Assembly: GCA_013821455.1 (NCBI GenBank)
Contig: JACDGS010000038.1
Location: 1-40,010, forward strand
Origin: Chthoniobacterales bacterium
Lineage (GTDB): Bacteria; Verrucomicrobiota; Verrucomicrobiia; Chthoniobacterales; UBA10450
Direction: 5' to 3'
Length of the DNA stretch: 40,010 bases
Shown here in pieces: positions 1-40,010 of this stretch. Both the position numbers and the translations under genes were made by a program. Every line of letters starts with the position of its first letter. Within the stretch, counting starts at the first letter, position 1. The notes under the pieces are model-generated. The model was not told where the DNA came from, ran no database searches, and saw only the letters and a list, made by a program, of their open reading frames with translations.

Positions 1-22
1 CCCTCGCTCCGCTCGGGATGAC
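1..22. repeat. Partial arm of a CTCCGCTCGGGATGAC repeat
   Basis: The window opens inside a dispersed repeat ending CTCCGCTCGGGATGAC. The same sequence ends the palindromic element at 4998-5130, and its reverse complement type arm (GTCATCCCGAGCG) starts at 358. The dodecin gene therefore lies between two arms of this family. Confidence 0.6.
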
Positions 23-128
23 AACCTGAGAGTCGAGGGGACGCTCGCTTTCTGAACCGTGGTTGATTCCACAAGCAGCTCGCTTTCAATCGAGTTTGAG
101 TTCTGCCCTCCGCCGTCGACTTTGGCGC

Positions 129-338
129 ATGAGTGAGCACGTTTACAAAAAACTGGAACTAGTTGGTTCGTCGAAGGCCAGTATCGATGACGCAGTTCGA
201 AATGCGGTCGATCGAGCCAGTAAGACCATTCGCAACATGCGCTGGTTTGAAGTGGTCGAGACTCGCGGTCACATCGTCGATAACCAAATCGATCATTGGC
301 AGGTGACGGTGAAGATCGGGTTTACTCTGGACGAGTAG
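129..338 (+). CDS. Dodecin family flavin-binding protein
   Basis: A 69-residue protein of typical dodecin length. Dodecins form hollow cytoplasmic dodecamers that bind flavins (riboflavin, FMN or FAD) and are thought to buffer them. The family pattern is clear: an N-terminal strand with [12 protein letters not shown], a helix with the [10 protein letters not shown] segment, then strands with [10 protein letters not shown] and a final WQVTVKIGF strand. The Trp that stacks against the flavin isoalloxazine ring in the family is present in NMRWFEVVE. The reading frame opens further upstream, but ATG 129 gives the family N-terminus, so I chose it. The stop codon directly abuts a copy of the 9-mer repeat at 338. 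Confidence 0.93.
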
Positions 339-356
339 CCTAACGAACGGGGGTAG

Positions 357-396
357 GTCATCCCGAGCGTAGCCGAGGGATCCCGTGGCGTTTCCG
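357..396. repeat. GTCATCCCGAGCG repeat arm
   Basis: The sequence from GTCATCCCGAGCG to GGGATCCCGTGG closely matches the left arm of the longer palindromic element at 4998-5130. It follows the dodecin stop codon. It looks like a partial copy of the same dispersed element. Confidence 0.6.
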
Positions 397-493
397 CAAA
401 GCGATGGTGCGGGAACTCTGGTGCGCGAGGAGTTCCCGGTAGATCCACGTGATCGGCGCTAAGCGCGAAGCCGCCGTAATCAGTCGCGGCGAA

Positions 494-778
494 TTACGTA
501 TCCTGCTGGGTCGCTTGGTAAATCTTCGTCGCGCCGAAAATAAGCAACGCCGGTTTCAATGCGAGGAGAAGCAAACGCACGAGCACGCCGAAAAGTTTAA
601 AGATCGGCAGTCGGTTCAAAATGTAACCCGCGGCGACGCCGTAGAAGAGCGCCTTCGTCGGATTGGCGCGCACGTAATCCTCCGTCTGCCCCATGATCTC
701 GCCCCACTGATCTTTCGCGTAGCGGAGCCCTTGCTCGGCAAAGTCCCCTGCTGCCCCGGTCATTTGTTCGCTATCCAT
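494..778 (-). CDS. Small membrane-anchored protein, DUF883 (ElaB/YqjD)-like
   Basis: A 94-residue protein with an amphipathic helical N-terminal half and a hydrophobic C-terminal anchor. The middle segment VRANPTKALFYGVAAGYIL is the hallmark of the DUF883/ElaB/YqjD group (E. coli form: VRENPWTGVGIGAAVGLVLG), small inner-membrane proteins reported to bind stationary-phase ribosomes. A second hydrophobic stretch (LFGVLVRLLLLALKPALLIFG) follows. The ATG at 778 gives the complete N-terminus MDSEQM. It lies downstream of, and in the same direction as, the methyltransferase gene with a gap of about 50 bases. The family assignment is by motif only; the ribosome role is not shown here. Confidence 0.75.
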   Translation of the reverse strand: MDSEQMTGAAGDFAEQGLRYAKDQWGEIMGQTEDYVRANPTKALFYGVAAGYILNRLPIFKLFGVLVRLLLLALKPALLIFGATKIYQATQQDT

Positions 779-829
779 ATGCTTTACTCTTCGGATGTTG
801 AATGGGTTTTGCGCGTCCCGAAGATGCGG

Positions 830-1738
830 CTAGCGCAACATCAGCCAAAGGGAACTCGCTCCCGCACCGCGCGGAAAGTCGAGCGGGCGCAAAGCCGGTT
901 GGAAACTTCCCGCCCGGCGTGACGCCTTGAGACAAAAGCGCGCCATCGCCTCGAGCGCGCGCTGGTCGAGCCCAGTGGAGTTCGTTGAAAGTAAAATTCT
1001 GGCGTCGCGCGTCGCTACTTCGAGAGCAGCGAGGAGCAATCCCTCGAAATCGCGCGCGACCTGCCAGGATTTCCCGGTGCGCGCGCGGGAAAAAGTCGGC
1101 GGATCGAGAATGATGGCATCGAAGGTTTCGCCTTTGCGCGCGAGCCGCGGGAGCACGCGGATTACATCGTCCGCGAGGAAACGATGTTGATCGGTCGCGA
1201 GGCGGTTGAGCGCGAAATTCTCGCGGCCGCGATCAAGGGATTTGCGGGAGAGATCAACGTTCAAAGTCGAACTGCCGCCCAACGCCGCAACGACTGAGAA
1301 AGAACAGGTGTAGGCAAAACAATTGAGCAGACGGCGCGGCGCTTTTCGCCTAACGAACCCGCGATTCTCGCGCTGGTCGAGGAAAAGACCAGCCGAGTAA
1401 CCGGCGCCGAAATCAATCGCGTAACGGACGCCGCGCTCGCTCACTATTCGCGCCAGCGGCAACGTGGCGTCGCCGAAGAGCAACCGCGGCGCGATGCGCT
1501 CGGCGTTTTGTTTCGGCAGAAAGCGGCCAAAAATCCGCTCGGCCGGCTGCGCGGCAGCGCGCGACCATGCCCCGAATTCCGCGAGCAACTGCTCACGCGC
1601 GGAATCCGTTTTATAAGAAATGAGCACGTCGGAACCAAAGCGCTCGACCCATCCCTCGAGCGCGGTGCAAAGCCGATACGCGTCCGTCTGCTCGGCCGCG
1701 AAATCGCGTATCAGACCGAAATCAATCCAGTTCTTCAT
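830..1738 (-). CDS. Class I SAM-dependent rRNA methyltransferase, RlmI/RlmK-like
   Basis: A 302-residue Rossmann-fold methyltransferase of the type that makes 5-methylcytosine or 2-methylguanosine in 23S rRNA. The SAM-binding segment NCFAYTCSFSVVAALGG is at about residues 139-155, the acidic loop NVDLSRKSLDRGRENFALN follows at 160-178, and the catalytic motif IV ILDPPTFSR is at 210-218. The preceding GLFLDQRENR (117-126) is also typical of RlmI relatives. The N-terminal PUA RNA-binding domain of E. coli RlmI is absent, so this is the short form and the precise target base cannot be assigned. Its ATG at 1738 lies back to back with homoserine kinase, so the two genes share a divergent promoter region. 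Confidence 0.88.
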   Translation of the reverse strand: MKNWIDFGLIRDFAAEQTDAYRLCTALEGWVERFGSDVLISYKTDSAREQLLAEFGAWSRAAAQPAERIFGRFLPKQNAERIAPRLLFGDATLPLARIVSERGVRYAIDFGAGYSAGLFLDQRENRGFVRRKAPRRLLNCFAYTCSFSVVAALGGSSTLNVDLSRKSLDRGRENFALNRLATDQHRFLADDVIRVLPRLARKGETFDAIILDPPTFSRARTGKSWQVARDFEGLLLAALEVATRDARILLSTNSTGLDQRALEAMARFCLKASRRAGSFQPALRPLDFPRGAGASSLWLMLR

Positions 1739-1779
1739 TGTCGGTGCACCTGTCCGGGGACAGTTTCCGCTGCATCCCT

Positions 1780-2628
1780 TTGAAAAAGCAATCGATCACG
1801 GTGCGCGTGCCCGCGACCACTTCGAATCTCGGCCCCGGCTTCGATTGTCTCGGTGTCGCGCTGAAAATCTACAATGAGATTACTCTCGCGCCCGCGCACA
1901 AACTCGATGCACCGCCGATGGCACGACAGGCCGCACGGAAATTTTTTCAGGCCGTCAATCGGGAGCCGTTCGCTTTCAGTTGCAAGATCGAGGGAAACGT
2001 CCCACAAGCGCGCGGACTTGGCAGCAGCGTGACGGTGCGACTCGGCGTGTTGCATGCGCTCAATCATTTGCTAAAACGGCCGTTGCGGCGCGCGGAGGTC
2101 GCTCGCCTTTGCGCGCAACTGGAAGGTCATCCGGACAACGCGATGCCCGCGGAATTTGGCGGCTTCGTCGTTAGTCGCGAATCGGGTCGTCAAAAATTTC
2201 CGGTCAGTGCGCGGTTGCGCTTTGTCCTGCTCATCCCAGCGTTTGAAATCCGCACGAAAGAGGCGCGCGAAGTTTTGCCTAACGAAATCGATCGCCGCTG
2301 CGCAGTTGAGTCATGCGGCAATGCGTGCGCCATCACGGCCGCCTTCGCGAGCGGCCGCTACGAAAATCTTCGCGGCGCGCTGGTCGATCATTTGCATCAA
2401 CCGTTTCGAGCGAAGTTCGTCCCGTTCCTCGACGACGTGATCGCGGCCGCGGAAAAGGCCGGCGCGCTTGGTGGATTCCTGAGCGGCTCAGGTTCGACCG
2501 TCATCGCCCTAACCTTGCGCTCACCCAAAAAAATCGCGGCCGCGATGCGCGCCGCTTCCGGCCTCGCCGATGCGCAAACCTTGATCACCACGGCGGACAA
2601 TCACGGCACTCATGCGGCGCTGGCTTGA
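1780..2628 (+). CDS. thrB: Homoserine kinase
   Basis: GHMP-family kinase that phosphorylates homoserine on the threonine pathway in the cytoplasm. The N-terminus TVRVPATTSNLGPGFDCLG is the homoserine kinase signature, the ATP loop is QARGLGSSVTV, and LEGHPDNAMPAEFGG is the substrate-side motif. The C-terminal GGFLSGSGSTVIAL is the third GHMP motif. The frame has no ATG near the N-terminus: it can start at TTG 1738, GTG 1744 or TTG 1780. I chose 1780 because it gives MKKQSITVRVPATTSNLG, the usual family start, and leaves room for a divergent promoter. The last 17 bases overlap lpxK, so the two are probably co-transcribed. A 9-mer copy at 2277 encodes Pro-Asn-Glu. Confidence 0.92.
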   Translation: MKKQSITVRVPATTSNLGPGFDCLGVALKIYNEITLAPAHKLDAPPMARQAARKFFQAVNREPFAFSCKIEGNVPQARGLGSSVTVRLGVLHALNHLLKRPLRRAEVARLCAQLEGHPDNAMPAEFGGFVVSRESGRQKFPVSARLRFVLLIPAFEIRTKEAREVLPNEIDRRCAVESCGNACAITAAFASGRYENLRGALVDHLHQPFRAKFVPFLDDVIAAAEKAGALGGFLSGSGSTVIALTLRSPKKIAAAMRAASGLADAQTLITTADNHGTHAALA

Positions 2629-3802
2629 AAATCTCGAGCAGTTTGCGATCGGCGTTATCCTCGGCCGCGAGGTCGGTTTTCGCGCGGGCGTTCTGCGCGG
2701 GCTGCTTTATTTATTGTCGTTAGTCTATGCCCGCATCGTGCAGTTGCGGCTCTTCCTTTATCGCAAGCGCGTTCTCCGCGAACGCGCGCTCGGTTGTCTC
2801 GTCATCAGCATTGGCAATCTCACCGTCGGCGGGACCGGGAAGACGCCGATCGTGGAAAAATTTGCGCGCGCGTTGCAAGCCGGCGGGCGGCGCGTAGCGA
2901 TTCTCAGTCGCGGTTACAGGAGTGTGGCGAAGCCGACGAAGCGGACGTGGGTCGATCGTCTCCGCGGAAAAGCGCCGGACCCGCCGCGCATCGTTTCCGA
3001 TGGCCAATCGTTGTTGCTCGATTCGCTCACAGCCGGCGACGAGCCCTACATGCTCGCGCGCAATCTTAAGGATGTGATTGTGCTCGTCGATAAAGACCGC
3101 GTGAAAAGCGGGCTGCACGCCATCCGTGAGATGAAGGCGGACACGCTCCTGCTCGATGACGGCTTGCAGTACCTGCATCTGAAACATCGGCTCGACATCG
3201 TGCTGATCGATCGACAGGCGCCGTTTGGAAATGAGTTTCTGCTCCCACGCGGAACCTTGCGCGAGCCGCCGCCGAATTTGCGGCGAGCCAGTTACATTTT
3301 CATTACCAAAAGCACGGGTGAGCCTAACGATGACTTGATCGCGCGCATCCGGAGTTACAACCGGACAGCTGAGATTATCGAATGCTCGCATCAGCCGCTG
3401 TATTTGCAGGACGTTTATACTGCGGAACAAGTGCCGCTCTCACGCCTAACGAATACCTATATCGGCTCTTTTTGCGGCATCGCGGTACCCGAGAGTTTTG
3501 AGGCCGGCCTGCGGCAACTGGGCGCAAAGATTGAGCTGGCGAAGCATTTTGCGGATCACCATCGCTACAGCGAGGCGGAGCTGCAGAGCTTCATCAACCG
3601 CTGCCTCCGCCGCGATGTCGATATGATTGTGACCACCGAAAAGGACGCGGTCCGTTTCCCGCGCCTAACGAAACCGGAAGTGCCAGTTTATTTTTTGCGT
3701 GTGGAAATTTTGATCCTGAGCGGGCACGAGAGCTGGGAACATTGCGTGGCGCGCATCTGCCAGCCGCAGCCGATGCTCTCGCCGGAGCGATTTTTCTCGT
3801 GA
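2612..3802 (+). CDS. lpxK: Tetraacyldisaccharide 4'-kinase
   Basis: LpxK phosphorylates the 4' position of the lipid A disaccharide at the inner membrane, the sixth step of the Raetz pathway. At 396 residues it is slightly longer than the E. coli enzyme (328). A hydrophobic N-terminal helix spans about residues 24-50, the P-loop GGTGKTP is at 73-79, and SRGYRS and GDEPYMLARN follow, all typical of the family. LLLDDGLQYLHLKHRLDIVL is the characteristic DDG(F/L)QH segment and FADHHRYS is the conserved C-terminal motif. It overlaps the 3' end of thrB. Three 9-mer copies (3322, 3444, 3663) fall in its second half, in two reading frames. It implies an LPS-bearing outer membrane. Confidence 0.95.
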   Translation: MRRWLENLEQFAIGVILGREVGFRAGVLRGLLYLLSLVYARIVQLRLFLYRKRVLRERALGCLVISIGNLTVGGTGKTPIVEKFARALQAGGRRVAILSRGYRSVAKPTKRTWVDRLRGKAPDPPRIVSDGQSLLLDSLTAGDEPYMLARNLKDVIVLVDKDRVKSGLHAIREMKADTLLLDDGLQYLHLKHRLDIVLIDRQAPFGNEFLLPRGTLREPPPNLRRASYIFITKSTGEPNDDLIARIRSYNRTAEIIECSHQPLYLQDVYTAEQVPLSRLTNTYIGSFCGIAVPESFEAGLRQLGAKIELAKHFADHHRYSEAELQSFINRCLRRDVDMIVTTEKDAVRFPRLTKPEVPVYFLRVEILILSGHESWEHCVARICQPQPMLSPERFFS

Positions 3803-3823
3803 GGGGAGAAGAGGCTTTTAATT

Positions 3824-3932
3824 TGGAAACCAGGAAACCAGGAAGGGGAATAAATGAATCAGGAAAAGACATGGGGTCGGTGAATCGCGCGGATCATTTC
3901 CTTCGTCTCCCCTTCCTGACTTCCTGGTTTCC
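3824..3932. repeat. Inverted repeat after lpxK
   Basis: GGAAACCAGGAAACCAGGAAGGGGA at 3824-3848 (25 bases, given here as its type only by position) pairs with its near-complement at 3908-3932, with about 22 of 25 positions matching. ATGAATCAGG at 3853 also has a complement, CCTGATTCAT, at 3991. The element sits between lpxK and the LigD-like gene. It could act as a terminator-like hairpin, but no clear U-run follows. Confidence 0.6.
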
Positions 3933-4007
3933 AAATTCATTCTGTTCCCTTCTTCGTTCTCCTAATTCTTTTTCCTGCCTTCCTGCTTTCCTGATTCATT
4001 CTTCCCT

Positions 4008-4925
4008 ATGAGCAAGAAAGCCGAACTCGTCGTCGAAGGCCGCACTCTCGCAGTCTCGAACCTCGACAAAGTCCTCTACCCGAAAGCGGGTTTCACGAAG
4101 GGCGCGTTGATCGATTACTACATCAAAATCGCGCCCGTCCTGCTCCCGCATTTGCAGAATCGCCCGCTCACTATGAAGCGTTATCCAAACGGCGTGGAGG
4201 CGCCCTTTTTCTACGAAAAAAATTGCCCAAGCCATCGGCCCGCCTGGGTAAAAACCGCGGGCATTTGGAGCGAAGGCAATCAGCGCGAGATGCAATATTG
4301 TCTCGCGCAGGATCTCCCCACTCTCGTCTGGGCGGCTAATCTGGCCGACATCGAACTGCACACTTCGCTCTCGCGCAAAACCAATCCCGCGCGTCCGACC
4401 ATGATGGTCTTCGATCTCGATCCGGGCGCGCCCGCGGACATCGTGCAGTGTTGCGAAGTCGGGCTTTGGCTGCGAGAAATTTTGCAAAGTCTGAAACTGG
4501 AAAGCTGGGCGAAGACTTCCGGTTCGAAAGGGCTGCAAGTTTACGTGCCGCTAAACACGCCGGCGACCTACGACGAGACCAAGGCGCTCTCCCACGCGCT
4601 CGCCGAACATCTCGAACGCGAGCATCCGACGCTGGTCGTTTCGAAAATGTTGAAGGCACTGCGGAAGGGAAAAGTGTTCGTCGATTGGAGCCAGAACGAT
4701 GAGCACAAAACCACCGTGAACGTCTATTCGCTGCGCGCGAAAGAGCAGCCGACGGCCTCGACGCCGGTGACCTGGGAAGAGGTCGCGACCGCACTGAAAA
4801 GGAAGGATGCAGCGATGTTTTCTTTCCATTGCGCGGAGACGCTGAAGCGAGTGGAAAAGATGGGAGACCTGTTCGAACCAGTGGAAGCACTAAAACAAAA
4901 ACTGCCGAAGAAGTGGAGTTTGTAG
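4008..4925 (+). CDS. Stand-alone LigD-type polymerase/primase domain protein
   Basis: A 305-residue single-domain protein matching the polymerase (PolDom) domain of LigD, an archaeo-eukaryotic primase-fold enzyme that fills and extends ends during bacterial non-homologous end joining. The N-terminus LAVSNLDKVLYPKAGFTKG and RPLTMKRYPNGVEAPFFYEKN are family hallmarks. The metal-binding FDLDPG (Asp 136 and 138), SGSKGLQVYVPL (171-182) and VFVDWSQN (Asp 226) supply the expected catalytic acidic residues. There is no ligase or nuclease domain and no Ku gene in the window, so the partner genes must lie elsewhere. It contains no exact copy of the 9-mer and lies in a 2.2-kb stretch without one. Confidence 0.92.
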   Translation: MSKKAELVVEGRTLAVSNLDKVLYPKAGFTKGALIDYYIKIAPVLLPHLQNRPLTMKRYPNGVEAPFFYEKNCPSHRPAWVKTAGIWSEGNQREMQYCLAQDLPTLVWAANLADIELHTSLSRKTNPARPTMMVFDLDPGAPADIVQCCEVGLWLREILQSLKLESWAKTSGSKGLQVYVPLNTPATYDETKALSHALAEHLEREHPTLVVSKMLKALRKGKVFVDWSQNDEHKTTVNVYSLRAKEQPTASTPVTWEEVATALKRKDAAMFSFHCAETLKRVEKMGDLFEPVEALKQKLPKKWSL

Positions 4926-4997
4926 GAGTTGCAGACACACAAATGCGCGGAGTTGTGGAAGGTGGAGAGCTCTCAGCTTTGGAGCCATAGCGTAAAA

Positions 4998-5130
4998 GTC
5001 ATCCCGAGCGAAGTGAAGCGGAGCGCAACGCAGTCGAGAGATCCCGTGGAATTTCCGGGAACGTCCGCCGCGGGGCTTCACCGAAGCTCGACGGGATCCC
5101 TCGACTTCGCTGCGCTCCGCTCGGGATGAC
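4998..5130. repeat. Palindromic repeat element GTCATCCCGAGCG...CGCTCGGGATGAC
   Basis: The left arm begins GTCATCCCGAGCGAAGTGAA and the right arm ends TGCGCTCCGCTCGGGATGAC; GGATCCCG-type inner segments also pair. Partial copies lie at 1-22 and 357-396. It lies between the LigD-like gene and the convergent TPR gene, so it may form a hairpin in either transcript. Confidence 0.75.
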
Positions 5131-5167
5131 CTTGGGTTCTCTTGGGAGGAATTTTTGCCCGCTGATT

Positions 5168-7345
5168 CTAACGCCCGAGTAACTTATCCAGGGTCGGGTC
5201 GGGCTGCGCGCCGAGCGCGAGCGCTTTCTCGTAATGACGCCGAGCCAACTCCTTCGCGGGCGGCTGCGAGGTGGAGTAAACGACCGCGAGATTGAAGTGC
5301 GCGTCGGCGTACTCGGGATTGTTCGCGATCGCTTCGAGCATTTCTTTTTCAGCCGCTTCCTGCCAGCCTTTCTGGCTCGCAGTAATCCCGAGATAATTGT
5401 GCGCCGTCGCGCTCTTTGGATTGATCGCGAGCGACTTCGTCAGCTCGGAAAGGGCGTCGTCAAACTTGCTCTGCCGATAATAAACAATCCCGAGCGTCGT
5501 GTGGGTGAACTCATCCTTCGGCGCAATCGCGATCGCTTTTTTCAAAGTCTGTTCGGCGGCTTTGAGCTTGCCGTTGCGAAAAAAAACAACGCCCAGGTTT
5601 GAGAGCGAATAGAGATTGTTAGGGCTTTTCGCCAGGATCTCTTCGTACTGCTTTTCCGCTTCCGGGAATTTCCCATGGTCGAAGCTCTCCTTCGCTTCAC
5701 GCGCGAGCGGCATCAGGTCCCCCGGCACTCCCGGTTTGAAGGTCGCCTCCACGTTCGAGCCGAGCGCGCTTCCCTCCCCATCCGCGACCGCATCGAGCGC
5801 ATTGCCGTCGCTCCCCGGCGCGGCCGGCGGCGGTGTCGGATCGTTCACCGTAATCGGCGGGCCGTCGGTTGGTTTCGCGATCGTTAGGCTGGCTTTGATC
5901 GTGTTCGGCTGCGTGTCGGAGATAACCACGTTAGGCGCTTTCAAAAGCGCCAGTTCTTCGTCGCTCAATTTCGTCACCGGCTCGGCCAGCAGGCGAATCT
6001 GTTGATCGAGCACATCGGATTTGATTTTCAGTTTGTCGAACTCCGCGAGCATCAACTTCTTCGCCTGTTCGCGCCGCGCTTCCTCCTGACGCTCGCGAAT
6101 CACGATCCCGCGCAGCATCTGATTTTCTTTCACCAATTGGCTCGATTCCTCGGTGCTCGCACCATTTAGCTTCACCGTCGCAAGTGAGCCGCTCGCTTCG
6201 TCCAACTGGCTGCGTAAGTCGGTGATCGTTTTATCGGCGTCCTTGTTTTGCTGCTGGCTGGTGACGAGTTGATTGCGCAACTTCTCCAACTCCGCTTTTA
6301 CTTCGCGCAACTCCTGCGCTCGCTTCGGCCGGTCCTCGGTGATCTCGCGCACGGTCGTCACCGCAGTCGCGAGGCGTTGCTGCAAATCGGTGTTCTCCGC
6401 GACGAGCGCCTGAATCCGCGCCTGTGCATCGCCGCCCGCTTTCAGTTGCTTCAGCGCGTCGTCACGCTCGCGTTCTATCGTGTCGCGTTCCGCGCTGACG
6501 CTCGCCACTTTTCGGCTGGAATCGACAAATTTTTCATTGGCCGCGGCCGTCTCTTTTTCCGCGACGACACGTCCGGCCTGCGCCGCTTCGAGAGCCTTTT
6601 GCAATTGCGCGATCTGACCTTTGAGAGCGAGCGCCGCCTTCTGGTCGCCGTTCGCGCTGGATTGGATGTCACCGAGCGATTTTTGTGCTTCGGTTAATTG
6701 GGCGCGCGTCTCCTGTTCCGCCTGCGCGTTTTTCGCGGCCTCGGCTTTGACCTGCTGGAGCGCGTGGTCGGACTGCTGGAGTTTATCCGCGAGATCGACC
6801 TTCTCCTGTTGAGCCGTCTCGATCTGTCCGCGCGAATTTTTCAGCGCGGCTTCGAGACCATCCACACGTTCGCGCAGTTCTTTCGTCGCCTCTTGCACAG
6901 CTTTCTGGGTCGCGGATTCCTGTTGCGCGCGCGTCGGCGCCCCTACATCCACCGCGGGCTGCCCCGCGCCCTGCGGAGCAACGTTAGGCGCAGAGGGCTC
7001 GGGTCCCGCGACCGCCGCGGCGGCGCCTTCCGAGAGATCGTTCTGCGTCGAGATTTTGCTTTCGACCCGCAGGATGCTCTCGCTGATTTTATGCCCGCGA
7101 TACTCGACGATCGCCGGCTGCCATTCGGCGCTGTTCTTTTTCAACTCCTCGAGGAGCGAGCCGGCAAAGCGCAATTTTGCGAGCGCCGGCTTGAGCTGAT
7201 TGTCGCGCTCCAGTTTATCCGCCTGCTGAGCGGTCATGTAAGCTTTGAGGAAGACCTCCGACGGATCGGTTTCCTGCGCGACGGCGATGAAGGGCTGCGT
7301 CAGCAGAGCGAGGACTGGTAAAAAAAGCAGCCCGATTTTGTTCAT
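5168..7345 (-). CDS. Secreted coiled-coil and TPR protein
   Basis: A 725-residue protein with a signal peptide at residues 1-23 (MNKIGLLFLPVLALLTQPFI, cleavage near AVAQ). Residues from about 150 to 450 are a long Gln/Lys/Glu/Ala-rich coiled coil. A Pro-rich linker (TPPPAAPGSDGN) leads to a C-terminal block of at least four tetratricopeptide repeats, for example YSLSNLGVVFFRNGKLKAAE and THTTLGIVYYRQSKFDDALS. The layout suggests a periplasmic scaffolding protein for a complex; no enzyme motif is visible. Partner unknown. A 9-mer copy (5881) and two one-base variants (5929, 6981) lie in it. It faces the LigD-like gene convergently. Confidence 0.85.
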   Translation of the reverse strand: MNKIGLLFLPVLALLTQPFIAVAQETDPSEVFLKAYMTAQQADKLERDNQLKPALAKLRFAGSLLEELKKNSAEWQPAIVEYRGHKISESILRVESKISTQNDLSEGAAAAVAGPEPSAPNVAPQGAGQPAVDVGAPTRAQQESATQKAVQEATKELRERVDGLEAALKNSRGQIETAQQEKVDLADKLQQSDHALQQVKAEAAKNAQAEQETRAQLTEAQKSLGDIQSSANGDQKAALALKGQIAQLQKALEAAQAGRVVAEKETAAANEKFVDSSRKVASVSAERDTIERERDDALKQLKAGGDAQARIQALVAENTDLQQRLATAVTTVREITEDRPKRAQELREVKAELEKLRNQLVTSQQQNKDADKTITDLRSQLDEASGSLATVKLNGASTEESSQLVKENQMLRGIVIRERQEEARREQAKKLMLAEFDKLKIKSDVLDQQIRLLAEPVTKLSDEELALLKAPNVVISDTQPNTIKASLTIAKPTDGPPITVNDPTPPPAAPGSDGNALDAVADGEGSALGSNVEATFKPGVPGDLMPLAREAKESFDHGKFPEAEKQYEEILAKSPNNLYSLSNLGVVFFRNGKLKAAEQTLKKAIAIAPKDEFTHTTLGIVYYRQSKFDDALSELTKSLAINPKSATAHNYLGITASQKGWQEAAEKEMLEAIANNPEYADAHFNLAVVYSTSQPPAKELARRHYEKALALGAQPDPTLDKLLGR

Positions 7346-7456
7346 CGCTTGAGACGGCGAATATTAGTCGAGCCGCCTCGCCATGCAACGCCCGGCAGGG
7401 CCCGGAGCGGCGCGCTGTTTGCAAAACGGCCCATGAAATTTAGAGTCGTGCGCGAC

Positions 7457-7529
7457 GGTGGCCATAGCTCAATGGTAGAGCCCCAGATTGTGGTTCTGGC
7501 TGTTGCGGGTTCGAGTCCCGTTGGCCACC
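7457..7529 (+). tRNA. tRNA-His (GTG)
   Basis: The acceptor arms GTGGCCA (7458-7464) and TGGCCAC (7522-7528) pair perfectly over 7 bp. The anticodon stem CCAGA/TCTGG encloses loop TTGTGGT with anticodon GTG. The T arm reads GCGGGTTCGAGTCCCGT. The extra 5' G at 7457 opposite C at 7529 is the G-1:C73 pair that identifies tRNA-His. CCA is not encoded. Confidence 0.96.
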
Positions 7530-7833
7530 CCGTTTCCCGAGCGCGGGCGGCACGGCTGTTGCTAAACGGATGGGCATGTTCAATGCATCCGAAATTTCCA
7601 CTCGAGCCAGCCACCAAAACGCCACTCCTTTCTGGCAAAGAATTCTGAACGAGGAGGCGCTGCGCGACTGCCCGCCCCTCGAAAAATTGCTCGTCGGTTG
7701 TCAGCTCATCGTCGCACTGGACGGCGCCGAGCTGCTCGCCGCCTAACGAGAAGCGGTCCATCGTCAGGCAACAGCGCGGCCGGCCCTTTTTGCGCGGCGG
7801 CGACATCGGTCGATAGTCCGCTTTCCGGCCAGG
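7530..7833. other. Spacer between the two tRNA genes, no gene seen
   Basis: No reading frame here has recognisable protein features. A 9-mer copy lies at 7741. Frames that cross this stretch run through the tRNA genes and are not credible. Confidence 0.5.
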
Positions 7834-7907
7834 GTGCCTGTAGCTCAACCGGATAGAGCTTCTGACTTCGGATCAGAAGGTTGGGGGTTCGAATCCCTCC
7901 AGGCACG
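7834..7907 (+). tRNA. tRNA-Arg (TCG)
   Basis: The acceptor arms GTGCCTG (7834-7840) and CAGGCAC (7900-7906) pair fully. The anticodon stem TCTGA/TCAGA encloses loop CTTCGGA with anticodon TCG, reading CGA. The T arm GGGGGTTCGAATCCCTC is canonical, and CCA is not encoded. A 9-mer copy lies 7 bases beyond the 3' end. Confidence 0.96.
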
Positions 7908-7929
7908 CCGTGTTGCCTAACGAGTGCGC

Positions 7930-10770
7930 CTAACCAGTCGTGCGCAAGCCGCTCGCAATCGCGTTGATGGAAAGGAGCAACTCGGGCAGCATCGCGTCCG
8001 CGGCGTCATCGTCACCGGCGGCTTGCAGGCCGCGCCATTTTTTCAGCAGCTCGATCTGTTGCGTGTGGAGGACGAGCAGCGCGTCGGCCCGAACACGCAA
8101 GGTCTTTTCGAACCGCGGCCGGCGCGGCGCCAGCTCATCGGCGCCCATGATGCGCGCGAGGATGCGATGAGTGCGCTCGAACTCGTCACGGATGAGCGCA
8201 AAAATACGGACGCGCAAGGACTCGTTAGGCACGAGCGCGGCATAGGCGTTCATGAGGGGGAGATCGGCGCTGGCCAGGCTGGTCTCGACGTTGTTGAGCG
8301 TGAAACGCAGGAACGGCCAACGCTTCGTTTCCCGCACGAGCCATTCGAAATTCTCTGGGTCGTTCTGCGCCAGTTGCTCGAGCGCATGGCCCGCGCCGAA
8401 CCAGCCGGGTAAATAATAACGCGCCTGATTCCAACTGAAGACCCATGGAATCGCGCGCAGATCGCTTAGGCGTCGCTGCCCCGTGCGGCGCGGCGGGCGC
8501 GAGCCGATGCTGCTCCGCTCCAACGCGTCGATCGGCGTGGCCTGGCTGTGGAATTCCATAAAACCCTCCTCGCCTAACAATGCCTGATACGCTTCGCGAC
8601 TGGTGCGGGCGAGCCGCTGCATGACGCCTTTGAGCGGGCGCGAGGGCTCTGGCATTTTCTGCTGCTGCAGAGAAACGCCCGTCACGCCCGCGAGGAGCAG
8701 CTCTAAATTGTAAGTGGCGGTGCCGCGATTCGCGTACTTCTGCGCGATCGTTTCGCCCTGCTCGGTGAGACGCAGATCTCCGCCGATCGTGCGCGGCGGG
8801 AGCGCTTCGAGAAAGCGATGCGTCGGGCCGGCGCCTCGGCTAATCGTCCCGCCGCGTCCGTGAAAATAGCGCGTCGCGAAACCTTGCTCCGCGCCGATCT
8901 CGCTGAGCGTTTCCTGAGCGATTTGCAACGCCCATTGGCTGGCGATAATTCCACCTTCCTTGTTGCTGTCGCTGTAGCCGACCATGATCTGCTGCACCGG
9001 CCGTGGATCGTCGTTAGGCGAGAAACGTTGCTGTTGTTTCTGCAACCCGAGACTGCGGCGCGTGATCGGGTGCGCAAGAAATTGCCGCATCAATTCGGGA
9101 CTGCGCTCAAGGTCTTCGGTCGTTTCGAAAAGCGGGACCACGGGGAGGGCGCAGGCCATTCCGTCAGGCGTCATCTCGACCAAGCCCGCCTCGCGCGCGA
9201 AGAGGTAAATCATGAGCAAATCGGAAAGACTCCGCGTCATGCTCACGATGAGCGCGCCGATTCCGTCGACGCCAAACTCCGCGCGGTGCCTAACGAGCAC
9301 CCGATAGGAATCGAGGACCGCATCCGCTTCCGCGCCGGCGTTCGTCCCGGGAAGCAGAAAGGGGCGTGGCGAAACGAGTTCGCGCTCGAGAAACTCCAAA
9401 CGCTTCGTTTCGTTCCAGCTCGCGTAGGCGTCGTTAGGCAACCCGGCGGCGTTCATCATTTGCAACAGCGCCATCTCGTGGAAGGTGCTGTTCTGCCGCA
9501 GATCGAGCGCCGCCGAGTGAAAGCCGAAGACGTCCAATTGGCGCATCACCGGCAAAACTTCCGCGCGGGCGATCCGCTCCGCGCCCACGGCCTGCAAAGA
9601 GCGCTGGAGAATTTCCAAATCCGCCATCAGCTCCGAGGCAAAGCGGTAACGGCCCAGCGCCTGATGCAGTTCCGCCGCGCCGTCCGCCGAAAGCTGAAAA
9701 GGTATTCTCTCCTGAATCAGCCTAACGAATTGCCGCCACGGCTCATCGGGAAAACGCGCGCGCGTTTTCGCCGCCGTTTCCGCGCCGACATCTGCGGACA
9801 AGGCCGCGATGGCCGAGACCAATTCGTCAGGCAATTGATGAACCGATTGCGCTAGGCTCAAGCGATGAAGAGTGCGCGCGAGGGCGTGATGGAGCGACAG
9901 CAGCGCGCTCACCCGCAACGCGACCAGCGTTTCCCGCGTCACCTCGGCCGTGACCAGCGGATGTCCGTCGCGATCGCCACCGACCCACGTGCCGAAACGC
10001 AAACCCGGCAGCCGGTGCGGTTGTGCAAACCATTGCGGTTCAAAACCCGCATCCTGCCACGATTGCACGAGACGCTCATCGAGTTGCGCGAGGACCGCGG
10101 GAAAAACTTCGCGCAGATAATAGATCGTGTTGCGCCGTTCCTCCGCGACTTCCGGTCTGTGCCGCGCGATCTCGCCCGTCCGCCACAAACGCTCGAGCGC
10201 CACTTTAGTTTCGTCGCGCGATGCCAACTGCTCGCGCGGCGTGGCCAGCGGGTTCTCGCGTTTCAATAGGAGCAAATAGAGCGCGCGTAGTTGCTCGAGG
10301 ACGGTGGCGCGCTTCGCTTCCGTCGGGTGCGCGGTCAGCACCGGCTCAACGCGAATGGAACCAATCGCCTCTGCGATCTCTTGCTCGGTAAGACCGATCT
10401 CTTTGAGCCGGCGAAAGTGATAGCCCCAAAGGCCCGGCTCAAAGGCGAGGCCCAGCTCGCTCTCGCGCATCCGCCGCATCTGCGCAGCGACATTTTCCTC
10501 GACCAGATTGAGGAGCTGGAACGAAATCGAAAACGCCTGCCCTATGCGCGCGGGATAGGTCTCCGAAATTTCCAACTCCTCCCGTGCAATCCACGGCAGC
10601 CGCTCTGCCAGTTCAGGCTCGCCCAGCTCGACCAGCACCTCGCGAAAGCACTCGCTCAGAAAAGCGAGATCGCGATCGATCTTCTCGAAGCCAACAGCGG
10701 CGTAATCTGTCTTGGACACGAGCGGGATGGAACGGCGCGGCTGTATGCCAGCAGGGACGTGCGCTGTCAA
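7930..10770 (-). CDS. ppc: Phosphoenolpyruvate carboxylase
   Basis: About 930-946 residues, the normal size of bacterial PEPC, which carboxylates PEP to oxaloacetate to refill the TCA cycle. The catalytic-His motif VLTAHPTEAKR is at residues 144-154, the PEP-site motif reads MVGYSDSNKEGG, and the glycine loop FHGRGGTISRGAGPTHRF matches the family. The C-terminus ends LRTTG, close to the invariant NTG end. The longest frame begins at TTG 10770 and overlaps the stop of the upstream hydrolase gene (TTGA overlap). GTG 10719 is an equally good start, giving MSKTDYAAVGFEKIDRDL. Four exact 9-mer copies in one orientation or the other (8222, 9011, 9288, 9431) and a fifth at 9720 fall inside it. Confidence 0.95.
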   Translation of the reverse strand: MTAHVPAGIQPRRSIPLVSKTDYAAVGFEKIDRDLAFLSECFREVLVELGEPELAERLPWIAREELEISETYPARIGQAFSISFQLLNLVEENVAAQMRRMRESELGLAFEPGLWGYHFRRLKEIGLTEQEIAEAIGSIRVEPVLTAHPTEAKRATVLEQLRALYLLLLKRENPLATPREQLASRDETKVALERLWRTGEIARHRPEVAEERRNTIYYLREVFPAVLAQLDERLVQSWQDAGFEPQWFAQPHRLPGLRFGTWVGGDRDGHPLVTAEVTRETLVALRVSALLSLHHALARTLHRLSLAQSVHQLPDELVSAIAALSADVGAETAAKTRARFPDEPWRQFVRLIQERIPFQLSADGAAELHQALGRYRFASELMADLEILQRSLQAVGAERIARAEVLPVMRQLDVFGFHSAALDLRQNSTFHEMALLQMMNAAGLPNDAYASWNETKRLEFLERELVSPRPFLLPGTNAGAEADAVLDSYRVLVRHRAEFGVDGIGALIVSMTRSLSDLLMIYLFAREAGLVEMTPDGMACALPVVPLFETTEDLERSPELMRQFLAHPITRRSLGLQKQQQRFSPNDDPRPVQQIMVGYSDSNKEGGIIASQWALQIAQETLSEIGAEQGFATRYFHGRGGTISRGAGPTHRFLEALPPRTIGGDLRLTEQGETIAQKYANRGTATYNLELLLAGVTGVSLQQQKMPEPSRPLKGVMQRLARTSREAYQALLGEEGFMEFHSQATPIDALERSSIGSRPPRRTGQRRLSDLRAIPWVFSWNQARYYLPGWFGAGHALEQLAQNDPENFEWLVRETKRWPFLRFTLNNVETSLASADLPLMNAYAALVPNESLRVRIFALIRDEFERTHRILARIMGADELAPRRPRFEKTLRVRADALLVLHTQQIELLKKWRGLQAAGDDDAADAMLPELLLSINAIASGLRTTG

Positions 10771-11927
10771 CGCGGGGGCCGAGCGTCGCCGTAAAGCGCC
10801 CTAACGAGTCGGAGGGACTTCTCGTTAGGCAAGAGCGCCTGCTCCATTTGGTTCATAACATAGGCAAAGGCGAGACCATTCTCGGGGTCGGCAAAAGCGT
10901 GGCTGCCGCCCGCACCGGGATGACCGAAAGCCAATGGTGACGGTCCGAAAATTCGGTCAGCCGCGCCCGATGGATCTTTCATGAAGCCTGCTGAAAACGC
11001 AGTCGCAATTCCAAAGACGCGATCGATGCCCGAAGCGCACGTGGTTATCATTTGCGCGAGAGTAGCCGCGGTGAAAAAACGTTGCCCATCCAACTCGCCG
11101 CCATTCGCCAGCAGCGCATAAAATTTGCCCAGGGCGGAAGCGCTGCCAATGCCGCCTAACGAGACAACTGCGAGCGCGCGCTTCGCCGGGTCGTTCATCG
11201 CGCTGACCGAATTCAGCCCCTGCGGAGAAGTAAAGACTTTGCGCGCGAGCGTTCCGGGCGTCGCCAGCGCCTCGTAAAACGCCGCCGGCTGCGGGACAAC
11301 CCCGGCTTTGGCAGCGTAGCTGGTCGCCGTGCGGAAATTTTCTGACGCGGGCAAACCGATCCAAAGATCGAGCTCCAACGGCCCAGCGAAAATTTCACGC
11401 CAATAGTCGCCTAACGTTCGCCCGTCGATTCGCCTAACGAGTTCGTCGAGCAGAAAGCCGAAGGTGCGCGCATGATAACCGTGCGCCGTCCCCGGCGGCC
11501 AGAGCGGCTTTTGCCGAGCCAGCGCCCTAACGACTGCATCGTAATCGGTGATCGCGACCGGATCGTCGAGCGCGGCCAGACCCGCCTGGTGTGAGAGCAA
11601 TTGCGCGAGCGTAATGTCCTCTTTCCCGCTCGCGGCAAACTCAGGCCAGAATTCCGCGACGCGCCTTTCCAACCCGATGCGCTGCTCCTGGAGGACGTGC
11701 AAAAGAGTCGCACTGCCAAGCCCTTTGGTGGCCGACCAGAAGAGAACAAGGGTGTCGTTAGTCCAGGGATTTTGCCGCTGCGCGTCGCGGAAGCCACCGT
11801 GCAACTCCAACACTTCGCGCCCGTCCTGCCAGATTGAAACCGCCGCGCCCAGCTCGTTGCCGCGGATAAAGTTTTCCTCGAAAAGTGCGGCCACGCGAGC
11901 GGCGAAAGGAGCGCGCGGAGAAATCAC
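10767..11927 (-). CDS. Serine hydrolase of the beta-lactamase/EstB family
   Basis: A 386-residue protein of the class C beta-lactamase fold, in a branch that mostly contains esterases and peptidases. The nucleophile motif SxxK is SATK at residues 65-68, and the Tyr of the second motif is Tyr 151 in GTAHGYHARTFGFL. HPGAGGSHAFADPENGLAF near the C-terminus stands where KTG would be in a true beta-lactamase. No signal peptide is visible, so it is probably cytoplasmic. The substrate cannot be told from sequence. It precedes ppc on the same strand and overlaps it by four bases. An inverted pair of 9-mer-like sequences (10798-10830) sits near its 3' end. Confidence 0.88.
   Translation of the reverse strand: MISPRAPFAARVAALFEENFIRGNELGAAVSIWQDGREVLELHGGFRDAQRQNPWTNDTLVLFWSATKGLGSATLLHVLQEQRIGLERRVAEFWPEFAASGKEDITLAQLLSHQAGLAALDDPVAITDYDAVVRALARQKPLWPPGTAHGYHARTFGFLLDELVRRIDGRTLGDYWREIFAGPLELDLWIGLPASENFRTATSYAAKAGVVPQPAAFYEALATPGTLARKVFTSPQGLNSVSAMNDPAKRALAVVSLGGIGSASALGKFYALLANGGELDGQRFFTAATLAQMITTCASGIDRVFGIATAFSAGFMKDPSGAADRIFGPSPLAFGHPGAGGSHAFADPENGLAFAYVMNQMEQALLPNEKSLRLVRALYGDARPPR
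10797..10830. repeat. Inverted pair of the 9-mer forming a potential hairpin
   Basis: CCTAACGAG at 10799-10807 and CTCGTTAGG at 10821-10829 are exact complements, separated by about 13 bases. They lie in the 3' end of the serine hydrolase gene just before ppc. Transcribed, the pair would form a 9-bp stem. Confidence 0.75.
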
Positions 11928-11950
11928 AAGAATATCAGCCTAACGAGTCG

Positions 11951-12050
11951 CAAGGAGCGGCGGTTTGAAACCGCCGTCGCAAAACCACGACGTTCGAAAT
12001 GGGTCCGGAATGATCTGCCACCGACGGCGGTTACAAACCGCCGCTCCTTG
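11951..12050. repeat. Inverted repeat element with AAGGAGCGGCGGTTT ends
   Basis: CAAGGAGCGGCGGTTTGAAA begins the left arm and AAACCGCCGCTCCTTG closes the right arm; inner GCCGTCG/CGACGGC segments also pair. The element fills the gap between the TIGR04073 gene and the serine hydrolase gene, both on the minus strand, and may terminate transcription of the former. Confidence 0.75.
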
Positions 12051-12052
12051 GC

Positions 12053-12457
12053 CTAGTAATCGCGGACGTAGGGATACTTGGTCTCGTTCCCCGGCTCGGG
12101 CGGGAACTCGCTGTAGCCGCGATGTGTCCACGGGATATCGCTCCGCAACACCGGATAATAAGTTCCTTTGTAAACCGGAAACGGCCAAAGAATCGCCTCG
12201 TAGAATCCAACGCCGAACCTTGCGAAAGCACGGCCAGTCCCTTTAATCACGCCAAAGCTGGCGGCGGCGGAGTTTCCCTCCTCACTATTCACCTGTCCGA
12301 CCGTCACCGGAATTTCCGTCACTCCAAAGAGCATGTTGGAAACACCGCGCGCGAGCTTGCGGGTCGGTCCGTAATCCCCTGCCGGCGGATCCTGGATATC
12401 AGCCACGGCGGACGTCGCCAATCCGATCAGGCCGAGAAAAAGAAGGGAGTATTTCAT
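12053..12457 (-). CDS. Exosortase system-associated protein, TIGR04073 family
   Basis: A 134-residue exported protein starting MKYSLLFLGLIGLATSAVAD, a signal peptide with cleavage near residue 20. The mature part contains ARGVSNMLFGVTEIPVTVGQ and GFYEAILWPFPVYKGTYYPVLR, the pattern I recognise for TIGR04073, a family found in genomes with an exosortase/PEP-CTERM sorting system, including Verrucomicrobia. Its function is not known. The frame runs open upstream to 12652, but ATG 12457 is the only start that gives a signal peptide. No exosortase or PEP-CTERM substrate is in the window. Confidence 0.82.
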   Translation of the reverse strand: MKYSLLFLGLIGLATSAVADIQDPPAGDYGPTRKLARGVSNMLFGVTEIPVTVGQVNSEEGNSAAASFGVIKGTGRAFARFGVGFYEAILWPFPVYKGTYYPVLRSDIPWTHRGYSEFPPEPGNETKYPYVRDY

Positions 12458-12504
12458 AGCGCAGCGCGAGTAAACCGAACCTAACACTTTAATGCAACAT
12501 TTGT

Positions 12505-13440
12505 TTATCGCGGCGACGGCGGCGGCTGGCCTTTTGTCGCGGAAACGGACACGCCAATCGTAATCGCGAGCACGACGATAATGACGCCAAGCGACATCCA
12601 ATTTGGGATGTGCAACCAGCGCGAGGAAATCATTTTTGCGCCAACAAAACAAAGAATCACCGCCAGCCCGATGCGCAGATAGACGAAACGTGAGACCAGA
12701 TTCGCGAGCAGAAAATAGAGGGAACGCAGCCCGAGGATGGCGCAGATGTTCGAGGTATAAATGATGAACGTATCCTGCGTGATGGCGAGCACGGCCGGGA
12801 TCGAGTCCACGGCAAAAACCAGATCCATCACGTCGATGACGATGAGCACAAGAGCGAGGGGCGTCAGCATGCGCCGGCCGTCCACGAGCGCGAAAAAATT
12901 CTGGCCGTGATAAACATCCGTCACCGGCAGGAGGCGACGCGCAGCGCGCAGAAAGAAATTATTTTCGAGGTCGATCTGTTCGGAGCGGCCGAGAAGCATG
13001 CGGAGACCGGTGACGAAAAGAAACGCTCCAAAAAGATAGAGAACGAAATGAAATCGCGCGACTAACGATACGCCCAGCCAAATCATGATCGCGCGCATCA
13101 CGATCGCGCCAATGATCCCCCAAATAAGCACCCGATGTTCGTACTCCGGCGGCACCCGGAAGTAGGCGAAGATGAGAACAAAAACGAAAATGTTATCGAC
13201 GCTGAGCGAATACTCGATCAGGTAGCCGGTAAAGAAATCGATTGCCTGATCGGCCCCCTGCCAGCGCCAGACGACCAGATTAAAAGCCAGGGAAAGCGCG
13301 ACCCAAATAAGGCTGCGCCTGACAGCGCTCGCCAGGCTGACGGCGTGCTGGCCTCGCACCCGAAAGCTGAGCAGGTCGATGGCGATCGCCGCGACAACCC
13401 CAATGTGAAATGCGACCCAAAACCAAATGCTAGCGGACAC
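12505..13440 (-). CDS. TerC/Alx family integral membrane protein
   Basis: A 311-residue protein with about nine hydrophobic helices. The family pattern is plain: SLSVDNIFVFVLIFAYF in an early helix, then DLVFAVDSIPAVLAITQDTF and SNICAILGLRSLYFLL in the second half. The buried Asp residues of VDN and FAVDS are the proposed metal-binding site. TerC family proteins such as Alx are linked to manganese export or to loading of exported metalloenzymes, and to tellurite resistance; which applies here cannot be decided. It is divergent from the GreA-like gene 88 bases away. Confidence 0.92.
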   Translation of the reverse strand: MSASIWFWVAFHIGVVAAIAIDLLSFRVRGQHAVSLASAVRRSLIWVALSLAFNLVVWRWQGADQAIDFFTGYLIEYSLSVDNIFVFVLIFAYFRVPPEYEHRVLIWGIIGAIVMRAIMIWLGVSLVARFHFVLYLFGAFLFVTGLRMLLGRSEQIDLENNFFLRAARRLLPVTDVYHGQNFFALVDGRRMLTPLALVLIVIDVMDLVFAVDSIPAVLAITQDTFIIYTSNICAILGLRSLYFLLANLVSRFVYLRIGLAVILCFVGAKMISSRWLHIPNWMSLGVIIVVLAITIGVSVSATKGQPPPSPR

Positions 13441-13528
13441 GAAGCGCTAGGCTCACACGGCTCTCCAAAGACGGCAACGCCGAATCGGGCGCGGATACAT
13501 CCGACTGTTTGCGCCAACAGAGCGGGTC

Positions 13529-15415
13529 GTGCATCGTGAATTTATGGACGCAGAACTGCAAAAGCTCGTCGACGCCGGGAGGCTCACCACGAAGGGAGCA
13601 AATCAGTTGGAGCAACTGCGACCGGGTTCGTTCGGGCTGCACAAGAGCTGGGGCTTCGGCCGTGTCGCCGAATGGAATCTTCTGCTCAACCAAATCGTGA
13701 TCGATTTCGCAAAGAAAAAAGGTCACCCGATGCAGTTGCAGTATGCGGCGGATAATCTGAGTCCGATCCCGGCCGAACATTTTCTCGCCCAAAAAGCCAA
13801 CGATCTTCCCGCGCTCAAGAATTCACTGAAGGAAACTCCCGCCGCGGTGATGCGGAATATTCTCGAAAGCCTCGGCGGCAAGGCCACCCAGACACAGATC
13901 AGTCATTGGTTGTTAGGCGATGTTTTTACCGAGCCGGAATTTAAGAAATGGTGGTCCGCGACGAAAACGCTGCTGAAGAAAGACGGCCACTTTCTTTTCC
14001 CGACGAAAAAGACCGACCCGATTGAATTGCGCAGCGCCGCCGTCTCGCATGGCGACGAACTGCTCAGCTTTTTCGCGCAGGCCCGTGCGCCCAAAGAGCA
14101 GGCCGCGGCGCTCGACCAGATCATCCGGTCTCATCACGAATTCAAAGACCCCGAGAAACAACTCCAACCGCTCATCGACACGATCGAGGACACGGCGCAA
14201 CGCAATCAGCGTCTCAATCCCGCGATGACCTTCGAGTTCCTCATCGGCCGCGACGAGCTGCTTCAGCTCGTGCCGAAACTGCATACGACGCATCCCGATC
14301 TCACCTTGGAGCGGCTGCTCGTGGAAGAAGAGCCGCGACTCGGCACCATTTTTCCGAAACTTCCTTCCGCCAAAGAACGTCACGTCCTCCACGTTTTGCC
14401 CGCCGCTCTCGGCGAACGCTGGACGGTTCGCGCCCTGCAATTGATGCAGGGCAACAACGCCCGCCTCGTCGGCCAGATGGCGCGTGTCTTCGCCGACAAC
14501 GGCAAACAGGACGACCTTCGCACCGCGCTCGACCGCAGCCTGCGCGAACATTCGGCCACCAGCGAAGTCCTTTACTGGCTCTGCAAAAATCGAGAAAGCT
14601 GGCCGGAATTGATCACGCCGGAATTGTTAGGCGCGATCTTCTCCGCCTGCGAACGCGACCAGCATAACGAGAGCAACAGCCGCAGCACGCGCCTGCGCGA
14701 TCTCCTCCTCGACGACCGCGATCTCATCCCCGACATCTTCGCCGGCTCCGAGATCGGCCTCGCCCGCGACGCCATGCGCCGCCTCCTCCTCAGCCCGGTT
14801 TTCGACGAACTGACGAAGCGCTCACTCATGGCGCGGATCATCAAACTCTATCCCGACCTGCAAAGCCTGGTCAGTGGCGAACAGGCCGAAGCGAAGAGCG
14901 AAGCGATCGTCGTCTCCTGGAGCAGCCTGCAAAAACGCAAAGCGGAGCTGGAAGATTTGGTGAACAAAAAAATCCCCGAGAACAGCAAGGAAATCGGCGT
15001 GGCGCGTTCCTACGGCGATCTGCGGGAGAACTTCGAATTCAAAGCCGCCAAGGAAATGCAAGCCGTGCTCATGCGCCGCAAATCCGAATTAGAGAGTGCA
15101 CTCGATCGCGCGCGGGGGACCACTTTCGAAAACCCCGATCTCAGCCAAGTATCGATCGGCACCATCGTCACCCTGCGCGAAAGCGAGACCAACCGCGAAG
15201 AGGTTTACACCATCCTCGGCGCTTGGGACGGCAACCCGGACCGCGCCGTTATTTCTTATCAAACCGCGATCGGCCAGGCGCTCCTGGGCCATCGCCTCGG
15301 CGAAGTGATCGAGTTGAACGCTGATCAAGGGCGCGGCCGCTACGCCATCATCGCAATCGAGCCCGCGCCGCTCGACGTCGTTCCACCCGAGCCGGGGCTG
15401 GAGCCGGCGCTCTAG
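13529..15415 (+). CDS. greA: GreA-type transcription elongation factor with a long N-terminal extension
   Basis: A 628-residue protein whose last 170 residues are a GreA/GreB domain. The coiled-coil tip motif ARSYGDLRENFEFKAAKEMQ, at about residue 497, keeps the acidic Asp and Glu that stimulate RNA polymerase to cleave backtracked RNA. The C-terminal FKBP-like part follows (IGTIVTLRESETNREEVYTILG...GQALLGHRLGEVIEL). The first 450 residues are alpha-helical and unlike E. coli GreA (158 aa). Similar giant GreA proteins are known in Chlamydia and other PVC bacteria, so this is a lineage feature and not a local fusion. Start: GTG 13529 or ATG 13544 (MDAELQKLVDAGRL); the ATG is plausible. No exact 9-mer occurs, only two TGTTAGGC variants. 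Confidence 0.9.
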   Translation: MHREFMDAELQKLVDAGRLTTKGANQLEQLRPGSFGLHKSWGFGRVAEWNLLLNQIVIDFAKKKGHPMQLQYAADNLSPIPAEHFLAQKANDLPALKNSLKETPAAVMRNILESLGGKATQTQISHWLLGDVFTEPEFKKWWSATKTLLKKDGHFLFPTKKTDPIELRSAAVSHGDELLSFFAQARAPKEQAAALDQIIRSHHEFKDPEKQLQPLIDTIEDTAQRNQRLNPAMTFEFLIGRDELLQLVPKLHTTHPDLTLERLLVEEEPRLGTIFPKLPSAKERHVLHVLPAALGERWTVRALQLMQGNNARLVGQMARVFADNGKQDDLRTALDRSLREHSATSEVLYWLCKNRESWPELITPELLGAIFSACERDQHNESNSRSTRLRDLLLDDRDLIPDIFAGSEIGLARDAMRRLLLSPVFDELTKRSLMARIIKLYPDLQSLVSGEQAEAKSEAIVVSWSSLQKRKAELEDLVNKKIPENSKEIGVARSYGDLRENFEFKAAKEMQAVLMRRKSELESALDRARGTTFENPDLSQVSIGTIVTLRESETNREEVYTILGAWDGNPDRAVISYQTAIGQALLGHRLGEVIELNADQGRGRYAIIAIEPAPLDVVPPEPGLEPAL

Positions 15416-15473
15416 GATCTCGCCCGTCGCCGCTCACCTTTAGCCGCCAGGACATCGAGTTCGCCGGACTCAA

Positions 15474-15517
15474 TCCTTTACTCGTTAGGCAAACGATGGC
15501 TTCTTAACGTCTAACGA
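15474..15517. repeat. Intergenic 21-base repeat copy with a 9-mer pair
   Basis: Bases 15474-15494 (CTTTACTCGTTAGGCAAAC at the 3' end) are identical over 21 bases to 24589-24609. TCGTTAGGC at 15482 is followed by inverted CTAACGA at 15511. The segment lies between the convergent greA gene and the next minus-strand gene. Confidence 0.7.
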
Positions 15518-15597
15518 CGAATAGAAATCCTCGGCCTCAAGCAATCAGCCCGCGCCACCTTGCGGTGATGCGGGCCGTTGCAATTCCCACCGAAAAC

Positions 15598-16728
15598 CTA
15601 ACTCAAGCGGCTGCCTGCGTAGCTGCCACTGGTGCTGCCATTCCCGTTGCCGTTAGGCAACGTGGCCGGAGCCAGCGGCGCCACGTCGGCCGCTTTGACG
15701 GCGGACTCTGTCTTTTGCGCGTCACTCACCACGGGTACGGTGAAGATCACCGGCTCGCTCGCCACCCCTTGTGAGTTCTCGTTTACCGCCTGCATAATGA
15801 TCTGCACCGTCACACCCGGTTGCACACCAGTGATCGTTCCCATCGGAGTCGTCCCGCTAAACACCAGGCGATACTTTGCATCTACACCCAGAATCATCAT
15901 GCGGCCGCGATAGCGGGTTGCCAAAGGCACGGCGTCCCCTTGCACAAGGAGGGTTCCCATCTCATCCAGTGTCACCGTGACGTTTGGCACCTGTCCCGGC
16001 GTCGTTGGCGTAGCCGGCATTTCCAAGCCAAAGGCAAGCCAGCGCGGATCGTCCGGCGCCAGCTTCTTGTCCAGGTTCGCAATCAGGGTGGACATCAAAC
16101 CCAGCGCTGTTTTCCGCGCTGGCTCACGAATGTCGTTCGACTGCTTCAACGCTTCCTCGGCGCCTCTCACCCCGGTCTGCCCCCCGACTGCAGCCGTCGT
16201 TAAGTCGCCCGCCTTCGCCGCTGTCACATCCATCGTTGGCACCTCATAGTCGGGGTGACTCGTGAAGTAAGTCTCTAGCGCCAGTCCAAGAGCGATCCGT
16301 TTATCGTTATCGCTCGGAATGGAAGTAACATTGTTGATAAAGCCCGCCTCCGCCCATGCCGCCGACCAGCGTTGGCCGAGCCGGCCTGCCAGGACCGTGC
16401 GCACCACTCCCAGCCAAGCCGTGAGCGTTGCCATAGCTGGCATAAATACCCGGTAAGCATCCCGCAAAGTGTTCCGCCCCGTGTTAAAGTTAGTATCTGC
16501 ACTCTTGAACGCATTCTTCCCCGTGAGGAGCTGAGGTGCGGTCACCATCGTTACCCCGATCGCCGTCCCGTATTTGACGACGCCGTTGTACATCTTCGTG
16601 AGAAGATTGATTATCCTACCGCCATTAGTTGGCAATGAATTGGACATGCCAGTGGGATTAGCAGGGCCTGTGCCATCCGTGATTCGCGAGGCTACACTCG
16701 TTAGGCACAATAGAGGAAAGCTTTTCAA
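15598..16728 (-). CDS. Hypothetical protein with a C-terminal Fn3-like domain
   Basis: I do not recognise the full protein. The first 200 residues are helical and contain KRIALGLALETYFTSHPDY, with GRRNTLRDAYRVFM-like helix-forming segments. Residues from about 240 to 340 look like a fibronectin type III fold: LVFSGTTPMGTITGVQPGVTVQIIMQAVNENSQGVASEPVIFTVPV, split across several strands, with the closing EPV. The C-terminus is low-complexity (Asn, Gly, Ser). The likely start is the in-frame ATG at 16647 (MSNSLPTNGGRIINLL); the longer frame from 16728 crosses a 9-mer at 16698. No signal peptide is visible. It sits at the edge of the accessory region. Confidence 0.65.
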   Translation of the reverse strand: MKSFPLLCLTSVASRITDGTGPANPTGMSNSLPTNGGRIINLLTKMYNGVVKYGTAIGVTMVTAPQLLTGKNAFKSADTNFNTGRNTLRDAYRVFMPAMATLTAWLGVVRTVLAGRLGQRWSAAWAEAGFINNVTSIPSDNDKRIALGLALETYFTSHPDYEVPTMDVTAAKAGDLTTAAVGGQTGVRGAEEALKQSNDIREPARKTALGLMSTLIANLDKKLAPDDPRWLAFGLEMPATPTTPGQVPNVTVTLDEMGTLLVQGDAVPLATRYRGRMMILGVDAKYRLVFSGTTPMGTITGVQPGVTVQIIMQAVNENSQGVASEPVIFTVPVVSDAQKTESAVKAADVAPLAPATLPNGNGNGSTSGSYAGSRLS

Positions 16729-17065
16729 TTCTAAGTAGGGAGATAGCGGAATATGAGAGCGAGGGTTGGCGATCGATACTTTCCGTGAGTCTGACGCCCG
16801 CGCGGCACATACCTTTAGTAGATCTGATTCCGGCTCATCACCTCCGCGTGCTGTTAACGATGTCTTGGATCAGATAAGAGATTTTCTGCGAAGCAGATGA
16901 TTCTGCGCCAGGTGTTTTTTAATCTGGCCCGCGCTCCGTACCGGGAGAATCACAGACTGACCATTTCACTTCCTTCCGCTGCCACATCTCTATATCGTAA
17001 CGCGATATCGAGTCAAAAATCTGTTATCCGACCTCTCCAAGGCAGAGTATTTTAGACGACTGCTT
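16729..17065. other. Non-coding spacer, lower GC than its surroundings
   Basis: No credible gene is seen. The stretch contains a hairpin-forming TCTGCGAAGCAGA near 16887 and a short palindrome ATATCG-taacg-CGATAT at about 16991-17007, which could be an operator for the following gene. It marks the switch to a less GC-rich, 9-mer-free segment. Confidence 0.45.
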
Positions 17066-17866
17066 ATGAATGGCTACGTCGTAACAGCATTCGGCATACT
17101 CATCATCGCCTTTGGCTCTTGGCTGAGCTTTTATGGTCAAGTGATACAGCGCAAGGCCGAGACAGAAAAAGCTCAAAAGAAGGCTGACTCGATGACACTT
17201 GCATTGAATGAAAAACTGCAGTCGCTCCTTGTAGCCGTTGGTGCGGCAAAAAGTGAAGAGTCCAAGAAGCTAACAGATGAAAAACTTCGAACTATCCAAG
17301 ATGATCTCCAAAAATGGGCAGCAGATTTCGCTCAGGCTAGGCCCGCTAGAAGACAAGAAGTCGAAGAGGCGCGTTCGGCGGCACTCCAGAAAGAGTTCCG
17401 AATCAGTGCCCAAGTGAGCCCCTTCTACTCATTCGCTATCCGCTTCATTGAAGAAACGATCCGTGCTTACGTATCTAAAATCGGAGAGAAACAAGGTGTC
17501 GAAGCGCCGAAGCTCCCAGACAATCTTTACGTTCCAGATGCGTACGTTAATGTGCCAATCAACTTTAGAGACGGCGCAAGATGGGAGATCACAATCGACG
17601 CGCAGAGGCCGGCACGTGAGGATATACCTCCCAGTATGACAATTAGGTTTGCCAGCGGGATGGGGAACTTCGGTCGGGCACGGTTTCGCGTCTTCGTATT
17701 GCAACAGAAACTAACCATTGACTTGGACGGAAACCTGCCAGACCCAGCTCCTTACCAAGGCTTCGTAGAGTGCGAACTCCCAGCTTACGAAGGTACAGTT
17801 CGGACGCTTCTCCAGAAGCAAATCGAAGCGCAACTTCTCAGTAGTCCTGGAGCAGAAAAAAATTAA
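17066..17866 (+). CDS. Unknown membrane-anchored coiled-coil protein
   Basis: A 266-residue protein that I do not recognise. Residues 4-26 (VVTAFGILIIAFGSWLSFYG) are a single transmembrane helix. Residues 30-110 are a charged helical coiled coil rich in Lys, Glu and Ala. A predicted globular part (about 130-255) contains INFRDGARWEITIDAQRPAR and MTIRFASGMGNFGRARFRVF. Codon use is less GC-rich than in the flanking core genes and no 9-mer copy occurs within 16707-19592, so recent acquisition is plausible. No operon partner is evident. Confidence 0.7.
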   Translation: MNGYVVTAFGILIIAFGSWLSFYGQVIQRKAETEKAQKKADSMTLALNEKLQSLLVAVGAAKSEESKKLTDEKLRTIQDDLQKWAADFAQARPARRQEVEEARSAALQKEFRISAQVSPFYSFAIRFIEETIRAYVSKIGEKQGVEAPKLPDNLYVPDAYVNVPINFRDGARWEITIDAQRPAREDIPPSMTIRFASGMGNFGRARFRVFVLQQKLTIDLDGNLPDPAPYQGFVECELPAYEGTVRTLLQKQIEAQLLSSPGAEKN

Positions 17867-17907
17867 GCGAAGCGTTGAGAGGTGTTAGTGTAGAGGGGCG
17901 CGGAGTT

Positions 17908-18143
17908 GGGATAGGGGTCAGTGGAATAGGCAGCAGACAGGTGTGCACTTGCCAGCCCGTCTGCGCCAAAGTATGCAAAAACTCGCGCCGATCGCCCCTC
18001 CAAAAGATCGCTTCCCGCCGATCGCCCCGGCACATCACGTGATAGAAGGCTCCCTCAAATTCGATCCGCACCTGTCTAGCCATCCCCCGCCTTCTATTCG
18101 CACGCAATTCTTAGCGCGAGAATATTCTCCTGACCCCTATCCC
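17908..18143. mobile_element. Relic of a REP/Y1-transposase element between 14-bp inverted repeats
   Basis: GGGATAGGGGTCAG at 17908-17921 and CTGACCCCTATCCC at 18130-18143 are perfect inverted repeats 236 bp apart outside to outside. Between them lies the 5' end of a RAYT-type transposase on the minus strand (see next entry). RAYT genes are commonly bounded by inverted REP-type sequences, so this looks like an internally deleted copy of such a unit. Confidence 0.7.
17940..18107 (-). pseudogene. Truncated REP-associated tyrosine (Y1) transposase
   Basis: The segment MARQVRIEFEGAFYHVMCRG, followed by DRREAIFWRGDRREFLHTLAQTG, is the N-terminus of the IS200-like RAYT/transposase 17 family (COG1943). 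The first such Met is at 18083. The match stops after GWQVHTC, where the active family would go on to the HUH metal-binding motif and the catalytic Tyr. Both are missing, and the frame instead runs into flanking-repeat sequence (LLPIPLTPIPTP). So only about 50 of some 200 residues remain and it cannot be catalytic. Confidence 0.85.
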
Positions 18144-18204
18144 CCCTACTGATCTTTCCCTCCAAAGCCTTCCTCCCCAAAGCCTTCCTCCTCCCTCATT
18201 AAGC

Positions 18205-18687
18205 TTACCCTTTGCCATCTGGAAATACCATGACGGCGGCAGGCTTCCCTAACATGTCTCGTTCCAAATCAGTGATTTTGACAGTCAACTTGTAGTGTCT
18301 TCCCCTTTGAGCAGCAAAAGACTCAAGTATTCGGACAGTTTTCTCCCGATTCACGATTCTCGGACGTCGCATATCTGACCGATTGTCCCCTTGAAGGATA
18401 ATTCCGTTTTCTTCGGTAGATAGTTGGAATGCGACGAAAAATTTGTCAGGAGGCCTAGGATTTAGAAGCCCTGGCGGCAATGCGGTGGGGAGTTCGATCC
18501 CAATTAGGCAGCCACAATCGGATTCGACCGTAAACGACCTGTTGACCACGTTATCTTTTCCAAGAACGAGAGCTTCATATAAGGGCATCCGCTCGTGGTT
18601 GCTCCGACTACGGCAATTCACGGCTCCAAAAGTGGCTAGGCACAGCAGCGCACCCGCAATTAATCCAACGCGAATCGCTGAGGTCAC
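18205..18687 (-). CDS. Small exported protein downstream of the RHS gene, possible immunity factor
   Basis: A 160-residue protein that I do not recognise. Residues 5-22 (IRVGLIAGALLCLATFGA) form a signal sequence; the Cys in AVNCRSR could be a lipidation site but the residue before it (Asn) fits a lipobox poorly. The mature part has a CGC motif (ESDCGCLIGIELP) and a strand-rich C-terminal half. It follows the RHS gene on the same strand with an 83-base gap. That is the standard place of an immunity gene for a polymorphic toxin, and export fits a periplasmic toxin. This role is inferred from position only. Confidence 0.6.
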   Translation of the reverse strand: MTSAIRVGLIAGALLCLATFGAVNCRSRSNHERMPLYEALVLGKDNVVNRSFTVESDCGCLIGIELPTALPPGLLNPRPPDKFFVAFQLSTEENGIILQGDNRSDMRRPRIVNREKTVRILESFAAQRGRHYKLTVKITDLERDMLGKPAAVMVFPDGKG

Positions 18688-18770
18688 CGTGAAAAAAGTT
18701 CCTGTTTGCTGCGGCGTCTCAAGACATGCAAGGCCCTGACGACACAGTTACGAGTAGAAGAAATAAGAAG

Positions 18771-21700
18771 TCAATGCTTCTTCTTGGGTAGAGGTTGTCC
18801 CTTCTGTTTCAGATAGCCGCCACCAGTCGGAAGACCATTGCTGGGATTTGAGGTCCAACCAGTTACATAAAACGAGTTTGGAAAGGCTGAGACGAAGTCT
18901 TGATATTGTTTGCTTCCTTGATACGTCTGGACATAGAAGGTTATAGAGATAGTTGCGAATGGCTGTGAACTTGCCGGGGTTGAGGTAGGGGACCCCCCGC
19001 CTCCCCCCTTCGAAGACGGGGCACGGGAGGCATCCTGCTTGTTTGCCTTGTCGATAGAATTGGCCAGCGTGTTCGGATTGCTAACGAAACCAATAGACCA
19101 CCAAGTTCGGTCCTCCAGGTTTTCTTCCGTTGCTATGTACCAAGCGGCCGCCGCAAAAAATGAGCAAGGACCCGTCAATGTCCAAGCGGTGGGACCCAGA
19201 TCATTCATCTCGTCTACAAATTGCGACAACGCCCTTTCATGTTCGTCATCAATCCAAGCGGACCGCGTCGCGGCGTTTGCCGTATAATGATCTACATCAA
19301 TCGCTAAACCATTCGGGCGATCAATCAGATTGCTGAAGGTGCTAAAATAACCCGTCTCGCCGGTAGAATCAGGCGTGTATGAGATCCAGCTGTGGCCGTC
19401 CGTGACTCCTCCGTTCCCGCGATAGGAGAAGATCGCAATTGTTCCGGAGGAGCCGCTGGGGTCATCCCACTTAACCGGGTTATTGCCGCAGTAGCGATAG
19501 ATGTTACTCGGGTCGCCGGCGAACCCAATCGAGTCGGGCTGGAGGAAGCGACCCCAGTCGGGCATGTAGAAGCGGTTGCGATTGTCTTGCAAGCCTAACG
19601 AGCCATACCAGCGCTGCCCGGTGAAAAGATGATCGGTCGCGTACGAGCTCGCGTTCAAGCTGCCGCCGCTAGCGTTGAAGATGTAGGGCGTGCCATAAGC
19701 ATCATAGGTGTATTGCTCGAGCAAGTTGCCGCTAACATCTGCGACATAGCTCGTGCTTCCTAATCCATCCGGATAATAGTAGCCGTATTGCGGGCTGCCC
19801 ATCTGCGTGACCAGGTCGCCCGGTAGCCCATAGACCATGATACGGCTGCGCACATCGCCAGTCGTATATTCGGTGAACATATTCCAGCCGTCCCAGACCG
19901 GGAAGGCGGTCGCTTGTCCGGTCACTCCCCGCGCTATGACTCGATTCAGCCCGTCATAGTAGAAGTTCGCCGTCGTGCTCGTGCTTGAAGCCTGGGTCAA
20001 GCGGTTGAGGGCATCGTAGGTATAGCTCCAGGCTACTCCATTGGCATCGAAGCGTGTGAGGACATTGCCGTTGTTATCGTAGGTCGCAGCCTTGCCACCC
20101 ACGCTGGTGTATTCGTTCAGGTAGTTTGGTATATAGTTGACCCCGTCCACACTGGCGCGGTTGCCGCTGGCATCCAGGTTATAGTTCGTCGTCGCGCCGC
20201 CGCTGGGTTGGTAAGTCCGTAACTGGCTGTTCTTATCATAGGTGAAGTTATCCGGAGTGGCGTTGTTGCGCTTTGCCGTCAGCCGATCGCCTACTTCGTT
20301 GTAGGTGTAATGGAAAGTCTTCGTTCCCGTGGTCAGCGGGTGGGTGATATCGGTGATGCGATTGGCGGCGTCGTAGGTAAAGGTGCTGTTGACTCCATTA
20401 AACAATTGCCGGCTGTTCACGTTGCCATTGTCATCGTAGCCATAGCTCGCCCACACCGAGCCGGTGCCCGGTTGCGTCACCGTCTGCAGTTGCTCGCGGT
20501 TGCTGTAGGCATAGGAGAGGGTGATGACTCCTGTCGTCCCATCGGTAAGAGTGGCGCTGGCGCGGTTCCCGTCCCCATCATAGGCATAACTCATGGTGCG
20601 ATGGTTGTTATCGTTGTAACGACTCGTCCATTCCTCCTGCGACTGGAGCGCGCCATCGTTGAAATGGGTGAAAAGGATGCTGGTGAAAGCATTATTACAA
20701 CTGATCATCCGGCTGGCATCATCGTAAGAGAGCGTGCGCGTCAGCCCCGTATCCCAGCTGTAACTGCTCTCCCGGTTGCGCGCGTCATAGGCGAAGGTTT
20801 CTACATTGCCATTGCGATTGGTAAAGGTCAGCAGGTTGCCATTGTAGTCGTAACCATGGGATTCTGTGGGATGGACGCCATTGAACAAGGGGTAGGTCGC
20901 CAAGATCAGCCGGTTCTGGCGGTCGTAACCGTAGCTGTAGGTATGGCCGCCTGGGTCGGTCATGCTGTCGAGTTTGCCGGCTTTCGTCCAGGTGTATTGC
21001 GTTACTGCGCTCGGCGTAGGCAGTTGACCTACCGTCATTTGCGTGAGCCGGTTCATCTCGTCGTAGCTATCGTAGGTGATCAGGTGATCATTACCTTCCT
21101 GCACCGATTTCTTATTCCCGGCCACGTCGTAGGTGTAATTGGTGGTGTGGCCTAACGAGTTGCGGTCGGCCCCGGCTGGGTCATCCAGGTCAAAGAGCCG
21201 GTCGCGTGCGTCGTAGTCGTAGGTCCAATGAACTCCGCCGGGATAATACTTGGGTTCGGTCTTCGTCTTAAGATTGCCCCCCGCGTCGTAGGTATATCCA
21301 GTCGTGGCCGCCTCTCCCGTGCCGTAACCGGTCGTCGCCGTGCTCACGCGCTTATTGTTATCGTAAACTTTCTTAATCACGTTGCCACTGGGCAGCACAG
21401 TGCGGGTGACATTCGTGTCGGTGTGGGCGTAGTCGTCCAGTCCCTGGTCGCCCGCACCGTAGTAGAAACTTGTCGTTAAGCTAGAGTTATGACCCGGCGA
21501 GGTGACCAACTTCACCCGCTTATAATCGTCGTAGGTATAACTGGTCATCACAGAGGTGGTGGCCGAGGTATCTTCGGTCACTGATTTCAGCGTGCCGTCT
21601 GGATTATAGAGATAATTGGTCTGGCTGCCGTCCGTATCGGGGTTTGTGACTGTTTTTAACTGACCGCGCGCGTTATAGGTAAAGGTGGTCGTATTCCCTC

Positions 21701-23372
21701 GCGGATCTTTCACGGTTTTGGGATAGTCGGTCGCAGGATCGTAGGTGTAGGTGGTTGGGTGTGTTCCCGGATATCCATCGCTCGCCGTAGCTGGAGGGTA
21801 AGATTGAAGCAGCTGGCCGCGATAGGGGTCATAAACGAAGGTCTCTGCGAGTCCGCTGCCGGCGGTGGCCGTGTTACTCACCATGGTATGCGAAGTGACC
21901 TGGCCAAAGCCGTTATAACTAAAGAGTTCGATCCCGCCATCCGGGTAATCGATTTCATTCCGCGTCATGTCGGCGTTGAGTTTGTAAACGGTCATTTTAC
22001 CCCGTTCATCGGTGACACTTGCCAACTGGTAACCGCTCGGGTCGTAGGTGAATTGCCGGCCAGACGCAGGCGTGTTCGGCCCGGAAGGATAGCTCACCGT
22101 GAGGGGCTTCCCGACGCTGTTGTTTGTATAGCTCGTGACATGGCCGTTCAGATCAGTGATCTTGCTCACGAAGCCATAGCTGTCGTAAGCAAAAGTGGTC
22201 GTGTTGTTGGTCGAAATAAAGTCGGATGTGCTCTTAAGAAGATAAGGAAGCGAAGCCCCACCGCCCGGAGACGCGCCGTAAGTCCAAACCCTGCTTGGCC
22301 CGTCCCCCCGCGTCTCTGTGCGAGTTGTGGTACTGGTGATCGCGAGACTGACGACTAGGGCGCCGGTGGCGGTATACTTTTCCTGGGATAACTGACCGCG
22401 CGCCCCGCCTGCCACGAAGAGATAAGTGATATTTTTCATCGACCCGGGATAGCGCAAATCCGCGCAGGTGCTGATCAACGGCACGCCGTTCGGCGCGGCA
22501 TTGGAGGCTTGATAGGTGTAACTAGCCGTACCATCGCTGGCAGTGCCACCCGTCCCGTTGTTGTAAGTGTAGGTCGCGCCGGTCAGGTCGTTGTAGGAAG
22601 CTCCGCTGAACAGCCTACTCGTGTAGCTATAGGTAACCGTCTGGGTGATGGTGCTGTAATACCCGGCATCGACGTGATTGATCGTGCTATCACTGGCGTT
22701 GTAAGAAACCTTGAGCCACCTTCCTGCCGGTTCAGTGATTTGAGAAAGACCGTAGGTAGCATAGGTAAGAGTGGTTACCTGCCCGTTAGGGTCGATGATT
22801 TGGTCGGCTTGCCGGAGGGAGACACCACTCCACTTCTCCGTCGTGTAGTTATAGGTGCCAGCCTGGTAGAAACGAACTTGGCCACCGTCCGAGAGGAGGA
22901 GATAGCAATAGCCATTTCCGCCGACGCTTTGGAAACGGTCGGTCACCCCCACTGGCCCGGAATAAACGCCGCCGTTGCCGGAGAATTGGATGACGCGGCC
23001 GTCGGGATAGTTAATCGTGTAGGAAACTGGGATGCCGTCATCCGCACTGTAGGTGCCGCTAGAACCCGACCACTGATAGGAATGACGCCAGCCGCCGCCG
23101 CCGCCGGTGCCCAGATCGCCGCCGCCGAGACCGCGGCTATTCATGGTGCGCGCCCACACCAGCGGGTAACTCCCCACCGCGCCGGCGACGACGAGGTCGG
23201 GAATCGTGCGCGTCGCGTTGGCGGTATAAGGGTCGTATGAGCTGCCGACATTACTGTTGCCATTAAAGAAGCCCGCCGAACCAGTCGGGTTGTCGTTAGG
23301 CACCGGGGTCGCGCTTGCCGCCACGGGCAGAAGAGCGAGTAAGGCGGCGAGCACCACGGCCGCACCAGGCAT
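18771..23372 (-). CDS. RHS/YD-repeat secreted protein with variable C-terminal domain
   Basis: A protein of about 1533 residues with a signal peptide (MPGAAVVLAALLALLPVAAS), then dozens of YD repeats (for example YTYDPATDYPKTVKDPRGNTT), and the RHS core ending (LGSTSYVADVSGNLLEQYTY, GRFLQPDSIGF, NNPVKWDDPSG). YD repeats wind into a hollow shell around the C-terminal cargo in this family. The last ~220 residues are the variable cargo and include GHSWISYTPD and GPCSFFAAAAWYIA, a His-then-Cys order that may be a permuted papain-like active site. The frame stays open to ATG 23501, but that extension is largely translated repeat DNA (23376-23459), so I chose ATG 23372. Three 9-mer copies occur (19593, 21150, 23293). 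Confidence 0.88.
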   Translation of the reverse strand: MPGAAVVLAALLALLPVAASATPVPNDNPTGSAGFFNGNSNVGSSYDPYTANATRTIPDLVVAGAVGSYPLVWARTMNSRGLGGGDLGTGGGGGWRHSYQWSGSSGTYSADDGIPVSYTINYPDGRVIQFSGNGGVYSGPVGVTDRFQSVGGNGYCYLLLSDGGQVRFYQAGTYNYTTEKWSGVSLRQADQIIDPNGQVTTLTYATYGLSQITEPAGRWLKVSYNASDSTINHVDAGYYSTITQTVTYSYTSRLFSGASYNDLTGATYTYNNGTGGTASDGTASYTYQASNAAPNGVPLISTCADLRYPGSMKNITYLFVAGGARGQLSQEKYTATGALVVSLAITSTTTRTETRGDGPSRVWTYGASPGGGASLPYLLKSTSDFISTNNTTTFAYDSYGFVSKITDLNGHVTSYTNNSVGKPLTVSYPSGPNTPASGRQFTYDPSGYQLASVTDERGKMTVYKLNADMTRNEIDYPDGGIELFSYNGFGQVTSHTMVSNTATAGSGLAETFVYDPYRGQLLQSYPPATASDGYPGTHPTTYTYDPATDYPKTVKDPRGNTTTFTYNARGQLKTVTNPDTDGSQTNYLYNPDGTLKSVTEDTSATTSVMTSYTYDDYKRVKLVTSPGHNSSLTTSFYYGAGDQGLDDYAHTDTNVTRTVLPSGNVIKKVYDNNKRVSTATTGYGTGEAATTGYTYDAGGNLKTKTEPKYYPGGVHWTYDYDARDRLFDLDDPAGADRNSLGHTTNYTYDVAGNKKSVQEGNDHLITYDSYDEMNRLTQMTVGQLPTPSAVTQYTWTKAGKLDSMTDPGGHTYSYGYDRQNRLILATYPLFNGVHPTESHGYDYNGNLLTFTNRNGNVETFAYDARNRESSYSWDTGLTRTLSYDDASRMISCNNAFTSILFTHFNDGALQSQEEWTSRYNDNNHRTMSYAYDGDGNRASATLTDGTTGVITLSYAYSNREQLQTVTQPGTGSVWASYGYDDNGNVNSRQLFNGVNSTFTYDAANRITDITHPLTTGTKTFHYTYNEVGDRLTAKRNNATPDNFTYDKNSQLRTYQPSGGATTNYNLDASGNRASVDGVNYIPNYLNEYTSVGGKAATYDNNGNVLTRFDANGVAWSYTYDALNRLTQASSTSTTANFYYDGLNRVIARGVTGQATAFPVWDGWNMFTEYTTGDVRSRIMVYGLPGDLVTQMGSPQYGYYYPDGLGSTSYVADVSGNLLEQYTYDAYGTPYIFNASGGSLNASSYATDHLFTGQRWYGSLGLQDNRNRFYMPDWGRFLQPDSIGFAGDPSNIYRYCGNNPVKWDDPSGSSGTIAIFSYRGNGGVTDGHSWISYTPDSTGETGYFSTFSNLIDRPNGLAIDVDHYTANAATRSAWIDDEHERALSQFVDEMNDLGPTAWTLTGPCSFFAAAAWYIATEENLEDRTWWSIGFVSNPNTLANSIDKANKQDASRAPSSKGGGGGSPTSTPASSQPFATISITFYVQTYQGSKQYQDFVSAFPNSFYVTGWTSNPSNGLPTGGGYLKQKGQPLPKKKH

Positions 23373-23375
23373 CGT

Positions 23376-23459
23376 CCTGTAGCGTGCGCTGTCCTCAGCG
23401 CATCGCTTGGAGCCGAAGTTTAGATCGCCGATTCCGCTGAGGACAGCGGACGCTACAGG
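23376..23459. repeat. Palindromic element, copy 1 (CCTGTAGCGTGCGCTGTCC type)
   Basis: The left arm TGTAGCGTGCGCTGTCCTCA (continuing GCG) is complementary, with one mismatch, to the right arm ending GGACAGCGGACGCTACA. The whole is 84 bp and could fold into a long hairpin. Copy 2 is at 38025-38106; the left arms are identical over 28 bases while the centres differ. It overlaps the region just upstream of the RHS start, where it is open in frame. Confidence 0.88.
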
Positions 23460-23513
23460 GTCAAAGGCCAAGCCAGAAAAAGAAAAAATAGAAGATTTCA
23501 TCGTCGTCCTTTC

Positions 23514-24149
23514 CTAGTAACCGCCCGGAAGATCGGCCGGGTTGTTCTCCGGGTGGGCGGTGTCGATGATCCAAAAATGCAGCACGTTCATGTCATCGGG
23601 CTGGTGCACCGCGATGCGACACGCGCCTGGCGTCTCGCTGGCTTGGAAGGGAAACACAACCGTGCCATCAGCGGCCGCGTGCAGCCCGTCGTCGGGGATC
23701 GTAACGATCCCGCCATCGAGCGGCTCGACAATGATTAACTGGCCGGCTAGCTCCACCGGGAATTGCACCGTCACGGTGACCGTCTGCTGCGGGTCTAATC
23801 CGAAGAGGGCGAAATCGACTCCACTTTTCTCCGGCTGGAAGGAAACGTCGTTCCCGTTGGCATCAATCCCGTAATCGACGGTGGCGCTGAGCGCGCGCGA
23901 GACGATCGGCTGCGGGTCGCCATCGCCTTGCGCCCGGGCGACGATGGAAATTAACATGCCGACACCGAGAACCACGAGAGCCAAGCCTGACGTAAAACCG
24001 CGGCAACGAGTGCAGAGAGCCCGAGTGCGGAGAGGGCGAGAGAGTTTCTGAAGTGCCCTTTCGGTGTCTTGGCGTGCTGAGCCGGGCGACCAGTTAGCCG
24101 ACGCCGATTTTGCAGTAATTTTGAGGTTCATTATAATTTCCATAGTCAT
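23514..24149 (-). CDS. Hypothetical exported protein upstream of the RHS gene
   Basis: A 211-residue protein that I do not recognise. It has a basic N-terminus and a hydrophobic segment at about residues 53-74 (SGLALVVLGVGMLISIVA) acting as a late signal or anchor. The exported part is beta-rich (VDFALFGLDPQQTVTVTVQF, LIIVEPLDGGIVTIPDDG, then FPFQASETPGACRIAVHQ). The stop lies only a few bases before the longest RHS frame, so the two are likely one operon and the protein may aid RHS secretion or assembly. In-frame ATGs at 24149 and 24131 (MNLKITAKS) are both possible starts. It contains no exact 9-mer copy. Confidence 0.65.
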   Translation of the reverse strand: MTMEIIMNLKITAKSASANWSPGSARQDTERALQKLSRPLRTRALCTRCRGFTSGLALVVLGVGMLISIVARAQGDGDPQPIVSRALSATVDYGIDANGNDVSFQPEKSGVDFALFGLDPQQTVTVTVQFPVELAGQLIIVEPLDGGIVTIPDDGLHAAADGTVVFPFQASETPGACRIAVHQPDDMNVLHFWIIDTAHPENNPADLPGGY

Positions 24150-24863
24150 TTTGCCTAGTCCGTCAAGAAAAATCTTTCCCGTTTGGTGGACCGCACTTCG
24201 TCTTGGTGGCTCTCTCGCCCACGAGCTGTGGCGCTTCTGTGAGTCGACTCAGGAAACCGACGGAAGTTGCGCAGTCTCTCCCTGCAAAAACTTCGGGACG
24301 CCGAAACTGAACTCGTCGCGGCCAACCCAAACTTTCCCATCCTCAAGATTAGCCACTTTACGCCGCCAGAAACTTTTTCGCGTCCGAGGTTGGCCACTTT
24401 GTGCCTCGCAAAACTTTGTCACCCCTCAAGTGGGCCGCTTTGGGCCGCGAATAACCTTTGCACGCCAGATCTGGGCTACTCCATGGCTCCAAAAAGTTTC
24501 GCGAGCTGCGCCGCAGTTTCGCCTCCGCTCGAAAAAGTTTGGCGCGCAGTCTGGCGGCACCAGACGATCTAAACCTCGTTAGACCCAGTCCTTTACTCGT
24601 TAGGCAAACCGCGGGCGGTTACCGCCGTGGAAGTCAGGCTCCCAGCCTGTAATCGACCGACGGCCTTCCAGCCGGCCGGCTACATCTCGCGCAGGCTGGC
24701 AGCCAGCCCGCCGAGTCAACCAGGATGGCCGGGCCTTCCGCCCGGCACACATGCCCTGCTAAAAATCTGTGTGAATCTGCGCAATCTGTGGACCCTTTCG
24801 GGATTTGCCGGGTAAACCTCTCCGCTCTCGCCATTCGCCGCCGAAGAGCTTAACTATCGCCGG
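24150..24863. other. 714-bp divergent intergenic region with phased A/T tracts and repeats
   Basis: No credible gene is seen. From about 24286 to 24540 short A/T tracts (AAACTTT, ACTTT and close forms) recur 13 times with alternating spacings near 16 and 25 bases, giving a unit of about 41 bases. Then come a 21-base repeat shared with 15474 (24589-24609, containing a 9-mer), a second 9-mer-like TCGTTAGAC at 24576, and small palindromic repeats based on CAGGCTGGCAGCC and GGCCGGGCCTTCCGCCCGGC at about 24640-24760. Promoters of both flanking genes should be in it, but I cannot place them. Confidence 0.6.
24286..24540. repeat. Degenerate array with ~41-bp unit and phased A/T tracts
   Basis: Tract positions: 24286, 24304, 24329, 24355, 24370, 24396, 24410, 24438, 24450, 24491, 24515 and 24532. 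The typical unit is AAACTTT, a C-rich spacer, GGCC, then ACTTT. The mean spacing is near 20.5-21 bases, about two turns of B-DNA, so the segment may be intrinsically curved. Units are diverged, unlike a CRISPR. Confidence 0.6.
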
Positions 24864-26912
24864 ATGAATGGCAGTGGGTTTTTCGCCGAGCTGAAACGGC
24901 GCCACGTTTATCGTGCCGGCGTCATCTACGGGATGACCGCCTGGCTCATCATTCAGGTCGCCACCCAGACCTTCCCTTATTTTGATGTCCCCAGTTGGGT
25001 CGTCCGCTACGTCATCATCGGACTCGTCATTTTGTTTCCCGTCGTGCTCGGTCTCGCCTGGGCCTTCGAGATTACGCCCGAGGGCATCGTCAAGACCGAA
25101 GACCAGCCAAAGGAAACTCCGCGCCGGGCGCGCCAAGGGCGACGGGTCGGTCTGGTCGTCATCGGTCTCTTGTCGGCCGTGCTCGCCTTCGTTCTCTTGC
25201 AGCCGCATTGGTTCAGCTTTTTTTCGCGCAGCCGCGGCAAGAGCATCGCGGTCCTGCCTTTTGAAAACCTGAGCGATAACAAGGAGAACGCCTTTTTCGC
25301 GGACGGCATCCAGGACGATCTCCTGACTAATTTGGCCAAGATCAAAGACCTCAAAGTCATCAGCCGCACCAGCGTGATGAAGTATCGCGATCCCGCCACG
25401 CGCATCGTCCGCGAAATCGGGGACTCGTTAGGCGTGGCCAATATTCTCGAAGGCAGCGTGCGGCGCGAGGGCAATCGCGTCGCGGTCAACGTCCAGCTCA
25501 TCGACACCCTGACGGACGGTGCGCTTTGGACGAACGGCTACCAGCGCACGCTCGCCGGTTCGTTAGGCATCGAGGGCGAGCTCGCGACGGAAATCGCCAA
25601 CGCGCTGCGCGCCACTCTCACGCCCGAGGAAAAACAGCGGGTGAAACGCAAAGCGACCGGCAACGCCGACGCCTTCGAGCTTTATCTCCGCGCGCTGCCG
25701 TACGAACAAGGCCCAGATACCCTGCTGCAGGATTACCATCGTGCCGAACAGCTCTACACCCAGGCCATCGCGCTCGATCCAAACTTTGCGCTCGCGCACG
25801 CGCATCTCGCTTCCACTTACGCGGAGATTTTTCATTTCCACGAACCGCTCGCGACTTGGAAAGAGAAAGCCAAGGCTGAAGCCCAACGCGCGCTCGACCT
25901 CGATCCAAATTTGAGCGAAGCCCATTTCGCCCTCGGCCAGTGCAGCTACTGGCTGGACGGCGATTACGACCGCGCGCTCTCCGAGTTTGCGCGCGCGCAG
26001 GAGCTCGCGCCTAACAATGCCACGATCGGCCGGCTCAGCGCCGCGATCGAACGCCGCCAGGGCCGCTGGGAAGACGCGCTCGCCGCCTATCAACGCATCG
26101 GGATTGTCGATCCGCAAAATCCGAACGTCGCGCGTGAGCTGCTCACCACTTGCACCGCGCTGCGCAGATGGCCCGAAGCCGCGCAGGCCGCGGGCCGCTT
26201 GCGGGCGATCGCGCCCGACTCCGTCGTCGCTAAAATACAAACCGGCTACATCGAGTTTTGGTCCAGCGGAAGTACGGCAGCCTTGCACACCCAGCTCGCG
26301 CAAATCCCGCCCGAGAGCGATCCCGATGGAGTCGCCACCGCCGCGCGCTGGGACACCGCCATGCTGGATGGCGCCTACGCGGCAGCCGCGGCGATTCTGA
26401 CCCAGACATCCCTCGACTCGATTGACTATCTCAACGCGGGAGCGACGCCGAAAAGTTTTCTGTCCGGTTGCAGTGCACTGGCGCGCGGCGATGAGCCGAC
26501 CGCGCGCGCGCAGTTCGAGCTCGCGCGTGTGACCTTCGAAGACAACGTCCGCGAAGCGCCCGACAGCGCGGAACGTCACGCCAACCTGGGGTTGCTCTAT
26601 GCCTTCCTCGGCCGGCGCAACGACGCACTGCGCGAAGGCCGCCGCGCGGTCGAGTTGAAACCGGAAGCAAAAGACGCCGTCGATGGCGCACTCATGCAGA
26701 GCTTTCTTGCCTTGATCTACGTGCGCGCCGGCGAAAAAGATCTCGCCTTCTCGTTGCTCGAACGCCTGCTGCGCACGCCCGGTGCGGTGGACAGCGCGAG
26801 CTACAGCATCACGCGGAGCGACCTGGAGAAACGCTGGGAATGGGCGCCGTTGCGCGCCGATCCACGTTTCGCAAAACTCTTCGCCAACCCGGCGACTCCG
26901 GCAGTTCGTTAG
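24864..26912 (+). CDS. Membrane-anchored TolB-like/TPR protein
   Basis: A 682-residue protein. Two hydrophobic helices lie at about residues 18-34 and 48-68 and a third at 95-113. Then comes the TolB-like/FlgO-type domain with SIAVLPFENLSDNKENAFFA, DGIQDDLLTNLAKIKDLKVI and SRTSVMKYRD (127-176), widely seen behind adenylate cyclase or winged-helix DNA-binding domains. From about 265 to the end are tetratricopeptide repeats. The usual N-terminal cyclase or wHTH domain is replaced by the membrane part ELKRRHVYRAGVIYGMTAWL. The role is probably protein interaction or signalling. The TAG stop is the one inside a TCGTTAGGC 9-mer (26906). It converges on nnr. Confidence 0.82.
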   Translation: MNGSGFFAELKRRHVYRAGVIYGMTAWLIIQVATQTFPYFDVPSWVVRYVIIGLVILFPVVLGLAWAFEITPEGIVKTEDQPKETPRRARQGRRVGLVVIGLLSAVLAFVLLQPHWFSFFSRSRGKSIAVLPFENLSDNKENAFFADGIQDDLLTNLAKIKDLKVISRTSVMKYRDPATRIVREIGDSLGVANILEGSVRREGNRVAVNVQLIDTLTDGALWTNGYQRTLAGSLGIEGELATEIANALRATLTPEEKQRVKRKATGNADAFELYLRALPYEQGPDTLLQDYHRAEQLYTQAIALDPNFALAHAHLASTYAEIFHFHEPLATWKEKAKAEAQRALDLDPNLSEAHFALGQCSYWLDGDYDRALSEFARAQELAPNNATIGRLSAAIERRQGRWEDALAAYQRIGIVDPQNPNVARELLTTCTALRRWPEAAQAAGRLRAIAPDSVVAKIQTGYIEFWSSGSTAALHTQLAQIPPESDPDGVATAARWDTAMLDGAYAAAAAILTQTSLDSIDYLNAGATPKSFLSGCSALARGDEPTARAQFELARVTFEDNVREAPDSAERHANLGLLYAFLGRRNDALREGRRAVELKPEAKDAVDGALMQSFLALIYVRAGEKDLAFSLLERLLRTPGAVDSASYSITRSDLEKRWEWAPLRADPRFAKLFANPATPAVR

Positions 26913-26940
26913 GCAAAGAACCAGCTCAAGAGGGCGGCTC

Positions 26941-27124
26941 TTTTTTCCGGGGAGGACGGGCTGTCAGCCCGTCGTTCGGCGCAGTCTGCGCCGAACCGCT
27001 GCCGGACGCGCGTTGCGGAAATTCACGCCCCGATCGGCTGCACGGTTTGCGCCTGCGCGCAAAATGCATTGGGCGAGACTCGCCCAATGCTGACGGGCTG
27101 GCAGCCCGTCCTCCCCGGAAAAAA
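26941..27124. terminator. Long inverted repeat between convergent genes, likely bidirectional terminator
   Basis: TTTTTTCCGGGGAGGACGGG begins the left arm (26941-26973) and CCCGTCCTCCCCGGAAAAAA closes the right arm (27092-27124); the 33-base arms are almost exact complements. Inner hairpins (TTCGGCGCAGTCTGCGCCGAA and ATTGGGCGAGACTCGCCCAAT, given as paired segments) lie between them. GC-rich stems with T-runs on both ends sit exactly between the convergent TolB/TPR gene and nnr, so a two-way terminator role is likely. A mobile element origin is also possible. Confidence 0.65.
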
Positions 27125-27148
27125 CGGCCCTCCGGGCTCCGCGATTCT

Positions 27149-28606
27149 TCAACGCAACTCTCGAAACGCCATTCCAAGATGATCAAGCACGTCGCTTGGC
27201 AGCAGCGATTCTTCACTCGCTCCGTCGCGACTCAGCGCCAACTCCGCCGCGCGTCCGCACAGCCACGCGCCCAGACGCGCGGCGTCGTTAGGCGCGAGCT
27301 TCGCGCCGAGCAGGCCGCCGCAGACTCCCGTCAGCACGTCGCCCATGCCACCGGTCGCCATCCCAGGAGTGCCGGTAGTGTTGTAGCTCAGCGGACGATT
27401 GCGCTCCGCCACGATCGTGCGGCTGCCTTTCAAGAGCAGCGTCGCCTTGTATTCGCGGCAGAACTTCGTCGCCCAATCCGCGCGCGAAGTTTTTCTAGTG
27501 GGGAAGATTCGCTTCATCTCGCCCGGATGCGGGGTGAGCAGGCGCGGACCGCGCGCCTTTTTTAGCACTGCCATATCATCGGCGAGAATGTTCAAGGCGT
27601 CGGCATCGACCACCATCGGCTGCTCAGCGTCTCGAATCAGCTGGCGGATTTGCGCGGCGCGCGACTTTCCCAAACCGGGCCCTATCGCCCAAACGTCGAT
27701 CGGTTCTTCCAGCAGATCCCCATAGGATTTTACCGGTTTCACCATCACTTCCGGCGCCGCGGCTGCGGCCACGATCTCGTAAATATTCTCCGGCACAAAA
27801 AGCTCGACCAAACCCGCGCCAGCGCGCAGCGCGCCTAACGAACAAAGGACTGCCGCACCTGTGAACCCTCGCGAACCCGCCACAATTCCAACCCGACCGA
27901 ATTGATTCTTGTAGGCGGAAAATTTCCGCCGCGGCAGCAAGTCACGCAAAGTTTCCGGGATCGCGACCTCCGCCCCGCCGGCATCCGTGTTCAACTCCTC
28001 CAACCCGATAACTTCCAGCCGCCCGACAAAGTTCAGCGCGTCATCCACCACAAGTCCGCGCTTGGTGAAACCAATCGTGAAAGTAAAATCCGCCACCACA
28101 CACGCGTCGTCCGCGGCACCGGAATCGCCGTCGAGCCCGGTCGGTAAATCCAGCGCGACGACAAACGCGCCACGTTCGCGGAGCGCGTTGATTTCACGAC
28201 ACGCGCTACGGATCGGCTCGCGCAACGGCGGCTTCGCGCCGAGACCGAGCAGGCCGTCGAGGATAACCGTCGGACCACCTCCGTCGTTGTCGTCGCGCGC
28301 CGGTTTCCCAAGCGCCCGCAACATCCTTTTCGTTAGGCTGCTCAATTCGTTAGGCGGAAAAATCAGCCGCGTTTCGATTTGCCAGCCCGCCTCCGCCAAC
28401 CAGCGCGCCGCGACCAGGCCGTCACCGGCGTTATTTCCTTTTCCCGCGAAGAGGATGCACTTCCCCGGACGCGGGAAAAACTTTGCCACCGAGCGCGCGA
28501 TCCCCTTCCCGGCCTGTTCCATCAACCTCCCGGCTTTCACTCCGCCGGCAAAAGCGGCTTCTTCCGAGGCGCGCATCTGCTCTGGAGTGATGATGGGCGA
28601 GTGCAC
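27149..28606 (-). CDS. nnr: Bifunctional NAD(P)H-hydrate epimerase/dehydratase
   Basis: A 485-residue two-domain protein that repairs hydrated NADH and NADPH. The N-terminal YjeF epimerase domain starts IITPEQMRASEEAAFAGGVK and contains FAGKGNNAGDGLVAARWLAE. The C-terminal ribokinase-like dehydratase domain contains GPGLGKS, VDADALNIL, LTPHPGEMKRIFP and the final GTPGMATGGMGDVLTGVCGG, which supplies the ADP/ATP-site Asp. Reading frame is open to 28762, but that extension is Arg-rich and overlaps the amidase gene. GTG 28606 gives MHSPIITPEQM and lies 13 bases after the amidase stop, so I chose it. The gap holds a 9-mer copy (28612). It is the last gene of the operon. Confidence 0.93.
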   Translation of the reverse strand: MHSPIITPEQMRASEEAAFAGGVKAGRLMEQAGKGIARSVAKFFPRPGKCILFAGKGNNAGDGLVAARWLAEAGWQIETRLIFPPNELSSLTKRMLRALGKPARDDNDGGGPTVILDGLLGLGAKPPLREPIRSACREINALRERGAFVVALDLPTGLDGDSGAADDACVVADFTFTIGFTKRGLVVDDALNFVGRLEVIGLEELNTDAGGAEVAIPETLRDLLPRRKFSAYKNQFGRVGIVAGSRGFTGAAVLCSLGALRAGAGLVELFVPENIYEIVAAAAAPEVMVKPVKSYGDLLEEPIDVWAIGPGLGKSRAAQIRQLIRDAEQPMVVDADALNILADDMAVLKKARGPRLLTPHPGEMKRIFPTRKTSRADWATKFCREYKATLLLKGSRTIVAERNRPLSYNTTGTPGMATGGMGDVLTGVCGGLLGAKLAPNDAARLGAWLCGRAAELALSRDGASEESLLPSDVLDHLGMAFRELR

Positions 28607-28619
28607 CGAAGTCGTTAGG

Positions 28620-29474
28620 CTAATTGTCGTCGCTCTTTTTCTTCTTCTTACTCTTGCCCGACTTTTTCTTCTTCGAGCTGCTCGTGCTGTGATGCCGGCC
28701 GCTCCGACCCGAGGACCGCGCATGATGTGAGAACGACGGGCGCTCCGGCGCCGGGCTGACAAAGTCGTTATAACCGCCGCCGATCGGCGAGGCTACATGG
28801 GTAAGCCCGGCTACGACCGGGCGGTTGTAAGGAGGCGACTGGCCGATGATGCCGGAGGTTATGCGATCGGCCAAACGCTCGCGATAGCTGCTTTGCAGAG
28901 CGAGACTCGACTCGTAAGGATTCGTCAGGAAACCACACTCCACGAGGACCGAAGGAATGCTCGTGCGCCGCAGCACATAGAAACCGCGCCGGCGAATGCC
29001 GCGATTTTCCGTCCCCGTCCCGCCCACGACTTGGCGATGAATATTTGCGGCCAGGCGCGCGCTGTCGCTGCGGTAATAATAAGTCTCGATCCCATTTGCC
29101 CCGGCGCGGGTCGCCGAGTTGAAATGAATGCTGACAAATTCCGCGTCGCGCAGTCCGTTCGCGATCGCGACGCGCACGCTTAACGGCACGAACACATCGG
29201 AATCGCGCGTCATGACGACGTGATAACCGCCCGCGCGGAGCTTGCGCGCGACACGTTGCGCGACGTCGAGCGTCATCGGTTTTTCGGCCACGCGCTGGCC
29301 GGGAATGCCGCCGCGGTCGAAGCCGCCGTGACCGGCATCGAGCACGACGGTGTGCGGACCGGTGATCGCTTGTGCTTCTTTCGTTAGGCTAAAAAAGGAG
29401 AGCGCGGCCACCAGGGTAAAATATAAGCCTAACGATAAGCCGCGCCGCCGCGCGGGACGAAATTCGGAGATCAT
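28620..29474 (-). CDS. N-acetylmuramoyl-L-alanine amidase (Amidase_3)
   Basis: A 284-residue exported amidase that cleaves peptide stems from peptidoglycan. A signal peptide covers about residues 10-38 (LSLGLYFTLVAALSFFSLTK). The zinc-site motifs are VVLDAGHGGFDRGG, the Glu in VAEKP, SIHFNSA, and the catalytic Glu in VLVECGFLTNP. The C-terminal tail is unusual: Ser/His/Arg-rich, ending in runs of lysine (KKKKSGKSKKKKK), which may bind anionic wall polymer. ATG 29474 follows GGAAG by about six bases and begins one base after the previous stop, so the two are coupled. The frame upstream of the ATG belongs to the previous gene's other frame. A 9-mer copy lies at 28612, just past its stop. Confidence 0.93.
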   Translation of the reverse strand: MISEFRPARRRGLSLGLYFTLVAALSFFSLTKEAQAITGPHTVVLDAGHGGFDRGGIPGQRVAEKPMTLDVAQRVARKLRAGGYHVVMTRDSDVFVPLSVRVAIANGLRDAEFVSIHFNSATRAGANGIETYYYRSDSARLAANIHRQVVGGTGTENRGIRRRGFYVLRRTSIPSVLVECGFLTNPYESSLALQSSYRERLADRITSGIIGQSPPYNRPVVAGLTHVASPIGGGYNDFVSPAPERPSFSHHARSSGRSGRHHSTSSSKKKKSGKSKKKKKSDDN

Positions 29475-29475
29475 C

Positions 29476-30339
29476 TCAATCTTCCGGCGGCAAATCAGCC
29501 GGCCGATCGGACAATTTCGGGATTGATTTCGTAGCGGCCGAGGGTGCGACCGGGACGTCGAGGATTCCGCCAGCGACCGTGACGGTGCCATCGGCCATCC
29601 GGCGCAGGCGGGGATTACCCCGCGCCTGCGCATAGCTGGCGTGCTTGATCAACTTGCCGTCGAGGCCCACGACGGAATACGACCAGATGCGCGGCGCCGC
29701 GCACTGCAAAACGTGGAGCTGATTTTCGCGATCGATTTCCTTGTGCGGCTCGTCGAAAGAAATCAAGCGGCCTAACGAGTAGGTCGCGTAAACCAGTCCG
29801 CGCGCTTGATCTTCCACCCGCACATAGAGCGAGGTGTGATCGGGAAACCGATTCGTCATCAGCGAGTACGTCCGCTCGCCATCGCCCGAGGGCATCCCGA
29901 CCGTTTGCTGCCAGATCGGCCGCGCGGTCGTGACTTCAAAAACGCGGGCGTGCGCATAAAAATATTTGTTCAGATCGGCGAAATAAACATTTAGCCGAAC
30001 GTGATAAACACCGAGGTCTCCGACGGGAAAACGCTCCTCGATATTAATCTTGCGCGTGACCGACGTTCCCGTGGGAATCTGCAACGGCGCCTCCGACACT
30101 TGCGCGAGGGGCGCGAGGATGCGGCCATCGTTCGCCGTCACCTCAAAGCCGTACCAATGCTGTTCGTCCTGGTCGCGCAGCTCGATGTCGCGCCCGGCCA
30201 GGTTCGTGATCGTGACCGTAGCCATGACCGGCTCATGCGCGATGTATTGGAGCCGCTTGAATTTCAGATCGACCTGGACCTGTGCCTGGGCCGAAAACGC
30301 GAGCAAAACGAGCAGCACGCACGGGAGAAATCGCTTCAT
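29476..30339 (-). CDS. Hypothetical exported beta-rich protein in the amidase operon
   Basis: A 287-residue protein that I do not recognise. It starts MKRFLPCVLLVLLAFSAQAQ, a clear signal peptide, and continues with a beta-sandwich-like region (HEPVMATVTITNLAGRDIEL, GVYHVRLNVYFADLNKYFYA). The C-terminal third has a Pro/Ala/Ser-rich end (KLSDRPADLPPED). ATG 30339 was chosen over the longer frame (30390) because it gives the signal peptide. It lies one base before the amidase and 57 bases after the kinase-like gene, so it belongs to the same operon and probably works in the envelope. Confidence 0.75.
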   Translation of the reverse strand: MKRFLPCVLLVLLAFSAQAQVQVDLKFKRLQYIAHEPVMATVTITNLAGRDIELRDQDEQHWYGFEVTANDGRILAPLAQVSEAPLQIPTGTSVTRKINIEERFPVGDLGVYHVRLNVYFADLNKYFYAHARVFEVTTARPIWQQTVGMPSGDGERTYSLMTNRFPDHTSLYVRVEDQARGLVYATYSLGRLISFDEPHKEIDRENQLHVLQCAAPRIWSYSVVGLDGKLIKHASYAQARGNPRLRRMADGTVTVAGGILDVPVAPSAATKSIPKLSDRPADLPPED

Positions 30340-30396
30340 CGGCGCGTAAGTTAACGCAACTCCTCGGAGATGAAAGTTGCGCGGCGGCATGCGCGC

Positions 30397-31833
30397 TTAT
30401 TTGCCCCAGAATTTTACCTTGTCGAGGAGGCCGGTTTTTTTCGGCGACACCAAGGGCGAAGGCGCGACGAGGGTCTCGAGCAATTTGGCTTCGTCCGCGA
30501 GCGAGTCCCATTCGGTGAGCGCGTCGTCGCCCGAGGTTTGCATTTGATGGATGAGCTTGAGCACACGCCCGCTGCCCGGCGTCGCGGTGGCCTTGGTCAC
30601 GGGAATAAGAAGACGCCCGAGCATTTTGATCTCGCTCTCCGCCGGCTCGTGCTGCGCGAGCGCGGGATTGATCACCGCTACTTCGGCGAGGCGCGCCTCC
30701 TCGTTAGGCGTAACGAAGATGCGCGAGAGCTGCAAGGGCGCGTGCAGGATCTGGTGATCCTCGAGATGCGCCATCGCCTCCGCCACCGCCCGAATGACCC
30801 GGAGCGCGAGCAACGCCGAGATCGTTAGGCCGCTGCTTGTGATTTCCAACAACGTGCGCCCCACCACGAATTCGCGCGCATAATAATAGCGGCCCTCGTG
30901 CTCGCCCGCTTCGTAAACCGGCAGGATCGCAGGGTGGCGGATGTTGGCGTTCACGCTCGCCGTATCGAGGAATTCCTGCGCGCGCGCCGGGTCCTGGCGC
31001 AGGCTGTCGCGCAGGACGTGCAGCACGACTGGGCGCCCGATCGAAGTCTGCTCCGCGGTGTAAAGTTTATCCCAGAAGGTCTCGGATAATTTGCGTCCGA
31101 CGCGATAGGTCCCGAAAACCTGGCCGGTCAAATCGAGTTCGTTAGGCAAAGGCGCCGCGGCTTCTTCTTCCGGCGCTGGTGAAGGCTGCGCGCGTTTGCG
31201 CAGCACGATTTCCGTGAGGGCCTCATCCCAGGGCAAATCAATCGTCCGTTCCACCGCGCTGGCCTGCGCGTCGTAGCCGAACACGACCGGCCCCCAACAA
31301 AGCATTTCGTAAAGCGCCTCACGCCCAGCCGCACTCGCCGTCGCCGCATGCAAGAGCTCGCCCTCACGAAGAAAGACGACTCCCTTCTCCGTCCCGGCTG
31401 CGAGTTGCAGCGCGCCGCTTTTTCGGCCGAGGCAACACATCTGCAACATGTCAACGAGGTGAAACGATCTCTCCGCCTCGTCGCCTTCTCCCGCGCGCGC
31501 GATGGCCTGGAGCAAACGCTCGCCATCGATCGGCTCCGGGAAAACTTTCGTGTTCGCCACCTCCAGCCGCTGTTCGTTCGCCGCGTAAGCGGGCAGGAAA
31601 AAAGTTTGCAGGCGCGGGAATTTTGCGCCTAACGAACCGCTCAGAGTCAACCCATCGATCCCCGGCGCCTCCAACTGCGCGAGGAGCAAATCGCATTCAC
31701 GTCCGCTCTCGGCCCAGGCCCACGCAGCGTCATCGTTAGGCACATAATCCGCCGGTTGCCCTGCGTATTCCTGCGCGATCCGCAGCAGACCTCCACCCAT
31801 CTCGGCGTCGTGATGGACGATGAGCAACTGCAT
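30397..31833 (-). CDS. Receiver-like, DUF4388 and pseudokinase fusion protein
   Basis: A 478-residue three-part signalling protein. Residues 1-115 resemble a response-regulator receiver, but the phosphoacceptor Asp is replaced by Gln 53 (LLLAQLEAPGIDG). Residues 123-192 are a DUF4388/PATAN-type domain (FHLVDMLQMCCLGRKSGALQ, then GVVFLREGELLHAATA). Residues 243-395 follow a Ser/Thr kinase (FGTYRVGRKLSETFWDKLYT, NIRHPAILPVYEAGE), but the ATP-site Lys is His (VVLHVLR), HRD reads HAP, and no DFG remains. It should not be catalytic. The start codon overlaps the upstream stop (TGATG), hence translational coupling. The longer frame to 32142 only overlaps the upstream gene. Several 9-mers occur here. 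Confidence 0.85.
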   Translation of the reverse strand: MQLLIVHHDAEMGGGLLRIAQEYAGQPADYVPNDDAAWAWAESGRECDLLLAQLEAPGIDGLTLSGSLGAKFPRLQTFFLPAYAANEQRLEVANTKVFPEPIDGERLLQAIARAGEGDEAERSFHLVDMLQMCCLGRKSGALQLAAGTEKGVVFLREGELLHAATASAAGREALYEMLCWGPVVFGYDAQASAVERTIDLPWDEALTEIVLRKRAQPSPAPEEEAAAPLPNELDLTGQVFGTYRVGRKLSETFWDKLYTAEQTSIGRPVVLHVLRDSLRQDPARAQEFLDTASVNANIRHPAILPVYEAGEHEGRYYYAREFVVGRTLLEITSSGLTISALLALRVIRAVAEAMAHLEDHQILHAPLQLSRIFVTPNEEARLAEVAVINPALAQHEPAESEIKMLGRLLIPVTKATATPGSGRVLKLIHQMQTSGDDALTEWDSLADEAKLLETLVAPSPLVSPKKTGLLDKVKFWGK

Positions 31834-33032
31834 CACTGCGGCGGCGCGGTGAAGGGCGGTGGAAACAAATTCAGCAGCCGTGTCGGGTCCGCCCGCACCG
31901 CCTGCAATTCCTCCTTGTAGTAAACACGCACGATGTAGCCAAGATACTGGTGCATCCCTTCCGCGCTCGACAGCTCCTCGCCTTTGCCTTTGGACTTGCG
32001 CGCGCGGGTCGCCTTCTCCACGGAGTCGGGCACCGCCGCGAGTTCCGTTCCCGGCACGGGATAATGTTTTTTCGGCCGGAGATAAGTCACGTCGAGAACT
32101 TCGGTGTCGGTGTCGGCCCAATTGTGGCCGGGCGTCACCCATTCGTAATTCACATCCGCGTCGGTCAGTGCGACCTGGTCGTTATCGACCACGTCATAGA
32201 AGAAAACCTGGATCTTTACTTTGGTGTAATCGATCTCGGTGTTCGGACGCTTTTTCACGCCGACGCGCAACGTCATGCGGGTGAGCGCGTCCGGATCGTC
32301 CACCGTCGTTTGCGTCACTTGCGAAATGCCAAACGACGAATCGTCGGGGATGCCGGTGGTGTCGTTAGGCGCAGCCGGCTCCGTGGGCGAACGGCCGGTC
32401 GAGCCGGGTATGCCCTGCACCGGCACGCCTAGTTGCAGCTTCAAAACAGCCAGCTCGCCGAGCGGGCCGGCGGCCGCGCCTAACGACTTCAACCTCGTCC
32501 AAACTTCGTTCGAACGATCGAAGAGCTGCATCGATTCATAGGTCATGGCCAGCTCCGCGAGGACGTCGGCATTCTGCGGAGCGAGCGCAATCGCCTGCTG
32601 CAATTTCGCGATGGCGTTGCCGGTATCGCCTTTGGCGCGCAACGCTTTCGCCACCTGCAACAACTCGTCCGGCACCGAGACCGCGGGCGCGGCGCCCGGA
32701 AGCGACTTTGTTTGCCGCTTCGTCGCCGGCGGGTTCGATTGCGTCTTCGTTAGGCGAGGCAGCGGCGACGCGGGGGCCGGCTTGACCGGACGCACCACCG
32801 GCAGCGCGGGAGCGAGTATTTCCGGGTGCGCGATCGTCGCGGCGTGGGGCGGCGATGGCACCAACGGCGGCGCGTGTTGCAGGTAAATAATGAGCGCGCC
32901 TAACAATTGCGCCGCCGCGACCGCACCGAGGATGGCCAGCGCGGCCGCGAAAGTTCGCTCCGACCTGCTGCCGTGGAAAAGTGAAGCCGCGCGCACGACC
33001 CGTTGTCTAGCGATCACGCCGGGAAGTGTCAA
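31833..33032 (-). CDS. Membrane-anchored TPR protein, first gene of the operon
   Basis: A protein of 387-399 residues. A hydrophobic helix at about residues 28-50 (AAALAILGAVAAAQLLGALI) is followed by a Pro/Ala-rich linker, then TPR-like helices around 123-190 (GDTGNAIAKLQQAIALAPQN). The second half is beta-rich (TRMTLRVGVKKRPNTEID, KIQVFFYDVVDNDQVALTDA) with unknown function. There is no nearby ATG: candidates are TTG 33032, GTG 33017 and GTG 32996. The TTG coincides with a good -35 sequence, so a later GTG may be the true start. It ends overlapping the pseudokinase gene and is divergent from glycerate kinase. Confidence 0.75.
   Translation of the reverse strand: MTLPGVIARQRVVRAASLFHGSRSERTFAAALAILGAVAAAQLLGALIIYLQHAPPLVPSPPHAATIAHPEILAPALPVVRPVKPAPASPLPRLTKTQSNPPATKRQTKSLPGAAPAVSVPDELLQVAKALRAKGDTGNAIAKLQQAIALAPQNADVLAELAMTYESMQLFDRSNEVWTRLKSLGAAAGPLGELAVLKLQLGVPVQGIPGSTGRSPTEPAAPNDTTGIPDDSSFGISQVTQTTVDDPDALTRMTLRVGVKKRPNTEIDYTKVKIQVFFYDVVDNDQVALTDADVNYEWVTPGHNWADTDTEVLDVTYLRPKKHYPVPGTELAAVPDSVEKATRARKSKGKGEELSSAEGMHQYLGYIVRVYYKEELQAVRADPTRLLNLFPPPFTAPPQ
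33004..33032 (-). promoter_or_regulatory. Candidate sigma-70 promoter for the minus-strand operon
   Basis: On the minus strand TTGACA (33032-33027) is followed by a 17-base spacer and TAGACA (33009-33004), which is close to the -10 consensus. The position is right for the TPR-led operon, but it overlaps the first possible codons of the first gene, and an mRNA from it would begin at about GTG 32996. No experimental support. Confidence 0.35.
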
Positions 33033-33061
33033 TCCTCGCGGGAGCGCGCATACTTGCGCGC

Positions 33062-34153
33062 ATGCGCATCCTCGTCGCGCCCGACAAATTCAAGGGCTCG
33101 TTAGGCGCGGAGGATGTCGGCGCGCATATCGCCGCGGGTCTGCGCGCCGCTCGTCCGCGAGCGGAGATCAAAATTCAGCCGATCGCGGATGGCGGCGAAG
33201 GCACCGCCGAGGTGATTCGGCGTGCTGGTCAGGGCGAGTGGCTCGGATGTTCGGCACATGATTCGTTAGGCCGGGAAATTAGCACGCGCTACGCGTGGCT
33301 GTCGGGTTCGCAGACCGCCGTCATGGAAATGAGCGCGGCTGCGGGACTGGCGCAGATTTCGCCTAACGAGCGCGACCCTTTGCGTGCTTCGACTTTTGGC
33401 GTGGGCGAGATGCTTCGCGCCGCGGCCGGCGGCGCGCGCCACATCATCCTTGGACTCGGCGGCAGCGCGACGAACGATGGCGGCTGTGGCCTGGCGCGTG
33501 CGCTGGGTTTCCGCTTTTTCGATGATGGCGATCGCGAAATTATTTGGGCGAGTGAATTGGAAAATCTCGCGCGCATTGCGTGGCCTAACGAAGTCGCGTT
33601 ACCGCCGATTACTGGCGCGACCGACGTCCGCAATCCTCTCCTCGGCTCGCACGGCGCGTCGCGCATTTTCGGCCCGCAAAAAGGCGCGAGCCTGGAAGCG
33701 ATCGAGATTTTGGAGCGCGGTCTGACGCGCCTGGCAGACGTAATTGCGACGAGCGCTAGGGATCTGCGTGAAATTCCCGGCGCGGGCGCCGCGGGCGGTT
33801 TGGGATTTGGTTTGCTGGCCTTTTGCGACGCGGAAATCCGTTCCGGTTTCGAAGTCGTCGCTGAGGCAATCGATTTGCGCCGGCAAATCGCAAAGGCCGA
33901 TTATGTGATCACGGGTGAAGGGAGCCTGGATCGCCAAACCTTGGAAGGCAAAGGTCCGGCCGGTATCGCGCGGCTGGCGCGCGCGCTGGGAAAACCGGTC
34001 TTCGCGATCGCTGGGCGTTTCGATGGCGATGAAGAAGTGCGCGCGCTTTTCGATGGCATTGTCGTGCTGGATGACGCGCCGCCATTCTTTGCCAGAACGG
34101 CCGCACTGCTGGAAGCGCGGGCTCGGGAACTCGCTTCTTCTTTTCACGCCTAA
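33062..34153 (+). CDS. Glycerate kinase
   Basis: A 363-residue kinase of the GarK/GlxK family (TIGR00045), which phosphorylates D-glycerate. The sequence starts MRILVAPDKFKGSLGAEDVG, the exact family start, and has IADGGEGTAEVI, GLGGSATNDGGCGLARALGF and VITGEGSLDRQTLEGKGPAG, all typical. The frame opens at 33026, but ATG 33062 matches the family N-terminus. Product specificity (2- or 3-phosphoglycerate) cannot be read from the sequence. The TAA stop lies inside a GCCTAACGA 9-mer (34148). It is divergent from the TPR-led operon. Confidence 0.95.
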   Translation: MRILVAPDKFKGSLGAEDVGAHIAAGLRAARPRAEIKIQPIADGGEGTAEVIRRAGQGEWLGCSAHDSLGREISTRYAWLSGSQTAVMEMSAAAGLAQISPNERDPLRASTFGVGEMLRAAAGGARHIILGLGGSATNDGGCGLARALGFRFFDDGDREIIWASELENLARIAWPNEVALPPITGATDVRNPLLGSHGASRIFGPQKGASLEAIEILERGLTRLADVIATSARDLREIPGAGAAGGLGFGLLAFCDAEIRSGFEVVAEAIDLRRQIAKADYVITGEGSLDRQTLEGKGPAGIARLARALGKPVFAIAGRFDGDEEVRALFDGIVVLDDAPPFFARTAALLEARARELASSFHA

Positions 34154-34188
34154 CGAACGATCCGGCAGGCTAGAAGCCCACCGGCCGA

Positions 34189-34207
34189 GTCAGGCAGGAT
34201 GCCTGAC
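34189..34207. terminator. Short perfect hairpin after glycerate kinase
   Basis: GTCAGGCA-GGA-TGCCTGAC is an 8-bp stem with a 3-base loop, 36 bases beyond the glycerate kinase stop. It is followed by only a weak T-rich stretch. A related CAGGCT repeat occurs near 24636, so it may be a repeat and not a true terminator. Confidence 0.4.
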
Positions 34208-34283
34208 TTCCGAAGAAAATTTTCCGGGTTAGACAAAAACCGCGGTTGGCGGCGTCTCCATTCTAAAAGACCGTGTCGTGGTC

Positions 34284-34778
34284 ATGGAGAGCAATGTTTC
34301 GCATGAAGATTGGAAAACCTGTTTCGCACAGCTCGCACCGGCGTTGCTCCTCTTCGCCCGCCGCTGGACGAACTCGCGCGCCGATGCCGAGGACGTGGTC
34401 CAGGAAGCTTTCGTGCGCTTTTGGCGGCGGCAGCACTCGCTTGAGAATCGCGGCCTGCTCTACGCCGCCGTGCGCTCAGCCGCGCTCGACCGCCTGCGTA
34501 GCGAGCAACGCCGTAACCGTCGCGAAGCCACCGCGGCACTCGAGCAGGTCGATTATTGCGAGCCCATTTTCACTCCGGAGGACGAAGGCCAGGGATTGCT
34601 GGCGGCGGCAGTCGAGCGTTTGCCTAACGAACAAAGGGAGGTCGTGTTCTTGAAAATCTGGAACGAACTGACCTTCGCCGAAATCGCGGTCGCGCTGGAG
34701 ATCTCACCCAATACTGCCGCCTCGCGCTATCGCTACGCGCTTGGCTCGTTGAAGAAAATCTTGCAACCCCATGAATGA
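34284..34778 (+). CDS. ECF-type RNA polymerase sigma factor
   Basis: A 164-residue sigma-70 family protein with only regions 2 and 4. Region 2 includes RADAEDVVQEAFVRFWRRQ. Region 4 includes LPNEQREVVFLKIWNELTFA and EIAVALEISPNTAASRYRYAL, the helix-turn-helix that reads the -35 element. It therefore redirects RNA polymerase to a stress or envelope regulon. ATG 34284 (MESNVSHEDW) is preferred; GTG 34278 is two codons upstream. It overlaps the next gene by eight bases, the usual sign of a sigma/anti-sigma pair. A 9-mer at 34622 encodes the LPNE of region 4. Confidence 0.93.
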   Translation: MESNVSHEDWKTCFAQLAPALLLFARRWTNSRADAEDVVQEAFVRFWRRQHSLENRGLLYAAVRSAALDRLRSEQRRNRREATAALEQVDYCEPIFTPEDEGQGLLAAAVERLPNEQREVVFLKIWNELTFAEIAVALEISPNTAASRYRYALGSLKKILQPHE

Positions 34779-35262
34779 TTTTTCCGAACTCGAAGCCGAC
34801 CTGAGAAAGTTGCGGCCCGTGCTTCCCTCCGCGGGTTTGCAGCATCGAATCGAAAGCGCGCTCGGCGCAGCAACGTCGCTGCCAACGGCGGGCGTTTTGC
34901 CGAAGCCGCGCGCGCGGAGCAATGGCTGGTGGTCGTTAGGCCTCGGCCTGACCGGCGTCGCGGCGGTGCTCGTGCTCGCCCTGACATTTTTCGATCAGCC
35001 ACCTCCGCCGCAAGCCATCGCCTCTGCCACTCCGAAGATCGCCGCCGCGCAAGGATTCCAGCCGGTCGGCCTGAGCCAGGTGGTTTACAGCGGACGCGAC
35101 GAAGGCCTGGTTTTTCCGCCTAACGACTCCGGGCCATTGCGCCGCCGCCTCCGCTATGAGACGCGCGAGACGATGCGCTGGCGCAATGCACAGACCGGCG
35201 CCTCGGTCCGGGTCACTTATCCGGTCGAGCAGGTCGTGCTCACGCCCGTTTCCTTTCAATGA
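34771..35262 (+). CDS. Probable anti-sigma factor, single-pass membrane protein
   Basis: A 163-residue protein. Residues 1-50 are hydrophilic and helical (MNDFSELEADLRKLRPVLPS), the place of the sigma-binding domain, followed by a transmembrane helix at about 53-72 (WSLGLGLTGVAAVLVLALTF) and an outer part of 90 residues. I see no ZAS zinc motif. Assignment rests on the eight-base overlap with the ECF sigma gene, size and topology. The outer part would sense an envelope signal. It is followed by two tandem 9-mers and the PDZ gene. Confidence 0.7.
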   Translation: MNDFSELEADLRKLRPVLPSAGLQHRIESALGAATSLPTAGVLPKPRARSNGWWSLGLGLTGVAAVLVLALTFFDQPPPPQAIASATPKIAAAQGFQPVGLSQVVYSGRDEGLVFPPNDSGPLRRRLRYETRETMRWRNAQTGASVRVTYPVEQVVLTPVSFQ

Positions 35263-35264
35263 AC

Positions 35265-35286
35265 GCCTAACGAATGCCTAACGAAT
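35265..35286. repeat. Tandem 11-base repeat containing two 9-mers
   Basis: GCCTAACGAAT is repeated twice in direct tandem at 35265-35275 and 35276-35286, immediately after the anti-sigma stop and running into the start of the PDZ gene. It is the closest direct pair of the 9-mer in the window. Confidence 0.9.
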
Positions 35287-36337
35287 GAATAAAATGAAAA
35301 ATCGAATCGCCCTAACCAGCATCATCGCCGGCCTCCTCCCCCTGACCGCTCCGGCGCAGACCTCCGTTCCTCCCGCCGTCCCCCCGCAACCTGCCATCGC
35401 GCCGGCGCCGGCCGCCCCCGCGGCGCCGGCGACGCCAGCCTTGCCCGCTCTGCGACACCTCCATCGTGAAGACGAACCGCGAGGGCCAGTGACATTCCTC
35501 GGCGTGGAAACTTCCCGTGTCTCGCGCGTCCTCGGTGAGCAGCTTGGGTTGCCGCGCGGCTTTGGTGTCGTGGTCGATTACGTGGTGCCGGAGAGCGCCG
35601 CGGCCACGGCGGGTTTGCAGCAAAACGACATCATCCGAATGCTGAACGATCAGTTCGTGATCGACGCCGAACAGCTCGGTGTGCTCGTGCGCAGTTATCC
35701 CGACGGCACGAGCGCCACCCTCACCATTATGCGCAAAGGTCAGGAGATGAAACTGACTGCGAAGTTGCAACAGAAAGAACAAAAGTCGGGACACGGCGCT
35801 GTTGGTTACGACTGGAACTTCGATGGCTTCGATCGTCTGGAGGATCTGCACTTGCCAGATATGTCGGCGGTGCGTGAATCGGTCGAACGCGCCAAGGAAG
35901 AAGCGCGCCGCGCCAGCGATCAGGCGCGCGCCGCGGTGCGCAACATGCATATTGTCACGAGCGACGACGGGACGGTGAAGGCGTCGCGCGCCGATCTGGG
36001 TAAGGCGCTGATCGTTTCCTCCGATGATAAAGGCGAGCTCAGATTGGAGAAGACCGACGGAAAGAAAATGCTGACGGCGAAAGACCCGTCCGGAAAAATT
36101 CTCTTCGAGGGAGCGATCGATACGCCGGAGGAGCGCGCGAAACTTCCGGCCGAAGTGCGGACGCGCCTGGATAAATTCGAGCATCAGGATTTGCCGCTGG
36201 TTCCGCCTAACGAACAGCTCGCTCCGCGTCCGCCAGGTTTGAACGATTCGGCCAACCGCCGCCGGCTGCACGCGGAGCAGACTGCGCTCCTCGGGTCTGG
36301 ACGGAGCGGCTGGACGCGCAACACGATTCTGCTCTAG
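35285..36337 (+). CDS. Exported PDZ-domain protein
   Basis: A 350-residue protein with a signal peptide (MKNRIALTSIIAGLLPLTAP, after an upstream MNK), a Pro/Ala-rich linker to residue 55, and a PDZ domain at about 68-155 (TFLGVETSRVSRVLGEQLGL, GFGVVVDYVVPESAAATAGL, DIIRMLNDQFVIDAEQLGVL). The next 90 residues include a charged Ala/Arg/Glu helix (ESVERAKEEARRASDQARAA) and a strand-rich part with IVTSDDGTVKASRADLGKAL. There is no protease domain, so it is an adaptor or sensor and not a DegP-type enzyme. It probably belongs to the same transcription unit as the sigma/anti-sigma pair. A 9-mer at 36205 gives Pro-Asn-Glu. Confidence 0.85.
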   Translation: MNKMKNRIALTSIIAGLLPLTAPAQTSVPPAVPPQPAIAPAPAAPAAPATPALPALRHLHREDEPRGPVTFLGVETSRVSRVLGEQLGLPRGFGVVVDYVVPESAAATAGLQQNDIIRMLNDQFVIDAEQLGVLVRSYPDGTSATLTIMRKGQEMKLTAKLQQKEQKSGHGAVGYDWNFDGFDRLEDLHLPDMSAVRESVERAKEEARRASDQARAAVRNMHIVTSDDGTVKASRADLGKALIVSSDDKGELRLEKTDGKKMLTAKDPSGKILFEGAIDTPEERAKLPAEVRTRLDKFEHQDLPLVPPNEQLAPRPPGLNDSANRRRLHAEQTALLGSGRSGWTRNTILL

Positions 36338-36647
36338 CGGGCGTGTTGGGGCGAAGCCCTGCGTCTGGGGAGCGCACGCGCCTCGCGTGCTGGTTTCGGC
36401 GCCTCGCCGAAACGAACTTTTCTTCTGGTGCGAAATCGGTCCGGGGAATAAATGTTCGCGATGGCGGGGGCGCCATCGCCAGCACGCGAGGCGCGTGCGC
36501 TCCCCGGAGCTGAGCGCTCCTTTATTTGCGCTCAGGTTAGTTTTTACAACGCTCTCGAATCGCGTCGGGCAGGAGCCGCGCACCACTTGCTCGAGCGACC
36601 ACTTCTTTTACGATCTCGTGCGCCTGAGCCGCGGCTCGCGCGTCACG
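36338..36647. other. 310-bp gap with nested palindromic repeats
   Basis: No gene is seen. The gap is filled mainly by the inverted repeat at 36367-36505. The frame of the following MFS gene stays open through this gap, but the residues encoded there are not membrane-protein-like. Confidence 0.6.
36367..36505. repeat. Long perfect inverted repeat after the PDZ gene
   Basis: GGGGAGCGCACGCGCCTCGC opens the left arm (36367-36393) and GCGAGGCGCGTGCGCTCCCC closes the right arm (36479-36505); the 27-base arms are exact complements. Inner hairpins TTTCGGCG/CGCCGAAA and GCGATGGCG/CGCCATCGC are nested between them. It may terminate the sigma/PDZ unit or be a MITE-like element. Confidence 0.85.
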
Positions 36648-38003
36648 ATGCGCGAGCGACCCACTGCCCTTTCCTCTTCCGCGGCGCGCGACCCGTACGC
36701 GGCCTTTCGCTCGCGTGGTTACGCTCTCTATACGGTGGGAAATTTCATTTCCATCACCGGCCGCCAAATGCTCACGGTTGCGCTGGAATGGGAAGTTTAC
36801 GCACGCACTCATTCTGCCACCGCGCTTGGTCTGGTCGGCCTGACGGCGGCATTGCCGGTCGTTAGTCTTTCGCTGCCGGCGGGACACCTCGCGGATCGCT
36901 ACAGCCGCAAAACGATCATTCTCTGCGCGCAGGCGATCAGCGCGGTCTGTTCGGTTTTCCTCGCACTCATCTCCTGGCAGCATCTGTCCATTCCGCGCCT
37001 AACTATTCTCCTGCGTGCGAACGCAGGGCTCGCTTTCGTCGCGCGGATTTTCGAACGCCACACCCTCTATCATTTCGACGATCTCTCGTTGCCGCTGATT
37101 TATCTCGTGATGCTGCTCTCCGGATCGGCGCGGACGTTTGGCTGGGCGGCGCGGGCTTCGTTTTTCCCGACGCTGGTGCCGCGCGATCATTTTGCGAACG
37201 CGATCACCTGGAACAGCAGCATGTTCCAGATCGCCTCGGTCCTCGGGCCGGCGCTGGCGGGATTGCTTATCGTTAGGCTGGGTTTTCCCTTTATCTACGC
37301 GATCGACTGCTGCTGTGCGCTGGCCTTTTTCCTTCTCGTGTTGCCGATCGAAAGAGTCGGCGTCGCCCGGCGTCTCGCGGGGAACACGTGGGAAGGTCTC
37401 ACCGCGGCCATTCGCTTCGTCATCGGGCGCAAGATCATTCTCGCCGCGCTGACGCTCGATTTGTTCGCGGTCCTGCTCGGCGGCGCGACGGCTTTGCTCC
37501 CGATTTTTGCGGATCAAATTTTGCATTGCGGCCCGATCGGGCTCGGCTGGTTGCGCGCCGCGCCGGCGATCGGCGCGTTCGGGATGGCGGTCGCGATTGC
37601 TTATCTGCCGCCGATGCGGCGCGCGGGGAAGGCGTTGCTCTGGTGCGTTACCGGTTTCGGCTTGGCCACGATTGTTTTCGGATTCTCGACCTGGTTCTGG
37701 CTTTCGCTGGCGATGCTTTTTCTCACCGGCGTTTTCGACAGCGTCAGCGTCGTCGTTAGGCAAACGCTCGTGCAACTCCTCACGCCGGATGAAATGCGCG
37801 GCCGTGTTTCCGCGGTGAACAACATCTTCATCGGCACCTCGAACGAATTCGGCGCCGTCGAGTCGGGTCTCACCGCGGCGCTCTTCGGGCCGGTTATCTC
37901 CGTCGTCGCGGGCGGGGTGGGGACGATTCTGGCCGTCTTCGCGGTGGCGTGGAAGTGGCCGGAGTTGCGAAAAATCGGCCGGCTCGATCGAAGCCTGCAC
38001 TAA
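36648..38003 (+). CDS. MFS transporter, EntS/MFS_3-like exporter
   Basis: A 451-residue protein with about twelve hydrophobic helices. The loop GHLADRYSRKTIILCAQ between helices 2 and 3 is the classic MFS motif A. The region FGWAARASFFPTLVPRDHFA, NAITWNSSMFQIASVLGPAL and LTPDEMRGRVSAVNNIFIGT match the enterobactin exporter-like MFS_3 group. The substrate is unknown. ATG 36648 was chosen over the longer frame because the upstream residues are repeat-derived. Two 9-mer copies (37270, 37753) encode Val-Arg. Confidence 0.88.
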   Translation: MRERPTALSSSAARDPYAAFRSRGYALYTVGNFISITGRQMLTVALEWEVYARTHSATALGLVGLTAALPVVSLSLPAGHLADRYSRKTIILCAQAISAVCSVFLALISWQHLSIPRLTILLRANAGLAFVARIFERHTLYHFDDLSLPLIYLVMLLSGSARTFGWAARASFFPTLVPRDHFANAITWNSSMFQIASVLGPALAGLLIVRLGFPFIYAIDCCCALAFFLLVLPIERVGVARRLAGNTWEGLTAAIRFVIGRKIILAALTLDLFAVLLGGATALLPIFADQILHCGPIGLGWLRAAPAIGAFGMAVAIAYLPPMRRAGKALLWCVTGFGLATIVFGFSTWFWLSLAMLFLTGVFDSVSVVVRQTLVQLLTPDEMRGRVSAVNNIFIGTSNEFGAVESGLTAALFGPVISVVAGGVGTILAVFAVAWKWPELRKIGRLDRSLH

Positions 38004-38024
38004 CGACTCGATGCTAAAGGCGGC

Positions 38025-38106
38025 CCTGTAGCGTGCGCTGTCCTCAGCGCATCTCCTGGCGCGTTGGGCCACGTCGCCCAATGCGCTGAGGACAGCGGAC
38101 GCTACA
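38025..38106. repeat. Palindromic element, copy 2 (CCTGTAGCGTGCGCTGTCC type)
   Basis: Left arm CCTGTAGCGTGCGCTGTCCT is identical to that of copy 1 at 23376, and the right arm GCTGAGGACAGCGGACGCT(ACA) matches too. The centre differs and holds its own hairpin GCGTTGGGC/GCCCAATGC. It lies between the convergent MFS and serine hydrolase genes. Confidence 0.88.
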
Positions 38107-38158
38107 ACCGCTCCGCTTGAGGGTCGCGGCGCCAGTCCGTGCCAGCCATTAGGGCGCA

Positions 38159-39553
38159 TCAATCGGTCGTGGCGATCTGGTATTGCTCGATCTTCCCGTC
38201 GGGCAGGATGAACGTGGTCAGCCGCAAAGTTTTCCTGGCGAACTTGATGTCGTAACGCCGCATCGTCATCCCGCCGCGCAGGCCCTGGGCGGTTTGCGCA
38301 AAAGCCTTTGGCGCGCCGAGCGGACGCAACGCCGCCGCGAAATCGGCGATCGCTTCGCGGGTGAAATAGGCGTTCGCGTTGTCGGTGAAAAGCGCGCGGT
38401 CGAGCTTCCCGCGCTGGAGAGAGGAGAAGATGCTTTTCATCTGCGCGAGCGCGGCCGTTCTGCCTGGCTCGTTTTGCGCAAAGACAATGTCTTCCACACG
38501 CGACGCGATCTCGGACGAAGCGCCGGTCGCGTCCATGTTCGTGAAAACCGCGACCGCGACGCGCTCATCGGGGTAAACGTCATTCGTCGCGGTGAACCCG
38601 GAAACTTCGCCGCCGTGCGAGACCTGGCGGCGAGCGTTCGTTAGGCTGAGGTGAACTCCGAGTCCGTAGCTCGACCCGACGCCGCTGGCGAGGCGCACTT
38701 CCGTTTCCATTTCGCGATACGATTCCGGTTGGAGAAGCGATTGCTCGATGAGCGAGATATCCCACTTCGCCAGATCGCTCGGCGTCATCGCCAGCTCACC
38801 CGCGGCGAACATCCAGCCGGCACCCTCCTTCGGCGCGATGCGCAACGGGCCGCCCGCATAACGGAGGTAACGTTGCGGCCCGTCCGGCCCGAGCGGTCCG
38901 GTGTCCGAGTTAATGGCGGACTTCATCTGCAGCGGTTCGAGGATGCGCTTTTGCACGAAGGAAAAGACCGGGTCGCCGGCCACCTTTTCCACGATGGCGC
39001 CGGCAATGACGTAATTCGTGTTGCTGTATTGCCATTTCGTCCCAGGCTCGAAATCGAGCGGGATGGTGCCCCAGCGCTTTACGATCTCCTCCGGCGTGAT
39101 GGGTTTTAGCATCATCGGCATGACGTAATCCTGCGGCCAGAAATCCTGATAACCTGAAGTCATCGCGAGCAGTTCACGGATCGAGACATCTTTCGCGCGT
39201 GTCAGCTCTGGGAGCCACCGCTCCAACTTGTCGTCGAGCGAGAGTTTCCCTTCCTGCGCGAGGAGAAGGATCGCCGCCGCGGTGAATTGCTTGCTGATCG
39301 ACCCGATGCTGTAAGGCATGTCCGGCGTGGCTTTGAGTTTCTCCGCGACGCGCGCGATGCCGTAGGCCTGCGCATAGAGCAGCTTGCCATCCATCACCAC
39401 CGCGATAGAAGCGCTTGGGGCACCCGTCTTGGCGAGCAGATCGCGGACTGCCTTGTCGATCTCTCCCTTCATCGCGGCGGGGATTGAATCCTCAGCGGAA
39501 AGCCGCAACACGCTGAGGAAAACGAAAAGTGAAACGCAAAGAATCCGTCGCAT
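38159..39553 (-). CDS. Exported serine hydrolase, beta-lactamase class C fold
   Basis: A 464-residue protein with a signal peptide (MRRILCVSLFVFLSVLRLSA). The nucleophile motif SxxK is SISK in SIGSISKQFT, the second motif is Tyr-Ser-Asn (YSNTNYVIAGAIVEKVAG), and the third is HGG in VSHGGEVSGFTATND. This set fits penicillin-binding-like peptidases and esterases. A C-terminal domain of about 120 residues after the catalytic part (FSSLQRGKLDRALFTDNANA) is typical of longer members. ATG 39553 gives the signal peptide; the frame is open to 39607. Substrate unknown. A 9-mer copy (38638) lies within it. Confidence 0.9.
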   Translation of the reverse strand: MRRILCVSLFVFLSVLRLSAEDSIPAAMKGEIDKAVRDLLAKTGAPSASIAVVMDGKLLYAQAYGIARVAEKLKATPDMPYSIGSISKQFTAAAILLLAQEGKLSLDDKLERWLPELTRAKDVSIRELLAMTSGYQDFWPQDYVMPMMLKPITPEEIVKRWGTIPLDFEPGTKWQYSNTNYVIAGAIVEKVAGDPVFSFVQKRILEPLQMKSAINSDTGPLGPDGPQRYLRYAGGPLRIAPKEGAGWMFAAGELAMTPSDLAKWDISLIEQSLLQPESYREMETEVRLASGVGSSYGLGVHLSLTNARRQVSHGGEVSGFTATNDVYPDERVAVAVFTNMDATGASSEIASRVEDIVFAQNEPGRTAALAQMKSIFSSLQRGKLDRALFTDNANAYFTREAIADFAAALRPLGAPKAFAQTAQGLRGGMTMRRYDIKFARKTLRLTTFILPDGKIEQYQIATTD

Positions 39554-40010
39554 GAGCAACGATATTAGCGTTCCTGGTTTCGCAGACCAGATAATCCGGC
39601 GCGGCAAAATCTATCGCTGGAGAGATGCGAGGTCGAAGAGAAGCGCAACGATGGCCTAAAGCGGCGCGCAGAGCGCCTAACTTTTCCGGGAAAATGCCTT
39701 CGTAGCCTCGGCGAGTGCTTTCTTCGGCTCGGAGAGTCCCTCCTCCGAAAAGCAAAGTGCCTTCTGGGACCGGTGAAGCGATTTCTTAACTCTGAAGAGT
39801 GCTTGCCCAAGCCGGTGAAGCGCTTTCTTTCGCTCGGCAAAGTGTGTCGCAAAATCGGTGAAACGCTTTCCCAACCCGGGTAAGTGCATCGCAGAATCGG
39901 TCACAAGCTTCGTTAGCCCGGGAGAGTGCTTTTCAAGCCCGAAAGTGCCCTCTGGGAGCGGAAAGTGACTTGGCATTGCGAAAAGCGCCCTGTGGGCCGC
40001 AGCCCACAGC
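39554..40010. other. End segment with degenerate 21-bp array, no gene seen
   Basis: The first 150 bases hold nothing recognisable. From about 39705 to 39985 a degenerate unit like AAGTGCTTTC...CCGG/TGAAGCG recurs with a period of roughly 20-22 bases, about 13 times. Both strands stay open here, and minus-strand translations show a seven-residue rhythm (KALHRLG, QALFRVK, KSLHRSQ, KALCFSE), which is a consequence of the 21-base period. I do not call it a gene. Confidence 0.55.

Follow-up and report, generated by a model that had tools for sequence, protein, structure and literature searches.

FrzS of Myxococcus is a pseudo-receiver protein that regulates pili and binds the TPR protein SgmX (PMC11580455), and the pilus motor PilB1 is a target of PATAN regulators such as PixE in cyanobacteria (PMC7690835). 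The pseudokinase domain of MviN recruits FhaA, restraining peptidoglycan synthesis (PMC12599244). The 478 aa protein described here is a variant of such known non-catalytic signalling proteins, and it belongs to a wider, apparently undescribed family. As in FrzS-type proteins and aspartate-less receivers (ALRs), which function without phosphorylation, its receiver fold is devoid of the phospho-Asp; unlike these, it has nearly the whole pocket replaced, with the Asp pair, the Thr and the Lys also gone, and its receiver is fused to a DUF4388 domain and a pseudokinase. The combination of receiver and DUF4388/PATAN in one protein is shared with PatA, PixE and LsiR, whereas here PATAN follows a dead receiver and is itself followed by a pseudokinase. 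With the actinobacterial MviN and ActPs3, compared by their description in a review, the likeness lies in a PknB-like fold stripped of every catalytic motif and a fuller form that is membrane-associated; the set of receiver, DUF4388 and formylglycine-generating-enzyme (FGE)-like domain differs, as does the phylum.

The gene lies at 30397..31833 on the minus strand of the window, the whole 40,010-nucleotide stretch of Chthoniobacterales DNA that was analysed, and its ORF of 478 aa was assigned a pseudo-receiver, DUF4388/PATAN and pseudokinase organisation from Pfam and a structural model. The degenerate receiver occupies residues 1–112 (31498..31833, minus strand), an intact DUF4388 of PATAN type residues 123–212 (31198..31467, minus) and the pseudokinase fold residues 237–456 (30466..31125, minus; Pfam, fold superposition and motif alignment), with a disordered basic/aromatic tail, KKTGLLDKVKFWGK, at the C-terminus (30400..30450, minus; model and family alignment) that has short counterparts in other genera of the family. 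In Pfam, DUF4388 scores 52.1 bits against a cut-off of 25, covering profile positions 6–117 of 122, and PK_Tyr_Ser-Thr scores 32.3 bits against 23.1; Pkinase, at 28.0 bits, falls under its cut-off of 31.7, and Response_reg (PF00072), at 15.4 bits, well under 30.2. Five further DUF4388 domains occur in the source genome (G000), in four other ORFs on contigs C19, C32, C62 and C105, the C62 ORF carrying two.

Motif alignment bears out the residue losses claimed by the first-pass annotation, which was made from the sequence alone. In the receiver, the acidic pair is HH (H7 and H8) within VHHDA (residues 6–10), with Asp12 replaced by His7; the phospho-Asp, Asp57, is Gln53; Thr87 is Pro81; and the pocket Lys109 is Glu100, within FPEP. 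The phospho-Asp, acidic pair, Thr/Ser and Lys of a phosphorylatable receiver are thus all missing, and with Gln at the Asp position and homology to intact receivers encoded in the same operon slot, the domain belongs with the ALRs. In the kinase part, the VAIK Lys is H272, HRD is HAP (364–366), DFG is absent, with RLAEV at approximately 381–385, and SETFWD stands in place of the glycine-rich loop; none of the VAIK Lys, HRD Asp and DFG Asp of an active Ser/Thr kinase is present, and a two-lobe kinase fold without catalytic residues places it among bacterial Ser/Thr pseudokinases. Judged from these residues, usual phosphorylation and usual kinase action would be impossible for this protein. The label 'triple-degenerate' suits the receiver and the kinase; DUF4388, which we take to be one domain with PATAN, is well conserved, and we know of no catalytic site in it.

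An AlphaFold2 model built from 26 aligned sequences has a mean pLDDT of 88.9, and the low pTM (0.57) leaves the placement of its domains relative to one another open. Residues 1–115 show the alternation of strands and helices of a receiver, and residues 234–457 a kinase fold; the matches listed by a fold search with the model were to the kinase domain. Residues 237–454 superpose on PknB (VIA Z 21.0, rmsd 3.0, 209 residues superposed), and the two-lobe kinase fold is therefore kept. Three folded domains are predicted, with a flexible linker ahead of the kinase part.

A scan of 83 genomes of the source's family (threshold 1e-20 or better) placed the gene in 34 of them; a scan of a public genome collection gave no match with the single protein as query, and matches with an alignment. 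The full form is found in three same-genus genomes at 63–69% identity to the 478 aa protein, the same-genus metagenome genomes being MGR_bin412, palsa_1392 and MGR_bin232 (Chthoniobacterales/Spartobacteria), and H272, HAP and the absence of DFG are common to all four kinase-bearing members of the genus. Other genera of the family carry only residues 1 to about 230, the receiver and DUF4388, and neither a transmembrane helix nor an FGE-like domain was found in the 478 aa protein or the aligned family members. The phospho-Asp is missing from all 30 aligned family sequences (Gln at position 53 in 29, Glu in one); a single decayed copy, the case that the first-pass annotation named as refuting it, is ruled out by the dead receiver of 29 further family members, and the substitutions it wished to see aligned are conserved. 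H7, P81 and E100 are invariant (30/30), with variation at the second acidic position, residue 8 (R in 17, D in seven, H in six). Among 22 family receivers less than 90% identical to each other, the five pocket positions are jointly more conserved than 98.8% of random five-position receiver sets, as would be expected of a re-used pocket; a decaying pocket should vary. H7 and E100 may form a swapped acid–base pair.

With the TPR gene as query, the same operon was located elsewhere in the Chthoniobacterales, where in families f2, f3, f4, f5 and f10 a longer protein, with ORFs of 632–955 aa, lies between the TPR and exported genes (the slot protein of locus L099 has 434 aa, perhaps through a frameshift). 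These orthologues are built of a receiver, DUF4388 or a Pro/Ala linker, a kinase fold, one transmembrane helix, predicted in every full-length orthologue between the kinase and FGE parts, and an FGE-like extracytoplasmic domain. All five scanned in Pfam match Response_reg (42–62 bits in four, 27.5 in the fifth), Pkinase and FGE-sulfatase (123–148 bits), and three of the five match DUF4388; a Pro/Ala-rich linker occupies the place of DUF4388 in f4. The 478 aa protein is 32.5% identical to a same-slot orthologue over residues 46–458, a whole-protein match of E 2e-65, where the source genome's own kinases reach about 50 bits. That the genus recently took up its kinase domain from a foreign source is ruled out, the same-slot pseudokinases of other families being closest. 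Ser/Thr kinase–FGE-like fusion proteins exist in genome annotation, and the orthologues resemble them in combining a kinase fold with an FGE-like domain; they differ in a kinase fold that is inactive throughout and in the added N-terminal receiver, and the 478 aa protein is without the FGE-like part.

At 1e-45, matches were found in 108 of 384 genomes from across the class, and many of the loci still have TPR and exported genes adjoining. Receivers outside the source's family mostly retain DD, D57, T/S and K, with degeneration again in several other families (f14, f35 and f39), and the kinase parts mostly retain the VAIK Lys, a glycine loop often being present too. HRD and DFG were found in none of about 60 aligned kinase-fold relatives, their replacements being HSE, HAP, HTP or RSL and LAN or LSN, respectively. 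Intact homologues in the same operon, the stated ground for doubting the first-pass annotation, thus exist for the receiver in other families and are absent for the kinase. With no HRD or DFG in any aligned relative and mostly intact receivers outside the family, the pseudokinase is therefore ancestral and the dead receiver derived, and the idea that all catalytic sites were lost as one event is not upheld. Receiver death, though derived, is fixed across the source's family in these alignments. The results point to an apparently undescribed, class-wide family of pseudokinase receptors in soil and water bacteria with few genetic studies; the text of a review of bacterial pseudokinase families mentions no Verrucomicrobia, FGE or response regulators.

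The operon reported by the first-pass annotation is borne out, lying on one strand with a gene order that almost all family members keep if their contig spans it. It begins with a TPR protein with an N-terminal membrane helix (31833..33032, minus strand; Pfam and transmembrane prediction), whose TGA shares one base with the ATG of the 478 aa gene; there follow an exported, beta-rich protein (29476..30390, minus), a conserved partner gene without a family in Pfam or NCBIfam, an N-acetylmuramoyl-L-alanine amidase of type Amidase_3 (28620..29549, minus; Pfam) and, last of the run, an NAD(P)HX epimerase/dehydratase fusion (YjeF/NnrDE; YjeF_N and Carb_kinase; 27149..28762, minus; Pfam). Conservation of the exported protein ranks among the highest in the operon (52–78% identity within the family), and its start is more likely the ATG at 30339, the listed ORF probably opening with 17 untranslated residues; a fold search gave partial immunoglobulin-like or beta-sandwich matches (best E 1.6e-4, TM 0.26) and no function. 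Past the operon, and read from the other strand, lies a gene (24864–26912) for a 682 aa protein that probably has a membrane segment and contains a TPR-like region; it is similarly placed in many family members. The single N-terminal hydrophobic helix of the TPR protein is predicted to leave it facing outward, in contrast to the TPR partner of FrzS, and the 478 aa protein is predicted to be cytosolic; with these positions on opposite sides of the membrane, it is unlikely that the two proteins bind each other in the cytoplasm or that the TPR protein is controlled by direct contact.

The reading we prefer, with a probability of roughly 60%, is that the 478 aa protein is a phosphorylation-independent cytosolic adaptor derived from the class-wide pseudokinase receptor family. 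It is a shortened cytosolic orthologue of receptor-like proteins spread through the class, the fuller form of which runs from receiver through DUF4388 or linker and pseudokinase to a membrane helix and an outside FGE-like domain. A kinase fold without HRD and DFG in any aligned relative is therefore best seen as a binding module and not as an enzyme. In the source's family, the receiver has given up its phosphorylation site and acquired a new, fixed pocket of His7, Gln53, Pro81 and Glu100, while the parts in and outside the membrane have been dropped; most likely the pseudo-receiver and DUF4388 bind one cytosolic partner and the pseudokinase, where kept, another. The adaptor role is what we infer from this arrangement, and any connection with envelope growth is guesswork based on gene order. 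Tentatively, and with less confidence than doubt, a broader model may be drawn in which a class-wide family of Verrucomicrobiota membrane receptors signals without cytoplasmic catalysis, the receiver gating a pseudokinase that is connected across the membrane to an FGE-like sensor, and in which the source lineage made of this a soluble, phosphorylation-independent adaptor whose altered receiver pocket has His–Glu for the acid–base pair Asp–Lys. Basic/aromatic C-terminal tails (KKRGFFGAFRRS, KKTGLLDKVKFWGK and KWGIFGAGRKLG) follow a Pro-rich linker in several family members, with the kinase part present or absent (loci L013, L017–L020, L022, L024 and L028), and possibly serve as a peripheral membrane anchor substituting for the lost helix.

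Loss has been extensive, and the gene could instead be on its way out, with little function left and the pseudokinase-bearing genus the slowest loser. The transmembrane and FGE parts are gone across the source's family and the pseudokinase in most genera; in a maximum-likelihood tree of the TPR and exported proteins from 50 loci, the kinase-bearing genus and g10 (100% support) are sister to all other family members, and the kinase part would most simply have been lost once, at the base of that other clade. The gene is absent or disrupted in L110, L111, L112, L116, L117, L118 and L119 and throughout clade g14, which makes at least eight such events, independent of one another and one of them in a same-genus genome, although some frameshifts may be assembly errors of metagenome genomes; the gene is dispensable on this count. 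Remnants consist of the first 22 residues and an end in L116, frameshifted copies in L118 and L119 and a faint trace in L111, and in many genomes the exported gene directly follows the TPR gene, with 33–258 bases between. Against terminal decay stand the gene's persistence in the family, the three invariant new pocket residues and purifying selection on all domains in the source's genus, where Nei–Gojobori dN/dS among four full-length members is mostly 0.08–0.35, as rough ratios because dS is high, in several comparisons close to saturation or saturated. The kinase N-lobe is lowest (0.08–0.19); the values are 0.08–0.25 for DUF4388, 0.21–0.34 for the receiver, 0.10–0.35 for the C-lobe and up to 0.42 for the short C-terminal tail. 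Decay as the whole explanation is accordingly held to be rather improbable, and the non-catalytic protein of the first-pass view is, on these ratios, kept by selection. A single gene family, at a single place in the operon, shows a receptor losing catalysis and domains in steps while parts of it are still selected.

Control of envelope remodelling by way of the operon's amidase and its exported protein, the role the first-pass annotation proposed, draws on the TPR–slot–exported order kept in many families of the class, with the amidase next in several, and on MviN as a bacterial pseudokinase precedent (PMC12599244). The TPR and exported genes (with the amidase and YjeF where seen) are nonetheless kept by lineages without the 478 aa gene, the neighbours are predicted to be exported whereas this protein is cytosolic, and YjeF of the same run is housekeeping; such control is unlikely, and the account of a protein whose parts all died at one time, leaving a scaffold for envelope control, gives way to a staged history, the envelope part of that account resting on gene neighbourhood. 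Regulation of a type IV pilus or secretion ATPase, in the manner of cyanobacterial DUF4388/PATAN response regulators, has precedents in PixE on PilB1 (PMC7690835) and in the pilus regulation of FrzS (PMC11580455), and the source genome holds several PilB/GspE-type ATPases, yet no pilus gene adjoins the 478 aa gene in the loci inspected and the f4 orthologues have a linker in place of DUF4388, so that we consider this quite improbable. Nucleotide binding is conceivable in many orthologues because they keep the VAIK Lys and the glycine-rich loop; for the 478 aa protein, a pseudokinase serving as ligand or nucleotide sensor is nevertheless very improbable, with both features lost in the source's genus and the kinase domain absent from most genera of the family.

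A repeated motif also runs through the window. CGTTAGG occurs 64 times in the 40 kb against 3.1 expected, five copies lying inside 30397–31833 (at 30702, 30823, 31140, 31628 and 31734). A second dialect, GTGGTGGAA, of the corresponding 9-mer was tested in another genus and rejected. The 9-mer itself, TCGTTAGGC, is weak in g6 and near background elsewhere, and dense in same-genus genomes, g10 and g11 (1410–2754 copies); its 4605 copies genome-wide, about one per 930 bases, are shared equally between the strands (2299/2306, against 29/33 for the reversed control), a density and balance like those of a DNA uptake sequence.
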